Assembly (NCBI RefSeq): GCF_004123675.1
Contig: NZ_CP035417.1
Coordinates: forward strand, 673,501 to 737,500
Reading direction: 5' to 3'
Length of the DNA stretch: 64,000 nt
Source of the DNA: Leisingera sp. NJS204
Lineage (GTDB): Bacteria > Pseudomonadota > Alphaproteobacteria > Rhodobacterales > Rhodobacteraceae
Program-made: the position numbers and the translations under genes
Notes under the pieces: generated by a model
Seen by the model: only the letters and a program-made list of their open reading frames with translations
Database searches by the model: none
Told to the model about the DNA's origin: nothing
Shown: positions 1 to 64,000 of the stretch, in pieces
Position numbering within the stretch: the first letter of the stretch is position 1
How the letters are laid out: every line of letters starts with the position of its first letter

Positions 1-1523
1 ACCCCGAAAGCCAGGATTGGGTGATCTTCAACCTGCGCCCCGAGGCAAAATTCTCCGATGGCAGCCCGGTCACCGCTGATGACGTGGTGTTTTCCCACAA
101 TATCCTGCTGGATCAGGGGCTGAAATCTTATGCCGAAGCTGTGCGCAAACGCATCCCCAAGGCCGAGGCACTGGATCCGCACCGGGTCAAATTCCACTTC
201 AGTCCGGATTTTCCCCGCCGGGCGATGATCACTCAGGTCGGCGGCACGCCGGTGTTCTCCAAGGCCTGGTTTGAGGCCGACCCCGAAAACCGCCGCCTGG
301 ATGAGCCGCGGCTGGATCCGGGCATCGGCTCCGGCCCCTATGTGCTGGAAAGCGCCGAGGTGAACCAGCGCATCACCTACCGCCGCAACCCGGATTACTG
401 GGGCGCAGGGCTGAACGTGAACATCGGCCGCCACAACTATGACCGCATCCGGGTTGAATACTTCGGCGATGCAATTGCCGCGATGGAGGGGTTCAAGGCG
501 GGCGTCTATACACTGCGCCCCGAGAACAACTCGAAAAGCTGGGCCACGTCTTATGACTTTGCCGCGGTGGATAAGGGCCAGGTGATCAAGGGCGAAATCC
601 CCGACGGCAATGTGCCATCTGCCAATGGCTTTGTGATGAACCTCTTGAAGCCCAAGTTCCAGGACATCCGCGTCCGCGAGGCGCTGCAGCTGGCGTTCAA
701 CTTTGAGTGGACCAACGAAAGCCTGCAGTACGGGCTGTTCCGCCATCGCTCCTCTTTCTGGCAGGATTCGCCGCTGGCCGCGCAGGGCCTGCCCGAGGGC
801 CGTGAGAAAGAGGTGCTGGAGGCGCTGGGCGATCAGATCGACCGTGCGCTGCTGACCTCGGAACCGGTGATGGCGCATAGCTCCAAGGCGTCGCGCCCCG
901 GAGACCGCAAAAACCTGCGCCGGGCAATGAAACTGCTGGACGATGCCGGCTGGGCCGTCGGCGATGACGGGTTGCGCCGCAATGCGCAAGGCGAAGTGCT
1001 GAAATTGGAGTTTCTGGCCGACAGCCCGACAATTGAACGCATCGTGCAGCCCTATGTCACCAACCTGCGCACCATGGGCGTGGATGCGGTGCTGAACCGG
1101 GTCGATTACGCGCAATACACCAGCCGCCGCCGGGAAAAGGAGTTCGATATGATCTCCTCGGCCTACCGGATGTCGCTGGAGCCTTCGACCGGCCTGTACC
1201 AGTATTTCGGATCCGAGGCGCATGAATATTCGGTGTTCAACCCGGCAGGGCTGGCAGACCCGGCGGTGGATGCGCTGATCGGCAATATCGTCAACGCTAA
1301 AACCCAGGAAGACCTGCGCGCCAATGCCCGCGCGCTGGACCGGGTGCTGCGGGCCAAGCGGTTCATGGTGCCGGCCTGGTATCTGGATGTCAGCTGGATC
1401 GCCTATTGGGACATGTACCGCCAGCCGGACAACCTGCCGCCCTATGACACCGGCATGCTGGACCTGTGGTGGATCGATGCGTCCCGCGAGGCCGAACTCA
1501 AATCCGCCGGCGCGCTTCGGTAA
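1..1523 (+). CDS. YejA-like ABC peptide/microcin C substrate-binding protein, 5' end cut by window
   Basis: This is the C-terminal part (about 507 residues) of a family-5 extracellular solute-binding protein, the periplasmic receptor of oligopeptide-type ABC importers. The reading frame is open from base 3 (PESQDWVIF...), so the true start and signal peptide lie outside the window. The GTG at 21 is internal. Family signatures visible are FNLRPEAKFSDGSPVTADDV near the start, GSGPYVLE, and YRRNPDYWG. The long YejA-type C-terminus ends in a DLWWIDASREAELKSAGA tail. The next gene begins 9 bases downstream and encodes a YejB-type permease, followed by YejE and YejF types, so this is most likely the receptor of a YejABEF importer. 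That system takes up peptides and microcin C-like compounds in E. coli. The native substrate here is not known. Confidence 0.9.
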   Translation, partial: PESQDWVIFNLRPEAKFSDGSPVTADDVVFSHNILLDQGLKSYAEAVRKRIPKAEALDPHRVKFHFSPDFPRRAMITQVGGTPVFSKAWFEADPENRRLDEPRLDPGIGSGPYVLESAEVNQRITYRRNPDYWGAGLNVNIGRHNYDRIRVEYFGDAIAAMEGFKAGVYTLRPENNSKSWATSYDFAAVDKGQVIKGEIPDGNVPSANGFVMNLLKPKFQDIRVREALQLAFNFEWTNESLQYGLFRHRSSFWQDSPLAAQGLPEGREKEVLEALGDQIDRALLTSEPVMAHSSKASRPGDRKNLRRAMKLLDDAGWAVGDDGLRRNAQGEVLKLEFLADSPTIERIVQPYVTNLRTMGVDAVLNRVDYAQYTSRRREKEFDMISSAYRMSLEPSTGLYQYFGSEAHEYSVFNPAGLADPAVDALIGNIVNAKTQEDLRANARALDRVLRAKRFMVPAWYLDVSWIAYWDMYRQPDNLPPYDTGMLDLWWIDASREAELKSAGALR

Positions 1524-1532
1524 GACAGAGAC

Positions 1533-2618
1533 ATGGCAGCCTATATCTTCAGACGCCTGCTGTTGGTGATCCCGACGCTGTTCGGCATCCTGCTGGTGAA
1601 CTTTGCCCTGGTGCAGTTTGTGCCCGGCGGTCCGGTAGAGCAGATCATCGCCCAGCTGGAAGGCGGCGGCGACGTGTTCGAAGGCTTTGCCGGCGGCGGC
1701 GGCGATACCGGCACCGAGGCGATCAGCGCCAATGAAAACTACGCCGGCCGTCAGGGCCTGCCGCCTGAGCTGATCGAGGAACTGCAGCAGCAGTTCGGCC
1801 TTGATAAGCCGCCACTGGAGCGCTTCCTGACAATGCTTGGCAACTATGCCCGCTTTGATTTCGGCGAGAGTTATTTCCGCAAGATCGACGTGACCGACCT
1901 GGTGCTGGAGAAAATGCCGGTTTCAATCTCGCTAGGCCTGTGGTCCACGCTGATCGCCTATATGATCTCGATCCCGATGGGCATCCGCAAGGCGCTGCGG
2001 GACGGCTCGCGCTTTGACACCTGGACCAGCGGTTTCATCATCGCCGCCTATGCGATCCCGTCGTTCCTGTTTGCAATTATGCTGCTGGTGCTGTTTGCCG
2101 GCGGTTCCTACTGGCAGATCTTCCCGCTCCGGGGCCTCACCTCCGACAACTGGGATCAGCTGAGCCTGATCGGTAAGATCGGCGATTATGCCTGGCACAT
2201 CGCGCTGCCGGTGCTGGCCTCGACTATCGGCGCCTTTGCAACGCTGACGCTGCTGACCAAGAACTCCTTTCTGGACGAGATCAAGAAGCAATACGTGATG
2301 ACCGCCCGCGCCAAGGGCCTCAGCGAGAACCGGGTGCTGTACGGTCACGTGTTCCGCAACGCGATGCTGATTGTGATTGCCGGCTTTCCCTCGGTTTTTA
2401 TCGGCGTGTTTTTCTCCGGCTCGCTGATCATCGAGACGATCTTCTCGCTCGACGGTCTTGGCCGGCTGGGGTTTGAGGCCGCGGTGGCGCGCGACTACCC
2501 GGTGATTTTCGGCACTCTGTTCATCTTCGGCTTGATGAGCCTGGTTGTCGGCATCGTCTCGGACCTGATGTATGTGCTGGTCGACCCGCGCATCGACTTT
2601 GACAAGCGGGAGGGCTGA
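1533..2618 (+). CDS. yejB: YejB-type ABC transporter permease
   Basis: This 361-aa inner-membrane protein is one half of the translocation channel of the peptide importer. The N-terminus ([19 protein letters not shown]) is the usual first helix of DppB/YejB permeases. Residues about 45-75 form a Gly/Glu-rich periplasmic insert before the GLDKPP segment, as in YejB proteins. The BPD_transp_1 core has several membrane helices and an EAA loop ([20 protein letters not shown]) near residue 260 that contacts the ATPase. The gene starts 9 bases after the binding-protein stop and ends 3 bases before the next permease, so the three are co-transcribed. The symbol rests on gene order plus family features. 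Confidence 0.92.
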
Positions 2619-2621
2619 CTG

Positions 2622-3728
2622 ATGGCACTTTCCCCCCTGAACCAGCGCCGCTGGAACAATTTCCGCAAGAATAAGCGCGCCTTCTGGTCGCTGATCCTGT
2701 TCACCGTACTGTTCACATGTTCGCTTTTTGCCGAGTTCATCGCCAACGACAAACCAATCCTGGTGAGCTACCGCGGCGGGATCTACGCACCGGTGTTCAA
2801 ATTCTACCCCGAAACCCGTTTCGGCGGCGATTTCCAGACCGAGGCGATCTACAGCGACCCGGAGGTGGAATGCCTGATCCGCTCCGGCGGGATCGAGGAC
2901 TGCTTTGACGAACCCGAACAGATCCTGGAAGAAATCGCCGCTGGCACCTATGCCGCGGAGGGGTTTCAGGCAGGCTGGACCCTTTGGCCGCCGATCCCCT
3001 ACAGCTTCAACACCACCGTTGACCGTCCCGGTGCCGCGCCGCTGCCGCCCAATGGCCAGAACCTGCTGGGCACCGATGACACCAAACGCGACGTGCTGGC
3101 ACGAGTGATCCACGGCTTCCGCTTGTCGATCCTGTTCACCCTGATCGTGACCGGTGCTGCCACGGTGCTGGGCATCCTGGCCGGTGCGGTGCAGGGTTTT
3201 TTCGGCGGCTGGCTGGATCTGGTGTTCCAGCGCATCATTGAAATTTGGAGCTCCACCCCGACGCTTTATGTGATCATCATCATGTTCGCGATCCTGGGGC
3301 GCGGTTTCTGGCTCTTGGTGTTCCTGATGATCCTGTTCGGCTGGACTGCGCTGGTCGGCGTGGTACGGGCCGAATTCCTGCGTGCCCGCAATCTTGAGTA
3401 CGTCCGTGCCGCCAAGGCGCTGGGGGTCGGCAATATGACCATCATGTTCCGCCACATGCTGCCCAATGCAATGGTGGCAACGCTGACCATGCTGCCCTTT
3501 ATCGTGACCGGCACTATTTCGGCGCTGGCGGGGCTGGACTTCCTCGGCTTCGGCCTGCCGTCCTCGGCGCCAAGCCTGGGGGAGCTGACGTTGCAGGCCA
3601 AACAGAACCTGGAGGCCCCCTGGCTGGCCTTCACCGCCTTTTTCACCTTTGCCATCATGCTGTCGCTGCTGGTCTTCATCTTTGAGGGCGTGCGCGATGC
3701 CTTCGACCCGCGGAAGACGTTTTCATGA
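2622..3728 (+). CDS. yejE: YejE-type ABC transporter permease
   Basis: This 368-aa inner-membrane permease pairs with YejB. After the first helix (residues about 22-42) comes a roughly 100-residue periplasmic segment, longer than in DppC and typical of YejE. It runs through NTTVDRPGAAPLPPNGQNLLGTDD. The permease core follows, with an EAA loop (VRAAKALGVGNMTIMFRHML) and a C-terminus ending DAFDPRKTFS. The start ATG lies 3 bases after the yejB stop (tgactgATG). A 103-base gap separates it from the ATPase gene. I saw no terminator in that gap, so the operon probably continues. Confidence 0.92.
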   Translation: MALSPLNQRRWNNFRKNKRAFWSLILFTVLFTCSLFAEFIANDKPILVSYRGGIYAPVFKFYPETRFGGDFQTEAIYSDPEVECLIRSGGIEDCFDEPEQILEEIAAGTYAAEGFQAGWTLWPPIPYSFNTTVDRPGAAPLPPNGQNLLGTDDTKRDVLARVIHGFRLSILFTLIVTGAATVLGILAGAVQGFFGGWLDLVFQRIIEIWSSTPTLYVIIIMFAILGRGFWLLVFLMILFGWTALVGVVRAEFLRARNLEYVRAAKALGVGNMTIMFRHMLPNAMVATLTMLPFIVTGTISALAGLDFLGFGLPSSAPSLGELTLQAKQNLEAPWLAFTAFFTFAIMLSLLVFIFEGVRDAFDPRKTFS

Positions 3729-3831
3729 GGATGCTGTCGAAGCACGGCAATAGGGCGAAGCCTGCCTGGGGAGGCGCAGCCCGGGCCGCAAGCGTCCCGG
3801 ACGAAGAACGGGGCAATGGAGCCGCAAAAGA

Positions 3832-5424
3832 ATGACCGCAAATTCCTCCCCCCTCCTGAATGTCCAGAACCTCCGCGTCTCCTTCCGCCAGGACGGCAAG
3901 GTGACAGAGGCCGTGCGCGGCGTCTCCTTCTCCGTCGGCCGCGGCGAGACGGTTGCCCTGGTGGGCGAAAGCGGCTCGGGCAAATCGGTCTCGGCGCTCT
4001 CCACTGTGTCGCTGCTGGGCGACAGCGCCATGGTGAGCGGCTCCGTCACCTACGGCGGCACCGAAATGGTGGGCGCCGATGAGAAGCACCTGATGGATGT
4101 GCGCGGCAATGACATCAGCTTCATCTTTCAGGAGCCGATGACCTCGCTCAACCCGCTGCACACCATTGAACGCCAGCTGGAGGAATCCATCGCCCTGCAC
4201 CAAGGGCTGACGGGTCGCGCGGCGCGGGAGCGTATTCTGGAGCTGATGAACAAGGTCGGCATCCGTGACGCGGAAAGCCGGCTCAGCGCCTATCCGCATC
4301 AGCTGTCGGGCGGCCAGCGGCAGCGGGTGATGATTGCCATGGCGCTGGCCAACAAGCCCGACATCCTGATCGCGGACGAACCCACAACGGCGCTGGATGT
4401 GACCATCCAGGCGCAGATTCTGGACCTTTTGGCGGACCTTAAGAAAAGCGAAGGCATGGGGCTGTTGTTCATCACCCATGACCTTGGCATCGTGCGCCGC
4501 ATCGCCGACCGTGTCTGCGTGATGAAGGACGGTGAAATAGTCGAGGAAGGCCCGGCAGCAAAGATCTTTGCCAATCCGCAGCACGCCTACACCCGGAAAC
4601 TGCTGGCAGCCGAGCCATCGGGAACGCCTCCGCCGGTGCCGGATGACGCCAAAGAGCTGGTGGCGGCACAGGACCTGAAAGTCTGGTTCCCGATCCAGCG
4701 CGGCCTGTTGAAACGCACAGTCGGCCATGTGAAGGCGGTGAACCCGATGTCGCTCTCAGTGCGGAGTGGCGAAACCCTGGGTATCGTCGGCGAATCCGGG
4801 TCCGGCAAGACCACGCTGGCACTTGCCATCATGCGGCTGATTGCCTCCGAGGGCGCGGTCACATTCCAGGGGCAGGACCTGCGCAAATGGTCCACCCGCG
4901 ACCTGCGTGCTTTGCGCAAGGATATGCAGATCGTGTTCCAGGATCCCTTCGGCTCGCTCAGCCCGCGGATGACCTGCGCTCAGATCATCTCCGAGGGGCT
5001 GGCGATCCACAAGGTCGACCAGCACCGCAAGCCGCGCGAGCTGGTGGCCGAGGTGATGCAGGAGGTCGGCCTGGACCCGGCAGCGATGGACCGTTACCCG
5101 CATGAGTTTTCCGGCGGTCAGCGCCAGCGCATCGCCATCGCCCGGGCCATGGTGCTGCGCCCCAAGCTGGTGGTTCTGGATGAGCCGACCTCGGCCTTGG
5201 ACATGACGGTACAGGTGCAGATTGTCGAGCTGCTGCGCGACCTGCAGACCCGTTACGGGCTTGCCTATCTGTTCATTTCCCACGACCTCAACGTGGTGCG
5301 GGCGATGTCGCATCAGGTGGTGGTGATGAACCAGGGCGACGTGGTGGAGACCGGTGCGGCCGAGGCGCTGTTCACCAACCCGCAGGCAGACTACACCCGC
5401 AGGCTGCTGGCGGCGGCGGGTTAA
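3832..5424 (+). CDS. yejF: YejF-type duplicated ABC ATPase
   Basis: This 530-aa protein carries two complete nucleotide-binding domains in one chain, as in YejF, so a single gene supplies both ATPase sites. Domain 1 has Walker A GESGSGKS, signature LSGGQRQRV and Walker [13 protein letters not shown]. Domain 2 has Walker [10 protein letters not shown], signature FSGGQRQRI and [12 protein letters not shown]. Each domain is followed by the oligopeptide-transporter tail ([11 protein letters not shown] and [11 protein letters not shown]). The ribosome-binding site before ATG 3832 is weak (gccgcaaaaga). A palindromic repeat element lies downstream. Confidence 0.93.
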
Positions 5425-5516
5425 CCCGCCCCTGATTAACATTGTGGCAGGCTTTGCAGCATTTATGCGCACGCTGCCGGCGCAACGCCCACAAGTTGCG
5501 GCAGTGCGATTGACCA

Positions 5517-5538
5517 AATGTTTCGCGCGCGAAACATT
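5517..5538. repeat. 22-bp perfect palindrome between yejF and hemN
   Basis: The left arm AATGTTTCGCG is followed directly by its exact reverse complement. The outer part (TGTTTC...GAAACA) resembles chromosomal parS sites, but the central spacing is two bases longer than the usual GTTTCACGTGAAAC core. It is not followed by a T-run, so a binding site is more likely than a terminator. The protein that would bind it is unknown. Confidence 0.6.
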
Positions 5539-5586
5539 GCGGCAGCGGTGCTGACCTATCTGTGTCACCCCGGAACAGGCGGAAAC

Positions 5587-5720
5587 CTCCCGCGCCCGCA
5601 GGCCCGCCCGGCTGATGCCAGACGGGCCTTAGCGGCCTTGGGCCGGGCTCAGCGCCGCTGGCGCTGAGCCCGGCCCAACGGAAGCGCTGTGCCACATGGC
5701 GCAGCGGCGACGGGCGGGAG
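5587..5720. repeat. Nested palindromic intergenic element, copy A
   Basis: The outer arms are CTCCCGC at the left and GCGGGAG at the right. An inner perfect hairpin runs from 5639 to 5678 and begins TTGGGC and ends GCCCAA. A second small stem-loop (GGCCCGCC...GACGGGCC) sits left of it. It shares this architecture with copies at 8376, 21011, 49563, 53047 and 60489. It lies between the convergent ends of yejF and hemN, where it could fold in both transcripts. No open reading frame of note is present in 5425-5743. Confidence 0.75.
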
Positions 5721-5743
5721 AGGCTGGCAATCCGGGAGAGATT

Positions 5744-7099
5744 TCAAACCGCTGTACTGTGGGCAGCCGTGCTGAGATCATAGGCGTCAAAGCTGCGGGC
5801 GATCATCCGGGTCAGCGGACGGGCCTCCTCGCGGATAGCAAGGCCTTGGGCGGACACCGAAAGCATGCCAGGGAAGGCGGCGCCGGCCTCGGCGAACATC
5901 CTTTCCAATCTTGCGGCAGGCACGGCAAAGCGCGACAGGATCTCCTCCCGGCTGATCCGGAAGTCGCACATCAACGCCTCGATCAGCCGCGCCCGCAAGA
6001 GATCTTCGCCGCGGAACCCGTGGCCGCGAGCAGTGGCGAATTGCCCGTCGCGGATAGCACGGATATAGGCCGATGTGCCCGGTGCATTCTGCGCATAGCC
6101 CTGTGGAAACCGTGAGATCGCCGAGGCGCCGACCCCGATCAGCACCTCCGCCGGGTCATTTGTATAACCTTGGAAACTACGCCGCAGCCGCCCGGTCCGC
6201 TGCGCCACCGCCAGCCCGTCATCGGGCCGTGCAAAGTGATCGATACCGACCTCCCGGTAGCCGTCCCACAGGAACAGCCGGCGGGCGGTCTCAAACAGCT
6301 GCAGCCGGGCTTCGGGCGTTGGCAGAGTGTCCGAGCGGATCATGCTTTGCCGCCCGGCCATCCAGGGCACATGGGCATAGCCGTAAACCGCCACCCGGCC
6401 TGGGGTCAGCGAAACGAGCTTTTGCACGCTGTCGGTCATTCCTGCCGGTGTCTGATACGGCAGCCCGTACAGGATATCGGCGTTCAGGCCGTCAATTCCA
6501 TGGTTGCGCAGCTGTTCGATGGCCGTCCGGGTCGACTCGAAGCTTTGGATGCGGCCAATCGCCTGCTGAATGGTGCTGTCGAAATCCTGAACCCCGACCG
6601 TGGCATGGGTCATGCCGGACCCGGCCAGCGCCTCCAGCCGCCGGTCCCCGATCTCATTCGGGTCGATTTCAACCGAGAACTCCGCCCGGGGCGCCAGTGG
6701 AATGGCCTCTGCGATGGTGCTGGCCAGATCGCGGATCAGCTCAGCGTTCAGGATCGTCGGAGTGCCGCCGCCCCAATGCAGGCGCGACAGCGTCACGCCC
6801 TCTGGCAGCTGCTGCCGCAGCAGTGCAATCTCGGCCTTCAATACCTGAACATAGGCCTCCACCGGCGCGTCCGAGCGGGTGCCCTGGGTGCGGCAGGCAC
6901 AGAACCAGCACAGCCTGCGGCAGTACGGTACATGCACGTACACGGAAATACTGCTGCCGGGGGCAACCTTTGACACCCAGCCGGAAAACCGGGCGGGATC
7001 CACTGCATCTCCGAAATGCGGCGCCGTCGGGTAACTTGTATAGCGCGGCACTTTGGCGTCGAATAATCCGAGTTCGGCCAATTGAGGTTTCTGATCCAT
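5744..7099 (-). CDS. hemN: Oxygen-independent coproporphyrinogen III oxidase
   Basis: This 451-aa radical SAM enzyme decarboxylates coproporphyrinogen III to protoporphyrinogen IX without O2, in the cytoplasm. The cluster motif is CRRLCWFC (C-x3-C-x2-C) about 60 residues in, followed by HWGGGTPT, the SAM-binding glycine motif. The C-terminal HemN domain and the length match the E. coli type. I chose ATG 7099 (MDQKPQLAELGLFD), because upstream codons do not look coding. The AAAGG before it is only one or two bases from the ATG, so this is an unusual ribosome-binding site. An FNR box at 7134-7147 is centred 41 bp upstream of the ATG. That position suggests anaerobic activation and possibly a leaderless message. 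Confidence 0.95.
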   Translation of the reverse strand: MDQKPQLAELGLFDAKVPRYTSYPTAPHFGDAVDPARFSGWVSKVAPGSSISVYVHVPYCRRLCWFCACRTQGTRSDAPVEAYVQVLKAEIALLRQQLPEGVTLSRLHWGGGTPTILNAELIRDLASTIAEAIPLAPRAEFSVEIDPNEIGDRRLEALAGSGMTHATVGVQDFDSTIQQAIGRIQSFESTRTAIEQLRNHGIDGLNADILYGLPYQTPAGMTDSVQKLVSLTPGRVAVYGYAHVPWMAGRQSMIRSDTLPTPEARLQLFETARRLFLWDGYREVGIDHFARPDDGLAVAQRTGRLRRSFQGYTNDPAEVLIGVGASAISRFPQGYAQNAPGTSAYIRAIRDGQFATARGHGFRGEDLLRARLIEALMCDFRISREEILSRFAVPAARLERMFAEAGAAFPGMLSVSAQGLAIREEARPLTRMIARSFDAYDLSTAAHSTAV

Positions 7100-7133
7100 T
7101 CCTTTAGTTTTAGGCACGCCGGACAGGCAAACC

Positions 7134-7147
7134 TTGACCCAGATCAA
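7134..7147. promoter_or_regulatory. FNR/FnrL box between hemN and fnrL
   Basis: TTGACCCAGATCAA matches the FNR consensus TTGATNNNNATCAA at 9 of 10 fixed bases. It lies between the divergent hemN and fnrL genes. Its centre is 41.5 bp from the expected hemN start point, the class II activating position, with TAAAAC as a -10 candidate (7107-7112, minus strand). It also sits 20 bp upstream of the fnrL ATG, where occupancy would block fnrL, so autorepression is likely. Confidence 0.85.
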
Positions 7148-7160
7148 CCGAGATCCCCTG

Positions 7161-7901
7161 ATGCACGCTCCAGTATTGTCACAGTCCAGATGCGGCGACT
7201 GCCCGATCCGCCACCGCGCCGTCTGCGCGCGCTGCAACGCGGATGAGCTGGAGGAGCTGGATGCGGTCAAATACTACCGCACCTATGAGGCCGGCCAGCC
7301 GGTCATCTGGTCCGGCGATGTGATGACCTTTGTCGGGTCCGTGGTGTCGGGCATTGCCTCGCTGACCCAGACGATGGAGGACGGGCGCACCCAGATGGTG
7401 GGGCTGCTGCTGCCCAGCGATTTTGTCGGCCGGCCCGGACGTGAAGGGGCGGCATATGATGTGGTGGCGACCACCGACGTCGTGATGTGCTGCTTCCGCA
7501 AGAAACCGTTTGAAGAGCTGATGGAGCGCACCCCGCATATCGCCCACCGGCTGCTGGAGATGACGCTGGATGAGCTGGACGCCGCCCGCGAATGGATGCT
7601 GGTGCTGGGACGCAAGACAGCGCGCGAGAAGATTGCCAGCCTCTTGTCGATCATTGCCCGGCGCGATGCCTCGCTGACACCGCGCGGCGCCACCAGCCGC
7701 ATGGTGTTCGACCTGCCGCTGACCCGCGAGGCGATGGCGGATTACCTGGGCCTGACACTGGAAACCGTGAGCCGGCAGATTTCGGCTTTGAAGAGGGACG
7801 GCGTTATTGAGCTGGAAGGCAAGCGTCACGTCACAGTGCCCGACATGCGCCGCCTGATGGAAGAGGCCGGCGACGACAGCGACGGCGGCTTCCTGGGCTA
7901 A
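7161..7901 (+). CDS. fnrL: FnrL, oxygen-sensing Crp/Fnr family regulator
   Basis: This 246-aa global regulator senses O2 through a [4Fe-4S] cluster and activates microaerobic genes. The N-terminal cysteine pattern is C11-x2-C14-x7-C22-x2-C25, and C110/C111 supply the central ligand. A cyclic-nucleotide-binding-like fold follows, then a helix-turn-helix (TREAMADYLGLTLETVSRQI) that is typical of Fnr. I chose ATG 7161 because the in-frame TTG at 7134 lies inside the FNR box itself. The neighbours hemN, cco genes and the FNR boxes found here are its expected targets. Assignment to FnrL rather than another Fnr-like protein rests on the cysteine pattern and the hemN linkage. Confidence 0.95.
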   Translation: MHAPVLSQSRCGDCPIRHRAVCARCNADELEELDAVKYYRTYEAGQPVIWSGDVMTFVGSVVSGIASLTQTMEDGRTQMVGLLLPSDFVGRPGREGAAYDVVATTDVVMCCFRKKPFEELMERTPHIAHRLLEMTLDELDAAREWMLVLGRKTAREKIASLLSIIARRDASLTPRGATSRMVFDLPLTREAMADYLGLTLETVSRQISALKRDGVIELEGKRHVTVPDMRRLMEEAGDDSDGGFLG

Positions 7902-8375
7902 GGCCGCATTTCCTGCAATCCCATATTTGTTCTCTACCAGCCAGCCCGCCACCCGTACCGCGGGGCTGAGCGGGCCTGAGGCGCGCAGGCTCCACAGCCG
8001 CAGGTCCCGTGGCAGGCTGGCCCGGATGTCAAATGCCGCCACCAGCTTGCCGCTGGCCAGCAGCGGCGCTGGCGATGAGCCTGCCGGATTGGGGGGAGCA
8101 CGGTGCGGGTTATGCCCAGGCCATGTCGTATCTATCACAGGCACAGGCACAGGCGCAGGTGCCGGGCGGCATGATCGGGTTGCGCATCGGGACCTCTGAA
8201 TTGGTGCGCCGCGGGGTGGAGCCAAAGCACGACGGCGCTTAGCGGAGCTGATGGCCCGTGGCCTGCGGCCAGAGGTCCCGGTGGCGCTGGCGGGGGAAAT
8301 TGCAGAGTTCCGCGAGGCTTTTCAAGGGATGCACTACGTCCGCCAGGGTTAAGACCGGAAGAACAGGGAGGGGGC
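7902..8375. other. Eroded coding remnants, not recognised as an intact gene
   Basis: No intact gene is visible here. On the minus strand, about 8057-7911, the frame reads SGKLVAAFDIRASLPRDL and WLVENKYGI. This looks like the tail of a LysR-type effector domain, without the rest of the gene. On the plus strand, about 8075-8350, a separate frame (SYLSQAQAQAQVPGGMIG) stops at TAG 8237-8239 and continues in another frame (AELMARGLRPEVPVALAGE) to a stop at 8350. This suggests a frameshifted gene tail whose family I do not recognise. Confidence 0.35.
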
Positions 8376-8500
8376 CTCCCGCGCCTGCGCGTGCCCGGCT
8401 GTGCCGGACCCGCTGGCAGCCTTGGGCGTGGCACCGCAAAGCGGTGCCACGCCCAACGGGAGGAGGCCCTTCAGCAAGAAGGGCGGACGACGGGCGGGAG
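8376..8500. repeat. Nested palindromic intergenic element, copy B
   Basis: CTCCCGC and GCGGGAG form the outer arms. The inner hairpin runs 8422-8455, from TTGGGC to GCCCAA, with a stem continuing through GTGGCACCGC. A second stem (GGCCCTTC..GAAGGGC) lies to its right. The inner arm sequence GTGGCACCGC is shared with copy C at 21011, which shows sequence as well as structural relatedness. Confidence 0.75.
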
Positions 8501-8604
8501 CTGCGCCGCTTTGCAGCGCTTGCCGTCAGGTTCCTTGATGGCTGCAGGTGACCCGGTGCCGCGGGTGTGGTCTATTGGGGCAATCACAACAAACGGAGGC
8601 GGAA

Positions 8605-8862
8605 ATGCAGTTTGGAAGCTTGATCGGGATGCTGATCGTGGGGGCGCTGGCCGGCTGGCTGTCAGGCAAGATCATGCAAGGACGCGGCTTTGGCATTCTC
8701 GGCAATATCATCGTCGGCGTGGTTGGCGCCTTTCTGGCGGGAACGATCTTTCCGGCACTGGGGTTTGCCGCGGGCGGTGGTTTCATCTGGTCGCTGATCC
8801 ATGCCACCATCGGGGCGGTGATCCTGCTGTTCCTGATCGGCCTCATACGCAAGGCCGGGTAG
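8605..8862 (+). CDS. GlsB/YeaQ/YmgE family membrane protein
   Basis: This 85-aa transglycosylase-associated-family protein is a small inner-membrane protein linked to stress responses in other bacteria. Its molecular function is unclear. Three hydrophobic helices alternate with glycine-rich turns (GALAGWLSGKIMQGRGFGIL, NIIVGVVGAFLAG, and a C-terminal helix ending LIRKAG), as in YeaQ. ATG 8605 is preceded by a good GGAGG at 8595-8599. The gene is monocistronic and is followed by a terminator at 8883. Confidence 0.9.
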   Translation: MQFGSLIGMLIVGALAGWLSGKIMQGRGFGILGNIIVGVVGAFLAGTIFPALGFAAGGGFIWSLIHATIGAVILLFLIGLIRKAG

Positions 8863-8882
8863 GGCGCAGGCGGCGATTGACG

Positions 8883-8914
8883 AAAAAAGGCGCCCCTGCA
8901 GGGCGCCCTTTTTT
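8883..8914. terminator. Bidirectional rho-independent terminator
   Basis: Stem GGCGCCC (8889-8895) pairs with GGGCGCC (8901-8907) around a 5-base loop. Six A precede it and six T follow it. It can therefore end both the GlsB-type gene from the left and the convergent Usp gene from the right. Confidence 0.9.
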
Positions 8915-8944
8915 GTTTGGCAAGATTGCTGACTGATGGGTTCG

Positions 8945-9784
8945 TCAATGCGCCATCAGCACCGGTACTTTGGCCTGTTCCAGCATGTTGCGGGTGGCGC
9001 CGCCAAGGATTGCTTCGCGGAAGCGGGAATGGCCGTAGGCGCCCATCACAATCAGATCAGCGGCGGTGTCCGCCGCATGGCGGTTCAGCACATCGGATAC
9101 CCGGGTCAGTGTCTTGCTGAGCACATCTATCTCGCAGGCCACCCCGTGCCGGGACAGCATCTGCGCCAGCAAGCCGCCAGGGTCGGAGCGTTCCGGCCCG
9201 TGCTGCGGCGGGTCGATCACTGCGATACGAACCAGATCGGCGCCTATCAGGAACGGCATTGCCCGCCGGATCGCGGTCATCGCCTCGATGCTTTCGTTCC
9301 AGGCCACCAGAACTGTTTCGGGCTGGCGCATCGGTGCGGCATTGTCGGGCACCACCAGCACCGGGGCGCGGCCTTCGAACAGGGCGGCTTCGACAATCGG
9401 TTCGGCTTCGGCACGCTTGCCCGGGCCATAGGGTTTGCTCAGCACAACCAGGTCGGAAAAACGCGCCTGACGCGCCACATGGCGGCCGAGGTCGGCGATT
9501 TGGGCCACACCGCTGTCGGTGGAAAATGGCACGCCGGCCTGCTGCAGCGCGGTTTCGGCCTGGGCCTCGACCTGCTCGGCCTCTTCCTGGGCACGGGACA
9601 GGGTTTCCTGCAGGACCATCGCATTGGCGCCTGCGTAATAATAGCCGGTCTGGGTCCGGTCGACCCCAAGGCAGAGCGCATCGGCATGAGCGCCAAAGTC
9701 TTCGGCCAGGGCCGTAATCTGCGCCAAGGGCGCTGCTGCTGTTTCCGCAGCTGTGAGAATGGTAAGCAAGGACTTGTAGGACAT
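8945..9784 (-). CDS. Tandem universal stress protein
   Basis: This 279-aa cytoplasmic protein has two Usp domains. The second ends with the nucleotide-binding segment LIVMGAYGHSRFREAILGGA, a G-x2-G-x9-G-type ATP-binding loop. The C-terminus ATRNMLEQAKVPVLMAH is the standard Usp ending. ATG 9784 has AGAGG five bases upstream, and this is preferred over the GTG at 9790. The gene diverges from ccoN across an FNR box centred 105 bp upstream, so oxygen control is plausible. Proteins of this family are often FNR targets. The exact role is unknown. Confidence 0.92.
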   Translation of the reverse strand: MSYKSLLTILTAAETAAAPLAQITALAEDFGAHADALCLGVDRTQTGYYYAGANAMVLQETLSRAQEEAEQVEAQAETALQQAGVPFSTDSGVAQIADLGRHVARQARFSDLVVLSKPYGPGKRAEAEPIVEAALFEGRAPVLVVPDNAAPMRQPETVLVAWNESIEAMTAIRRAMPFLIGADLVRIAVIDPPQHGPERSDPGGLLAQMLSRHGVACEIDVLSKTLTRVSDVLNRHAADTAADLIVMGAYGHSRFREAILGGATRNMLEQAKVPVLMAH

Positions 9785-9882
9785 TGGCACCTCTCGGCGG
9801 ATGATGCGGCGCAGCCCGGATGGCCGCGATGCGGAGAATTTCGTTACAAGGGCAGATGTGTCACATGTTGCGTGGATATGTC

Positions 9883-9896
9883 TTGATGCAGATCAA
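9883..9896. promoter_or_regulatory. FNR/FnrL box upstream of ccoNOQP
   Basis: TTGATGCAGATCAA is a perfect match to TTGATNNNNATCAA. It lies 92 bases upstream of the chosen ccoN start (ATG 9989) and about 100 bases upstream of the divergent usp gene. FnrL activation of ccoN is well established in related Rhodobacter species. Confidence 0.92.
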
Positions 9897-9988
9897 GGTA
9901 TCAAGGATGCGCCTTTTGCATGAAGGGCGCGGTCTAATAACGTTCCCGTATCCGCAGGATTCGCGGGGGCATGGCAAAGGGACGCAAG

Positions 9989-11599
9989 ATGTCTAACTAT
10001 ATCAAGCTGATAGCGCTTGGTCTGGTCACGCTGTTTGCGATGATCGGGTCCAATTACGCGCGGGATCTGGCTTACCAGGTGCATGCGATCATCGTGATGA
10101 TCGTGGCTGGCGGCCTGTTTCTTTATACTTTGCGCCACACCAACGAGCCGAAACCGGCAGTTATTGGTCTGGAAAATGAGTATTTCGACAGCGTGATCCG
10201 CGCTGGTACAATTGCAACCGCCTTTTGGGGCGTGGTCGGATTTCTGGCCGGGACTTTCATAGCGTTCCAGCTGGCCTTTCCGGCACTGAATTTCGAGTGG
10301 GCGCAAGGCCTGGCTAATTTCGGCCGCCTGCGTCCGCTGCATACCTCGGCAGTGATTTTCGCCTTTGGCGGCAACGCGCTGATCGCAACCTCGTTTTATG
10401 TGGTGCAGCGCACCTCCGCGGCGCGGCTGTGGGGCGGCAACCTAGCGTGGTTCGTGTTCTGGGGCTACCAGCTGTTCATCGTGCTGGCCGCGACCGGCTA
10501 TCTGTTCGGCTCGACCCAGTCCAAGGAATATGCGGAGCCCGAATGGCACGTTGATCTGTGGCTGACCGTGGTCTGGGTCGCCTATCTGGCGGTGTTCCTG
10601 GGCACCGTGATCAAACGCAAAGAGCCGCATATCTATGTGGCGAACTGGTTCTACCTGGCCTTCATCGTCACCGTGGCGATGCTGCATCTGGTCAACAACA
10701 TGACCATTCCGGTGTCCATCTGGGGTTCCAAGTCGGTCATCGTCTGGCCGGGTGTGCAGGATGCGATGATCCAGTGGTGGTACGGCCACAACGCTGTGGG
10801 CTTCTTCCTGACCGCGGGCTTCCTGGGGATGATGTATTACTTCATCCCGAAACAGGCCGAGCGTCCGGTGTTTTCCTACAAGCTGTCGATCATCCACTTC
10901 TGGGCGCTGATCTTCCTTTACATCTGGGCCGGTCCGCACCACCTGCATTACACCGCGCTGCCGGACTGGGCCTCGACCCTTGGCATGGTGATGTCGATCA
11001 TCCTTTGGATGCCCTCGTGGGGCGGCATGATCAACGGTCTGATGACCCTGTCAGGCGCTTGGGACAAGCTGCGCACCGATCCGGTGATCCGGATGATGGT
11101 GATCTCGGTCGGGTTCTATGGCATGTCCACCTTTGAAGGTCCGATGATGTCGATCCGCGCTGTGAACTCGCTGTCGCATTACACCGACTGGACCATTGGC
11201 CACGTGCATTCCGGTGCTTTGGGCTGGAACGGCATGATCACCTTTGGTGCGCTGTATTATCTGGTGCCGGTGCTGTGGAAGCGGGAGCGGCTGTACTCGC
11301 TGAGCCTCGTCAGCTGGCACTTCTGGCTCGCCACCATCGGTATCGTTCTCTATGCCGCATCCATGTGGGTGACTGGTATCATGGAAGGCCTGATGTGGCG
11401 CGAAGTGGATGCCAACGGCTTCCTGGTGAACTCCTTTGCCGACACTGTGGCAGCGAAGTTCCCGATGTATGTGGTGCGCGGCCTGGGCGGGGTCATGTTC
11501 CTCGCTGGTGCGCTTATCATGTGCTACAACCTGTGGATGACTGTCCGTAAGGCCCCGGCAAAAGAAGCCAGCCTGACGGTTCCGGTCCCGGCTGAATAA
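9989..11599 (+). CDS. ccoN: cbb3-type cytochrome c oxidase subunit I
   Basis: CcoN is the catalytic subunit of the high-affinity cbb3 oxidase. It carries a low-spin haem b and the haem b3-CuB centre and reduces O2 to water in the inner membrane. The chain is about 536 aa with roughly 12 hydrophobic helices. Recognisable segments include [20 protein letters not shown] with a haem-ligand histidine, [24 protein letters not shown] with the CuB histidines, and the [11 protein letters not shown] haem-ligand segment. ATG 9989 has AAGGGA six bases before it. An alternative ATG at 9971 lacks proper spacing. It is the first gene of ccoNOQP. Confidence 0.96.
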
Positions 11600-11613
11600 G
11601 GAGCCAGGCAGCT

Positions 11614-12342
11614 ATGTCCATTCTCGACAAACATAAAATCCTCGAGACCAACGCGACCCTGTTGCTGATCTGCAGCTTTCTGGTTGTGACCATCGGCGGC
11701 CTGGTGCAGATTGCACCGCTGTTCTACCTGGAAAACACCATTGAGAAGGTGGAGGGCATGCGCCCTTACACCCCTCTCGAACTGGCGGGCCGGGACATCT
11801 ACATCCGCGAAGGCTGCTATGTCTGCCACAGTCAGATGATCCGCCCGATGCGCGATGAGGTCGAACGCTACGGCCACTACTCGCTGGCGGCAGAGTCGAT
11901 GTACGACCGTCCGTTCCAGTGGGGCTCCAAGCGGACCGGGCCGGATCTGGCCCGTGTCGGCGGCCGCTACTCGGACGAGTGGCACGTCGACCACCTGCGC
12001 AACCCGCAGGCCGTGGTGCCGGAATCGGTGATGCCGAAATACGGCTTCCTTGAGCGTAAGCGGGTCGATGGCAAATACATCGGCGACGTGATGGCGACCA
12101 ATGCGATGCTGGGCACGCCTTACACGGACGGGATGATCGAGGCCGCGCAGGCCGACTTCCGCGCCCAGGCAGATCCCGACAGCGACTATGACGGGCTGCT
12201 GGAGCGTTACGGCGAGAAGGTCAACGTGCGCAACTTCGACGGCCAGCCGGGGGTCTCCGAGGCCGATGCGCTGATCGCTTATCTGCAGATGATGGGCACG
12301 CTGGTCGATTTCTCGACCTTCACCCCGGACGCGAGCCGCTGA
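11614..12342 (+). CDS. ccoO: cbb3-type cytochrome c oxidase subunit II (monohaem cytochrome c)
   Basis: CcoO is a 242-aa membrane-anchored monohaem cytochrome c that passes electrons to CcoN. One N-terminal helix (residues about 15-37) is followed by a periplasmic domain with the haem motif CYVCH at C68/C71/H72. A distal methionine candidate lies in the VMPKYGF segment. The gene starts 14 bases after ccoN, preceded by AAGGAG at the right distance, and ccoQ follows after 10 bases. Confidence 0.96.
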
Positions 12343-12352
12343 GGAGGGACAG

Positions 12353-12565
12353 ATGGAATTCTACACACTCCTCAGGCAATTCGCGGACAGCTGGATGCTG
12401 CTGTTCCTGTTCACCTTCTTTATCGGTGTTGTGGTCTGGGCGTTCCGCCCGGGCAGCACCAAAGTTTACAAGGACACCGCCGACATCCCGTTCCGGCATG
12501 ATGATGCACCGGCGCCCCGTGAAGATGCAGTCAAACCCGCCGGGACCAAGGAGGCGAGGGCATGA
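12353..12565 (+). CDS. ccoQ: cbb3 oxidase subunit CcoQ
   Basis: CcoQ is a 70-aa single-helix subunit that stabilises the cbb3 complex. The helix spans residues about 14-33 ([20 protein letters not shown]) and is followed by a short polar tail typical of the family. A GAGGGAC ribosome-binding site precedes ATG 12353. Its stop codon overlaps the ccoP start (ATGA at 12562-12565), which indicates translational coupling. Confidence 0.93.
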
Positions 12566-13431
12566 GCAAGAAATCGCAAAAGTTCGAAGGCGATCCGAAC
12601 ACCACCGGCCATGAGTGGGACGGGATCGAGGAATTCGACAACCCGATGCCGCGCTGGTGGCTGTGGACCCTGTATGCCACCATCATCTGGGGCGTTCTTT
12701 ACACCATCGCCTATCCGGCCTGGCCGCTGATCAACGGCGCCACTGCCGGGGTGCTGGGCTGGTCGACCCGCGCCGACGTGGCGGCTGAAATCACCGCGGT
12801 GGAAGAAGCCAACGCGCCGGTCAACGCCAAGCTGGAAGCAACCGAGCTGACAGCCATTGCGGAAGATGCTGAGCTGAACGCCTACGCGGTGTCGGCGGGT
12901 TCTGCCGTGTTCAAGACCTGGTGCGCCCAGTGCCACGGGTCCGGTGCGGCAGGGGCCAAGGGTTACCCGAACCTGCTGGACGACGACTGGCTGTGGGGCG
13001 GTTCGGTGGAGGATGTCCACGCCACCATCACCCACGGCATCCGCAACGAAGACAGCGATGATGCGCGCTATTCCGAGATGCCTGCATTCGGCCGTGACGA
13101 GCTGCTTGAGAAAGAAGAGATTTCCCAAGTGGTCAACTATGTGATGTCGCTGTCGGGCGAGGCGCAGGATGCCTCCAAGGTTGAGGCCGGATCGGTTGTC
13201 TTTGCCGACAATTGTGCCTCCTGCCACGCGGATGACGGCACCGGCGACCGCAGCCAGGGCGCGCCGAACCTGGCCGATGCGATCTGGCTTTACGGCGGCG
13301 ATTACGCCACCCTGAGCGAGACCGTGACCAATTCGCGTTACGGCGTGATGCCGGCCTGGAACACCCGCCTGACCGAGGCGCAGATCCGGGCGGTCTCGTC
13401 TTATGTCCACCAGCTGGGCGGCGGCGAATAA
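12562..13431 (+). CDS. ccoP: cbb3-type cytochrome c oxidase subunit III (dihaem cytochrome c)
   Basis: CcoP is a 289-aa dihaem cytochrome c that takes electrons from soluble or membrane cytochromes for the cbb3 oxidase. An N-terminal domain carrying the [18 protein letters not shown] segment leads into one membrane helix (about residues 32-55). Two cytochrome c domains follow, with haem motifs CAQCH (C121/C124/H125) and CASCH (C218/C221/H222). Distal methionine candidates are SEMPAFG and GVMPAW. It starts within the ccoQ stop and is followed by a terminator at 13461. Confidence 0.96.
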
Positions 13432-13460
13432 GCCGGATCCGGTTGATCAGAATGATGAGA

Positions 13461-13486
13461 GGGCTGCCTGCGGGCGGCCCTTTTTC
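13461..13486 (+). terminator. Terminator after ccoNOQP
   Basis: GGGCTGCC pairs with GGCGGCCC (one G-T pair) around a 4-base loop at 13461-13480. It is followed by a run of five T. It lies 30 bases after the ccoP stop. Confidence 0.85.
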
Positions 13487-13500
13487 GTAGATTTGTGGTG

Positions 13501-13617
13501 ATGGGAAGCTCGGCAGCCAACCCGAAGCAGACGCCGAAACTCATTGCAGCGAAAGCCTGGAGCGAGCCCTTCTTGACCATTTACTGCGATGCAACCAATG
13601 TCGGCCTCAACGAATAA
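13501..13617 (+). CDS. Possible 38-aa remnant ORF, unrecognised
   Basis: A short frame (MGSSAANPKQTPKLIAAK... ending ATNVGLNE) follows the ccoP terminator. No ribosome-binding site is clear. I do not recognise the peptide. It may be a chance frame or the end of a lost gene at the edge of an inserted segment. Confidence 0.2.
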   Translation: MGSSAANPKQTPKLIAAKAWSEPFLTIYCDATNVGLNE

Positions 13618-13687
13618 CCCGGATCAGGGCGCTGAGTCGCTGTAGTTGGGTGGCTTAAAAACCGTTTAAAGCAGATTGGTCGATGAC

Positions 13688-14224
13688 ATGAAAAAGATGG
13701 ATGCGCTCTTCAAGTATTGGGAAGATCCGAACTACGTGATCGTGCAGGCAGGGCAGCCCGACACAATCATTGATTGGTTGACTAAGCAAACACCGGAGAC
13801 TTGGCACCGTGTAGTAATGACATGGAACTACGATCATGAAGATAAAGTCTTGTCTTGGATTTTGACCCAGGAGAAATGCGACAAAGGAACTGCAGCGCGC
13901 GTGTTTGACGTTGAAGGGCTTGGACATTGGCTTGGAGATGACACACTTGCGAGAGATCCAAATCACCTATGTTCGATCATTCTCAACAACTGGGGCCGAT
14001 ACGGGTCATGTGAGTTTAATCATAGTCCTCAAGATGAAAAAGAAATCCTAGAGCAAACGCAAAAGCACATGGCTAACGGAATGTATGTCGGAACCCCAAT
14101 TCTGGAAGTAGTACAATATGTGGGTTCTCGCGACGCAGTTTCAGAATTTGAGGCTGAGGACGGGAAGATCGTGGTGGCATTTGACCACTGGACTAAAACT
14201 AACGGCATCGAAATCACGAATTGA
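13688..14224 (+). CDS. DUF4274-like protein, AT-rich and probably acquired
   Basis: This 178-aa soluble protein has no signal peptide or helices that look membrane-bound. The central block (ETWHRVVMTWNYDHEDKVL, then a CDKGTAARVFDVEG segment) resembles the domain of unknown function DUF4274, which I recall as WNYD followed by a CD-GTA motif. The match is from memory and needs a profile search. Base composition differs sharply from its surroundings: 13801-13860 is 24 of 60 G+C (40%), against well over 60% in neighbouring genes. Codon use is correspondingly atypical (TTG, AAT, CAT, GAT). ATG 13688 is chosen over an upstream TTG. It sits alone between ccoP and ccoG, which suggests transfer. Confidence 0.7.
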   Translation: MKKMDALFKYWEDPNYVIVQAGQPDTIIDWLTKQTPETWHRVVMTWNYDHEDKVLSWILTQEKCDKGTAARVFDVEGLGHWLGDDTLARDPNHLCSIILNNWGRYGSCEFNHSPQDEKEILEQTQKHMANGMYVGTPILEVVQYVGSRDAVSEFEAEDGKIVVAFDHWTKTNGIEITN

Positions 14225-14358
14225 AGCAGCTCAGAAGCGGACACTCAGCTGCCTCCGAAGAACCGCATCTTCGTCCGCTGAGCCACCAGCCGCAACAAGG
14301 CTTTGCTTAGGTCGCCTCCAGCGCAAAGCGGCTGTAGAGGTTCAGTGCGGGATGCCCC

Positions 14359-15051
14359 CTAGCCCATCGAAGTCATTGAGCTGCGTTTGCGGGCGCGGGC
14401 GGCGTCTGCTGTGGTGCTCCACCAGGCGATGCTGCCCCACAGCAGCACATAGAAAACACCGGTGCCAAGCACCAGCTCGCCGGGAAACGGGCCGATGTCA
14501 GCGCGGTCCACCGCTTGCTGCAGGGACAGGACAGCGGTTGGATGCACCACCAGTTTGCCCGCATAGGCCAGTGACTGGATCAGCAGGATCCAAAAGTAGT
14601 TGCGCCGGATCCGCCGTCCGATCGCAGTCATGACACTTACATGGTATTGGGGCCGCAGATAATCCGCGGCCAGAACGTCCTGCCAATGATCTTCCAGATG
14701 CAGGTCGCCTTCCTTCAGCATCGAGGTATAAAAATGCGTCTCCATCCAGCGGGCACGGGCGCGGAAGACGTTGAAATAGCGGTAGCGGCGGGCCTCCAGC
14801 ATCAGGAAGAAGATGATCAGCACCCCCACCAGGATCAGCGGCAGGGGCGAGGCTTCGGGCGAGGAAAAGGAAATCGACAGTGCCACGCCCAGGGTGACGA
14901 CCGACCAGTTTGTGGTGGTGTCCAACCGGGTGCGCCAGACGGTGCTGCGGTAGATCTCGCCCCGGTACAAATGCGCCAGGGCGCCGACTTCGGCCGCCGT
15001 CAGCGGTGCGCGGTCACTGGTGACCGCCTGTTCGCGCGTTTCGATGTTCAT
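14359..15051 (-). CDS. DUF2270 family membrane protein
   Basis: This predicted inner-membrane protein of 230 aa belongs to DUF2270. The N-terminal half has the signature ALAHLYRGEIYRSTVWRTRL. Two helices follow (residues about 52-98), then FNVFRARARWMETHFY and a C-terminal pair of helices (about 155-175 and 195-220) ending in an Arg-rich tail. ATG 15051 (MNIETREQAV) is chosen; the upstream in-frame TTG seems unlikely. No strong ribosome-binding site is seen. An FNR-like box at 15103-15116 lies upstream, but its spacing fits a plus-strand promoter better. The function of the family is unknown. Confidence 0.85.
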   Translation of the reverse strand: MNIETREQAVTSDRAPLTAAEVGALAHLYRGEIYRSTVWRTRLDTTTNWSVVTLGVALSISFSSPEASPLPLILVGVLIIFFLMLEARRYRYFNVFRARARWMETHFYTSMLKEGDLHLEDHWQDVLAADYLRPQYHVSVMTAIGRRIRRNYFWILLIQSLAYAGKLVVHPTAVLSLQQAVDRADIGPFPGELVLGTGVFYVLLWGSIAWWSTTADAARARKRSSMTSMG

Positions 15052-15102
15052 AAGGCCGAGCGTAGGTTTTTTCCCGGAGCCGGGCAATTATTTTGCGCCT
15101 TT

Positions 15103-15116
15103 TTGATCCGTGTCAA
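15103..15116 (+). promoter_or_regulatory. FNR-like box driving a candidate small RNA
   Basis: TTGATCCGTGTCAA matches 9 of 10 consensus FNR positions. On the plus strand a TAAAAC hexamer (15139-15144) is centred exactly 32 bp downstream, the class II spacing, and predicts a start near 15151. No protein gene follows on the plus strand before the terminator at 15235-15289. The minus-strand DUF2270 gene starts 52 bp away and could also respond. Confidence 0.65.
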
Positions 15117-15150
15117 ACTTTGCCGGCGGCAAACCGGGTAAAACCGCAGG

Positions 15151-15289
15151 TGAAAGAGATTGCTGCTTGGCTTAACAGCCCTCCTGGGCAGCATGATATC
15201 CCGCAAGGCCGACGTGCAGGCTGAACGGGGTCATGCGCCGGTTTTCCGATCTGTTCGCGCGTTTCCTGGAAAACCGGCGCTTTTTCTTT
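15151..15289 (+). ncRNA. Candidate FnrL-activated small RNA, about 135-140 nt
   Basis: The predicted transcript begins about 41 bp after the centre of the FNR-like box and ends at a strong terminator. Near its 5' end is a small hairpin GCCC-TCCT-GGGC (15178-15189) whose loop is UCCU, complementary to Shine-Dalgarno sequences. This is common in regulatory RNAs. No convincing open reading frame with a ribosome-binding site lies inside. The situation resembles FnrS in enterobacteria only in logic, not in sequence. Expression has not been shown. Confidence 0.5.
15235..15289 (+). terminator. Strong rho-independent terminator of the candidate sRNA
   Basis: GCGCCGGTTTTCC (15235-15247) pairs perfectly with GGAAAACCGGCGC (15268-15280) over 13 bp, then TTTTTCTTTC. 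There is no protein-coding gene upstream on the plus strand, so the terminator itself is evidence for a non-coding transcript. Confidence 0.85.
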
Positions 15290-15313
15290 CTTCCCAAAGG
15301 TCAGGGTCTCAGG

Positions 15314-15493
15314 TCAGATGTTCTGCGGATGAATGCAGCGCGTTTTCGGCGGCCTTGCGGCGAGCCAGCGCATCAGCCGGGTGAACTTGCCTGAAGGGCG
15401 GGACAAGGGGCCGGGCGCAGGCAGGTCCCGCAGCCTTACACAGTCCTGCCGCGTGGCGGTCATCATCGAGCGGGCATAGATATCAATCAGCAT
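15314..15493 (-). CDS. Small hypothetical protein, 59 aa, divergent from LysR gene
   Basis: The frame begins MLIDIYARSMMTATRQDC and ends KTRCIHPQNI. A strong AGGAGG lies eight bases before ATG 15493 (cactgaa spacer), which is the main support. The protein is basic, with the composition of a small cytoplasmic protein, two cysteines and no membrane helix. It diverges from the LysR-type gene with a perfect inverted repeat between them, the usual layout of a LysR target gene. I do not recognise a family. Confidence 0.6.
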   Translation of the reverse strand: MLIDIYARSMMTATRQDCVRLRDLPAPGPLSRPSGKFTRLMRWLAARPPKTRCIHPQNI

Positions 15494-15565
15494 TTCAGTG
15501 CCTCCTATCCTGGCGTCTGTTTCTGATACTTGCGTGAATGCGCGATTCCTGCGAGTTAATTGGAA

Positions 15566-15578
15566 TTACGTTATGTAA
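15566..15578. promoter_or_regulatory. Inverted repeat, probable LysR-type operator
   Basis: TTACGTTATGTAA is a perfect 4+5+4 inverted repeat that contains T-N11-A. It lies 14 bases before the LysR ATG and 73 bases before the divergent 59-aa gene. This is a typical recognition-site position for autoregulating LysR proteins. Confidence 0.5.
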
Positions 15579-15591
15579 GACTGGATTACAT

Positions 15592-16470
15592 ATGGATTGG
15601 CTGAACATGCCGCCATTGGCGGCGCTCAGGGCTTTTGCTGCCTTTGCTGAGACCGGGAATGTGGTGCGGGCAGGCGCGGCGTTGAATGTCAGCCACGCTG
15701 CCATCAGCCAGCAGCTGCGCGCACTGGAGGCGCATATGGGCGCAGCTTTGCTGGACCGCAGCGGCAGGGCGCTGGCGCTGACACCGGACGGAGAGCATCT
15801 GGCCCGTGCGCTGCATCTGGGGTTTGGCGCGATTGAGGCGGCGGTGCAGGAAATATCTGCCGCAGGGGCCGCCCGGCCGTTGCATGTGACCTGTACGCCG
15901 ACGTTTGCCGCCCACTGGCTGATGCCGCGGCTGGCCGGGTTTCAGGCCGAGCATCCGGAGATTGATCTGGTGCTGGACCCGCGGGGCGAGATTGTCGAGC
16001 TGAAGCCGGGCGGTGTGGATATTGCCATCCGCTACGGCGACGGCAGCTGGCCGGGGCTGGAGACCGGGATGCTGCTGCAATCGCCGATGGTGGTCATTGC
16101 GGCGGGCAGTCTTCTGGACGGTCGGCAGGTGGCATCCCCGGAGGATCTGCTGGATCTGCCCTGGCTCGAAGAACTGGGCACCTCGGAGGCCTCGCGCTGG
16201 CTGGAATCGCGCGGCGTCACCGAGGCTTTGCGCGGGCCGCGCACCCGGCTGCCCGGCAATCTGCTGATGCAGGCGGTACGGGCGGGCCAGGGGGTGGCAG
16301 TCAGTGTGCGGGAGTTTGTTGCCGAGGATCTGGACAGCGGGCGGTTGCTGGAACTGTTCACCGAAGGCGCAGACCGGGGCTATCACATCGTGACCCGCCC
16401 CGGCGTGCTGCGCCGGGAGGCGCGCAAGCTGACCAGCTGGTTGCGGCGGCAGAAGAAGGAGGACCGGTGA
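15592..16470 (+). CDS. LysR-family transcriptional regulator, GcvA-like
   Basis: This 292-aa DNA-binding regulator starts MDWLNMPPLAALRAFAAFAE, the usual GcvA-type opening. A winged helix-turn-helix occupies residues about 8-66 (VVRAGAALNVSHAAISQQLR). An effector-binding domain follows, with CTPTFAAHWLMPRLAGFQAEHPEIDL and VDIAIRYGDG. ATG 15592 is chosen over an upstream frame that has no ribosome-binding site. The ligand is unknown. Its divergent neighbour is the 59-aa gene, the likeliest regulatory target along with itself. Confidence 0.9.
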   Translation: MDWLNMPPLAALRAFAAFAETGNVVRAGAALNVSHAAISQQLRALEAHMGAALLDRSGRALALTPDGEHLARALHLGFGAIEAAVQEISAAGAARPLHVTCTPTFAAHWLMPRLAGFQAEHPEIDLVLDPRGEIVELKPGGVDIAIRYGDGSWPGLETGMLLQSPMVVIAAGSLLDGRQVASPEDLLDLPWLEELGTSEASRWLESRGVTEALRGPRTRLPGNLLMQAVRAGQGVAVSVREFVAEDLDSGRLLELFTEGADRGYHIVTRPGVLRREARKLTSWLRRQKKEDR

Positions 16471-16627
16471 AACTGGGGCATTCTGACGGAAATCTTCTTT
16501 GCAACGCCGCAATCGCTGCGCTGCGGCAACTTGCCCCTGGCGGCGCCGGGCGGGCAGGCATAGGTGGCGCTTTGACTTCGCAATGCGCTGAGATGGCGCC
16601 TGAAAACATGATTGTACGATACGCTTT

Positions 16628-16641
16628 TTGATCCACGTCAA
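16628..16641 (+). promoter_or_regulatory. FNR/FnrL box upstream of ccoGHIS
   Basis: TTGATCCACGTCAA matches 9 of 10 consensus positions and has the same right half-site (GTCAA) as the box at 15103. It lies 61 bases before the ccoG GTG start and indicates co-regulation of cbb3 assembly with the oxidase. Confidence 0.8.
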
Positions 16642-16701
16642 TGTTCTGGCATTATGCATCTGTGACAACGGCGCGAGACAGCCACAAGACGGAGAGTGTC
16701 C

Positions 16702-18135
16702 GTGAGCGATTCCAAACCAGCCCCGAGCCTGTACGCCGCCCAGGAGCCGATCTTCCCGCGGCGCGTGTCCGGCCCGTTCCGGAACCTGAAATGGTACATC
16801 ATGGCGGTGACGCTGGGGATCTACTATCTGACGCCGTGGATCCGCTGGGACCGCGGGCCGAGCTTGCCGGATCAGGCCGTGCTTTTGGATCTGGCGGGCC
16901 GCCGGTTCTATTTCTTTTGGATCGAGATCTGGCCGCATGAGTTTTATTTTGTGGCCGGATTGCTGATCATGGCGGGGCTGGGGCTGTTCCTGTTCACCTC
17001 GGCGCTGGGCCGGGTCTGGTGCGGCTACACCTGCCCGCAGACGGTGTGGACCGACCTGTTCATTCTGGTGGAGCGCTGGATCGAGGGTGACCGCAACGCC
17101 CGGCTGCGCCTGCACCGGCAGAAGAAGATGGATTTCCGCAAGGCGCGGCTGCGGCTGACCAAATGGGTGTCCTGGTTGCTGATCGGTCTCGCCACCGGCG
17201 GTGCCTGGGTGTTCTATTTCGCCGATGCGCCGACGCTGGCCTATGATCTGGTGACGCTGAATGCGCACCCCGTTGCCTATACCACCATGCTGGTGCTGAC
17301 AGGCACCACCTTTCTGTTCGGCGGGTTCGCGCGCGAGCAGATCTGCATCTACGCCTGCCCCTGGCCGCGCATCCAGGCCGCGATGATGGATGAGGATACG
17401 CTGACCGTCGGCTACCGCGAGTGGCGGGGTGAGCCGCGCGGCAAACCGCGCAAAACCGACGAGGCGGGCACCGTGCATGGCGATTGCATTGACTGCATGG
17501 CCTGCGTCAACGTCTGCCCGATGGGGATCGACATCCGCGACGGCCAGCAGATGGAATGCATCACCTGCGCCCTGTGCATCGACGCCTGCGACGACGTGAT
17601 GGCCAAGATCGGCAAGCCGCGCGGACTGATCGACTATATGGCGCTTTCGGATGAGGCAGAGGAGCGCGCAGGCAAGCCGCCCAAGAACATCTGGAAGCAC
17701 ATCCTGCGGCCGCGCACCATCATGTACACCAGCCTTTGGTCGCTGGTCGGTGCGGGTCTGCTGTTTGCCCTGTTCATCCGTTCCGACATTGAATTGACCG
17801 TCGCACCTGAACGCAACCCGACCTTTGTGACGCTTTCCGATGGCGCGATCCGCAACACCTATGATGTGCGCCTGCGCAACAAGCACGGCGAGGACCGGGT
17901 GTTCAAACTGTCGATCAAGGGCGATCCGGCCATGCGGCTGCAGCTGGAGGGTACGATGTATCACTCGGTCAACGTGCCGGTCGATACCGCACTGCTGCAG
18001 CGGGTCTATATCGTGGCACCTAAGGGCTCCACCCCGTCGCAGGCCGGGTCAACCCCGGTTCGCATCTGGGTGGAGGATCTGATAAACGGGGAACGTGCCC
18101 ACAAGGACACCAGCTTTAACGGCACGGGGGACTGA
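16702..18135 (+). CDS. ccoG: cbb3 oxidase assembly ferredoxin-like protein CcoG
   Basis: This 477-aa inner-membrane iron-sulfur protein (FixG/RdxA) is needed for copper delivery to the cbb3 oxidase; the family is reported to reduce Cu(II). It has about five membrane helices, a CGYTCPQTVW motif after the second, and a CIYACPWPR motif. A 2x[4Fe-4S] ferredoxin segment is next (CIDCMACVNVCPMG and CITCALCIDACD). A C-terminal immunoglobulin-like FixG domain begins near residue 365. GTG 16702 has GGAGA at the right distance. The in-frame GTG at 16696 is too close. Confidence 0.95.
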   Translation: MSDSKPAPSLYAAQEPIFPRRVSGPFRNLKWYIMAVTLGIYYLTPWIRWDRGPSLPDQAVLLDLAGRRFYFFWIEIWPHEFYFVAGLLIMAGLGLFLFTSALGRVWCGYTCPQTVWTDLFILVERWIEGDRNARLRLHRQKKMDFRKARLRLTKWVSWLLIGLATGGAWVFYFADAPTLAYDLVTLNAHPVAYTTMLVLTGTTFLFGGFAREQICIYACPWPRIQAAMMDEDTLTVGYREWRGEPRGKPRKTDEAGTVHGDCIDCMACVNVCPMGIDIRDGQQMECITCALCIDACDDVMAKIGKPRGLIDYMALSDEAEERAGKPPKNIWKHILRPRTIMYTSLWSLVGAGLLFALFIRSDIELTVAPERNPTFVTLSDGAIRNTYDVRLRNKHGEDRVFKLSIKGDPAMRLQLEGTMYHSVNVPVDTALLQRVYIVAPKGSTPSQAGSTPVRIWVEDLINGERAHKDTSFNGTGD

Positions 18136-18138
18136 GCC

Positions 18139-18603
18139 ATGGCGAAAAGCGAACGCGAATTTACCGGCAAACACGCCCTGATGCTGTTCTGCGGCGCCTT
18201 TGCGGTGATCATCGGGGTGAACATCGCCCTGGCAGTCAACGCGGTGAAGACCTTTCCGGGGCTGGAGGTGAAGAATTCCTATGTTGCCAGCCAGGAATTC
18301 GATGTGCGCCGTTCTGCCCAGGAGGCGCTGGGCTGGTCGGTCTATGCGTCTTCGCAAGGGGATCAGGTCAAGCTGGAGATCACCGATGCCGATGGCACCC
18401 CGGTGGAGGTCGCCAAGCTGAGCGCAACGCTGGGCCGGGCGACCCATGTGCAGGACGACCAGCAGCCGGAGTTCACCTTTGACGGCCAGGCCTATGTGGC
18501 GCCGGCCGAGCTGGGGCCGGGCAACTGGAATATCCGCATGGTGGCGCGGGCCAAGGATGGCACCGAGTTCACCCAGCGCGTGATCCTGCATGTGAAAGGC
18601 TGA
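18139..18603 (+). CDS. ccoH: FixH/CcoH family cbb3 assembly protein
   Basis: This 154-aa protein has one N-terminal membrane helix (residues about 12-34, LMLFCGAFAVIIGVNIALAV) and a periplasmic FixH domain. A KNSYVASQEF segment typical of the family follows the helix. It acts with CcoI and CcoG in maturing the cbb3 oxidase. The gene starts 3 bases after ccoG and is 5 bases before ccoI. Confidence 0.93.
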   Translation: MAKSEREFTGKHALMLFCGAFAVIIGVNIALAVNAVKTFPGLEVKNSYVASQEFDVRRSAQEALGWSVYASSQGDQVKLEITDADGTPVEVAKLSATLGRATHVQDDQQPEFTFDGQAYVAPAELGPGNWNIRMVARAKDGTEFTQRVILHVKG

Positions 18604-18608
18604 TTGCC

Positions 18609-20786
18609 ATGACTGCCCAGATCCGCCCCTCGCTTGCGGCCTGTCCGGCCTGTGTCGCGGTCCCGCAGGACGTTGCTGAACAAGCTCCGACCGAGGCGCG
18701 GCTGGCGCTGTCCTTGCCCGGCATTCACTGCCAGGCCTGTATTTCAGCGGTGGAGCGGGAGCTGAACGCACACCCCGGCATTCATTCCGCACGGGTCAAT
18801 CTGACACTTAAGCGGGCGCTGATTGAGGCCGAGCCGGACCTGCGCGCCGTGGATCTGATCCCGGTACTGCAAAGCATCGGCTACGAGGCGCACGAACTGG
18901 ATCTGGCAGCGCTGGCTGCCACCCGGAACGACAAGGCGGGACGTGACCTGCTGATGCGGCTGGCGGTGGCTTTCTTTGCCTCGATGAATGTGATGCTGCT
19001 GTCGGTCTCGGTCTGGTCCGGAGCGTCGGATGCGACACGGGACATGTTCCATTGGATCTCTGCCGCCATCACCTTTCCCGCGATCATCTTCGCAGCACAG
19101 CCGTTTTTTGCCAACGCCTGGAGCGCGCTGCGGGTCGGGCGCCTGAATATGGATGTGCCGATTGTGCTGGCGCTGGTTCTGGCGCTGGTCACCTCGCTGT
19201 GGGAGACGTCGCTGTCGGGCGAACATGCCTATTTCGATGCCGCCCTGACACTGACGTTCTTCCTGCTGGCAGGCCGCTATCTGGATTACCGCACCCGTGC
19301 GGTTGCGCGCTCGGCCGCTGAGGAGCTGGCAGCACTGGAAGTGCCCCGCGCGATCCGGCTGCTGGACGGCGATGAATACGAGGTGCCGGTGGCGGATCTG
19401 GCGATTGGCGATCTGATCCTGGTGCGCCCCGGCGGGCGGATGCCGGTGGACGGTGCGATTGTCGAGGGGCGGTCGGAACTGGACCGCTCGCTGCTGACTG
19501 GCGAGACGCTGCCGGTCTTTGCGGAACCCGGTCTGGCGGTGTCAGCCGGCGAGGTGAATCTGACCGGCCCGCTGACCATCCGGGCGACTGCGGTGGGGGA
19601 GGATACCTCGCTGCACCGGATGACCGATCTGGTCGCCATCGCTGAATCCGGCCGCTCCCGCTACACCTCGCTGGCGGACAGCGCTGCCAAGCTTTATGCG
19701 CCCGGCGTTCATATCCTGTCGGCGCTTGCTTTTGCGGGCTGGTATCTGTGGACCTTCGACATCCGCATGGCGCTGAATATTGCCGCGGCAGTGCTGATCA
19801 TCACCTGCCCCTGTGCGCTGGGTCTTGCGGTGCCTGCGGTGACCACCGCTGCCTCGGGCCGGCTGTTCAAGAAGGGTATGCTGATCAAACACGCCACTGC
19901 GCTGGAGCGGCTGGCGGAGGTCGATACCGTGGTCTTTGACAAGACCGGCACGCTGACAGCCGGCACGCCGCAAGTGACCAATCTGAGCGATCATGCCCGC
20001 GCCGATCTGGAGATCGCGCTGGCGCTGGCCGAAGGGTCTTCGCATCCGCTGTCGGTGGCATTGAGCCGCGCGGCGCGGGAGGTCGGGATCAAGCCGGCCA
20101 GCGTGCAGGAGATCGCCGAGGTTCCGGGCTATGGTGCCGAGGGGATGTTCCGCGGTGCCCGCGTCCGGCTGGGCCGCGCGGCCTGGGTCGGTGCCACGCA
20201 GGGCAGCCAGACCGCGGCCTGGCTCGACAGCGGGGCAGGGGCGGCTAAACCCTTCCTGTTTACAGATGCCCTGCGCCCCGGCGCAGCGGAGGCTGTTCAG
20301 GCGCTGAAGGAGGCGGGCAAGGATGTGCTGCTGGTCTCCGGCGACACCACAGGTGCGGTGGAGGATCTGGCCGGGCGGCTGGGCATCGCCAAATGGGTGG
20401 CCGAGGCGCTGCCGGCTGACAAATCCGCCCGTGTGCAGATGCTGACAGAGCAAGGCAAAAAGGTTCTGATGGTTGGCGACGGCCTGAACGACACCGCGGC
20501 GCTGGCGGCGGCGCATGTGTCAATCTCGCCTGCATCCGCGCTGGATGCGGCACGGGTGGCTTCGGATATTGTTCTGCTGGGGCAGGATCTTTCCCCGATT
20601 GCCGAGGCCTGCAGCGTGGCGCAAAAGGCAACCCGCCGGATCCGCGAGAATTTCCGTATTGCCACGCTGTACAACGTGATTGCAGTGCCCCTGGCGATTG
20701 CCGGGCTGGCAACACCCTTGATTGCGGCGCTGGCGATGTCTACCTCTTCCATCACAGTCTCTCTCAATGCGCTGCGGCTGCGATAA
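18609..20786 (+). CDS. ccoI: Copper-translocating P-type ATPase CcoI (FixI)
   Basis: This 725-aa P1B-type ATPase moves copper across the inner membrane for CuB insertion into CcoN. An extra CPAC pair lies at residues 12-15, and the heavy-metal-associated domain has GIHCQACIS (C41/C44). Membrane helices follow, with the transport motif CPC in ITCPCALGLAVP. The phosphorylation site is DKTGTLT, the HP motif is SSHPLSVAL, and the hinge is GDGLNDTAAL. Genes of this FixI type are slow exporters dedicated to oxidase assembly rather than copper resistance. The location in ccoGHIS supports this. Confidence 0.95.
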   Translation: MTAQIRPSLAACPACVAVPQDVAEQAPTEARLALSLPGIHCQACISAVERELNAHPGIHSARVNLTLKRALIEAEPDLRAVDLIPVLQSIGYEAHELDLAALAATRNDKAGRDLLMRLAVAFFASMNVMLLSVSVWSGASDATRDMFHWISAAITFPAIIFAAQPFFANAWSALRVGRLNMDVPIVLALVLALVTSLWETSLSGEHAYFDAALTLTFFLLAGRYLDYRTRAVARSAAEELAALEVPRAIRLLDGDEYEVPVADLAIGDLILVRPGGRMPVDGAIVEGRSELDRSLLTGETLPVFAEPGLAVSAGEVNLTGPLTIRATAVGEDTSLHRMTDLVAIAESGRSRYTSLADSAAKLYAPGVHILSALAFAGWYLWTFDIRMALNIAAAVLIITCPCALGLAVPAVTTAASGRLFKKGMLIKHATALERLAEVDTVVFDKTGTLTAGTPQVTNLSDHARADLEIALALAEGSSHPLSVALSRAAREVGIKPASVQEIAEVPGYGAEGMFRGARVRLGRAAWVGATQGSQTAAWLDSGAGAAKPFLFTDALRPGAAEAVQALKEAGKDVLLVSGDTTGAVEDLAGRLGIAKWVAEALPADKSARVQMLTEQGKKVLMVGDGLNDTAALAAAHVSISPASALDAARVASDIVLLGQDLSPIAEACSVAQKATRRIRENFRIATLYNVIAVPLAIAGLATPLIAALAMSTSSITVSLNALRLR

Positions 20787-20816
20787 GCCGGCGCCAGCCA
20801 CAACGGACCTGAAGCC

Positions 20817-20975
20817 ATGAGCGTCCTTGCCTATCTGATCCCGATTTCACTGATCCTCGGCTCGGTCGGGCTGGCGGCGTTCTTTTATACACTGCGCAGC
20901 AACCAGTATGACGATCCGGAAGGCGACTCACGCCGGATCCTGAGCGATGAGTGGGACGACAAGCCCAAGCCGTGA
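20817..20975 (+). CDS. ccoS: cbb3 oxidase maturation protein CcoS
   Basis: This 52-aa protein starts MSVLAYLIPISLILGSVGL and has a single helix followed by AAFFYTLRSNQYDDPEGDSR. That block is diagnostic of CcoS. The gene lies 30 bases after ccoI and closes the ccoGHIS cluster. CcoS is needed for haem or copper insertion into the catalytic subunit in Rhodobacter. A GACCTGAAGCC region precedes the ATG; the ribosome-binding site is weak. Confidence 0.93.
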   Translation: MSVLAYLIPISLILGSVGLAAFFYTLRSNQYDDPEGDSRRILSDEWDDKPKP

Positions 20976-21010
20976 TGCGGGCGGCCTGCGCCTGTGTGAA
21001 TAGCCAAACC

Positions 21011-21142
21011 CTCCCGCCCCTGCAGGTGCCCTGGCTGGCGCCAGAGCCCCTTGGCAGCGTTGGGCGTGGCACCGCGCAAAGCGCGGTGCCACGCCCAACG
21101 GCAGGAAGTCTTTTCGCAGAAGAGGCTGACGGCGGGCGGGAG
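21011..21142. repeat. Nested palindromic intergenic element, copy C
   Basis: CTCCCGC and GCGGGAG are the outer arms. A perfect inner hairpin runs 21060-21099, opening TTGGGC and closing GCCCAA, with the stem GTGGCACCGCG shared with copy B. Flanking smaller stems are CTGGCGCCAG on the left and an imperfect GTCTTTTCGC/AGAAGAGGC region on the right. It lies between ccoS and the terminator. Confidence 0.75.
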
Positions 21143-21171
21143 AAGCTGGCTTGCTCGGTGTTTCCGGCATG

Positions 21172-21199
21172 AAAAAGGCGCCTCTGGGGCGCCTTTTGT
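21172..21199. terminator. Rho-independent terminator between ccoS and the carboxypeptidase gene
   Basis: GGCGCC (21177-21182) pairs with GGCGCC (21188-21193) around a 5-base loop, with AAAAA before and TTTT after. It can serve the convergent ccoS and dac-type genes. Confidence 0.85.
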
Positions 21200-21221
21200 T
21201 CTGCAGTCTGTGCCGTTCGCG

Positions 21222-22844
21222 TCAGGATGGGCCGATCGGCTTGCAGGTTACGTTGCGGGCATTCAGGCGGCGGCAGGCGAGTTCCGCCTGATCCTGGCTC
21301 ATGCCGAGGAAATTGGCTTCGAACCCGCGCCGGGTCTTGGCCACCTTGCGCAAGGAGCCGTCCAGTGTTTCCAGCTCCGACAGGGCCGTGCGCAGCAGAA
21401 CCTTCTCGGCCTGGTAACGGCTGGTGTAGAGGCCGACATTGACACCCCAGTAACGCCCGCCGGAAGTGGAAAGCCGGGTCACAACCACTGGTTCCGGTTC
21501 GGGCGAAGCGTTCGCAAGGGCCAGGCTGGCCGGGCGGGCCACGGGCCTCAGCCCGGTGAAGGGCACCTTTTGCACCGCAGCAATGACAGTGGCTGTTGCG
21601 GCTTGGGCTTGGGCTGGCGGCGCGGGTTCTGCCTCTGCTTCGGCGAGGGCAACGGCAATGCTGTTGCGGATGGCATCGCCCTGCACGGCACCTTCGGCAC
21701 TGACGGTCTGGACATTTTCGATCTGCTCCGCTTGCGGTGCGGTTTGTGCCGTGTCCTCAGCAGCTTCGGCCGGCGGCGTCTGCAGGGCTTCCTCAAGTGC
21801 GGCTACCAGCACCGGCGACTCGGTGCGGCCCGGGCGCGTCTTGGGCCGCAGGCTGGTGTTGACCTGGCCGCTGACCCGGATGGTCTTGCCCGCAGCACCT
21901 TCGCTGCTGCCGCTGTCCCCGGAGTCTGCTACTACTACGCCTGCACCTTGGTATGCGGGGCGGCGCGGCTTGCGCAGGGCGGCACGCGAAGGGGCGCGGC
22001 GGAAGCCGAGATCCAGCAGTTCCGCCACTTTGGCATTGCGCGCGGTGGAGGATTTGCCGCCGAACACCGTGGCGATGATCCGCTCGTTGCCGCGCTTGGC
22101 CGAGGCCACCAGGTTGGAGCCTGCGGCGCGGGTATAGCCGGTCTTGATCCCGTCGGCGCCGCGGTAGCTGGCCAGCAGGCGGCGGTTGGTGTTGGGCACT
22201 TCGCGCACGCCGGCATGGGTCGTGCGGCGGGAGAACAGGTTGTAGTATTCGGGATAGTCATAAAGCAGGTGCCGCCCCAGCGTGGTCATGTCGCGCGCCG
22301 TCGACATATGCCCGCTGGCTGTGAGGCCATGGGCGTTCTTGAAGGTGGTGCGGCTCATCCCCAGCGCCTTGGCGGTGCGGTTCATGCGGCGGGCAAAGGC
22401 CGCCTCGGAGCCGGACAGCGTCTCGCCGATGGCGGTGGCGGCGTCATTGGCGGATTTCACGGCTGCGGCGCGGATCAGATAGCGAAAGGCAATCCGCTGG
22501 CCGGAGCGCAGACCCAGTTTCGAAGGCGGCTCGGCAGCGGCATTGCGGCTGATTTTGACTTTGGTCTCAAGCGTGATTTCGCCGTTCCGCACCGCCTCAA
22601 ACGCGATGTAGAGGGTCATCATCTTGGTCAATGATGCGGGATGCAGGCGGGTATCGGCATTGCGCGAATGCAGCACTTCGCCGGTGCGGGAATCAATCAC
22701 CATCGCCGCATAGGGCGCCGCAGCGGCCTGGTGCGGCTGGAGCGCCAGCACAAGTGCTGCGATAAGAAATACCGCGGCTGCCCTCAGGAACCGGGTACAA
22801 GAATCCCGGCCTGACGCCGGATTGACCTGCGTGATCACTGCCAT
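21222..22844 (-). CDS. D-alanyl-D-alanine carboxypeptidase with C-terminal SPOR domain
   Basis: This 540-aa periplasmic penicillin-binding protein of the S11 family trims the stem pentapeptide of peptidoglycan. An N-terminal signal segment (RFLRAAAVFLIAALVLAL) ends near the AAAA at 41-43. The three active-site motifs are S71-L-T-K74, S131-A-N133 and K234-T-G. A long low-complexity, alanine-rich linker (about 290-450) leads to a C-terminal SPOR domain (about 460-540) that would bind denuded glycan strands at the septum. The start at 22844 has a GAGG ribosome-binding site. The combination is known in alphaproteobacterial DacF-type proteins. Confidence 0.93.
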   Translation of the reverse strand: MAVITQVNPASGRDSCTRFLRAAAVFLIAALVLALQPHQAAAAPYAAMVIDSRTGEVLHSRNADTRLHPASLTKMMTLYIAFEAVRNGEITLETKVKISRNAAAEPPSKLGLRSGQRIAFRYLIRAAAVKSANDAATAIGETLSGSEAAFARRMNRTAKALGMSRTTFKNAHGLTASGHMSTARDMTTLGRHLLYDYPEYYNLFSRRTTHAGVREVPNTNRRLLASYRGADGIKTGYTRAAGSNLVASAKRGNERIIATVFGGKSSTARNAKVAELLDLGFRRAPSRAALRKPRRPAYQGAGVVVADSGDSGSSEGAAGKTIRVSGQVNTSLRPKTRPGRTESPVLVAALEEALQTPPAEAAEDTAQTAPQAEQIENVQTVSAEGAVQGDAIRNSIAVALAEAEAEPAPPAQAQAATATVIAAVQKVPFTGLRPVARPASLALANASPEPEPVVVTRLSTSGGRYWGVNVGLYTSRYQAEKVLLRTALSELETLDGSLRKVAKTRRGFEANFLGMSQDQAELACRRLNARNVTCKPIGPS

Positions 22845-23106
22845 GTTTGCCTCATGCCGCCGGTTTTCCGGCTGACGTTTTTGCCTGTGACCGAAAGCCT
22901 AACACAGGGTTACTGAGGAATAAACAGCGGTGACACACGCCATTCAGCGCTATGCGCGCCATCCTGCCGGCATCTTGTGGGGGTGTTCAGCGGCTCCTCT
23001 AGATGCAGTAAGTGCTAACAGAAGGTTACCGAAAAAAGTTGTGTTTTCCAGATCGCGCGTTGGCCGAATATCACCCCTGCAGGCCGTATAGACCGGGTCT
23101 GAGCCG

Positions 23107-23433
23107 TTAACCTGCGTGAAAATTGGTCACGTAGAAGGGAGTGGAATAGCTCAGGCCAAGGGAAAATTCGCAAGGCTGGGACAATTGCGCCTTGATGCGG
23201 GATTCGAGATCCGCCAGCAGGGCCTTGGAAAATGCTTCGTCCCGGTGCGGCTTGGTCAGCAGGGCCACAGTGATGGCAATGTGGCTGTGATGGAACTGCG
23301 CTGCCGGATAGGCCCGGCCCTTGCAGGCCCCGGCGCCGCTGTCGTGTTGCAGGATCACGGACTCGATCTCGGCCAGGATGGATTTGGCGTCGATTTCCAG
23401 ATCGCTGGAGAATTTCAGTTCGGCATGCGGCAT
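23107..23433 (-). CDS. 5-carboxymethyl-2-hydroxymuconate isomerase-like protein
   Basis: This 108-aa protein belongs to the CHMI branch of the tautomerase superfamily, which uses an N-terminal proline as base. The sequence begins MPHAELKFSSDL, so Pro1 would be exposed after methionine removal. The rest fits CHMI, with HSHIAITVALLTKPHRDEAFS in the centre. CHMI acts in homoprotocatechuate breakdown, but no other genes of that pathway are nearby. The actual substrate may therefore differ. An uncommented 73-base gap separates it from the downstream HAD gene on the same strand. Confidence 0.75.
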   Translation of the reverse strand: MPHAELKFSSDLEIDAKSILAEIESVILQHDSGAGACKGRAYPAAQFHHSHIAITVALLTKPHRDEAFSKALLADLESRIKAQLSQPCEFSLGLSYSTPFYVTNFHAG

Positions 23434-23513
23434 CTATCCGGCGTCTCCGCTTTGGGTCGGCAAAGGGATAGCTGGCCGGAACAGGTCCGTCCAGCATCCA
23501 ATCCCCGGCACTG

Positions 23514-24227
23514 TCAGCAAAGGCTGTTTACCAAACCCGCCAGCCCGCTCAGATCGGCAATCTCGGTATAACGGGGGTTATGCTCGGGGGCTTCGGCGTG
23601 TTCGACCTCCCAGACCAGCCCATGCGGCACATAGGTGCCCCAGGCGCCGGCGCCGATGGCTGCAACCACGTCAGAGCGCATGGAATTCCCAACCATCATC
23701 GCGTGCGCTGCCCCGTCGCCGTGGCGGGCGAAGATGTCCAGATAGACCTCCGGTGTTTTCTCCGAGACCACCTCGACGCCGTCGAACAGCTCCCCCAGGC
23801 CGGATTGCGCCAGCTTGCGTTCCTGGTCCAGGAGGTCGCCCTTGGTGATCAGCACCACAGTGTAGCGGCCGGCCACGGCCTCAACCGCTTGGCGCGCATG
23901 GGGCAGCAGTTCGATGGGATAGGAGAGCATCATCTGCCCTGCAGTGATCAGTTCCTTGATCACAGATGCAGGCACCTGTTCCTGCGTCACCTCGATCGCG
24001 GTTTCGATCATCGAGAGCGTGAACCCCTTCACCCCGTAGCCATAGCGCCCCAGATTGCGCTTTTCGGCGTCCAGAAGCAGCCGTTCCAACCGCTCCGGGC
24101 CGACGTCGGCGGGGGTGTGATCCATCAGCAATTCGGCGAATCTTTCCTGGGTGACGCGGAAGAACCGTTCGTTGTGCCAAAGGGTATCGTCGGCATCAAA
24201 GCCGATTGTTGTCAAATTACGTATCAA
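23514..24227 (-). CDS. HAD-family hydrolase
   Basis: This 237-aa cytoplasmic phosphatase-type hydrolase has motif [12 protein letters not shown] with nucleophile Asp10 and acid Asp12. Motif II is VLITKGD, motif III lysine is in VSEKTPEVY, and motif IV is [18 protein letters not shown]. The cap domain lies between residues about 15 and 95. The substrate cannot be predicted. The gene diverges from clpS with about 90 bases between starts. Confidence 0.9.
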
Positions 24228-24315
24228 TCTGCGGGTCTCAGTCTCTTTTCCTAAACAGTATAGAGGCTATATAAGCGTCACAGGAAATTCCACGTATCAA
24301 CGGATCAAATTGCTT

Positions 24316-24657
24316 ATGCCGCTTCAGCACATCATGATGACCGACCATTCAGACGACGATATCGAATCTGGCGTCCTGACCAAGACGCGGCCGAAAACCA
24401 AGCGCCCGCCGCGCTATAAGGTGCTGCTGCTGAATGACGACTACACACCGATGGAATTTGTCGTCCTGGTGCTGGAGCGGTTCTTTGGCATGACCCACGC
24501 GCAAGCGTTCGAGATCATGCTGACAGTGCATAAGAAAGGCGTTGCCGTGGTTGGTGTGTTCAGCCATGAGGTGGCTGAGACCAAGGTGGGACAGGTGATG
24601 GATTTCGCCCGCCGCCAGCAGCACCCGCTGCAATGCACCATGGAAAAAGAAGAATAA
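24316..24657 (+). CDS. clpS: ATP-dependent Clp protease adaptor ClpS
   Basis: ClpS delivers N-degron proteins to ClpAP. The 113-aa sequence has a flexible N-terminus followed by the core [36 protein letters not shown] and [23 protein letters not shown]. All are the family signatures that form the N-degron pocket. ATG 24316 ([10 protein letters not shown]) is chosen, with ATGs at 24334 and 24337 as alternatives. None has a strong ribosome-binding site. rsmC follows 12 bases downstream. Confidence 0.95.
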
Positions 24658-24669
24658 AGAGGCCCTTAG

Positions 24670-25659
24670 ATGTCCGTTCGCCTGTCATTGGCCGCCCAAT
24701 CGGGCGGCTTTGCTGTTCCGTCAGAGGGCCGCATCGCCGTGTTTCATCCGCGCAGCGAGCACGACCTGTCAGCCCTGCCCAAGGAGCAGCTGCTGATCGT
24801 CCAGCCGCTGCGCCCCGACCACGATCATTTTGCCGCGCTGGGCTATGCCTGCACCCCGGCACTGGAGGCGGACGAGGCGCTGGCCGCTGCCGTTGTCATT
24901 ATTCCGCGTGCCAAAGCGCTGGCGCGGATGCTGATCGCCCAGGCGGCGGCAGCGACACAGGGGCAGGTGCTGATTGATGGCGCAAAGACTGAGGGCATCG
25001 ATTCGATTCTGAAAGATCTGCGCAAGCGTTGTGAACCCTCGGTTCCGGTTTCCAAGGCGCATGGCAAGGTGTTCTGGATCGACGGCGGCACCGATTTGTC
25101 CGAGTGGCTGCCGGCGGAGCCGCAGCAGGTTGAAGGCTTCACCACCGCGCCGGGCGTGTTCTCGGCGGATGGAATCGACCCGGCGTCCCGGATGCTGGCT
25201 GCGGCGCTGCCGCAGAAGCTGGGCCGTTGTGTGGCTGATCTGGGGGCGGGCTGGGGGTATCTGTCGGCTGAGGTGCTGACACGCGAGAGTGTCGAGGAGC
25301 TGCATCTGGCCGAGGCGGATTACCACGCGCTGGCCTGCGCGCGGCAGAATGTTGCGGACAGCCGGGCGCAGTTTCATTGGGCGGACGCCCGCACATGGAA
25401 GGCGCCGGGCACAGTGAACACCGTGGTGATGAACCCGCCGTTTCACACTGGCCGCACGGCGGAACCGTCGCTGGGTCAGGCGTTCATCGGGGCAGCAGCA
25501 GCGATGCTGGCGCCCTCGGGCAGCCTGTGGATGGTGGCCAACCGGCATCTGCCTTATGAGGTGGCACTGGGTGAACGCTTTGCCCAGGTGCGCGAGGAGG
25601 GCGGTGACAACCGTTTCAAGATCCTGCATGCGGCGCGGCCGAAACGGCGGCGCAAGTAA
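24670..25659 (+). CDS. rsmC: RsmC-like 16S rRNA guanine methyltransferase
   Basis: This 329-aa SAM-dependent enzyme resembles RsmC, which methylates G1207 of 16S rRNA. An N-terminal pseudo-methyltransferase half spans about 1-160. The catalytic half has the SAM-binding segment RCVADLGAGWGYLSAEVL and the base-flipping motif NPPFHTGR at about residue 255. It lies 12 bases after clpS and is probably cotranscribed. The exact guanine target is inferred from family. Confidence 0.85.
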   Translation: MSVRLSLAAQSGGFAVPSEGRIAVFHPRSEHDLSALPKEQLLIVQPLRPDHDHFAALGYACTPALEADEALAAAVVIIPRAKALARMLIAQAAAATQGQVLIDGAKTEGIDSILKDLRKRCEPSVPVSKAHGKVFWIDGGTDLSEWLPAEPQQVEGFTTAPGVFSADGIDPASRMLAAALPQKLGRCVADLGAGWGYLSAEVLTRESVEELHLAEADYHALACARQNVADSRAQFHWADARTWKAPGTVNTVVMNPPFHTGRTAEPSLGQAFIGAAAAMLAPSGSLWMVANRHLPYEVALGERFAQVREEGGDNRFKILHAARPKRRRK

Positions 25660-25774
25660 CCGCGTGCGGGGCGCAATGCCGGTTTCCAAACCGGCAGGCC
25701 CGGTCTAACGTGCGGCCCTGAGTGCTACAGGCCAGATTTTTGCAGGCCAGATTGTTACAGGGGAGTGCCCTTAC

Positions 25775-26581
25775 ATGTCCTTTTCGATCTCCGGTAAAAC
25801 CGCCATCGTGACTGGGGCGTCCAGCGGCATCGGCCTGGCGATAGGCAAGCAGTTTGCCGATGCCGGCGCCAATGTGATGTTTGCCGACACCCATGAGGCG
25901 CAGCTGGTGGCCGAACTGGGCGAGCAGGCCGAGGAAAGCAATATCCGCTATTTCGCAGGCGACCTGCGCGAACGGCTGACCATTGCCAATCTGCTGTCGG
26001 CCACTATCGATGCCTTTGACGGGGTGGATATCCTGGTCAACGGTGCGCGCCAGATGGTGGCAACTGATCCGCTGGACCCCGCCGATGACACCCTGGATCA
26101 GCTGCTGATGCAAAGCCTGCTGCCCGCCGTGCGCCTGTCGCAGCAAGTGGCCAAGCGGATGATCCGGCAGGGCGAGGAAGACGAGGACAGCAGCGGCCCG
26201 CTGGGCAGTATCATCAACCTGTCCTCCATTGCCGCGCGCCGCACCCACCCTGAGCTGATGGCCTATTCGATCGCCTCTGCCGCGCTGGATCAGGCGACCC
26301 GCTCCCTGTCGGTGGCGCTGGCGCCGCACAAGATCCGGGTGAACTCGATTGCCTTCGGCTCAGTGATGAGCGCGTCGATGCGGACCACCCTCAAGGACAA
26401 CCGCAGCTACCGCCAGGATATCGAGGCGCATACCCCGCTGGGCCGTATTGCCTCGCCCACTGAACTGACCGAGACGGCGCAGTACCTGGCCTCTGACGCC
26501 TCTGGTTTCATGACCGGCCAGGTGCTGACGCTGGACGGCGGCCGCACGCTGCTGGATCCGGTGGCGGCACCGGTCCACTGA
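25775..26581 (+). CDS. SDR-fold protein lacking the catalytic lysine
   Basis: This 268-aa protein has the classical Rossmann motif TGASSGIG at residues 13-20, so a dinucleotide is probably bound. The catalytic Ser (S151) and Tyr (Y164, in MAYSIASAAL) are present, but the position four after Tyr, normally Lys, is Ser168. The NNAG motif is also altered (VNGARQ). The enzyme may be inactive or work by a different mechanism. It is 15 bases upstream of hemF and on the same strand, so the pair are likely cotranscribed. A role linked to haem is only inference. Confidence 0.85.
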   Translation: MSFSISGKTAIVTGASSGIGLAIGKQFADAGANVMFADTHEAQLVAELGEQAEESNIRYFAGDLRERLTIANLLSATIDAFDGVDILVNGARQMVATDPLDPADDTLDQLLMQSLLPAVRLSQQVAKRMIRQGEEDEDSSGPLGSIINLSSIAARRTHPELMAYSIASAALDQATRSLSVALAPHKIRVNSIAFGSVMSASMRTTLKDNRSYRQDIEAHTPLGRIASPTELTETAQYLASDASGFMTGQVLTLDGGRTLLDPVAAPVH

Positions 26582-26596
26582 TCAGAAAGACCCTGT

Positions 26597-27490
26597 ATGA
26601 CTGCTGAGATGAAGACCGAAAAGGCCCAGGCTGCTGCCTGGTTCCGGGACCTGCGCAACCAGATCGTTGCGGCGTTCGAGAGGCTGGAGGACAGCCACAG
26701 CGAAGGCCCGTTTGCAGATATGGCGCCGGGCCGGTTCGAGGTGACAGAGACCACGCGGACGTCGGATGACGGATCAGATGCGGGTGGCGGGCTGATGAGC
26801 GTGATGCGCGGCGGCCGGGTGTTTGAGAAGGTCGGGGTCAATATCTCCGAGGTGTACGGCACCCTTGGCGAAAGGGCGCAAAACGCGATGGCGGCGCGCA
26901 AAGGCATTCCGGGGATGAAGGACGATCCGCGGTTCTGGGCCTCGGGCATCTCATTGGTGGCGCATATGCGCAACCCGCATGTCCCGGCGGTGCATATGAA
27001 CACCCGGATGTTCTGGACCCCGCACGCCTGGTGGTTCGGCGGCGGCTCGGATCTGAACCCCTGCATTGAATACGATGAGGATACCGCGCATTTTCACGGG
27101 CAGCAGAAGGCGCATCTGGATCCGCACGGCGCGGACCAGTATCCGCGGCTGAAAGAATGGGCGGATGAGTATTTCTACATCCCCCACCGCAAGCGCGCCC
27201 GCGGGGTGGGCGGCATCTTCATGGACGACCAGAGCTCTGGCGATTGGGCGGCGGATTTTGCTCTGACCCAGGATATTGGCCGCGCCTTCCTGCCGGCCTT
27301 TGTGCCGCTGGTCGAAAAACGCCGGGTGCAGGCGTATTCCGAGGCAGACAAGGATGCCCAGCTGATCCATCGCGGCCTCTATGCAGAATACAATCTGGTC
27401 TATGACCGCGGCACCAAATTCGGGCTGGAAACCGGCCATGACGCCAACGCGGTGCTGATGAGCCTGCCGCCCCTGGCGAAATGGGTCTGA
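26597..27490 (+). CDS. hemF: Oxygen-dependent coproporphyrinogen III oxidase
   Basis: HemF performs the same decarboxylation as HemN but uses O2. The 297-aa sequence carries the family blocks GGRVFEKVGVNISEVYG, NTRMFWTPHAWWFGGGSDLNP, YFYIPHRKRARGVGGIFMDD and NLVYDRGTKFGLETG. With hemN in the same window the organism can make haem in both air and low oxygen. Genes start 15 bases after the SDR-fold gene. No FNR box is seen upstream. Confidence 0.96.
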   Translation: MTAEMKTEKAQAAAWFRDLRNQIVAAFERLEDSHSEGPFADMAPGRFEVTETTRTSDDGSDAGGGLMSVMRGGRVFEKVGVNISEVYGTLGERAQNAMAARKGIPGMKDDPRFWASGISLVAHMRNPHVPAVHMNTRMFWTPHAWWFGGGSDLNPCIEYDEDTAHFHGQQKAHLDPHGADQYPRLKEWADEYFYIPHRKRARGVGGIFMDDQSSGDWAADFALTQDIGRAFLPAFVPLVEKRRVQAYSEADKDAQLIHRGLYAEYNLVYDRGTKFGLETGHDANAVLMSLPPLAKWV

Positions 27491-27670
27491 GCCAGCCGCA
27501 GCTGTGACAAACTGAACGCGCCGCCTGCAAAGCGGCACGTTTCTTCCTGCGGCGGATTTATGCTGATTTCCCGCCTTCAGGCGCGACTTTGCGCCACCCT
27601 GCGCTAAGGTGAAAAACAACAGGCAAAGAAAACAGCAGTTTTTCACGAGGCGAGGCAGGGAGCAGATCAC

Positions 27671-28486
27671 ATGCGCAGATTGGTTCTGGGGATTCTGGCA
27701 ATGGCACTGGCGGCGGGGTGCGGCGGGCCGCGGGACAGGGCGGTGAATGCGCCGGAAGTCACCCGCACCGAACCTGCCAATGGGCGGCTGTCCGGGTTGC
27801 GGACATATCCCCGGTTCGGCGACCGTGATCCGCATGCGTGGGAGGGGCGCAAGCCCTGGTCCTATCCGGTTCATGGCATCGACGTGTCGCGCTATCAGGG
27901 AGAGATCGACTGGCGCAGGGTGCGCCGCTCAGGCGTCTCATTCGCCTACATCAAGGCCACCGAGGGCGGCGATCACACCGACGCGATGTTCCGCGACAAC
28001 TGGCGCGGCGCGCGGGCCGCAGGGCTGAAACGCGGCGCTTATCACTATTATTACTTCTGCCGCCCTGCGGCCGAGCAGGCGCGCTGGTTCATCCGCAATG
28101 TGCCAAGGGATGCAAACGCACTGCCGCCGGTGCTGGATATGGAGTGGAACCACCGCTCCCGCACCTGCAGAACACGGCCCGACGGCGCCAAGGTCAGGGC
28201 CGAGGCGCGCAAGTTCCTGAACATTCTTGAACGTCACTACGGCAAGCGCCCGGTGGTTTACACGACCGTGGACTTCTACCGCGACACCGGCATCGGGCGC
28301 CTCAGCGGCACCGAGTTCTGGCTGCGTTCGGTCGCGGGCCATCCGCGCAAGGTCTACCCGGGTGAAAGCTGGAGCTTCTGGCAGTATTCCGGCACCGGTG
28401 AAGTGCCGGGGGTGGCGGGCGACGTGGACCTCAACACCTTCCGCGGCAGCCCGGAAAGCTGGCTCAGGTGGTCGGGGCAGATCTAA
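27671..28486 (+). CDS. GH25 family lysozyme-like lipoprotein
   Basis: This 271-aa predicted lipoprotein has the N-terminus MRRLVLGILAMALAAGC, with a lipobox cysteine at 17. The mature part belongs to glycoside hydrolase family 25 (muramidase), beginning HGIDVSRYQGEIDW with a catalytic Asp. Further motifs are FAYIKATEGGDHTD, GAYHYYYF and VLDMEWN with the catalytic Asp-x-Glu pair. It ends with QYSGTGEVPGVAGDVDLN, the usual GH25 closing segment. It would cleave or bind peptidoglycan in the periplasm. A GC-rich inverted repeat at 28495-28517 lies just after the stop. Confidence 0.92.
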   Translation: MRRLVLGILAMALAAGCGGPRDRAVNAPEVTRTEPANGRLSGLRTYPRFGDRDPHAWEGRKPWSYPVHGIDVSRYQGEIDWRRVRRSGVSFAYIKATEGGDHTDAMFRDNWRGARAAGLKRGAYHYYYFCRPAAEQARWFIRNVPRDANALPPVLDMEWNHRSRTCRTRPDGAKVRAEARKFLNILERHYGKRPVVYTTVDFYRDTGIGRLSGTEFWLRSVAGHPRKVYPGESWSFWQYSGTGEVPGVAGDVDLNTFRGSPESWLRWSGQI

Positions 28487-28494
28487 AGCGTGAC

Positions 28495-28517
28495 GCAAGG
28501 GGACATTGCCCCCTTGC
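28495..28517. repeat. Inverted repeat after the GH25 gene
   Basis: GCAAGGGG (28495-28502) and CCCCTTGC (28510-28517) form an 8-bp stem with a 7-base loop. There is no T-run, so a factor-independent terminator is doubtful. Confidence 0.5.
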
Positions 28518-28609
28518 GCCTTGGGCGCTCCTTGATGCCGGCGTCCGATCAGAAGGGAAAGCTCTAGCCTTGGACGGGCAAACACCGACGCGGGCCGCCG
28601 CTTTAGCCG

Positions 28610-28761
28610 TGGCAGGCACAAGCATTATCCCGGCAACCGGCCACGTGATTTATGCGGTTGCGTTCTCCACCTCGCCAGTTGTGGCGATCTACACGAAAAC
28701 CGGTCGCTGGATAGAGGGCATTCTGGGCGTGTATTTCTGCTTTGCCAGCTACAACCCGTAA
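28610..28761 (+). pseudogene. C-terminal fragment of a LysE/RhtB-type exporter
   Basis: The frame ending at 28761 reads VAFSTSPVVAIYTKTGRWIEGILGVYFCFASYNP at its end, which fits the last two helices of LysE-family amino-acid exporters (FST-PVV-Y ... RWIEG-LG-FF). Nothing of the remaining gene is present upstream. It is therefore a truncated relic in a region of transposon debris. The identification is by eye and modest. Confidence 0.4.
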
Positions 28762-28858
28762 CCTGCCGGGGTTGACCCCAATGGCAGGTGTGGGCTCGTT
28801 CCGGCTGCTTCCCTCAATAGGTTAAGCTTGGCCAATTTTTGCAGCCTGGAGGAATTGT

Positions 28859-29530
28859 ATGGCAAAGAACGATTTTGATGAGCTGATGCCGGTTGGCTTC
28901 GATATGGAAGGCCAGTTTGTTTTACGCAGGAAAATCAAGCGGCTGGCGCTGCTTGCGACGTTTCAAGACCTGCCGCGCTGCATAGCCGGCATTGAAACCT
29001 GCATGAGTGCGCATTTTGTCAGCCGCTCGTTGCGCGGGCTGGGAATTGAGCCTCGGATCACTCCTGCGATCTAGGTGAAGCCGTTCAAAAAAGGTCAAAA
29101 GAACGACTGCAACGTTGCCAAAGCGATTGCGGAAGCGGCCCTGCGCCCCAACCTCAAGACAGTGTCCGGGAAGGCGCAAGATCAGCTCGACCTGCAGGCG
29201 TTACACCGGGTTCGGGCCTGCCTCGTGTTGCACCGGACGGCAACGCTGAAGCAAATCCGCGCCTTTCTGATTGAACAAGGTATTACTGTCAGGCGGTGTG
29301 CGGTTGCGCTGTGCAACGCGCTCCCAGCCATTCTCGGCAGCCTCAGTGAAAAGCTGTCCCTGCGCATGCGCAAGCTGATTGCCTGCCTTCAGCACGATTG
29401 GATATGACTGGACGAGCGGATCAAAATGACGGCTTCTGAGATCAAGGCCGTCAGCATATCCCGGACCGGCAGTCAGCGCCTGATGACCATTCCCGGCATT
29501 GGACGGCAAACTGGCCCGGATCGCCTGCAG
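28859..29530 (+). pseudogene. Degenerate IS110-family transposase, plus strand
   Basis: The frame gives blocks characteristic of IS110 (DEDD-type) transposases: GQFVLRRKIKRLALL, GIETCMSAHFVSRSLRGLG, VKPFKKGQKNDCNVAKAI and ALRPNLKTVSGKAQ. Then come a LDERIK helix and LMTIPGIG near 29485. Two in-frame stops break it (TAG 29072-29074 after RITPAI, TGA 29405-29407 after QHDWI), and the C-terminal part is lost by a frameshift. The N-terminal catalytic Asp segment is also damaged. It cannot be functional. Confidence 0.7.
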
Positions 29531-29743
29531 CATCCTGAACTCCGGGAACGCTTTTGATTGGAAGGAAAAAGAAACAGCGGCTGCGATTTTATCAGACCTC
29601 AGCCGCAAACGGTGTTCGTAAACCTCAAATGCATGGAACGGAAAAAGACGCACCCAAAGTCTGAGAGACCAAATGGTCATCATCGATCCCGGTAGCACTA
29701 ATGAGACAGCGGCGCGTGCGCACATCCAACAGGGCCGCGGCAA

Positions 29744-30380
29744 TCAACAGGTCGATACACAGGCCGTATACATATCAGCGACTTCCTGAGAACGCGCAAT
29801 TGAACATTTGCGAACTGCAGCCGGTACATAACCATGGGCTCTTCCGTCTCCTTCGCCGCTCCAGGCTTCCAGCAGGGGCGGCACGATTGAAGCAAACCCG
29901 CCCTGTTCAAGGAGAAGGAACCTGACGTGTTTCTTGAATTTGCTTCCTTTGTCCGGTGGCACGATAAACCCAATTGTATTCATAACCCCGCGGATCTGGT
30001 TCGAAGGCTCAATCGCAATCCTGATCAACCGGGAATGCGCGGCCACGTGAGTGCGGGTTGGCATGCTGTCAAACCCTTTCACACGCACCTCGCGTAAAAA
30101 CCCGGCCTCGGCGGGATGGGTCAGGCCGTCAGCATCGTTCATGCCGGTCTTGTTTGCGGCCGGATCCAGCATTGCTTTGGCATGGCGGGCATCGTGACGG
30201 CCTTCGGCGGTGCAGTATGACGAAAGCGGCTCTAAGCGGTCCTTATAGGTGCGGATGCGCCCCGTAGTCCCGATGCGTTGGCTCTGGAGATGCATCATCG
30301 TTGGCCGTTTTCTGTATTTGATCCGAAAGCGGGTCGAACAATGCTTCAACAAACTCCATAACATCCGCAGAATCGAAACC
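29744..30380 (-). pseudogene. Degenerate IS110/IS116-type transposase, minus strand
   Basis: A second IS110-family relic lies in the opposite direction to the first. The best block is HDARHAKAMLDPAANKTGMN followed by DADGLTHPAEAGFLREVRVK, and the next part includes RLIRIAIEPSNQIRGVMN. These match the central region of IS116/IS110/IS902 transposases (DARHAKAML, NKTD-NDA, SNQIRG). The N-terminal frame is shifted, and the C-terminal third with its P-G-I-G motif is missing. It is distinct in sequence from the first relic. Confidence 0.65.
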
Positions 30381-30484
30381 CGCTGGAATATGACAGCCGA
30401 GAGCTTTCTGAATGCCGTCGGCGTCACTTCAATCCTGGTCTGGCTGCGGCCTTTGCCGACATAGCCTTGTTGCCAGCGGGAGCC

Positions 30485-31231
30485 TTACCCGGACCTGTGT
30501 TTGGGACATGTGATGAAAATAATAGCGCAGCCGGAGATCCCATGCTGATCTAGGGTTTCCGGGAGCGTGCTGATGCCACAAGACACTGTCCGTGCTCCCG
30601 GCTTGGAGACATCCACAGCTATCGTGACAGGAGTGGCGGAAGGCATGCCCTGGCGGAGCAGTCCGTCGCGGATCCGGGGTGCCTGTCCCACCGACATATA
30701 AAAGACAATTGTGGTTCCGGGCTTTGCATACCGGGCGCAGTCGGGCAGTGGGTCTCCGGCCCTGCATCTAGCGGTGGTCAGCACAAGCGTGTCCGACACG
30801 CCACGTTCAGTCAGCGGCAGGCCCGTCTGCGCCGCGGCAGCGCAGGCGGCGGTCACGCCGGGTATGATTTCCGTTTCAATTCCGGCCGCGCGGGCGGCGG
30901 TCAGTTCTTCGGCTGCACGGCCAAAGATGCCGGGATCCCCCGATTTCAGGCGCACGACACGCCGGCCCTTCAGTGCTTCTGCCACAATGACCGCGTTGAT
31001 CCTGTCCTGCGGCCAGGCGTGGGCGCCGACGTGTTTGCCGACAAAGACCCGTTTGGCCGCAGCCGGGGCCAGTTCCAGGACCTCTTCATCAACCAGGCGG
31101 TCGTAGAAAACCGTGTCGGCCTGCTGCAGCCGTTGCATCGCGCGCAGAGTCAGCAGGTCGCGTGCGCCGGGGCCTGCGCCGACCAGGGCAAGCGTGCCCG
31201 GTGCGGTTTGATGTGCCGGAGAATCTGTCAT
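30485..31231 (-). CDS. cobA: Uroporphyrinogen III C-methyltransferase
   Basis: This 248-aa SAM-dependent enzyme makes precorrin-2 from uroporphyrinogen III, the first step to sirohaem and B12. The family blocks are LVGAGPGARDLLTLRA, the YDRLV segment, VRLKSGDPGIFGRAAEE and the PGVTAACAAAA loop. It follows nasA by 11 bases on the minus strand. In this operon it most likely supplies sirohaem for NirB. A precorrin-2 dehydrogenase/ferrochelatase is not seen in the window. Confidence 0.93.
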   Translation of the reverse strand: MTDSPAHQTAPGTLALVGAGPGARDLLTLRAMQRLQQADTVFYDRLVDEEVLELAPAAAKRVFVGKHVGAHAWPQDRINAVIVAEALKGRRVVRLKSGDPGIFGRAAEELTAARAAGIETEIIPGVTAACAAAAQTGLPLTERGVSDTLVLTTARCRAGDPLPDCARYAKPGTTIVFYMSVGQAPRIRDGLLRQGMPSATPVTIAVDVSKPGARTVSCGISTLPETLDQHGISGCAIIFITCPKHRSG

Positions 31232-31242
31232 TCGGAACCGTC

Positions 31243-33873
31243 CTATTCTGCGGCTTGCCTGAATGGGCGCCGCGCCAGCAAGTCAGCGATGTCAGGGCGG
31301 CAGGAGCCGCAGTTCGTGCCCGCCTGCAAGGCGGCGCCGACGTCTGCAACGCTCATCAGACCACCGTTCTCAATGGCGTGCAGAATGGTGTTGGCCCCTA
31401 CGCTGAAGCAGGCGCAAACCACTGGGCCGGGGTCGGGCTGGTCTGCTGCGGGACTGCCGGTCAGCACCCCTGCCGCGCCGGTTCCCGGCAGGCCGGCCAG
31501 GTAGTCCCGGCTGACCGCCACCGGTTCCGGCGCTGTGAACAGTGCTGCCATGAACTTGCCATCCTGAAACAGGGCCAGCCGGGTAATGCCCTTGCACCTG
31601 TCTGTCATCATTTGCGCCTCGGCCTTCGGTAGGGCAAACAGGTCCCGCGCGGCGGCCTCCGGTTCCGAAAGGGAGGCCAGCCCGGCGAGTTCTGCACGGT
31701 ATCCGGCCTTGGTGCGTGCCAGGGCCCAGTAGTCCGCCACCGGTTTCATCGGCAGGCGCGAGACTGCAAACCCGTACCAAGCTGGCTGCCAGCGTTCCGC
31801 CGCAACAACCGTTGCCTTGCTTTCGGGCTGTCCCGAAACCGGATCGACGGCGGCGGCGACAAGCCTGTCAATGCGGGCAGAGGGGGCGGTTTCGCCGGTC
31901 CAGTGTATTGGCACGAATAGGTCTCCGGGCTGCACATCTGCCGTGATCCGGGCGCGCAGGATGGCCTGCCCGTGCGGGCTGCTGAGGCGCAGCAGATCCG
32001 CAGGTTTCACCCCAAGCGCCCGGGCGTCCTGCGGATGGATGTCGGCAAAGGGCTCTGCCAAATGTCCCGACAGGCGCGGCGCCAGCGCGGTGCGTGTCAT
32101 CGTGTGCCACTGGTCCCGGATGCGCCCGGTGTTCAGGCGGAACGGGTAGCGGCGGCCCTGCGCGGCTGCCGGAGGGCAGCAGCGGACCGGTAGCATGCGG
32201 GCCTTGCCGTCCGGGTGAAAGAACTGCCCGTCTGCAAAGAAACGGCCGCCTTGGCGGCTGCGGCTGACCGGCCAGCGCAGCGGGAGCAGATCGTCGTAGT
32301 CCTGGCCGGAGATCGCGGCGAGGCCGGAGATGTCGAAGTCCAGCCCGAAGCTGCCGGCAAGGCCGGACAGCGCTGCGTGCTCGCGGAAGATCTCTGCAGG
32401 TGTCTGATAGCCGAACGCCGCGCCCCAGCCCATGCGCCTGCCTGCGTCTGCCAGAATGTCCCAGTCGGCACGGGCCTGGCCGGGCGGCGGCAGAACGGCA
32501 CGCTGGCGGCTGATTGTGCGGTCAGAATTGGTGACCGTGCCGTCCTTTTCCGCCCAGGCGGCGGCGGGCAGCAGCACATCCGCCAGCCGGGCGGTGTCGG
32601 TTGCGGCGGTGATATCGCTGACCACGGTGAAATCGCAGGCTTTGATGGCGGCGGAGACGGCATCGGCCTCCGGCATGGTGACGGCAGGGTTGGTGTGGAT
32701 GATCCAGAGCGCCTTGAGCCGCCCGTCGCCCGCGGCGCGGAACAGGTCGACAGCCTTCAGGCCCGCCCGGTCCGGCATCGCGGGAGCGCCCCAGAACTCC
32801 TGCACCGCCGTGCGGTGGATTACATTTTCCAGATCCATGTGGCAGGCTAGCATATTGGCCAGCCCGCCTACTTCGCGCCCGCCCATGGCGTTGGGCTGGC
32901 CGGTCACCGAAAAAGGCCCGCTGCCGGGCTTGCCGACCCGGCCGGTGGCCAGATGGCAGTTCAGAATCGCATTCACCTTGTCTGTCCCGGACGTGGACTG
33001 GTTCACGCCCTGGCTGAAGATGGTCACCACTTTTTCCGTGCGCATCCAAAGGTTGCAGAAGGCTGCGATTTCGCTGTCAGACAGCCCTGTCACCGCGGCA
33101 TCGGAAGCAAAGGCGGTTTCCAGCGCCTCACCGAGCCCATTCACGTTACGCAGGTAATCCGCGTCCAGCGCGCTGCCTTCGTAGAGGGCAGCCAAGAGCC
33201 GGTTGAACAGCGCCACATCGCTGCCGGCCCGTAGTTTCAGATGCATGTCGGCCTGATCGCAGCTCGCCGTGCGGCGCGGGTCGATCACCACCAGCTTGGT
33301 GCCGCGCGCCGCGCGCGCTGCCAGGATGCGCTGGTGCAGCACCGGGTGGCACCAGGCGAGGTTGGAGCCGGTCAGGACGATCAGATCGGCCTGTTCCAGA
33401 TCGTCATAGGTGCCTGGCACGGTGTCGGTGCCAAAGGCGCGCTTGTGTCCCGCAACGGTGGAGGCCATGCACAGCCGCGAGTTGGTGTCGATGTTTGCCG
33501 AACCGAGAAAGCCCTTCATCAGCTTGTTGGCGACATAGTAATCCTCTGTCAGCATCTGCCCGGAGAGGTAGAAGCCGACGCTGCCCGGGCCGTGCTTTTC
33601 CACGGCCTGCCGGAACTTGGCGGCTACCAGATCAAGTGCGCTGTTCCAATCGGTGTCCTGCCCGTTCACCCGCGGCGCCAGCAGGCGGCCCTCCTGTCCC
33701 AGTGTTTCCCCCAGCGCCAGCCCCTTGGAGCAGAGCCGCCCGCGGTTGGCCGGGTGATCGGGGTCGCCGCGTACCGCCAGCCCGCCCATGCCGTCCGGAC
33801 GCAGCAGCACGCCGCATCCAGTGCCGCAATAGGGACAGGTGGAGCGGGTTTCCTTGCAGCTGGCGCCCATCAT
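31243..33873 (-). CDS. nasA: Assimilatory nitrate reductase catalytic subunit
   Basis: This 876-aa molybdenum enzyme reduces nitrate to nitrite in the cytoplasm. The N-terminal [4Fe-4S] motif is CPYCGTGCGV...CSKG. Molybdopterin blocks include GSANIDTNSRLCMAS and TGSNLAWCHPV. The C-terminal 60 residues (VVCACFSVGANTILHAIENG...CGSCRPD) form a BFD-like [2Fe-2S] domain, a fusion common in NasA. I chose ATG 33873, overlapping the nirD stop as TGATG, with GGAG upstream. The C-terminal [2Fe-2S] domain implies direct electron delivery from a ferredoxin or flavodoxin-like donor. Confidence 0.95.
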   Translation of the reverse strand: MMGASCKETRSTCPYCGTGCGVLLRPDGMGGLAVRGDPDHPANRGRLCSKGLALGETLGQEGRLLAPRVNGQDTDWNSALDLVAAKFRQAVEKHGPGSVGFYLSGQMLTEDYYVANKLMKGFLGSANIDTNSRLCMASTVAGHKRAFGTDTVPGTYDDLEQADLIVLTGSNLAWCHPVLHQRILAARAARGTKLVVIDPRRTASCDQADMHLKLRAGSDVALFNRLLAALYEGSALDADYLRNVNGLGEALETAFASDAAVTGLSDSEIAAFCNLWMRTEKVVTIFSQGVNQSTSGTDKVNAILNCHLATGRVGKPGSGPFSVTGQPNAMGGREVGGLANMLACHMDLENVIHRTAVQEFWGAPAMPDRAGLKAVDLFRAAGDGRLKALWIIHTNPAVTMPEADAVSAAIKACDFTVVSDITAATDTARLADVLLPAAAWAEKDGTVTNSDRTISRQRAVLPPPGQARADWDILADAGRRMGWGAAFGYQTPAEIFREHAALSGLAGSFGLDFDISGLAAISGQDYDDLLPLRWPVSRSRQGGRFFADGQFFHPDGKARMLPVRCCPPAAAQGRRYPFRLNTGRIRDQWHTMTRTALAPRLSGHLAEPFADIHPQDARALGVKPADLLRLSSPHGQAILRARITADVQPGDLFVPIHWTGETAPSARIDRLVAAAVDPVSGQPESKATVVAAERWQPAWYGFAVSRLPMKPVADYWALARTKAGYRAELAGLASLSEPEAAARDLFALPKAEAQMMTDRCKGITRLALFQDGKFMAALFTAPEPVAVSRDYLAGLPGTGAAGVLTGSPAADQPDPGPVVCACFSVGANTILHAIENGGLMSVADVGAALQAGTNCGSCRPDIADLLARRPFRQAAE

Positions 33874-34205
33874 CACGCCGCGCTCCGCTTGCCGATGGCT
33901 GCGCCGTCGATCAGCAGGCGGCCTGACTCAATGCGCAGCGGATAGGTCTCGATCCGGCCCGCGTCGGCGCCCTGCGCTTCGCCGGTGTTCAGATCGAACA
34001 CCCAGTTGTGCAGCGGGCAAGTCACACTTTGCCCATGCACGATGCCTTCGGACAGCGGCCCGCCTTTGTGCGGGCAGCGGTCGTCGGCAGCGAGGACCTT
34101 ATCCTCGGTGGTGCGGAACAGGGCGACGCAGCCGACGGGTGTTTTCACCACCCGCGCGCCGTGAAGGGGGATATCGCTGATGTGTCCGATGTCGATCCAG
34201 CTCAT
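33873..34205 (-). CDS. nirD: Nitrite reductase small subunit NirD, with full Rieske motif
   Basis: This 110-aa subunit of NAD(P)H nitrite reductase has a Rieske-type fold. Both halves of the Rieske motif are present (CPHKGG and CPLHNW), unlike E. coli NirD, which lacks the cluster ligands. A [2Fe-2S] cluster is therefore likely. ATG 34205 overlaps the nirB stop by four bases (ATGA), so translation is coupled. The long upstream frame is not coding. Confidence 0.93.
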   Translation of the reverse strand: MSWIDIGHISDIPLHGARVVKTPVGCVALFRTTEDKVLAADDRCPHKGGPLSEGIVHGQSVTCPLHNWVFDLNTGEAQGADAGRIETYPLRIESGRLLIDGAAIGKRSAA

Positions 34206-36643
34206 TCCGCAGCCTCCAGTGTCAGATTGGCAAGGGGGGCGTATTGCGCCCGAGTGATGCTGTCCTGCGCGTGTACGGCCCAGGGGTCCTTGCGGTAGAT
34301 TGATTGCGACAGCTGAAACCGCTCCGCCAGCGCCTTGCGGTTCTCTACATCCTCCACGATCTGCTCCCTGATCCAGTCGAGGCCCACCTTGGCCAGCCAT
34401 TTGTAGATCCGGTCCAGATACCGGGCGTTTTCGCGGTAAATCTGGGTCATCGCCGAGATCACTTCGATCGCCTCGTCCTCGCTCTCCACCTTGCACAGAA
34501 GTTCTGTGCCCTTAATCTCCATGCCCGCAGCACCGCCGATGTGGATCTCATAGCCGCTGTCGACACAGACCACGCCAATGTCCTTGCAGGTCGCCTCAGC
34601 ACAGTTGCGCGGGCAGCCGGAGACCGCCAGTTTCAGCTTGTGCGGCGTCCAGGAGCCCCAGAGGTGCTTTTCCAGCTTGATGCCCAGCCCGGTACTGTCC
34701 TGGGTGCCGAACCGGCAATGGTCGGTGCCGACACAGGTTTTCACCGTGCGCAGCCCCTTGGAATAGGCATGGCCCGACACCAGCCCGGCCCGGTTCAAAT
34801 CCGCCCACATCGCAGGCAGGTTCTCGCCCCTGACGCCCAGCAGGTCGATGCGCTGGCCGCCGGTCACTTTGACCGTCGGCACGTCGTATTTGTCGGCGGC
34901 ATCTGCAATGGCGCGCAGCTCCTCCGGGGTGGTGATGCCGCCCCACATCCGCGGCACCACGGAAAAGGTGCCGTCCTTCTGGATGTTGGCGTGCTTGCGC
35001 TCGTTCACAAAACGGCTTTGCGGGTCGTCGCGGTATTCCAGCGGCCAGTCGGCCAGCAAGTAGTAGTTCACTGCCGGACGGCAGACATGGCAGCCGTTCG
35101 GGGTGGTCCAGCCCAGCTCCTGCCAGACAGCGGCCTGGCTTTTCAGCTCTTGCGACTTGATCAGGCGGCGGACATCCTCGTGCGTGTGGCTGGTGCAGCC
35201 GCAGATGGGCTGGGCCTGGGGCGCCGCATAGCCATCACCCAGGGTCACGGCCAGCAGCTGCTCCACCAGCCCGGTGCAGGTGCCGCAGGAGGCGCTGGCC
35301 TTAGTCTGTGCGCGGATTGCGCCCAGATCGGTGGCGCCGCTTTCGATGGCGCTGGTGATCTGCCCCTTGCATACGCCGTTGCAGCCGCAAATCTCCGCCT
35401 CAGGCGGCAATGCTGCAACGGCTGACAGAGGGTCCGCAGAGGCGCCCCCCTGGTAGGCCGGGCCGAAAATCAGCGTCTCTCGCATCTCCTTGATGTCCGC
35501 GCCGTCCTTGATCAGCCCGAAGAACCAGCTTCCGTCGGCGGTGTCCCCGTACATCACGGCACCAACCAGCCGGTCGTCTTCGATGACCAGCCGTTTGTAG
35601 ATGCCGCGGGCGGGGTCGCGGAAGACGATATCCTCGCGGGTCTCGCCCCCGGCAAAGTCGCCCGCGCTGAACAGGTCGCAGCCGGTCACCTTGAGCTTGG
35701 TCGCCAGTTCCTTGACGGCAAAGGCATTCGGTGCGCCCAGCAGGCTGTCGGCAAGCACCTTGGCCTGATCGTAAAGCGGCGCGACCAGGCCAAACAGGTG
35801 GCCGTCAAACTCCACGCATTCGCCCACCGCATAGATATCCGGGTCGGAGGTCTGCATCTGCGCGTTCACCTCGATCCCGCGCGCCACATCCAGATGCGCG
35901 TCAGTGGCGAGGCGGGTTTCCGGGCGGATGCCCACCGCCATCACCACCAGATCGGCGCCCAGCGTCTCGCCGCTCTCCAGCAGCACCGCCTCGGCGCGGT
36001 CTTCGCCCAAGATCGCCTTGGTGGCGGCCTGGGTCTTCACGGTGATGCCGCGTGCCTCCAGATCCTTGCGCAAGAGGTAGCCCGCGGCCTCGTCCAACTG
36101 GCGCTCCATCAGGTGGCCCGTCAGATGCAGCACGGTCACATCCATACCGCGTTCGCTGAGCCCCGCGGCGGCTTCCAGGCCCAAAAGCCCGCCGCCGATC
36201 ACCACTGCCTTGCCGCCCTTGGCAGCGGCATCGATCATCGCGTTGGTATCGTCCAGGTCGCGGTAGGAGATCACCCCCGGCAGATCGTGGCCCGGCACCG
36301 GGATGATGAAGGGAGCAGAGCCGGTAGCGATCACCAGCTTGTCGTAAGGAACATGCCCGTTCTCGCCCTCGACCACTTTCATCTCAGGGTCGATCTTCAC
36401 CACATGCTCGCCGAACCGGCAGGTGATGCCGCGCTCCGCGTACCACGCGTCCGAGTGGGTGACGATATCCGCATAGGTCTTCTCACCCGACAGCACCGGG
36501 CTCAGCATGATGCGGTTGTAGTTGCCGCGCGGCTCGGCGTTGAACAGGGTGATATTATAGGCGCCGGGGTCGGCATCGAGCAATTGCTCGATCACCCGGC
36601 CCGAGGCCATGCCGGCCCCGATGATGACGAGTTTCTGGGTCAT
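34202..36643 (-). CDS. nirB: Nitrite reductase large subunit NirB
   Basis: This 813-aa sirohaem/FAD enzyme reduces nitrite to ammonium with NAD(P)H. The N-terminus MTQKLVIIGAGMASGRVIEQ is the FAD-binding domain, with a second dinucleotide motif VVIGGGLLGLEAAAGLSERG. BFD-like cysteines follow (CGCNGVCKGQ, CGTC, then CGCTSHTHEDVRR and a CHVC). The sirohaem/[4Fe-4S] ligands are CVGTDHC and SGCPRNC near residue 660. ATG 36643 has AAGGAC upstream. Confidence 0.96.
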   Translation of the reverse strand: MTQKLVIIGAGMASGRVIEQLLDADPGAYNITLFNAEPRGNYNRIMLSPVLSGEKTYADIVTHSDAWYAERGITCRFGEHVVKIDPEMKVVEGENGHVPYDKLVIATGSAPFIIPVPGHDLPGVISYRDLDDTNAMIDAAAKGGKAVVIGGGLLGLEAAAGLSERGMDVTVLHLTGHLMERQLDEAAGYLLRKDLEARGITVKTQAATKAILGEDRAEAVLLESGETLGADLVVMAVGIRPETRLATDAHLDVARGIEVNAQMQTSDPDIYAVGECVEFDGHLFGLVAPLYDQAKVLADSLLGAPNAFAVKELATKLKVTGCDLFSAGDFAGGETREDIVFRDPARGIYKRLVIEDDRLVGAVMYGDTADGSWFFGLIKDGADIKEMRETLIFGPAYQGGASADPLSAVAALPPEAEICGCNGVCKGQITSAIESGATDLGAIRAQTKASASCGTCTGLVEQLLAVTLGDGYAAPQAQPICGCTSHTHEDVRRLIKSQELKSQAAVWQELGWTTPNGCHVCRPAVNYYLLADWPLEYRDDPQSRFVNERKHANIQKDGTFSVVPRMWGGITTPEELRAIADAADKYDVPTVKVTGGQRIDLLGVRGENLPAMWADLNRAGLVSGHAYSKGLRTVKTCVGTDHCRFGTQDSTGLGIKLEKHLWGSWTPHKLKLAVSGCPRNCAEATCKDIGVVCVDSGYEIHIGGAAGMEIKGTELLCKVESEDEAIEVISAMTQIYRENARYLDRIYKWLAKVGLDWIREQIVEDVENRKALAERFQLSQSIYRKDPWAVHAQDSITRAQYAPLANLTLEAAE

Positions 36644-36647
36644 GTCC

Positions 36648-38330
36648 TTACTCCGCTGCAATTTTGGCGTCGGCCGGTTTGGGCTTGGGTTTTGCCCCGT
36701 GCTCGTATTCCTCCAGGAAATCGAGCACCTCCTGCCGGTAGGTGTAGTAATCCGGGTGCTCCAGCAGCGCCTTGCGGGTGCGCGGGCGCGGCAGGTCGAC
36801 GCCGGTGATCTTGCCGATGGTGGCCTGGGGTCCGTTGGTCATCATCACCACCCGGTCGGCCAGCAGGATCGCCTCGTCGACATCATGGGTGACGCAGATC
36901 GCGGTCACCTTGGTGCGCGACCAGACTTCCATCAGCACCTCCTGCAGCTCCCAGCGGGTCAGGCTGTCGAGCATGCCGAAGGGTTCATCCAAGAGCAGCA
37001 GCTTGGGCGAGAGAGCAAAGGCGCGGGCGATGCCGACCCGCTGCTGCATGCCGTTCGACATGGCGTTTGCGGGTTTGTCCATCGCATCCGCCAGGCCGAC
37101 GCGCTCCAGATAGTATTCCACCACGTCCTGCCGCTCCGCCTGCGACGCCTTGGGATAGACCTTGTCGACCCCGATGGCGCAGTTCTCCCGCGCGGTCAGC
37201 CAGGGAAACAGGTTTGGCGACTGGAACACCACGGCGCGCTCCGGGTTGGCGCCTTCTACGTGTTTGCGGTCGAGCTTGATCGCGCCCTTGGAAATCGGAT
37301 TGAGCCCCGCCGCCATGGTCAGAACCGTGGATTTGCCGCAGCCCGAGTGGCCGATCAGCGAGATGAATTCGCCCTTGTTGATCTTGATGTTGAAATCCTC
37401 GACCACGGTCAGCGGTCCCTTCGGCGTGGGGTAGATCTTGTGCAGCTGCGAGAATTCCAGAAAGCGTTCCTTGGTCAGCGACTTAGAGGCCTCGGTCACT
37501 GCCGCAGGCAGCCCGTGGACCGGAATGACATCCGGCAGAGTTCTGGTGCTTTTGATTTTGGCCTCGATCCCTGCATCCATCAGGCAGGAGGTCACTTCTC
37601 TCCGCAGGCGCTTGAAGATCTCGTCGCTGTTCATGGCGGACCGCTCTCGCGGGCGCGGAATGGAAACCTTGAACGCCTCCCCCAGCGTGCCGTCGGGGTT
37701 TAGCGCGATGATGCGGTCGGCCAGCAGGATCGCCTCGTCCACGTCATTGGTGATCAGCACGCAGGTTTTCTTGTCCGCCTGCCAGATCATCTCGATCTCA
37801 TCCGCCAGATTGGCGCGGGTCAGCGCATCCAGGGCTGACAGCGGCTCATCCAGCAGCAGCACCTCAGGGTCCATTGCCAGCGCGCGGGCCACATTCACCC
37901 GCTGCCGCATGCCGCCCGACAGTTCCGCCGGGCGGCGGTTTGCAGCATGGCCCAGGCCGACCATCTTCACGTAGTGGTCCACCTTGGCCTGTTTCTCCGC
38001 CCTTGCCATGCCGGGGAAGACCGTGTCGACCGCGAGGGAGACATTGCCGGTCACCGTCAGCCAGGGCATCAGCGAATAGCTCTGAAAGATCACGCCGCGT
38101 TCGGGTCCGGGACCGGAGATGCACTTGCCCCTGAAGGTGACAGTGCCCTGCGACGGCGTTTCCAGCCCCGCCATCAGTTTGATCAGCGTGGTCTTGCCAG
38201 TACCGGAGAAGCCCAGCAGGACAAGGAACTCGCCCTCCTCAACCTTCAGGTCGATATTGTTCAGGACATCGGTGCGGGCGGTGCCTTCGCCAAAGCTTTT
38301 GGAGACATTTTTGAACTCAAGAACGCTCAT
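36648..38330 (-). CDS. Nitrate ABC transporter ATPase with two nucleotide-binding domains
   Basis: This 560-aa protein carries two NrtD-type ABC domains in tandem (Walker A GFSGTGKTT and GHSGCGKST, signatures LSGGMRQRV and MSNGMQQRV). In cyanobacteria the two ATPases are separate proteins, NrtC and NrtD, and NrtC also has a binding-protein-like tail. Here both are fused and that tail is absent. The second domain keeps the signature MSNGMQQRV typical of nitrate and taurine transporters. It ends four bases upstream of the nirB start. Confidence 0.92.
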   Translation of the reverse strand: MSVLEFKNVSKSFGEGTARTDVLNNIDLKVEEGEFLVLLGFSGTGKTTLIKLMAGLETPSQGTVTFRGKCISGPGPERGVIFQSYSLMPWLTVTGNVSLAVDTVFPGMARAEKQAKVDHYVKMVGLGHAANRRPAELSGGMRQRVNVARALAMDPEVLLLDEPLSALDALTRANLADEIEMIWQADKKTCVLITNDVDEAILLADRIIALNPDGTLGEAFKVSIPRPRERSAMNSDEIFKRLRREVTSCLMDAGIEAKIKSTRTLPDVIPVHGLPAAVTEASKSLTKERFLEFSQLHKIYPTPKGPLTVVEDFNIKINKGEFISLIGHSGCGKSTVLTMAAGLNPISKGAIKLDRKHVEGANPERAVVFQSPNLFPWLTARENCAIGVDKVYPKASQAERQDVVEYYLERVGLADAMDKPANAMSNGMQQRVGIARAFALSPKLLLLDEPFGMLDSLTRWELQEVLMEVWSRTKVTAICVTHDVDEAILLADRVVMMTNGPQATIGKITGVDLPRPRTRKALLEHPDYYTYRQEVLDFLEEYEHGAKPKPKPADAKIAAE

Positions 38331-38336
38331 GGCGGA

Positions 38337-39410
38337 TCACCTGTTGTTCGAAAAGGTAAAGAGCGACTGCAGCGCGTACATCACCCGGTCCAGCAGGAAG
38401 CCGATGATGCCGATGGTCAGCACCGCGACGATGATCTTGGCCAGCGACTGCGAGGAGCCGTTCTGGAATTCGTCCCAGACGAATTTGCCAAGCCCGGGGT
38501 TCTGCGCCAGCATTTCGGCCGCGATCAGCACCATCCAGCCGACCCCCAGCGATAGCCGCAGGCCGGTGAAGATCAGCGGCAGGGCCGAGGGCAGCACCAG
38601 CTTGGTGATCTTGGTATATGTGTTCATTTTCAGAACCTTGGAGACGTTCACCAAGTCCTTGTCGATGGAGGCCACTCCCAGCGCGGTATTGATCAGCGTT
38701 GGCCACAGCGAACACAGCGTCACGGTAATGGCGGAGACCAGGAACGACTTGGCAAACAGCCCGTCATTGCTGGCGTACAGTGCGGAAACGATCATCGTCA
38801 CGATCGGCAGCCAGGCCAGTGGCGACACCGGCTTGAAGATCTGCACCAAGGGGTTGATGGCAGAATTGGCCACCGGCGACAGGCCAGCCAGGATACCCAG
38901 CGGGATCGCCACCGCAGAGGCGATCAGGAAGCCGAAGAACACGGTCTGGATCGAGGTCCAGATCTGCTGATAGTAGGACGGCGCGCCGGTATAGGGGATA
39001 TCCTTGACCCGCTCCGGCTGGCCGCGGTCGGTAAAGCGTTGATTGCGGGCCTCCACCTTCTTGTAGTGGGCCTGTTTCTTGGCGGCTTTGGCCTGCGCAT
39101 CCCTGTGCAGGTTCACGGTTTCAGTCCAGACAGCGGCAGGGCCGGGGACCGCCCCCAGCGAAGTTTGTACTTTGGGGGCCATCGTGGCCCAGAGCAGGAG
39201 AAAGGCCGCAATCGCGATGACGGGAACCGCCAACAGGCGCCAGATTTCCTTCATCTGCGCCTTGGGGTTGTCTCCTGCGGCGGCTTTCAGAACAGGGGTG
39301 ATCCAGGTCAGGCCAAAAACCTGAAACCAGGCGTCCAGCTTGTTGATCCGGGTAAACAGCCGGGCGCGGCGGGCCTCGGAGCTGAGTGTGTCGGGGTCGA
39401 CGGTGGTCAT
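38337..39410 (-). CDS. nrtB: Nitrate ABC transporter permease
   Basis: This 357-aa inner-membrane permease of the NrtB type has a first helix after about 60 residues and a charged segment (AKKQAHYKKVEARNQRFTDR) before the remaining helices. The core contains ILAGLSPVANSAINPLVQIF and a binding-protein-dependent loop. The C-terminus ends FTFSNNR. ATG 39410 has AAGGATCC upstream. It is 6 bases from the ATPase gene and 76 bases from nrtA. Confidence 0.93.
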   Translation of the reverse strand: MTTVDPDTLSSEARRARLFTRINKLDAWFQVFGLTWITPVLKAAAGDNPKAQMKEIWRLLAVPVIAIAAFLLLWATMAPKVQTSLGAVPGPAAVWTETVNLHRDAQAKAAKKQAHYKKVEARNQRFTDRGQPERVKDIPYTGAPSYYQQIWTSIQTVFFGFLIASAVAIPLGILAGLSPVANSAINPLVQIFKPVSPLAWLPIVTMIVSALYASNDGLFAKSFLVSAITVTLCSLWPTLINTALGVASIDKDLVNVSKVLKMNTYTKITKLVLPSALPLIFTGLRLSLGVGWMVLIAAEMLAQNPGLGKFVWDEFQNGSSQSLAKIIVAVLTIGIIGFLLDRVMYALQSLFTFSNNR

Positions 39411-39486
39411 GGTGGGATCCTTTTCGAGGAATGCTGCGACAGGGCGGCGGCGGCCTTGGCTTGCCGCGCCGCGCACCCGTCCGGGG

Positions 39487-40854
39487 TCAGCCCTGAACGG
39501 CGCCGCCGGCGACGGTCTGGCCGGCCTTCAGGCCGATCGGCAGGCTGTCGATGTAGGCGTTGGGGGTTTTGCCATCAAAGGGGATGCCGTCGATGATGTC
39601 TGCGGCCGGGGTCGGGGCCTTGTATCCGTCACTGTCCCAGGGGAAGTCCGCAGCATCGGCAAGCCCTTCATCGACCAGCATTTTTGCCGCTTCCAGATAG
39701 ATCCCGGGCTTGTAGACCGAGCGCGCGACTTCATCATACCAGCTGTCGGGTTTGGGCTCGACGATCTGGCCCCAGCGGCGCATCTGGGTCAGGTACCAGA
39801 CCGCGTCCGAATAGAACGGATAGGTGGCGTTGTAGCGGAAAAACACGTTGAAATCGGGCACCGTGCGCTTGTCACCCGGTTCGTATTCAAAGGTGCCGGT
39901 CATCGAATTGGCGATCACCTCCGGGTCGGCACCGACGTAATCCGGGCGCGACAGGATCTCGACCGCTTCCGCACGGTTGGCGTTATCGTTTTCATCCAGC
40001 CACTGGGCCGCGCGGATCAGCGCCTTGACCACGGCGCGGGTTGTGTTGGGGTTTTCCTCGGCAAACTCTGCGGTGATCCCGAACACCTTTTCCGGGTTGT
40101 TTTTCCAGATCTCGTAATCGGTGATGACTGGTACGCCGATGCCCTTGAACACGGCCTGCTGGTTCCACGGCTCCCCGACGCAGTAGCCGGAGATGGTGCC
40201 CGCCTCCAATGTCGCAGGCATCTGCGGCGGCGGTGTCACCGACAGGAACGCCTCGGCGCCGATCTGGCCGGTCACATTTTCGGGCGAGTAGTAGCCGGGG
40301 TTAACACCGCCAGCCGCCAGCCAGTAGCGCAGTTCATAGTTGTGGGTGGAGACCGGGAACACCATGCCCATCTTGAACGGCTTGCCCTTGGCGTTGAAGC
40401 TCTCGATCACCGGCTTCAGATAGGCGGCGGAAATCGGATGCGCGATCCGGCCGTCGGCGTCTGTCGGGAGGTTCGGCTTCATCATTTCCCAGACCTCGTT
40501 GGACAGGGTGATGCCGTTGCCGTTCAGATCCATTGAGAACGGGGTCACGATGCGGGCTTTGGTGCCGTAACCGATAGTCGCGGCCAGCGGCTGGCCTGCC
40601 AGCATGTGGGCGCCGTCCAGGGTGCCATCTATCACCCCGTCCAGCAGCACTTTCCAGTTCGCCTGCGCTTCGAGGGTCACAAACAGCCCCTCATCATCGA
40701 AGAACCCCTGCTCATAGGCTACCGCCAGCGGCGCCATGTCGGTGAGCTTGATGAAACCGAAGGTCAGAACGTCCTTTTCCAGGTCGTGCATTTCAGCCAG
40801 AGCCGGCCCGGTCAGCGCGGTTGTGGCAGTTAAGGCGAGGACAAGTTTCTTCAT
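39487..40854 (-). CDS. nrtA: Nitrate-binding protein NrtA
   Basis: This 455-aa periplasmic binding protein of the NrtA/CmpA family has a Sec signal peptide ([20 protein letters not shown], cleaved before EMHD). Typical blocks are [40 protein letters not shown], and [15 protein letters not shown]. It binds nitrate or nitrite for the ABC transporter. It is the first transporter gene after an attenuator-like leader (40906-41007). Confidence 0.95.
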
Positions 40855-40905
40855 CGGGTCGGTTTCCTTTTATTGCTGTGTCCGGCCCGAAGGCCGAATA
40901 GAAAA

Positions 40906-41007
40906 AGCCGCTGACACGCACCGCCTGAAAGTGTGGCGGCGGGTCGAGCGGCTTTGCTCAGTGAAACCCGGTCTTCGGGAAAATTCTCAGTCAGGCACCG
41001 TTGCCTG
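40906..41007 (-). promoter_or_regulatory. NasT/ANTAR-type attenuator leader upstream of nrtA
   Basis: On the minus strand a hairpin at 41007-40992 has stem CAGGC/GCCTG and hexaloop AACGGT, with A at loop position 1 and G at position 4 as in ANTAR RNA targets. A second hairpin (40979-40967, CCCG/CGGG) follows. Then an intrinsic terminator at 40953-40906 has a stem AGCCGCT/AGCGGCT, ending in a five-T run. This order matches nasF/nas leaders that NasT antiterminates. Nested palindromes inside the terminator are consistent with an alternative antiterminator pairing. Confidence 0.6.
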
Positions 41008-41117
41008 TCTGACCTCAGGCTGCCGGAGGAGGAGCAAGGCGGCAAAGACTTCTTTGCTCATGCAGCAAGAAATTCTGCGTTGCAGCATGATGGCTTGGAA
41101 AGCTGCCTGCTTTTTCA

Positions 41118-41679
41118 TCAGGCCGCGGCCTGGGGATCAAAAACGCGGCCATCGAAGAACCGGTTCTGTAACAGGCTGGCCGCTGCCGATTCTCCGGCTG
41201 CCTGCAGCAGGGTGCTGATCGCGCCTTCCAGTGTCAAAGGGGCGCCGGGCATGTCGGCGCCGGTCCCGCGTAGGGCGTTGCGGTGCAGGTTGCTGTCGAA
41301 TACCTGCCCGGCCTTTGCCAGTGCCGTCTTGCGGCCCAAGCCGTTCCTGTGTGCGAGCTGTAAGGCACTCCATTGCACCTGGCTCCGCCAGGAGAAGCCT
41401 GCGGCGCCGTCAGAAAGCAGATGAAACCGGATGTTTCGCGCTGCAGGCCCTGAGGTGTGACCGTGAGTATTCCCGGCAGCGCGCGCTCGAAGATTTCGGC
41501 GGGCAGATCGAGATGTCGCCGCGCGGCCAGCATATCCCGCAGCGACGACCAGGAGAGCGCGCGGTGCAGCTCCAGCGCCAGCTGTTGTTCGGCGGCAAAG
41601 CCCATATTCTGCGCGGCAATCAGCGGCGCCGCATCGGTCAGCGGGACATAGCCGCCAGGGATCCCCGTGCCGTGCTCAT
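41118..41679 (-). pseudogene. nasS: Broken nasS, nitrate/nitrite sensor
   Basis: Blocks of a NasS-type binding protein remain in three frames. ATG 41679 overlaps the nasT stop (ATGA), the normal coupling. The natural MSTAR start must shift by two bases to reach GGYVPLTDAAPLIAAQNMGF and SWSSLRDML. The sequence then jumps straight to LDLPAEIFERALPGILTVTP, so a middle region of roughly 150-200 residues is missing. Another frameshift follows before FSWRSQVQWSALQLAHRNGL and the end FFDGRVFDPQAAA. A full NasS is about 380 aa. The protein cannot be made correctly. Confidence 0.85.
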
Positions 41680-42260
41680 GCCAGCAGCCCTGCCGCGGTG
41701 ACCAGCGCCTGCGCCACGTCTGGGACGCGCTTGTTCTGGTCCATCGCGGTCTTGCGCAGCAGCGCATAGGCCTCATCTTCGGCGATGCCGCGGGCCTTCA
41801 TGACGATGCCTTTGGCACGGTCGATGACCTTGCGCTCCTCCAGGGCGCGCTTGGCTTCGGCAAGCTCGGTGCGCATCTGCTGAAACTGCCGGAACCGGGC
41901 AATCGCGGCGTCCAGAACCGGCTTCAGCCGGGCGGGCTGCAGCCCGTCGACTACATAAGCCGAGACACCGGCCTCCACTGCGGCAGCAGATAGCCCGTCC
42001 TCGCTGCGATCGACAAACATGGCCACCGGACGTTCCTTGGGGCCGGATGCCAGCGTCAGTTCCTCCAGCATGCCGCGCGAGGGATCTGCAATATCGATGA
42101 GGACAACATCCGGGTCACGCACCTGTATCCGGCGCGCCAGGCCTGAAGGTTCCGAGATGACCTGAATGTCGAAATCCCCGGCTTCCCGCAACCCGTCCAC
42201 AATCATGAAGGCGCGTTCGCGGTCTGTTTCGACAACAACAATGGACAGGACACCGGGCAT
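41676..42260 (-). CDS. nasT: NasT, ANTAR antiterminator response regulator
   Basis: This 194-aa RNA-binding protein has an N-terminal receiver-like domain (LSIVVVETDRERAFMIVDGL, VVLIDIADP) and a C-terminal ANTAR domain (RKVIDRAKGIVMKARGIAED, then EAYALLRKTAMDQNKRV). In the known system NasS holds NasT inactive without nitrate, and free NasT binds leader RNA to prevent termination. Here nasT is intact while nasS is broken. ATG 42260 was chosen, with ATG 42272 four codons upstream as an alternative. Neither has a clear ribosome-binding site. Confidence 0.92.
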   Translation of the reverse strand: MPGVLSIVVVETDRERAFMIVDGLREAGDFDIQVISEPSGLARRIQVRDPDVVLIDIADPSRGMLEELTLASGPKERPVAMFVDRSEDGLSAAAVEAGVSAYVVDGLQPARLKPVLDAAIARFRQFQQMRTELAEAKRALEERKVIDRAKGIVMKARGIAEDEAYALLRKTAMDQNKRVPDVAQALVTAAGLLA

Positions 42261-42345
42261 GCGGCAGAGCATGGAAAGGGCGGAAGATGTCTGTAAAGGC
42301 CACTGATGCGGCGCGATTTTCAGATAACGTGCTTACGCCGAAATT

Positions 42346-42690
42346 TTAGGCGAACAGCCCGAACCTTCGGCTTGGTAAAAAGAAACTGGCGGCAGCCAAA
42401 CGCCGGCCTGCGGGAGGCTGCTTGAAGTTCTCAGCGCGGTGAGTGTAGTGCGATAGGTATGCCAGTCCGGCCCTGGGTCCGGCGAAGGGCTCCTTGGCAA
42501 ACACGACCCAATCGATCCGGCGCAGCGGTTGCAGAAACGCGTCGAAGGCCGCGCGACCCGCAAGCCCGGCATGACTGCCGAAGAAGCGCGGCTTCCCGGC
42601 GACGTGCAGCCGGGCCAGCCCGATCAGTTGGGACAGTGCCTGTTCCGGCAAGAGTTGCAGGCAATGTGGTCATGCCCGCAATCTACACAT
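42346..42690 (-). pseudogene. IS91-family transposase remnant
   Basis: On the minus strand, RNA-like zinc motif codons HDHIACNSCRNRHCP (about 42683-42636) are the N-terminal zinc ribbon of IS91 transposases. These are followed in another frame by LHVAGKPRFFGSHAGLAG, LQPLRRIDWVVFAKEPFAGP and LAYLSHYTHR, the central block before the Y-x3-Y active site. The stop TGA right after HCPN and the frame changes show erosion. The catalytic tyrosines are missing from the remaining frame. Confidence 0.75.
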
Positions 42691-42779
42691 CGCGGCATGG
42701 ACGCCGAGCGCCTTTCTTGCGCTTCGCCGCGGTCAGATCGTCCAGCGGGCTCTCCGCCGCCGAGATCATGCCCTCTCTC

Positions 42780-43220
42780 GGCAGATTGCGGCGCACTCGA
42801 CTGCCAGGTAATAGATGACGCGGATGTCCACGCCGCGCTCCAGCAGATGTGTCGCGAATGAATGGCGCAGCGTGCCAGAGGCGCGTCTTCGACACATCGT
42901 GTGCAGCGTCACTGGCTTGGTGCCATGATCAGGATGTGCTTGACCTCGTTGCCGCTCAGCACTAGCGGCACCTTCACCGGCATCATGAGTGTGGAACACT
43001 TCGGCCGCCAGGTCATGCCGCCGCAGCGTGATCCGGAACAGAACCTTCACCCCGGTGATGGTCTGGTTGCGGGTACAGAAACTCGACCCGCTCTCGATCA
43101 GATGCCGCTTGCAGACCCGCAAGTGGCTGGTTAGAGAACCAGTCCAAGTTTGCGCGGCGGCATACCGGCAGTTACCCGGGCGCGAAGGGGTGCCGTCGGT
43201 GTGGACTGTTGAACGGTCAT
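42780..43220 (-). pseudogene. Eroded tyrosine recombinase associated with IS91
   Basis: ATG 43220 opens MTVQQSTPTAPLRARVTAGM. After frame changes it reads LIESGSSFCTRNQTITGVKV, then VPLVLSGNEVKHILIMAPSQ in a third frame, then TLRHSFATHLLERGVDIRVI with the catalytic HxxR-type box. These segments are the usual IS91-linked integrase in order. Most of the middle domain is deleted. Together with the transposase relic it marks an old IS91 insertion. Confidence 0.75.
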
Positions 43221-43789
43221 GGGAAACTCTCTGTCGACCGAGGCGAAATCACCTCGGCCAACAGCACATACCCGACCTCCTAAACCGAGAAATAAACGCC
43301 GGTTCAGCCCGACACCGGCCACGCAGAGTCCCTATCGCGGAGCGATTTTGCACCCGGTGTCTAAAGCAGACTTGGGCGGGTTGCCTGTCTGCAAATACAG
43401 AGAACGTCAGGACTGTTCCGGATTGGGTAAATTCAGGGCTTCGGAATTGCTGCACCTTGCCTGAATGACCGCGTTTCCTTTTGCTATGCAGCGGGTGATT
43501 TTCGGCAGTGCGGCGGGTAGGCGCGCTGCGAGCGGGCGCATTGAGAATTCAGCACTTCCGCGCTGGGCGCTCTGACTGAATTCGCCGCGCAAGCGACGGA
43601 CGGCTGCTCTGTTGAAATCGCATGAGCAAAGAGCGTTCCGATATTTGAGGTCTGCACGCTCTTTGCCCATGCTATCGTTGCGGCCAGATGGAGACCGAAG
43701 CAACACGGTAGATATTTTCAGCCAGATGAAGAGAGGCTCCTTTATTCTTCTGGCCTTAAATACCCCGGAGCGCGAGGCAGAGCCTCGCT
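43221..43789. other. Intergenic stretch without a recognised gene
   Basis: I see no convincing coding frame. An inverted pair GAATTCAG (43545-43552) and CTGAATTC (43576-43583) lies in the middle; this may be an old element end. The region before hemC carries no clear terminator. Confidence 0.4.
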
Positions 43790-44749
43790 TCAGGTTTTCC
43801 AGTCGAAGAACCCCTTGCCGGCTTTCTCCAATAGCTTTGCCGCCATTTCCCGGCCCAATTCCGCACCGTCTTCCACCGGGCAGGTCTGATCATCGTTGAT
43901 CGCTTCGGAACCATCCGGGCGCAGCACTTCGCCGCGCAGGCGCAGGGTGGGGCCGTCGAGTTCGGCAAGGCCCGCAATCGGAGTCTCGCAGGAGCCGTCA
44001 AGCGCCGCCAGAAAGGCGCGTTCGGCGGCCAGGCGCTGGCCGGTTTCACCGTCATGAATTGCTGAGAGCATCTCGGCGGCGCGGCTGTCATCCGCGCGCC
44101 GTTCAATGCCGATGGCGCCTTGTGCCACTGCGGGCAGCATGTCGTTTGTTTCGATCGCTGTGGCAGGCACATCCGCCATCGCCAGCCGGTTGAGGCCGGC
44201 CATCGCCAGGAAGGTGCATTCCGCGACACCCTCGGACAGTTTGCGCAGCCGGGTCTGCACGTTGCCGCGGAATTCTACCACGTTCAGATCGGGACGGCGG
44301 TTCAAGAGCTGCGCGCGGCGGCGCAAGGATGACGTGCCGACCACCGCGCCCTTTGGCAGGTCAGAAAGTGATTTGAGAGACGGGGAAATGAACGCATCGC
44401 GCACATCCTCGCGCGGCAGATAGGTGTCCAGCGCCAGCCCCTCCGGCTGCAGCACCGGCATGTCCTTCATCGAATGCACCGCAATGTCGATGGCACCGGA
44501 CAGAAGATCCTCTTCGATCTCCTTGGTGAACAGCCCCTTGCCGCCCAGCTCTTTCAGCGGCTTGTCCGCTGCGATCAGCGCCTGATTGTCGCCGGTGGTC
44601 TTGATCACCACCACCTCGAACGCCTCTTGCGGCAGATCGAAGGCGGCGGCCAGGCGGGCGCGGGTCTCATAGGCCTGGGCCAGCGCCAGCGGCGATCCGC
44701 GGGTGCCGATTTTCAGGGGCGAAGCGGGGGTGGGCAGGGTCAGTGTCAT
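43790..44749 (-). CDS. hemC: Porphobilinogen deaminase (hydroxymethylbilane synthase)
   Basis: This 319-aa cytoplasmic enzyme condenses four porphobilinogens into hydroxymethylbilane. Family blocks are LKIGTRGSPLALAQA, DIAVHSMKDMP, RREDVRDAFIS-type (LPREDVRDAFIS), VGTSSLRRRAQLL and LDGSCETPIAG, whose cysteine carries the dipyrromethane cofactor. It diverges from hemE, and the 191-base intergenic region probably holds both promoters. Confidence 0.96.
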   Translation of the reverse strand: MTLTLPTPASPLKIGTRGSPLALAQAYETRARLAAAFDLPQEAFEVVVIKTTGDNQALIAADKPLKELGGKGLFTKEIEEDLLSGAIDIAVHSMKDMPVLQPEGLALDTYLPREDVRDAFISPSLKSLSDLPKGAVVGTSSLRRRAQLLNRRPDLNVVEFRGNVQTRLRKLSEGVAECTFLAMAGLNRLAMADVPATAIETNDMLPAVAQGAIGIERRADDSRAAEMLSAIHDGETGQRLAAERAFLAALDGSCETPIAGLAELDGPTLRLRGEVLRPDGSEAINDDQTCPVEDGAELGREMAAKLLEKAGKGFFDWKT

Positions 44750-44940
44750 AAGAAGAAGCCTTAAATCAGTTTGCGCCCCGGAGGAAACCGGTTTTTGCCT
44801 TTCTCACATGCCTGGGGAGGCGGCATTGATATAGGACAAGGCGCTTGAGGGCAGGGCGCGCCAGATCGCCCCTGCTCTTGACATTCCGCCCCGCAGGCGT
44901 GACCTCAGAGGGCGATCTATACGGGCGATTGATAGCGAGG

Positions 44941-45981
44941 ATGACCATGGGTGGACAAAAGAAGCTGCTGCGCGCATTGGCGGGTGAGAAACAGGATGTG
45001 CCGCCGATCTGGATGATGCGCCAGGCGGGCCGCTATCTGCCGGAATACCGCGCGACGCGGGCTGAGGCCGGGGATTTCCTGTCGCTTTGCTACAATCCTG
45101 AACTGGCCGCCGAAGTGACCCTGCAGCCGATCCGCCGCTATGGCTTTGACGCAGCGATCCTGTTTGCCGATATTCTGCTTATCCCGCAGGCGCTGGGGGC
45201 GGATTTGTGGTTCGTGACCGGCGAAGGCCCGCGGCTGTCGACCATCACCACCGAGAACGACTTTGCAAAACTGGGTCCGGTATCGGATATCCACGAGACG
45301 CTGAACCCGATCTATGAGACCGTCCGCATCCTGTCGCGTGAACTGCCGTCCGAGACGACGCTGATAGGGTTCGCAGGTGCACCTTGGACCGTTGCGACTT
45401 ATATGATCGCGGGCCGCGGAACGCCGGATCAGGGGCCTGCCCACGCCCTGCGCGAGGAAAACACTGCCCTGTTCGAGGCGCTGCTGGCGCGGATCACCGA
45501 AGCCACCATTGACTATCTGTCCAAGCAGATCGAGGCCGGCGCCGAAGTGGTCAAGATCTTTGACAGCTGGGCCGGCTCGCTGAAGGGCGAGGCGTTCCAG
45601 AAATATGCGCTGGAGCCCTGCCGCCAGATCACCGCAGCGCTGAAGGAGCGCCACCCGGGCATTCCCGTCATCGGTTTCCCGCGCGAAGCGGGTGAGAAAT
45701 ACGTGGGCTTTGCCAAGGCAACTGGTGTGGACTGTGTGGCGCTGGACAACTCCGTTGATCCGGCCTGGGCGGCTGCCCATGTGCAGGCGGACGGCTGCGT
45801 GCAGGGCAATCTGGCGTCCCGCCACATGGTGACCGGCGGGCAGGACCTGGTGGATGAAACCCGCCGCATTGTTGATGCCTTCAAGAACGGCCCGCATATT
45901 TTCAATCTGGGCCATGGCATCACGCCGGATGCGGACCCGGACAATGTGCAGCTGATGATCGACACGGTCCGCGGCGGCTGA
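44941..45981 (+). CDS. hemE: Uroporphyrinogen III decarboxylase
   Basis: This 346-aa enzyme converts uroporphyrinogen III to coproporphyrinogen III. The signature [20 protein letters not shown] lies near the N-terminus. [14 protein letters not shown] and [15 protein letters not shown] near the end are further family blocks. ATG 44941 has GCGAGG immediately upstream; ATG 44947 is an alternative. In Caulobacter hemE is beside oriC, but here hemC precedes it and no DnaA-box cluster was seen in the intergenic region. Confidence 0.96.
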
Positions 45982-46066
45982 GCGGTTCAGCAGCGGCCCG
46001 GCCTTGTGCCGGGCGGCGGTTTCGGGCATCAGCGCAGCAGCACGCGCCGCGAATAAGGACATAACG

Positions 46067-46234
46067 GTGGATTACGGTAAATCTGGAGCACCCAAAATGG
46101 GCAAGAATAAACCTCGTCACGCCGAACATAATGCCAAGGGGACCAAGAAGAACCCCTTTGGCAAGCAGTCGGACAAGACCGAGCTGCTGAAGCGTATGAA
46201 AGCGGCAGCCGAAAAACCCAAAAAAGAAGACTGA
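46067..46234 (+). CDS. Small basic conserved-type protein, 55 aa
   Basis: A GTG start at 46067 (VDYGKSGAPKMGKNKPRHAE) has AAGGA eight bases upstream. The peptide is very basic and lysine-rich, ending MKAAAEKPKKED. There is no membrane helix or cysteine. It is preceded by hemE and converges with the CoA racemase gene. Function is unknown; the composition suggests nucleic-acid or ribosome association, but that is speculation. Confidence 0.7.
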   Translation: MDYGKSGAPKMGKNKPRHAEHNAKGTKKNPFGKQSDKTELLKRMKAAAEKPKKED

Positions 46235-46236
46235 GC

Positions 46237-47322
46237 CTACTTCAGGCCCAATTCCGCCAGGATTTCATCCGTATGCTGTCCGCGTGCGGGGATTTCCGGC
46301 GGGGTCCATTCCGGCTGATCTGAAAACCGCGGGGCAGGAGCAGCCTGCAGCACACCCTGCGCTTCAGCCCATGTGCCGCGGCTGTTCATCGGGTGCGCCC
46401 GGGCTTCTTCGGGGTTCAGCACCGGTGCCACGCAGGCGTCTGTGCCTTGAAAAAGCGCCGCCCAGTGATCACGCGCCTGGCTGGCGAAAATCCCGGCGAG
46501 GCGGCCTGTGAGCGCGGGCCAGAGGGTTTTGTTGAACTGCTGATGGAACGCTGGATCTTCGGACAGCTGCAGCTTTTCCAGAAACAGCGCATAGAACTTC
46601 GGCTCCAGGCATTGCACCGAGACATAGCCGCCGCAGGCGCAGGCATAGGTGCGGCTCCAATGCGGCCCGTCGAGCAGGTTTGCGCCGCGTTGCACACCGA
46701 AATTGCCGGCCTGCCGGATGCTCATCAAGAGGTTCATCATATGGGCCGAGCCGTCATAGATTGCAGCGTCCACCACGCAGCCGCCGCCGGTTGTTTTGGC
46801 CCTGAGGATGCCTGCCAGCATCCCGGCCACCAGATACATCGCGCCACCGCCGATATCGCCGACCAGCGTGGCGGGTGTTTGCGGCACATCGCCGGGGCAT
46901 GAGGCATACCAAAGCGCGCCTGACAGCGAGATGTAGTTCAAATCATGCCCCGCGGCATGGGCCAGCGGGCTGTCCTGCCCCCAGCCGGTCATGCGGCCAT
47001 AGACCAGTGCGGGATTGACCGCGCGGCAGGTTTCCGGGCCAAGGCCCAGCCGTTCCATCACGCCGGGGCGGAAACCCTCGATCAACCCGTCGGCGGTGGC
47101 GGCCAGAGCCAGAAAGGTTTCAGCATCAGCTGGCTCTTTCAGATCCAGCCCGATTGATCGTTTGCCCCGGTCCAACAGCGAGCGTTCCGGCATTCCGGGG
47201 GTGACGGTGCCGCCCTTGCGGTTGACGCAGATCACCTCGGCCCCGAGGTCGGCCAGTGTCATTGCGGCAAAGGGGCCGGGGCCCAGGCCTTCGACCTCGA
47301 GAATACGGATCCCTTGCAGCAT
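46237..47322 (-). CDS. Alpha-methylacyl-CoA racemase (CaiB/BaiF family)
   Basis: This 361-aa class III CoA-transferase-fold protein most resembles alpha-methylacyl-CoA racemase. His126 in AAGHDLNYISLSGAL and Asp156 in LVGDIGGGAMY occupy the positions of the catalytic His126/Asp156 pair known in the mycobacterial enzyme. The N-terminal block is VEGLGPGPFAAMTLADLGAEV. It would epimerise 2-methyl branched acyl-CoAs in branched-chain lipid catabolism. No other genes of that pathway are next to it. Confidence 0.88.
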   Translation of the reverse strand: MLQGIRILEVEGLGPGPFAAMTLADLGAEVICVNRKGGTVTPGMPERSLLDRGKRSIGLDLKEPADAETFLALAATADGLIEGFRPGVMERLGLGPETCRAVNPALVYGRMTGWGQDSPLAHAAGHDLNYISLSGALWYASCPGDVPQTPATLVGDIGGGAMYLVAGMLAGILRAKTTGGGCVVDAAIYDGSAHMMNLLMSIRQAGNFGVQRGANLLDGPHWSRTYACACGGYVSVQCLEPKFYALFLEKLQLSEDPAFHQQFNKTLWPALTGRLAGIFASQARDHWAALFQGTDACVAPVLNPEEARAHPMNSRGTWAEAQGVLQAAPAPRFSDQPEWTPPEIPARGQHTDEILAELGLK

Positions 47323-47366
47323 TTCGGTCCCTTTCGTGATGCCCGGCTGGATCAGTCTGCGGCGGC

Positions 47367-49513
<2,147 letters not shown>

Positions 49514-49562
49514 GGGGGCTTCTCGCAGGAGCAAGACTATGCGCCGGCTATGAAGCGGCAGG

Positions 49563-49645
49563 CTCCCGCGCCTTTGCAATGCATCCTGGATGCAAGGCAA
49601 AGCCTTGGGCCCGGCGCCGCGCTGGTGCGCGGCGCCGGGCCCGTC
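49563..49645. repeat. Nested palindromic intergenic element, copy E (truncated)
   Basis: It begins with the CTCCCGC arm and has a left stem TTTGCAATGCATCC...GGATGCAAGGCAAA and a TTGGGCCCGGCGCC..GGCGCCGGGCCC hairpin. The right outer arm GCGGGAG lies farther away, about 49795-49803, inside the tail of the next gene, so this copy is either split or partly lost. Confidence 0.55.
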
Positions 49646-49776
49646 TGCGGCAAGCCATTCTGGTAGATATTCAAACCTGGCCTGACTGTCTGACAAGCAC
49701 AGATGCCGTTGCCGCCATTGCGCTACCGCTGCGTGCGCAGCACGCTGCCCGGCCCAACGCTGCCCAAGGTCCGGCG

Positions 49777-50451
49777 TCAGCCGGCCGCCAGGGCGGGGGC
49801 GGGAGCGCCCCAGGCAACAGTCAGTCTTTGGCTGGCAGGGCGCGGGTTTTCAGCCAGATCCAGCAGCGCGGCGCCGAAATCCGCAAAGGAGATCTGCGAC
49901 ACACCCGCTGCGTCTGTCAGCAGCGTATCGGTGCCAAGCTGGTATTGGCCGGTCAGCGGGCCCTCTGTCAGCAGCGCGGGCGGGCGCAGGCAGGTCCATT
50001 CCACCCCGGTTTCCTGCTCCAGCATGGCGTCTTGGGCCGCGCAGGCTTCGGCAATCAGGCGGGAGGCCTCCGGCAGAAAACCCGGTGCGCTCAGCACTGT
50101 GTGGGCGCTGCCATCCGCCAGCTTCAGCAAGGCCGCGCCGCCTGTTACCAGGGCCGGAACGCCGGCGTGGCGCGCGGCCTGCACCGCGGTGCGGGTCAGC
50201 GGAATCAGGTCCTCTTCGCGCCCGGCGGGCGGGCGCAGGGCGCTGATGACCAGATCATGGCCTGCTGCCGCGTTGACCGCGGCCTGCGGATCCGTCAGCA
50301 GATCCAGCGGCCGCGGAGTAACCAAGGGGCTGATTGCGGCAAGGGCTGAAGGCGTGCGCGACACGGCCGTTACCTGATGGCCGCGCTGTGCTGCGGCCTT
50401 TACGGCTGCACTGCCCACATCGCCGGTGGCGCCGAAAATGATGATCTTCAT
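49777..50451 (-). CDS. NAD(P)-binding oxidoreductase, NmrA/azoreductase-like
   Basis: This 224-aa protein starts MKIIIFGATGDVGSAAVKAA, the GxxGxxG motif of atypical SDR NAD(P)H-binding proteins. A variable segment (ISALRPPAGREEDLIPLTRT) and WTCLRPPALLTEGPL near the C-terminus fit the YwnB/NmrA subgroup, which lacks the SDR catalytic tetrad. The last residues may include repeat-derived sequence (APAPALAAG). Its promoter holds a large palindromic operator, so it is probably inducible. Confidence 0.82.
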   Translation of the reverse strand: MKIIIFGATGDVGSAAVKAAAQRGHQVTAVSRTPSALAAISPLVTPRPLDLLTDPQAAVNAAAGHDLVISALRPPAGREEDLIPLTRTAVQAARHAGVPALVTGGAALLKLADGSAHTVLSAPGFLPEASRLIAEACAAQDAMLEQETGVEWTCLRPPALLTEGPLTGQYQLGTDTLLTDAAGVSQISFADFGAALLDLAENPRPASQRLTVAWGAPAPALAAG

Positions 50452-50465
50452 TGTATGCTCCTTGA

Positions 50466-50514
50466 TTTATCTTTACGTCGAGATATAGCGGATAAATCTC
50501 GACGTAAAGATAAA
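50466..50514. promoter_or_regulatory. Long inverted repeat, double operator (MarR-type suspected)
   Basis: Arms of 19 bp (TTTATCTTTACGTCGAGAT, 50466-50484; its exact complement 50496-50514) are separated by 11 bases. Each arm is itself a near-palindrome, ATCT-NNACGT-NNAGAT. Such paired half-palindromes suit dimeric winged-helix repressors of the MarR type. It lies immediately upstream of the NAD(P)-binding gene. No MarR gene is adjacent, so the regulator must be encoded elsewhere. Confidence 0.6.
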
Positions 50515-50668
50515 ATTGCAAAGGTTGACGCTGCGGCAGTTGCACCGCTCTACTGATCTGACCTGAGCGGTGCAGATCAGGGGCACGGGCCAATGCCGGC
50601 TTGGCAGGGGGCTGCGGTGCGGCTAGGTCTGAGAGGAACCGGAAACATACGCCAGGGAGGCCAAGCCC

Positions 50669-51190
50669 ATGCAGATGAGTGACCAGAAGGAGATCGCCGC
50701 CGATCCCGCAACCGTCTATTCGGCGCTGCTGACGCCGGAGGTGCTGAAGGCATGTGTGCCCGGCGCGCAAGAGGTCACCGGCACGCCGCAAGAGGGGTTC
50801 GAAGCCACTGTCACGCAAAAAGTCGGCCCGGTCAAAGCCACCTTCAAAGGCCAGGTCAGCCTGTCGGATCTGGTAGAGAATGAAACGCTGACCATTTCCG
50901 GTGAAGGCAAAGGCGGCGCGGCCGGCTTTGCCAAAGGCGGGGCGGTTGTGACGCTGGCGCCTTCGGACACAGGCACGCTGTTGTCTTATGAGGTTGAGGC
51001 CAAGGTCGGCGGCAAGCTGGCACAGCTTGGCAGCCGCATTATCGACGGTTTTGCCAAAAAGATGGCGGATCAGTTTTTTGCCAATCTGCAAGCGCATCTG
51101 GCACCGCAAGAGGGCACCGAAGACGGCGAAGAGACCCAGGAAGAGGGCGAAAAGAAAGGCTGGTTCAGCAAGGTGACGGGCCGCGGCTGA
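50669..51190 (+). CDS. CoxG-like SRPBCC protein
   Basis: This 173-aa soluble protein belongs to the CO dehydrogenase subunit G family (SRPBCC fold). It starts MQMSDQKEIAADPATVYSAL and has KACVPGAQEVTGTPQEGFEA and VGGKLAQLGSRIIDGFAKKM, all family blocks. A basic Lys/Glu-rich tail follows. CoxG proteins assist carbon monoxide dehydrogenase assembly, but no cox genes are near, so the role here is unclear. The start has GCCAGGGAGG upstream. Confidence 0.88.
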   Translation: MQMSDQKEIAADPATVYSALLTPEVLKACVPGAQEVTGTPQEGFEATVTQKVGPVKATFKGQVSLSDLVENETLTISGEGKGGAAGFAKGGAVVTLAPSDTGTLLSYEVEAKVGGKLAQLGSRIIDGFAKKMADQFFANLQAHLAPQEGTEDGEETQEEGEKKGWFSKVTGRG

Positions 51191-51301
51191 TCCCCGTATC
51201 AGCTCTGCGCAGGCGCACAGGCGCGTCTGCAAGGCGGGGGCTGGCAGTGTCGGCAGGCCGCCGTTAGGGTGGCCGGGATTTGAGAACATGCCGGAGGCAC
51301 C

Positions 51302-52261
51302 ATGGCGTCCATTCTGTCGATCCGCGACCTGCGCAAAGTTTACGACGGCGGGTTCGAGGCGCTGAAAGGCGTCTCGCTTGATATTGAAGAAGGTGAGATT
51401 CTGGCTCTGCTCGGCCCCAATGGTGCGGGCAAGACGACCCTGATTTCTACCATTTGCGGCATCACCACCGCGACCTCGGGCCATGTCAGTGTTGGCGGCT
51501 TCGACAATGTGGCCGAATTCCGCGCTGCGCGCTCGCTGATCGGGCTGGTGCCGCAGGAAATCACCCTGGAGCCTTTTGCCAAGGTGCATGACACGGTCAG
51601 TTTTTCGCGCGGCCTGTTCGGCAAGCCTGCCGATCCGGCGCGGATCGAGGATATTCTGCGCAAGCTGTCGCTGTGGGAAAAACGGGATGCCAAGGTAATG
51701 GAGCTGTCCGGCGGCATGAAGCGCCGGGTGCTGATTGCCAAAGCGCTGGCGCATGATCCGCGCATTCTGTTCCTGGATGAGCCGACGGCGGGCGTGGATG
51801 TGGAACTGCGCAAGGACATGTGGGCGATCGTGGATGAGTTGAAGGCCGGCGGCGTCACCATCATCCTGACGACACATTACATTGAGGAAGCCGAGGCGAT
51901 TGCCGACCGGGTCGGTGTGATCACCGGTGGCGAGCTGCTGCTGGTCGAGGCGAAGGAACAGCTGATGGCCCGGATGGGGCAGAAACAGCTGGAGGTGCAG
52001 CTGACCACGCCGGTTGACACCATTCCGGAAGCGCTGGCGCAGCATGAATTGCAGCTGGTGAACGGCGGCGGTGCGCTGCTCTATACCTATGACACAAGGG
52101 CGGAACGGACCGGCATCACCACGCTGCTGAATGACGTGGCGCAGGCCGGGCTGGTGCTGGCGGATGTGCAAACACGGGAATCCAGCCTGGAAGATATTTT
52201 TGTCGGGCTTGTTTCGGGGGGTGGGGCTTCGGCCGGCGACGTTCAGGGGGACGCAGCATGA
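51302..52261 (+). CDS. ABC-2 type exporter ATPase
   Basis: This 319-aa ATPase has Walker [10 protein letters not shown], signature LSGGMKRRV and Walker [13 protein letters not shown], with DVELRKDMW and a [10 protein letters not shown] switch. It resembles the YadG/NodI-type exporters rather than importers. The C-terminal 80 residues bind regulatory or coupling partners. The permease starts four bases inside the stop (ATGA overlap), so the two form one transporter. Confidence 0.9.
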
Positions 52262-53019
52262 ACTGGACAGCGGTCGCAACCATCTACAAGGCGGAAATGG
52301 CGCGGTTCTGGCGCACTTTTCTGCAAAGTTTCATCTCGCCGGTGTTGTCCACATCGCTTTACTTTGTGGTCTTCGGCAGCGCCATCGGCAGCCGGATCCA
52401 GGAGGTTGACGGGATCGACTACGGGGCCTTTATCGTGCCGGGGCTGATCATGCTGTCGGTAATCACCCAGAGCATCTCCAATGCGTCTTTCGGGATCTAT
52501 TTCCCGAAATTCATCGGCAACATCTACGAAATCCTGTCGGCGCCGATCAATTTCCTGGAAGTGGTTGCGGGATTTGTCGGGGCGGCGGCAACCAAGTCGC
52601 TGTTTATCGGCGTGGTGATCCTGTGCACGGCGTCGTTGTTTGTGGATCTCTCCATCCAGCACCCGATTGCAATGGTGGCGTTTTTGGTGCTGACCTGCCT
52701 CAGCTTCTCGCTGATGGGGTTCATTATCGGCATCTGGGCCGGGAATTTTGAGCAGCTGCAGCTGGTGCCCCTGCTGGTGGTGACGCCGCTGGTGTTCCTG
52801 GGGGGCTCATTCTACTCAATCTCGATGCTGCCGCCGGTCTGGCAGACCATCACCCTGTTCAACCCGGTGGTCTATCTGGTATCGGGTTTCCGCTGGGCGT
52901 TCTTCGGCCAGGCGGATGTGCCGGTATTGCTGAGCCTCTGCGCAATCGGCGGCTTTACCCTGGCCTGCATGGGCGTCATCTGGTGGATCTTCAAAACAGG
53001 CTGGCGCATCCGGGCCTGA
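52258..53019 (+). CDS. ABC-2 type transporter permease
   Basis: This 253-aa permease has about six hydrophobic helices. Blocks include [37 protein letters not shown] and the C-terminal [15 protein letters not shown], all typical of the YadH/DrrB family. Substrate unknown; drugs or polysaccharides are candidates in such systems. A palindromic repeat follows at 53047. Confidence 0.9.
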
Positions 53020-53046
53020 TCCGGCGGCTGGATGCGGTGCGGGAGG

Positions 53047-53216
53047 CTCCCGCCCGCTGCGGGTGCCCGTTGGGCGCCCTCCCGGTTGGGCCCGGCACGC
53101 TGCGCGTGCCGGGTGTTGCGTCATTGACCGGCAGAGCACGCTGCGCCGCGCGGCAGCGCGGCGCCCGGCCCAACGGGAAGGCGGCTGCTGCAAGCAGCCG
53201 GCCTGACGGGCGGGAG
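53047..53216. repeat. Nested palindromic intergenic element, copy D
   Basis: The largest complete copy. Outer arms CTCCCGC and GCGGGAG, with a GTTGGGC.../...GGCCCAAC inner pair and several internal stems (GGCACGCTGCG/CGCGTGCC; GCTGCGCCGCGCGGCAGC). The surrounding 53020-53347 has no coding frame. Confidence 0.7.
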
Positions 53217-53347
53217 CCTCCTGGCTTATTTGCCGGCTGCAAACCAGCGTTGCATTTATGCCCGCGGCTGTGCGGATTTTGCATTTCACGCCAATTCCCC
53301 GGGACGCGCACCTTGTTTCACCCCGGGCGGCTCTCTACATCGGCGCC

Positions 53348-54145
53348 ATGAGATTTCGCCTGCCTTTCCTGAATAGACAGCCCTTGGTGGCAGTGGTTCG
53401 CCTGAATGGCGCCATCGGAATGCCCGGCCGCGGCTCGCTCAGCGATGCGGCCCTGGCACCAGTGCTGGAGCGTGCCTTCCGCAAGGGTAAACCCGCCGCG
53501 GTGGCGCTGGAAATCAACTCGCCCGGCGGCTCGCCGGTGCAAAGCTCGCTGATCGGCGCCCGCATCCGCCGCCTGGCGGTAGAACTGAACATCCCGGTCT
53601 ACGCCTTTGTCGAGGATGTTGCGGCCTCGGGCGGCTATTGGCTGGCCGCTGCCGCGGATGAAATCTGGGCTGACGCCAGCTCGGTGCTGGGTTCGATCGG
53701 GGTGATCTCCGCCGGCTTTGGCGCCCATGTGCTGCTGGCCCGCCAGGGCGTGGAGCGCCGGGTCTATACAGCCGGCGAGAGCAAATCCATGCTGGATCCG
53801 TTCCGCCCGGAAGATCCCGAGGATGTGCAGCGTCTGAAAGTGATCCTGAACGACATCCACGCCAATTTCATCGACCATGTGACAGACCGCCGCGGCGCCA
53901 AGCTGCACAGCGAGGAAAACCTGTTCACCGGCGAGATCTGGCTGGCCCGCAGGGCCTTGGACCTGGGGTTGATCGACGGCATCGGCCACCTGAAACCCAA
54001 AATGCAGGAGCGTTTCGGCGACAAGGTCCGCTTCCGCCGCTACGGGCTTAAGAAGCCGCTGCTCAGCCGCTTGGGCATGCAGGTCGCACAGGATGCGCTG
54101 GCCGGGATCGAGGAGCGGGCGGAATACGCGCGTTTCGGCCTCTGA
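53348..54145 (+). CDS. S49-family serine peptidase, SohB/SppA-like
   Basis: This 265-aa protein has the signal peptide peptidase fold. The catalytic dyad is predicted as Ser94 in VAASGGYWLA and Lys146 in GESKSMLD. The oxyanion block LEINSPGGSPVQ also fits. There is no N-terminal membrane helix, so it may be cytoplasmic or peripheral. ATG 53348 is chosen because the upstream frame is non-coding. It would degrade cleaved signal peptides or membrane debris. A zinc-ribbon miniprotein gene follows one base after the stop. Confidence 0.9.
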   Translation: MRFRLPFLNRQPLVAVVRLNGAIGMPGRGSLSDAALAPVLERAFRKGKPAAVALEINSPGGSPVQSSLIGARIRRLAVELNIPVYAFVEDVAASGGYWLAAAADEIWADASSVLGSIGVISAGFGAHVLLARQGVERRVYTAGESKSMLDPFRPEDPEDVQRLKVILNDIHANFIDHVTDRRGAKLHSEENLFTGEIWLARRALDLGLIDGIGHLKPKMQERFGDKVRFRRYGLKKPLLSRLGMQVAQDALAGIEERAEYARFGL

Positions 54146-54146
54146 C

Positions 54147-54320
54147 GTGCTGTTCAAGATTGTTGCACTTTTTCTGGTGGTGATGGCGGTGCTTGCCATG
54201 TTCGGCAAGCTGCGCTTCCCGGGCCAGAAACAGATCAATTCCAGGCGTTGCCCCTCCTGCGGCCGCTTCCGGATCGGCAAAGGCCCCTGTGCCTGCAAAA
54301 AAGGAGATCGTGGCAAATGA
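54147..54320 (+). CDS. 57-aa membrane-anchored zinc-ribbon-like protein
   Basis: GTG 54147 starts a frame one base after the peptidase stop. One helix (residues 2-17) is followed by KLRFPGQKQINSRRCPSCGR and a CAC segment, giving a C-x2-C ... C-x-C pattern near the end, as in small zinc ribbons. The last codon overlaps the exchanger start (ATGA at 54317-54320). The frame is coupled on both sides, which supports it as a real gene. Function unknown. Confidence 0.75.
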   Translation: MLFKIVALFLVVMAVLAMFGKLRFPGQKQINSRRCPSCGRFRIGKGPCACKKGDRGK

Positions 54321-55273
54321 TGCCATGGCTGTATTCGGCTTTGGGCCTGGTGATCCTGCTGCTGGCAGGCGATGCGCTGGTGCGCGGGGCGGTGAACCTC
54401 AGCCTGCGGCTGGGGGTGCCTGCGCTGATTGTCAGCCTGACGATCGTGGCCTTTGGCACCTCGGCGCCGGAATTGCTGATTGCCATCAGTGCGGTGCATG
54501 AGGGCGCTGATGGAATTGCGATGGGCAATGTGGTCGGCTCCAACACTGCCAACATTCTGCTGGTTCTTGGCATTCCCGCGCTGATGCGGGCCTTGCACAC
54601 CAGCGAATGCAACACCCGCAAAAACTATGTCTTCATGCTGGCCGCATCGGTCCTGTTCATCGGTCTTGCCTTTTGCGGCACTTTCACGGTCTGGTCCGGC
54701 CTGATCCTGCTGGCAGCGCTGTCCGGGGTGCTGGGCGTGGCGTTTCACGAAGCCCGCAATCACCGGCGCAATGGCAACAACTGCGCCGCAGACGCCGGCC
54801 TGGAAGAGATCGAGGAAGCGGATCCGGACATGCCCTATTGGCGCGTCTGCATCTACCTGCTGCTGGGCCTGATCGGCCTGCCGCTGGGTGCCGATCTGCT
54901 GGTCGACAATGCCACCATCATTGCCCGCACCTACGGGATCAGCGAAACCGTGATCGGCCTGAGCCTGGTGGCGGTGGGCACTTCGCTGCCTGAGCTGGCG
55001 ACCACTGTCATGGCAGCAATGCGCCGCCAGGCCGATGTGGCGCTGGGCAATGTGATCGGGTCCAACATGTTCAACCTGCTGGCCATCATTGGCATCGCCA
55101 CCTTTATCGGCCCGATCAGTGTGGACCCGGAATTCCTGCGGTTCGATCTTTGGGTGATGCTGGCGGCCTCGCTGCTGCTGATCCCGTTTGTCTTCCTGAA
55201 ACAGGACATCACCCGCATCTGGGGTGTCATTCTTACGGCGCTCTATCTGGCCTATATGGCCGTGCTGTTCTAA
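54317..55273 (+). CDS. Calcium/sodium antiporter, YrbG-like
   Basis: This 318-aa inner-membrane exchanger has about 10 helices in two alpha-repeats. Repeat 1 reads SLTIVAFGTSAPELLIAISA and repeat 2 SLVAVGTSLPELATTVMAAM, the CaCA family signatures with ion-coordinating acidic residues. The two halves have opposite orientation. It exchanges Ca or other cations for Na. The cytosolic loop between them (about residues 145-180) is acidic (ADAGLEEIEEADPDM). Confidence 0.93.
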   Translation: MMPWLYSALGLVILLLAGDALVRGAVNLSLRLGVPALIVSLTIVAFGTSAPELLIAISAVHEGADGIAMGNVVGSNTANILLVLGIPALMRALHTSECNTRKNYVFMLAASVLFIGLAFCGTFTVWSGLILLAALSGVLGVAFHEARNHRRNGNNCAADAGLEEIEEADPDMPYWRVCIYLLLGLIGLPLGADLLVDNATIIARTYGISETVIGLSLVAVGTSLPELATTVMAAMRRQADVALGNVIGSNMFNLLAIIGIATFIGPISVDPEFLRFDLWVMLAASLLLIPFVFLKQDITRIWGVILTALYLAYMAVLF

Positions 55274-55306
55274 CTCTGTCACTGCAGCGGCAGCAGGGAG
55301 GCGCAG

Positions 55307-56083
55307 ATGCGGGCATTGGTGACCGGAGCGGGCAGGCGGCTGGGCCGGGCGATGGCGCTGGACCTGGCCGCGCGCGGGTATGACGTTGCCGTCCATTTTG
55401 CGTCCTCGGCGCAGGAGGCTGCGGATACAGCGCAGCAGATCCGCGCCCTGGGGCGGGATGCGGCGGTGCTGCAGGCGGATCTTTTGGACGAAGGACAAAC
55501 GCAGGCCTTACTGCCCCGCGCGGCTGAGGCCCTTGGCGGGCCGGTCACTTGCCTGGTCAACAATGCCTCGGTTTTTGAGCATGACACGCTGCCCACCGCC
55601 ACGCGGAACAGCTGGGACCGGCATTTGGACAGCAACCTGCGGGCGCCCTTCGTGCTGCTGCAGGCGATGGCCGCGCAGCAGGTGCCGCTGGTGCGGGATG
55701 CAGGCGGCGAGCCGCGTGCCTGGGGGCTGGCGGTCAACATGATCGACCAAAGAGTGCGCAAACTGACACCTGAATTCATGAGCTACACGCTGGCGAAGTC
55801 TGCGCTGTGGACACTGACACAGACAGCCGCGCAGGCCCTGGCGCCGCAGATCCGGGTCAATGCCATCGGACCGGGGCCAACCTTGCAGGGGCCGCGGCAA
55901 AGCCAGCAGCAGTTTGCCCGCCAGCGCGCAGCCACAATCCTGCAGCGGGGCGCGGATGCCGAAGACGTCACCGCGGCCCTGTCCTATTTGCTGCAGGCCA
56001 AGGCGGTCACCGGGCAGATGATCTGCACCGACGGCGGCCAGCATCTGGGCTGGCTAACCCCGGACAGCGACGGGCTGGAGTGA
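55307..56083 (+). CDS. PTR1/FolM-type pteridine reductase-like SDR
   Basis: This 258-aa short-chain reductase begins MRALVTGAGRRLGRAMALDL. The NADP motif TGxxxRRLG is typical of PTR1 and FolM. The catalytic triad is Asp147-Tyr160-Lys164 (NMIDQR ... SYTLAKS) instead of the usual Ser-Tyr-Lys, exactly as in pteridine reductases. A role in reducing dihydrobiopterin or dihydromonapterin is thus likely. The start has GGGAGG seven bases upstream. Confidence 0.85.
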   Translation: MRALVTGAGRRLGRAMALDLAARGYDVAVHFASSAQEAADTAQQIRALGRDAAVLQADLLDEGQTQALLPRAAEALGGPVTCLVNNASVFEHDTLPTATRNSWDRHLDSNLRAPFVLLQAMAAQQVPLVRDAGGEPRAWGLAVNMIDQRVRKLTPEFMSYTLAKSALWTLTQTAAQALAPQIRVNAIGPGPTLQGPRQSQQQFARQRAATILQRGADAEDVTAALSYLLQAKAVTGQMICTDGGQHLGWLTPDSDGLE

Positions 56084-56382
56084 CGCAAACAGGGACCAAA
56101 ATGTCCCTTTCCCCGAAAGTTTTGCACCGGTTCACCTGCCGTCACGGAAGCGTTACAAAAACGCCTTTGTTTTCAAAACCTTGACAGGAGCTACGGAAAG
56201 TTTTCAGTAAAAACAATACCTTATCAAGTTGCCTAATTTTTAATCATTCGTCCAAAACCACCAAATAATAAGGGAAAAGGCGGGATAGCCCAAAGATATC
56301 TCCGTAGTTATCCACAGCTTCGGTGGATTTCCCTGCTCTTGATCCGGGCAGGCAAACATTGCAGCCAGGGGCGGGGAATCAT
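56084..56382 (+). promoter_or_regulatory. AT-rich upstream region of uvrC with a consensus DnaA box
   Basis: This 299-base region has no gene. 56155-56280 is visibly AT-rich compared with the flanks. A perfect DnaA box TTATCCACA lies at 56308-56316, and TTGACA (56181-56186) is a possible -35 sequence. A single DnaA box suggests a promoter controlled by DnaA rather than an origin. I see no further strong boxes by eye. Confidence 0.45.
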
Positions 56383-58284
56383 ATGTCTGGACGCATGACT
56401 GACCAGCCCGCCGCCCCCCCCGCGGATTCGCCCGCCGAAAAGCCCAGAACCGGCTATGCCGTGATCCAGGATTACCTCAGAACACTGGATGCATCGCCCG
56501 GGGTTTACCGGATGCTGGATGCCGACAGCCGGGTGCTTTACGTGGGCAAAGCGCGTAACCTCAAGGCGCGGGTGTCGAACTACAGCCGCCCCGGCAACAG
56601 CCCGCGGATCGAGCGGATGATTGCGCTTACAACCTCGATGATGTTTCTGACCACGCGGACGGAAACCGAGGCGCTGCTGCTGGAGCAGAACCTGATCAAG
56701 CAGCTGAAGCCCAAGTACAACGTGCTGCTGCGCGATGATAAAAGCTTCCCCAATATTCTGGTCGCCAAGGATCACGGGTTTCCGCAGATCAAAAAACACC
56801 GCGGGGCGCGCAAGCAGAAGGGCAGCTATTTCGGCCCCTTTGCCAGCGCGGGCGCAGTAAACCGGACCTTGAACCAGTTGCAAAAGGCGTTCCTGCTGCG
56901 CAACTGCTCGGATTCGATGTTCGAAGCCCGCACGCGCCCCTGCCTGCAGTATCAGATCAAGCGTTGCTCGGCGCCCTGCACCGGGCTGATTTCCGAGGCG
57001 GGGTATGCCGAAAGCGTGCGCGACGCTGAACGGTTCCTGTCGGGCCGTTCCACCAAGATTCAGGAGGAGCTGGCAGAACAGATGATGGCGGCCTCCGAGG
57101 CAATGGAGTTTGAGCGCGCCGCGGCGCTGCGCGACCGGATCAAGGCGCTGACCCAGGTGCAGTCCAGCCAGGGCATCAACCCGCGCGGCGTCGCCGAAGC
57201 GGATGTGATCGGCCTGCATATGGATGGCGGCCAGGCCTGTGTGCAGGTGTTTTTCATCCGGGCCAACCAGAACTGGGGCAACCAGGATTTCTATCCTCGG
57301 GTCGATGCCGACAACAGCCCGGCCGAGGTTATGGAGGCCTTCCTGGGCCAGTTCTACGGCAACAAGGAGCCGCCGCGGCAGCTGATCCTGTCGGATGCGA
57401 TTGAAAACGCCGACCTGATGGAGGCGGCGCTGGGCGGGAAGGCTGAGCGCAAGGTCGAGCTGCTGGTGCCTCAACGCGGCGAGAAGACCGAACTGGTGGC
57501 CTTTGCCGTGCGTAATGCCCGTGAAAGCCTGGCCCGCCGCATGGCCGAAAGCGCCACCCAGACCAAGCTGCTGCGCGGGCTGGCCGAGGCGTTCGGGCTG
57601 GACGGCCCGCCGCAGCGGATCGAGGTCTACGACAACTCCCATATCCAGGGCACCAATGCGGTGGGGGGCATGATCGTTATGGGGCCGGAAGGTTTCATGA
57701 AAAACGCCTATCGAAAGTTCAACATCAAGGGCGATGACCTGGTGCCGGGCGATGACTTCGGCATGATGAAGGAAGTTCTGAACCGCCGTTTCTCGCGCTT
57801 GCTGAAAGAAGACCCGGACCGGGACAAGGGCCTGTGGCCGGATCTGCTGCTGATCGATGGCGGCGCGGGGCAGGTTTCCGCGGTGGCCGAGATCATGGCG
57901 GAACACGGCGTGCAGGACATCCCGATGGTGGGGGTGGCCAAAGGTGTCGACCGCGACCACGGCAAGGAGGAGTTCTACCGCACCGGTGAACGGGCCTTTG
58001 CCCTGCAGCGCAACGACCCGGTGCTGTATTTTGTCCAGCGGATGCGGGACGAGGCGCACAGGTTCGCAATCGGCACCCACCGCGCCAAACGGGCCAAAAC
58101 GATGAGCGCGACACCGCTGGATGAGGTGCCGGGTGTCGGCGCCTCCCGCAAGCGCGCGCTGCTGGCGCATTTTGGCAGTGCCAAGGCGGTAAGCCGTGCC
58201 AATCTGGCCGACCTCAGGGCAGTGGACGGGATATCCGAGGCTCTGGCCGAACGGATCTACGACCACTTCCACGCGCAGGGGTAA
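56383..58284 (+). CDS. uvrC: Excinuclease ABC subunit C
   Basis: This 633-aa nuclease makes both incisions in nucleotide excision repair. The GIY-YIG domain lies at residues about 28-110 ([20 protein letters not shown]), then a UVR (UvrB-binding) segment ([18 protein letters not shown]), the RNase H-like endonuclease domain ([20 protein letters not shown]) and a C-terminal helix-hairpin-helix ([20 protein letters not shown]). ATG 56383 has GGGGA six bases before it. The ATG at 56395 is an alternative. Confidence 0.96.
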
Positions 58285-58356
58285 GGGCGGATATTTGGGG
58301 GCCGGCCGGTTTCGTGCTAAATCTGCAGGGCAGCCTTTTTACTGCCCGGAGGAATT

Positions 58357-58968
58357 ATGCCTGTATCCCTGACCATGAAATCCGTTGTCTACGACACCTA
58401 TTCCGTGTCCGGCAAAACTCTGCCTGCCATTGCCAAGAGCATAAAAAGCAAAGGGCCGAAGGATCCGAACGACAACAAAAAGGTGGCGTTTTTGACCACC
58501 ACTGAGCTGGAATGCCTGACCGCCAAAGGCAAATACGCCGCCGACGGCAAGCCCAAGATCGAAAAGAAAACGGGCTGGTTCGAGGTGAAGGCCAAAGTCT
58601 CGGCGCTGAAGCTGGTCCTGCATTCGACTATTCGCTGCCCGAAACGGTCAGTCAGCGGGCTGCCGCCGCGGGCGCTGATTGAATGGTACCGGTTCTATGC
58701 GTGCTGTCTGGTTCATGAAGCGCAGCATGTGGATAAGGCCAAGAAGGAATGCGAGAAAATCGCCAAGGAGCTGAACAAGCTGAAGGGAACCGGGCTGGCA
58801 GATACCGAGGCGGAGGCGCTGAAACTGGCCAAGGAAGACCTGATGCGGGAGATCAACAATCATATCTTTATCGACCGGGACCGGTTGAACGAGGTGCACC
58901 GGAAGTTTGACCATTCCACCCATCACGGCGAAACCAAGGGCGCGCTGCTGGATACGTCCATAGGGTGA
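58357..58968 (+). CDS. DUF922-like protein with HEAQH metal-binding motif
   Basis: This 203-aa protein has HEAQH at residues 120-124, a zinc-protease-like HExxH, followed by VDKAKKECEKIAKELNKLKG. That arrangement resembles DUF922, usually secreted Zn-dependent proteases. Here no signal peptide is seen, and the N-terminus (MPVSLTMKSVVYDTY) is not hydrophobic. It may therefore be cytoplasmic or delivered by another route. A GGAGG precedes the ATG, and a hairpin (GGGCAG/CTGCCC, 58328-58347) lies just upstream. Confidence 0.7.
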   Translation: MPVSLTMKSVVYDTYSVSGKTLPAIAKSIKSKGPKDPNDNKKVAFLTTTELECLTAKGKYAADGKPKIEKKTGWFEVKAKVSALKLVLHSTIRCPKRSVSGLPPRALIEWYRFYACCLVHEAQHVDKAKKECEKIAKELNKLKGTGLADTEAEALKLAKEDLMREINNHIFIDRDRLNEVHRKFDHSTHHGETKGALLDTSIG

Positions 58969-59097
58969 GCAGGGCACGGCCCGCGTGTGTCAAAGGGCAG
59001 GTGCCGCCGGCTGTTGCGGCCTATCCCGGCCCGGCCATCGCCGAATTTTGATCAAGCCCGCTTTCCTCTTGCGAAACAGCCGGATAATGTGCGCGGC

Positions 59098-59769
59098 ATG
59101 AAGTGGACCCTGCCGAATATCCTCACCCTGATGCGGCTCGTCGCAGCGCCTGGCCTGGCCGTGATGTTTCTGTATTTCTCCCGTCCCTATGCGGACTGGT
59201 TTGCGCTGCTGCTGTTTGTCACGGCGGCGGTGACCGACTGGTTCGACGGCTACCTGGCACGGGCCTGGAAGCAGGAAACCAAGATAGGCGCGATGCTGGA
59301 CCCGATTGCCGACAAGGCGATGGTGGTGATCGCGCTGATGATCCTGGTGGGATATGCTGCTGAACACTGGACCCCCTGGCTGGTGCTGCCGGCCACGGTG
59401 ATCCTGTTCCGCGAGGTGTTTGTCTCGGGCTTGCGCGAATATCTGGGCGACACGGCCGGCACGCTGAAAGTGACCAAACTGGCAAAGTGGAAGACCACTG
59501 CGCAGATGATCGCCATCGCTACGCTGTTTTCGCAAGGCATCTTCGAACATTATCTGGTGATGTCCTCATTCGGCATGGATGATCAGATCTACTCGCAGAT
59601 CATCGCCGGCGAGTTGGAAGATCTGTTCGGGCTGCGCTGGAAAGAGGCCGGTGTGATCTGGACGGGGCGTCTGGGCTTGTGGCTGCTGTGGATTGCAGCA
59701 GCGCTCACCCTAATCACTGGCGCTGATTACTTGCGCAAGGCGATGCCGCATCTGAAGGAGGCTCATTGA
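59098..59769 (+). CDS. pgsA: CDP-diacylglycerol-glycerol-3-phosphate 3-phosphatidyltransferase
   Basis: This 223-aa inner-membrane enzyme makes phosphatidylglycerol phosphate. The CDP-alcohol phosphotransferase motif D-G-x2-A-R-x8-G-x3-D is visible as DWFDGYLARAWKQETKIGAM and LDPIADK. About five helices follow. The start MKWTLPNILTLMRL is typical. It is followed by moaD with TGATG overlap at 59767-59771. Confidence 0.95.
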   Translation: MKWTLPNILTLMRLVAAPGLAVMFLYFSRPYADWFALLLFVTAAVTDWFDGYLARAWKQETKIGAMLDPIADKAMVVIALMILVGYAAEHWTPWLVLPATVILFREVFVSGLREYLGDTAGTLKVTKLAKWKTTAQMIAIATLFSQGIFEHYLVMSSFGMDDQIYSQIIAGELEDLFGLRWKEAGVIWTGRLGLWLLWIAAALTLITGADYLRKAMPHLKEAH

Positions 59770-60014
59770 TGGATATTCTCTATTTCGCCTGGGTGCGTGA
59801 ACGCATCGGCCTGCCGCGCGAGCGGGTGGAGACGTCGGCAGCCACCGTTGCGGATCTGGTTGAGGAGCTGCGCGCCCGTGAAGACCGCTATGCCGCTGCC
59901 TTTGCCGATCTTTCTGCCTTGCGTGTTGCCTTGGATCAGGAGCTGTCTGATTTCGATGCGCCGCTGACTGGCGTGCGCGAAGTTGCCTTTTTCCCGCCGA
60001 TGACGGGGGGCTGA
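59769..60014 (+). CDS. moaD: Molybdopterin synthase sulfur carrier subunit
   Basis: This 81-aa ubiquitin-like protein carries sulfur at its C-terminal glycine as a thiocarboxylate. The sequence MDILYFAWVRERIGLPRE opens the usual beta-grasp, and it ends EVAFFPPMTGG, the double glycine. ATG 59769 shares its A with the pgsA stop (TGATG). moaE follows after 4 bases. Confidence 0.95.
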   Translation: MDILYFAWVRERIGLPRERVETSAATVADLVEELRAREDRYAAAFADLSALRVALDQELSDFDAPLTGVREVAFFPPMTGG

Positions 60015-60018
60015 CGCT

Positions 60019-60465
60019 ATGCGAATCTCGGTTCAGGACGCACCGTTTGAACTGGGTGCCGAAAGCGACGCCTTTGCGGCCGGCGCCGAGGGCGCCGGCG
60101 CCGTGGTGACCTTTACCGGCGTGGTGCGCGATGCGGATCAGGGCGGGTTGCAGGCAATGGAGATCGAACATTATCCGGGCATGACCGAAAAGGCGCTGAC
60201 GGCTATAGCGGAAGAGGCCGTGAAACGCTGGTCGCTGGCGGATGCACTGGTCATCCATCGCCATGGCCGCCTTGAACCTGGCGAGCGCATCATGATGGTC
60301 GCAACCGCCGCCCGTCACCGCAAGGATGCGTTTGAGGCGGCGGAATACCTGATGGACTATTTGAAGTCCCGCGCGCCGTTCTGGAAAAGGGAAATCCTGG
60401 CCAGCGGCGGCTCGGACTGGGTGGCGGCCAAGGATGCCGACGAGGATGCGCTGAAACGCTGGTGA
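60019..60465 (+). CDS. moaE: Molybdopterin synthase catalytic subunit
   Basis: This 148-aa subunit, with MoaD, converts precursor Z to molybdopterin. Blocks are VVTFTGVVRDADQGGLQAME, HRHGRLEPGERIMMVATAAR, and the active-site lysine region KSRAPFWKREI. It is needed for NasA, whose cofactor is molybdopterin. Operon with pgsA and moaD. Confidence 0.95.
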   Translation: MRISVQDAPFELGAESDAFAAGAEGAGAVVTFTGVVRDADQGGLQAMEIEHYPGMTEKALTAIAEEAVKRWSLADALVIHRHGRLEPGERIMMVATAARHRKDAFEAAEYLMDYLKSRAPFWKREILASGGSDWVAAKDADEDALKRW

Positions 60466-60488
60466 ACCGCGAACCTGGACGGGGGCGG

Positions 60489-60774
60489 CTCCCGCCAGGT
60501 GTTTAATCATCAGGAGATGATTTCCGCCTGTTGGGCCCGGCACCGCGCCTTGCGCGGCGCAGCCCGGTTGCAAATGGCGGCAGGCCCCGCGAACCCCGAA
60601 CGGCTTCGCCTGGATACGCCGGTTTCATATAACATCAGACAGGGCTTGGAGGGCAGACTTGCCCGTTCAGGCCATATGTGAGCAGTAAGGCAACCGCCGT
60701 GCGCCGGCACGGCGCCACGCCCAAGCCTGCCCAGACGGTGCTGGCGCAGCCAGCGCGGGCTGCAGGCGCGGGAG
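60489..60774. repeat. Nested palindromic intergenic element, copy F (interrupted)
   Basis: It begins CTCCCGCC and ends GCGCGGGAG. A left inner arm TTGGGCCCGGCACCGCG near 60531 and a right arm GGCACGGCGCCACGCCCAA near 60704 appear, but roughly 150 bases of non-palindromic DNA lie between them. It therefore looks like an insertion into, or decay of, a copy. The 327-base gap around it has no gene. Confidence 0.45.
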
Positions 60775-60792
60775 TGCCCGGCTGCCCCGGCC

Positions 60793-61107
60793 TCAATGCG
60801 GGATCTGGTTGCGCAGCTCTTCGGCTTCGCGGCGGGCCTCGCGCAGGCCATCCATTGTTGCCCGCAGCTCGGCCTCGGTCTGGGTCAGCTGGTTGGTCAG
60901 CTCCGCCTCGCGCTGCTGCAAATATGTGATCGCCTGGTCGCGGGTTTCTTCGGCCTCATGCAGCTCCTGGCTCATCCGGTCGAGGTCGGCCACATCGCTT
61001 TGCCGCACCCGGGTGAAGCGGTGCACCAGCCAGTTGGCGAACCAGCCCAGGGCAAAGGCCGCGAACAGGATGATCGCGGTGGTGATGATGAACTCTGTCC
61101 TGTTCAT
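60793..61107 (-). CDS. Membrane-anchored coiled-coil protein, 104 aa
   Basis: One N-terminal helix (FIITTAIILFAAFALGWFAN) is followed by a long heptad-rich coiled coil (residues 40-100, SQELHEAEETRDQAITYLQQ). No known family is certain. Its ATG is inside the OmpA-family stop codon (TAATG at 61105-61109), so the two are translationally coupled and may act together in the envelope. Confidence 0.8.
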   Translation of the reverse strand: MNRTEFIITTAIILFAAFALGWFANWLVHRFTRVRQSDVADLDRMSQELHEAEETRDQAITYLQQREAELTNQLTQTEAELRATMDGLREARREAEELRNQIPH

Positions 61108-62996
61108 TACTCTTTGGTCTCCTGTGCGTCTTCTGCGCTTTCGGCGGCCTCTTCGCCGTTGCCCGTATCAGCGGCGTCTTCCACGGCCGCAGGGCGGATC
61201 AATTTGAATTCAATTCGGCGGTTGGATTCGCGGCCGTCTTCCGTTGCGTTGTCGGCAATCGGCTCGCTTTCGCCATAGCCTTTGGCGGCAAAGGTCGAGG
61301 TGACCACCCGGCGCGCCCGCAGTTCGTTCAGCACCGACTGGGCCCGTGCCTGGCTCAGGTTCTGGTTCATCGCCTCGCGGCCCTGGCTGTCGGTATGGCC
61401 CTGGATTTCCAGCCGCACCGGTCCGCAGCGGCCAAGAACGCCGGCGATCCGGTCCATGGTTCCAGTGCTTTGCGCCGCGATGGTGGCCGAGCCGGGTTCA
61501 AAGGCAATCTTGGCCTCGCTTTGGGCGCTGGCAAGCTGCGCTTCGCAAAGTTCCGGCGGCAGCGGCTTGTCCTTGGGTTCGGGCGGCTTTTCATAGCTGA
61601 TGTCGAGGCCGTAAGTGTCGGCCTCGCCCAGTTTGGCCGACAGGAAACGGGCGATCTCAGCCGGGGCGTCCTTGCGGTAGCTCATGCCGCGCAGCTCCAG
61701 ATTGCCGGGCGTTACAGTGACTGCGCCGCGCTGCAAATAGGAGAGCGCTTCCAGCGCTGCCAGCACCCGCACCGGCCAATCGGCTGGCAGGTCGGCGACA
61801 ACACGGGCTGCTGTGTGCACGTTGTCCGACCCGAACCGCGCCTTGGCATAGCTGTCGGCCACCATGCGCTGCGCCGCATCGGTAAGGCGGCCGCGCAGCT
61901 GCACCTGGCCTTCAGGGCTGAGAGTCGCGGTGAATTCAGGGATGCCGCCGGCGTCCCGGGTTTCCGGCACCGGCAGGACCGCGTGCAGCGCAAAGACCCG
62001 GGGCAGGGCGTTTTCCAGCTCGCCCGCCACATGGTCGAACAGCGCGCTTTCGGTGCCTTCTGCGGCGGCCAAGGTGATATCCGCATTGGCAATGGTCACC
62101 GTACCGCCGCCAAGTTCGGCCAGGCTTGCAATGCTCAGTTCCGCCGCGCGGGCCCAGTTGGGCGAGGGCACGCCCATGCCAATCACGCAATCCGCTTCCT
62201 CCTGCAGCCCGGCCTTGCGGGCGGCGGCCAGAATACGGCTGCGGCTTTCCTCGCTCTCGGCGGAGCAGGCATCGAATTCTGCGCCGTCCGGTCCCAAGAG
62301 AAAGCGCAGGGTGAAGGGGGTGATCACCGGGCGCGGTGCCGCGATATCAAGTGCCAGCCGCATGCCCGGCGGTGCCGTGCGGCCAAGCTGTTCCTCCAGC
62401 CGTGCCTTGGCGTCCGCGCTGTCGGAAATGGCGGTGACCGAGACATCCCCGGCCGCCACCGAAATTTTGGCACGCGGCAGCAGCTTCAGGGCTTCCACCG
62501 CAAACAGCATAGACTCCTGCCAGCCGTCAGGGATCGTGTATTTCGCTGTTTCCAGCAGATCTGCCACGTTCTCAGAACCTGCCAGCGTCTCAAGCTCCTT
62601 GACCAGTGCGGCGCGGCCGGAGCCTGCAGGGATCAGCCCGATAATCGAGATGCCGCTGTCATTGCGTAGAATTTCGGCAGAAAACCGCGGCGGTGCCAGG
62701 CCATCGGCGGGCGGCACGTCCATGCCATCAACGATCCGCGCCGCATCGACAACCGTGCCGGCCAGTGATTTGACCGAGAACCGGGTGGCCTCATCAGGGG
62801 CGGTGCCTTCCAGCAGCACCTGCAAACCGTCCGCAGTCACCTCAGCCCAAGTGTAACCGCCATCATCCAACGCCCGGCGCACACCTGTTTCTGTGCTCCG
62901 TTCCACCGCGGTGACGGCAAATCCGGCGGCAACAAGACTCAGCCCGGCAGCAGCGGCAAAGGCCAGACCCGGGATCAACAGCTTAGACAGGCGCAT
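61107..62996 (-). CDS. OmpA-family envelope protein with BON-like repeats
   Basis: This 629-aa protein has an N-terminal signal or anchor helix (LLIPGLAFAAAAGLSLVAAG). Several repeated BON-like modules follow, about 50-430 (GYTWAEVTADGLQVLLEGTA, SVKSLAGTVVDAARIVDG). A C-terminal OmpA domain has LEIQGHTDSQGREAMN and LSQARAQSVLNELRARRV, which bind peptidoglycan. It resembles the ArfA/OmpATb-like mix of BON and OmpA domains. It probably attaches the outer envelope to peptidoglycan. Confidence 0.88.
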   Translation of the reverse strand: MRLSKLLIPGLAFAAAAGLSLVAAGFAVTAVERSTETGVRRALDDGGYTWAEVTADGLQVLLEGTAPDEATRFSVKSLAGTVVDAARIVDGMDVPPADGLAPPRFSAEILRNDSGISIIGLIPAGSGRAALVKELETLAGSENVADLLETAKYTIPDGWQESMLFAVEALKLLPRAKISVAAGDVSVTAISDSADAKARLEEQLGRTAPPGMRLALDIAAPRPVITPFTLRFLLGPDGAEFDACSAESEESRSRILAAARKAGLQEEADCVIGMGVPSPNWARAAELSIASLAELGGGTVTIANADITLAAAEGTESALFDHVAGELENALPRVFALHAVLPVPETRDAGGIPEFTATLSPEGQVQLRGRLTDAAQRMVADSYAKARFGSDNVHTAARVVADLPADWPVRVLAALEALSYLQRGAVTVTPGNLELRGMSYRKDAPAEIARFLSAKLGEADTYGLDISYEKPPEPKDKPLPPELCEAQLASAQSEAKIAFEPGSATIAAQSTGTMDRIAGVLGRCGPVRLEIQGHTDSQGREAMNQNLSQARAQSVLNELRARRVVTSTFAAKGYGESEPIADNATEDGRESNRRIEFKLIRPAAVEDAADTGNGEEAAESAEDAQETKE

Positions 62997-63056
62997 ATGG
63001 CAGCATTTTCCCAGTTTGCGTTACAGGCTCTTACCCTGCGCGCGGCTGCGGTTCAA

Positions 63057-64000
63057 TCACACGAACATGGCCAGCACAAAGAAGATCAGCGGAATCAGGC
63101 CGGTATCACGGTTGAGACGGAACAACTGCAAGAGTCTTTGCGTGTTTTCCGCGTCAAAGGCGCGCAGTTGCCAGGTCAGGTGCCAGCCCATCGCCCAAGG
63201 TGCCGCCAGCGCCAGCACCAGCGCCAGAACCGAGGCGCTGTCCTGGACTGCCAGGATCACCGCCAGCGCCATCAGGCTGACAAAGGCGACGATAAAGCGG
63301 CGCAGCCACATCGGGGATTGCGTGCCGAACAGCCGGGCGGTGGATTTCACCCCGATCAGCGCGTCGTCCTCGGTGTCCTGATGGGCATAGATGGTATCAT
63401 AAAACAGCGTCCAGGCGATGCCCGCCAGATACAGCAGCACCGGCGGCCAGCCGAGGGTGCCGGTATGCGCCACCCAGGCCAGCATGGCGCCCCAGTTGAA
63501 AGCCAGCCCCAAAAACACCTGCGGCCACCAGGTGAACCGTTTGGCAAAGGGGTACACCGCGACAGGCAGCAGTGACAGGATGCCCATGGCAATGGCCGCC
63601 TGGTTGAAGGTCAAAAGGATCAACAGGCCCGCCAGGCATTGCAGCCCCATCCAGGCCAGCGCGCCCTTGACCGTGACCTGGCCCGAGGGGATCGGGCGCG
63701 AGCGGGTGCGCTCTACCTGGCCGTCGAAATTGCGGTCGGTGATGTCATTCCAGGTGCAGCCCGCGCCGCGCATCAGCCAAGCGCCCGCTGCGCAGCCGAT
63801 GGCGATCCACAGGTCCTGCCAGCGCGGGTTCTGATCCGACAGAATGGCCAGCGCCAGCCCCCACCAGCAAGGGATCAGCAGCAGCCAGGTGCCAATCGGA
63901 CGGTCAGCGCGCGATAGGCGCAAATAGGGCCGCGTCCACTCCGGCGCATAGGTGTCGACCCAGTTTCCCCGGACCGCATCCGCGACCTGACCCTCTGGCG
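63057..64000 (-). CDS. ubiA: 4-hydroxybenzoate octaprenyltransferase, 5' end cut by window
   Basis: UbiA prenylates 4-hydroxybenzoate in ubiquinone synthesis, in the inner membrane. The frame is open to base 64000 and reads NWVDTYAPEWTRPYLRLSRA before the TTG at 63923, so the start lies outside the window. The first Asp-rich motif is NDITDRNFDGQVERTRSRPI, and the second DTIYAHQDTEDDALIGVKS. About eight hydrophobic helices are visible, 314 residues in all. Confidence 0.95.
   Translation of the reverse strand, partial: PEGQVADAVRGNWVDTYAPEWTRPYLRLSRADRPIGTWLLLIPCWWGLALAILSDQNPRWQDLWIAIGCAAGAWLMRGAGCTWNDITDRNFDGQVERTRSRPIPSGQVTVKGALAWMGLQCLAGLLILLTFNQAAIAMGILSLLPVAVYPFAKRFTWWPQVFLGLAFNWGAMLAWVAHTGTLGWPPVLLYLAGIAWTLFYDTIYAHQDTEDDALIGVKSTARLFGTQSPMWLRRFIVAFVSLMALAVILAVQDSASVLALVLALAAPWAMGWHLTWQLRAFDAENTQRLLQLFRLNRDTGLIPLIFFVLAMFV

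Follow-up and report, generated by a model that had tools for sequence, protein, structure and literature searches.

The region between the DUF2270 and LysR genes in the cbb3 cluster of Leisingera sp. NJS204 (NZ_CP035417.1) quite likely encodes a stand-alone small RNA of about 140 nt, activated by FnrL, that would act in trans by pairing with its targets through the loop of a terminator-like hairpin. From what can be read in this genome and its relatives, such a short RNA is probably made at low oxygen, beside the cbb3 genes. The hairpin itself, not identified as a known motif in the first-pass annotation of this DNA, had already been described as HRC-8-4, a motif with 160 unique representatives in Rhodobacterales, located between ccoNOQP and ccoGHIS (PMC8632094, RNA Biol 2021, in the available part of the text). 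The same part of the paper reports a terminator-like stem with a conserved tip, for which its authors speculate on a riboswitch-like or HvrB-binding function.

Within the window, that is, the whole stretch of 64,000 nt that was analyzed, genes follow each other in the order hemN, a Crp/FNR-type regulator, a universal stress protein, ccoNOQP, a DUF4274 protein, DUF2270, the RNA element, LysR and ccoGHI. The cco names are a reading of the open reading frames, with ccoP identified additionally by TIGR00782. The features considered here are listed below.

7134-7901: Crp/FNR-type regulator gene, taken as FnrL
9971-13431: ccoNOQP
14359..15051, minus strand: DUF2270 integral membrane protein gene, divergent from the RNA (Pfam PF10028, E 2e-66)
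15087..15116, minus strand: promoter-like site of DUF2270, TTGACA-18-AATAAT, 11/12 matches, its -35 within the FNR-like box
15103..15116, plus strand: FNR-like box TTGATCCGTGTCAA, centre 15109.5, at -41.5 from the predicted start
15139..15144, plus strand: TAAAAC, predicted -10 element
15151..15289, plus strand: predicted small RNA of ~139 nt, start from the class II spacing (+/-2 nt), end from the terminator
15162..15192, plus strand: 5' hairpin region with a UCCU loop (15182-15185)
15235..15280, plus strand: terminator-like hairpin with a 13-bp perfect stem, assigned to HRC-8-4
15251..15265, plus strand: loop core CTGTTCGCGCGTTTC, 15 nt, putative pairing region (seed)
15281..15289, plus strand: T-run TTTTTCTTT
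15323-15493, minus strand: open reading frame of 57 aa, convergent with the RNA, no Pfam family
15538-16470: LysR gene, downstream of the RNA
from 16696: ccoG

Setting TAAAAC as positions -12 to -7 places the predicted start at 15151 and the centre of the box at -41.5, the class II position. The box, the hexamer at this spacing and a predicted start near 15151 had all been proposed in the first-pass annotation, and the box, hexamer, hairpin and T-run lie within a base or two of the places given there. The same hexamer does occur in the hemN promoter at 7107-7112, as had been claimed, but one base closer to its box (centre -40.5). The FNR-like box by itself is not significant: the window holds 21 sites with two mismatches or fewer versus 13.5 expected, and 5 of 100 shuffled sequences contain as many. 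Boxes with at most one mismatch are four in number, located at hemN/fnrL (7134), ccoN (9883), the RNA (15103) and ccoG (16628).

The predicted 139-nt RNA folds at -59.7 kcal/mol, compared with -46.0 +/- 3.9 for 200 shuffled sequences (z -3.5, none as low). The 13-bp perfect terminator stem followed by a T-run, reported earlier, is present at 15235-15289: its arms GCGCCGGTTTTCC (15235-15247) and GGAAAACCGGCGC (15268-15280) enclose a loop of 20 nt (15248-15267), and the subsequent TTTTTCTTT matches the strong stem and U-run of HRC-8-4. This hairpin scores 68.9 bits with the covariance model R1 and lies between ccoNOQP and ccoG, as the HRC-8-4 placement requires. Membership in HRC-8-4, judged on position, shape and lineage, fits, as both are terminator-like, have a conserved tip, belong to Rhodobacterales and sit between ccoNOQP and ccoGHIS. 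Unlike the present analysis, the available part of the published description names no promoter, no FNR box and no split between copies behind ccoP and stand-alone copies. In the literature searched, with subscription papers largely outside it, neither a description of HRC-8-4 as an FNR-controlled RNA nor a paper other than PMC8632094 naming the motif was found.

The earlier statement that this strand carries no protein gene holds insofar as no open reading frame of at least 80 aa starts between 15142 and 15537, but a 74-aa open frame spans the RNA region. On the opposite strand, the 57-aa frame (15323-15493) was recovered by tblastn at the same place in Leisingera and in some other loci, and is possibly a real small gene.

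In the genomes compared, the RNA locus appears conserved beyond chance. The region was matched in 20/20 genus relatives searched (in G007, the genome of locus L021, by BLAST in the 3' part only) and in 10/80 other relatives, nine of them through the hairpin and one (G027) through another part of the query. All 21 genus loci, the one studied here included, carry a TTGAT-N4-RTCAA box, a hexamer beginning with TA at the -10 place (TAAAAC, TAGAAC, TACACA, TAAACA, TAGTGT or TACAGG) and the loop core, which is found 96-100 nt from the predicted start, while the first T run ends at 132-135 nt. The whole RNA is recognizable inside the genus; other genera keep the hairpin only, with a covarying stem and an unchanged loop.

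The first-pass annotation had seen in the UCCU loop of the 5' hairpin the part of an FnrL-activated sRNA that would target ribosome-binding sites, and had named a loss of box, hairpins and terminator in close relatives as grounds for rejecting the idea. The box, the -10 place and the core of the terminator loop are kept in 21/21 genus loci, but TCCT occurs within the first 70 nt of the RNA in 12/21 genus members only, and the invariant element is the loop of the terminator. UCCU was accordingly dropped as a candidate seed. The stretch GCCC-UCCU-GGGC (15178-15189) forms a hairpin in the minimum-energy fold and is absent from the centroid. What stands of the initial reading is, by comparison, a putative FnrL-type class II promoter before a terminated short RNA in each of the genus loci; the role given to the UCCU loop does not.

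To what extent is the hairpin maintained outside the genus? A covariance search in relatives, which the first-pass annotation had proposed, found it in 189 of 395 family genomes, and in 3 of 290 genomes of a class-wide sample, all three own or same family, so that the hairpin is restricted to Rhodobacterales in these samples (both runs used stricter filters, under which weak matches are lost). A ccoP gene above the cut-off is present in 364 of the same 395 genomes, and none of the 31 genomes lacking it is among the 189 with the hairpin, as seen by comparing the two tables by eye. The stem covaries: a set of 72 diverse hairpins has standard pairs in 93.2% of its pair cells, double-sided changes affect 12 of the 13 pairs, and cells with such changes number 193 versus 51.7 in shuffles. 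The 15-nt core is identical in 49/50 model matches (the 30 best and 20 lower ones, among the matches listed), a sample that is less biased than an exact scan, although the model also weighs sequence and loop variants among the weakest copies may be missed. An exact scan for the 18-base loop string, in which loops are identical by construction, yielded at least 119 stretches and at least 122 occurrences. Among the matches listed, 110 of 122 fall in a cco cluster and form the set of cco-linked copies used below; the other 12, with no cco gene detected in their vicinity, were excluded.

These patterns bear on whether the hairpin could encode a small protein, read in the genus through the frame ...MRRFSDLFARFLENRRF..., an explanation to which we give almost no weight. 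Across the loop this frame is free of stops in all 21 genus loci (longest frame 47-196 codons), with an ATG in the stem in 20 of them; however, the loop is unchanged at third codon positions too (49/50 copies, among the matches listed), an in-frame upstream ATG without a stop exists in only 13/50 copies (among the matches listed), one inserted base in L001 and L002 displaces the frame upstream, and changes in the stem track base pairing, not codons.

Copies of the motif come in two arrangements. In the first one, defined by a distance of at most 130 nt between the loop and the end of the ccoP match and with a box sought in the preceding 260 nt, the hairpin stands just behind ccoP, which is the case for 69 of the 110 copies, with an FNR-like box in 1/69. 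The 41 copies located elsewhere have such a box in 37/41 cases (both counts among the matches listed), and the four exceptions are tandem copies behind ccoP (L053, and L113 twice) and L082, on a contig that starts 128 nt upstream. A second sample of 20 lower-scoring matches, partly overlapping the first, gave the same division, with a box in 5/5 stand-alone copies and 0/15 others (among the matches listed). The separate sRNA unit proposed at first, with a predicted FNR-type promoter of its own at this locus, is not the common state, as most sampled relatives carry the hairpin just behind ccoP (69/110, among the matches listed). Tandem hairpins, two or three of them about 91 nt apart, are found behind ccoP in L053 and in L113/L199 (G217 contig 42), the latter two lying on contigs of equal length, probably one and the same.

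The association with FNR-type boxes concerns both arrangements. In 36 non-redundant stand-alone copies, TATAAT-like matches peak at -12 for a box set at -41.5 (z 6.1). The mean match at the class II offset (2.89/6 versus 1.13 for the background) is the highest of all offsets, and matches of at least 4/6 occur there in 10/36 copies, compared with 4 and 0 at the neighboring offsets. In the behind-ccoP class, an FNR-like box is found upstream of ccoN in 34/34 cases for which this upstream region was available, versus 1/34 in a within-gene control. With a box at ccoN or one of its own, nearly every copy therefore has an FNR-type box upstream. The cbb3 operon is induced by FnrL in D. shibae (PMC5398030), and ccoNOQP is under direct FnrL control in R. 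sphaeroides (PMC4263372), according to the available parts of these two papers. On a CcoP tree of 93 rows, in which the nearest rows to the studied locus are Leisingera, the arrangement changes 15 times by parsimony, and at least 8 changes are forced by well-supported branches, the loop and the FNR link being kept throughout. This tree was built by a quick method, is unrooted and thus gives numbers of changes without their direction, and leaves out ambiguous copies and loci without a usable CcoP.

Might the box serve the divergent DUF2270 gene alone, the hairpin being a plain terminator? The box overlaps the -35 of a minus-strand promoter-like site with 11/12 matches (sites of this type number 5 in 14 kb versus 4.2 in shuffles), but a box stands before the hairpin at many loci with ccoP or LysR as the upstream neighbor on the same strand, and the class II -10 signal, as a mean over 36 copies, points toward the hairpin. 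Nor would a plain terminator be expected to preserve its loop. Where a strong ccoP occurs without a model match, in the 20 genomes compared, the 1.4-2.6 kb behind ccoP contain no core nearer than 3 mismatches, so that the loop is not simply the usual form of terminators there. Together, these points make such an explanation very improbable. One of these 20 genomes (G253, locus L303) has a hairpin just after ccoP with the loop CTGTTCGCACATTCT, which may be a degenerate or divergent form of the motif.

The function suggested in the original description is a terminator-embedded riboswitch or attenuator, in which the loop would be occupied by a ligand or by the LysR protein HvrB, the terminator would fail to form, and hvrB or ccoG downstream would be read. 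It accounts for the terminator-like stem, the conserved tip and the frequent presence of hvrB or ccoG downstream (PMC8632094, in its available part), and, among the matches listed, the next recognized gene after 61 of the 69 behind-ccoP copies is indeed ccoG (38) or LysR (23) on the same strand. The downstream neighbors nevertheless vary: among the matches listed, the next recognized gene is an opposite-strand DUF2270 in 6/110 copies, and LysR lies upstream of the motif in 6/41 other copies (L065, L095, L098, L100, L122 and L130), contrary to the claim of an always immediately downstream location. In addition, ccoG has an FNR-like box of its own in 79/82 cases, and in the window the hairpin is separated from LysR by a minus-strand open reading frame and about 300 nt. 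A terminator-embedded riboswitch of the HMP-PP or guanidine-IV type would be expected in the 5' leader of a same-strand gene under its control, an arrangement with which many of the listed copies agree and others do not. A good T-run, approximated as at least 4 T in the 8 bases after the stem, is present in 28/50 and absent in 22/50 copies (among the matches listed), so some copies are unlike canonical terminators or good Hfq tails. On balance, a riboswitch or attenuator appears rather unlikely.

A constant 15-base loop on a freely changing stem, located in the oxidase operon or behind an FNR-type promoter of its own, agrees best with pairing of the loop in trans. A candidate target is the divergent neighbor: the loop core is perfectly complementary over 15 nt to codons 4-8 (ETREQ) of DUF2270 (15028..15042, minus strand). 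Within the genus, the full-length match is limited to the own genome and its nearest relative G002 (2/21 loci); 10 complementary bases are found in 8 other genus members (L007-L012, L016, L018) and fewer in the rest, and in the windows of other genera the match is 9 bases or fewer. None of 300 shuffled loops reaches as high a mean longest match to DUF2270, a result inflated by shared ancestry. With G-U pairs counted, the own genome offers 16 sites able to pair along the complete 15-base core, versus 12 for a reversed control. One of these is the hairpin itself, and DUF2270 is the sole site at the beginning of a recognizable gene, with perfect Watson-Crick pairing. Another of the 16, in L376, lies at +15 of a TTG-start frame beside an opposite-strand gene; this frame has no Pfam family and is taken for spurious.

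Wider searches gave less. Across 120 family genomes no family-wide target was found, with 176 near-complements, including the motif's own hairpins, versus 127 for the reversed control. In 13 genus genomes, a 14-base core with one mismatch gave 58 sites, or 43 once the hairpins and two DUF2270 sites are removed. Against these 43 one-mismatch complements or copies, the reversed control gives 18, while genomes outside the family show no such difference (20 versus 17), and this genus excess is partly orthologous coding DNA counted once per genome. Most sites lie deep within genes in the 20 one-mismatch stretches that were inspected. In L248-L252 (G003, G007, G010, G011, G012), codons 14-18 of an open reading frame that we take to be the serine kinase PrkA read GAAACGCGCGAGCAG, which is complementary to the core with one G-U pair, and may be plain ETREQ codon usage.

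Two further groups of genes deserve mention. In D. shibae, the aa3 oxidase is repressed when cbb3 is induced (PMC5398030, in its available part), which made ctaC and ctaD attractive as targets. Complementarity to these competing oxidase genes is no better than that of shuffled loops, 16/200 of which score as high for ctaC and 59/200 for ctaD (30 of 41 genomes' loci used for each, 17 and 18 with the motif, respectively), and both genes were discarded; among the matches listed, several ctaC windows share a CAGGAC before the start, with about 6 bases of pairing only. In the ccoG 5' region of other genera there is a scattered excess: at least 8 matching bases are present in 11/117 windows, versus a mean of 1.6 and a maximum of 9 windows in the control, with 0/300 shuffles as high, but the mean longest match is ordinary (34/300 shuffles as high). 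Shine-Dalgarno letters may contribute to this excess. The 5' regions of ccoG in L088, L109, L136, L179, L197, L204 and others contain, some 14-50 nt before the extrapolated ccoG start, stretches such as GCGCGAACAG or GCGAACAGGAC that could pair with the loop in its 5' half. DUF2270 and ccoG aside, complementarity to other neighboring genes is at chance.

Several points stand against an RNA target: none emerges family-wide in the 120 genomes, the full match to DUF2270 is present in only 2/21 genus loci, and ctaC and ctaD show no excess complementarity. Protein binding could keep a loop just as constant, and the hairpin might then be a 3'-end element acting purely in cis: a protein or an RNase-protecting factor held by its loop would determine how stable the carrying RNA is, and nothing would be targeted in trans. 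The position of 69/110 copies just behind ccoP (among the matches listed) and the outcome of the search in 120 family genomes both agree with such a role. Stand-alone copies, however, keep the loop together with an FNR-type promoter, and no gene is recognized between their box and the hairpin, so that a pure stabilizer would have nothing to stabilize. Besides, 15 invariant bases exceed the needs of most protein sites. We regard a purely cis-acting element as unlikely, while granting it some credit.

The preferred reading, a small RNA pairing through its loop, can be set beside known systems. FnrS is an enterobacterial sRNA activated by FNR, and the comparison drawn with it in the first-pass annotation is apt as regards logic, both consisting of an FNR-type box and a short terminated RNA. 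Loop and neighborhood differ, and no Rfam family reaches its gathering score in the window (15000-15400 contains two unrelated matches, E 0.3 and 3.4), which is consistent with the "unrelated sequence" that had been noted and sets aside known Rfam families, FnrS included, as the identity of this RNA. In Rhodobacter sphaeroides, PcrZ is likewise an oxygen-linked sRNA, of 136 nt, from the same order, under PrrA and perhaps FnrL, but its locus differs when compared by position, with a 5' end at 2,565,820 of chromosome 1, about 125 kb from ccoNOQP (2,440,200), as given in the source parts available. A CrpK target-table peak at 2,565,800-2,566,399 of the same chromosome, assigned to RSP_0820, covers this 5' end and is common to FnrL according to the paper's supplementary figure list; in these accessible tables, it hints at direct control of PcrZ by FnrL or CrpK.

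Other sRNAs of R. sphaeroides share single traits with the one proposed here. For RSs0019 and RSs2461, ChIP places FnrL in the putative promoter region (PMC4263372), but both are away from the cbb3 locus, RSs0019 on chromosome 2 (PMC4263372) and RSs2461 co-transcribed with RSP_0847 (PMC3320616), as far as the available parts of these papers tell. SorX, PcrX and CcsR1-4 are located in mRNA 3' regions, as most HRC-8-4 copies may be, but they have other host genes, and a stand-alone FNR-driven form is not described for them in the portions of the sources at hand.

In the course of events that we infer, from transcription and FnrL binding to action in trans on a target, a fall in oxygen would lead FnrL to bind the box at -41.5 and to recruit RNA polymerase to the TAAAAC -10 element. 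Transcription would end at the HRC-8-4 hairpin, whose stem would serve both as a terminator and as a scaffold, displaying the invariant 15-nt loop core (CUGUUCGCGCGUUUC) for pairing with target mRNAs. In relatives with the hairpin behind ccoP, the RNA would be made together with ccoNOQP, that is, whenever this FnrL-controlled operon is made, and here from its own FNR promoter. In Leisingera sp. NJS204, one plausible target would be the divergent DUF2270 mRNA at codons 4-8. Since the box overlaps the -35 of DUF2270, direct repression of this gene by FnrL is also possible, and FnrL could repress it at both levels, promoter and RNA.

Extended to the family, the proposal is that HRC-8-4, instead of being a riboswitch, forms the seed hairpin of an oxygen-limitation sRNA common to the family, for which we consider the chances about even. 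This sRNA would always be made along with the high-affinity oxidase and would turn down other genes in trans, the divergent DUF2270 gene among them in the species studied here. The loop would then belong either to the end of the oxidase mRNA or to an independent FNR-promoted gene, with at least 8 passages between the two forms. While the HRC-8-4 hairpin was already known, what is added here is a comparative case for its FNR-type regulation and mode of action. If true, an orphan RNA motif present in 189/395 sampled family genomes would gain both a function and a regulator, and its independent shifts between an element at the 3' end of an mRNA and a stand-alone sRNA gene would form a natural series. 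It would also make testable the question of whether roseobacters, Paracoccus and Rhodobacter have a dedicated riboregulator within their cbb3 oxidase regulon.
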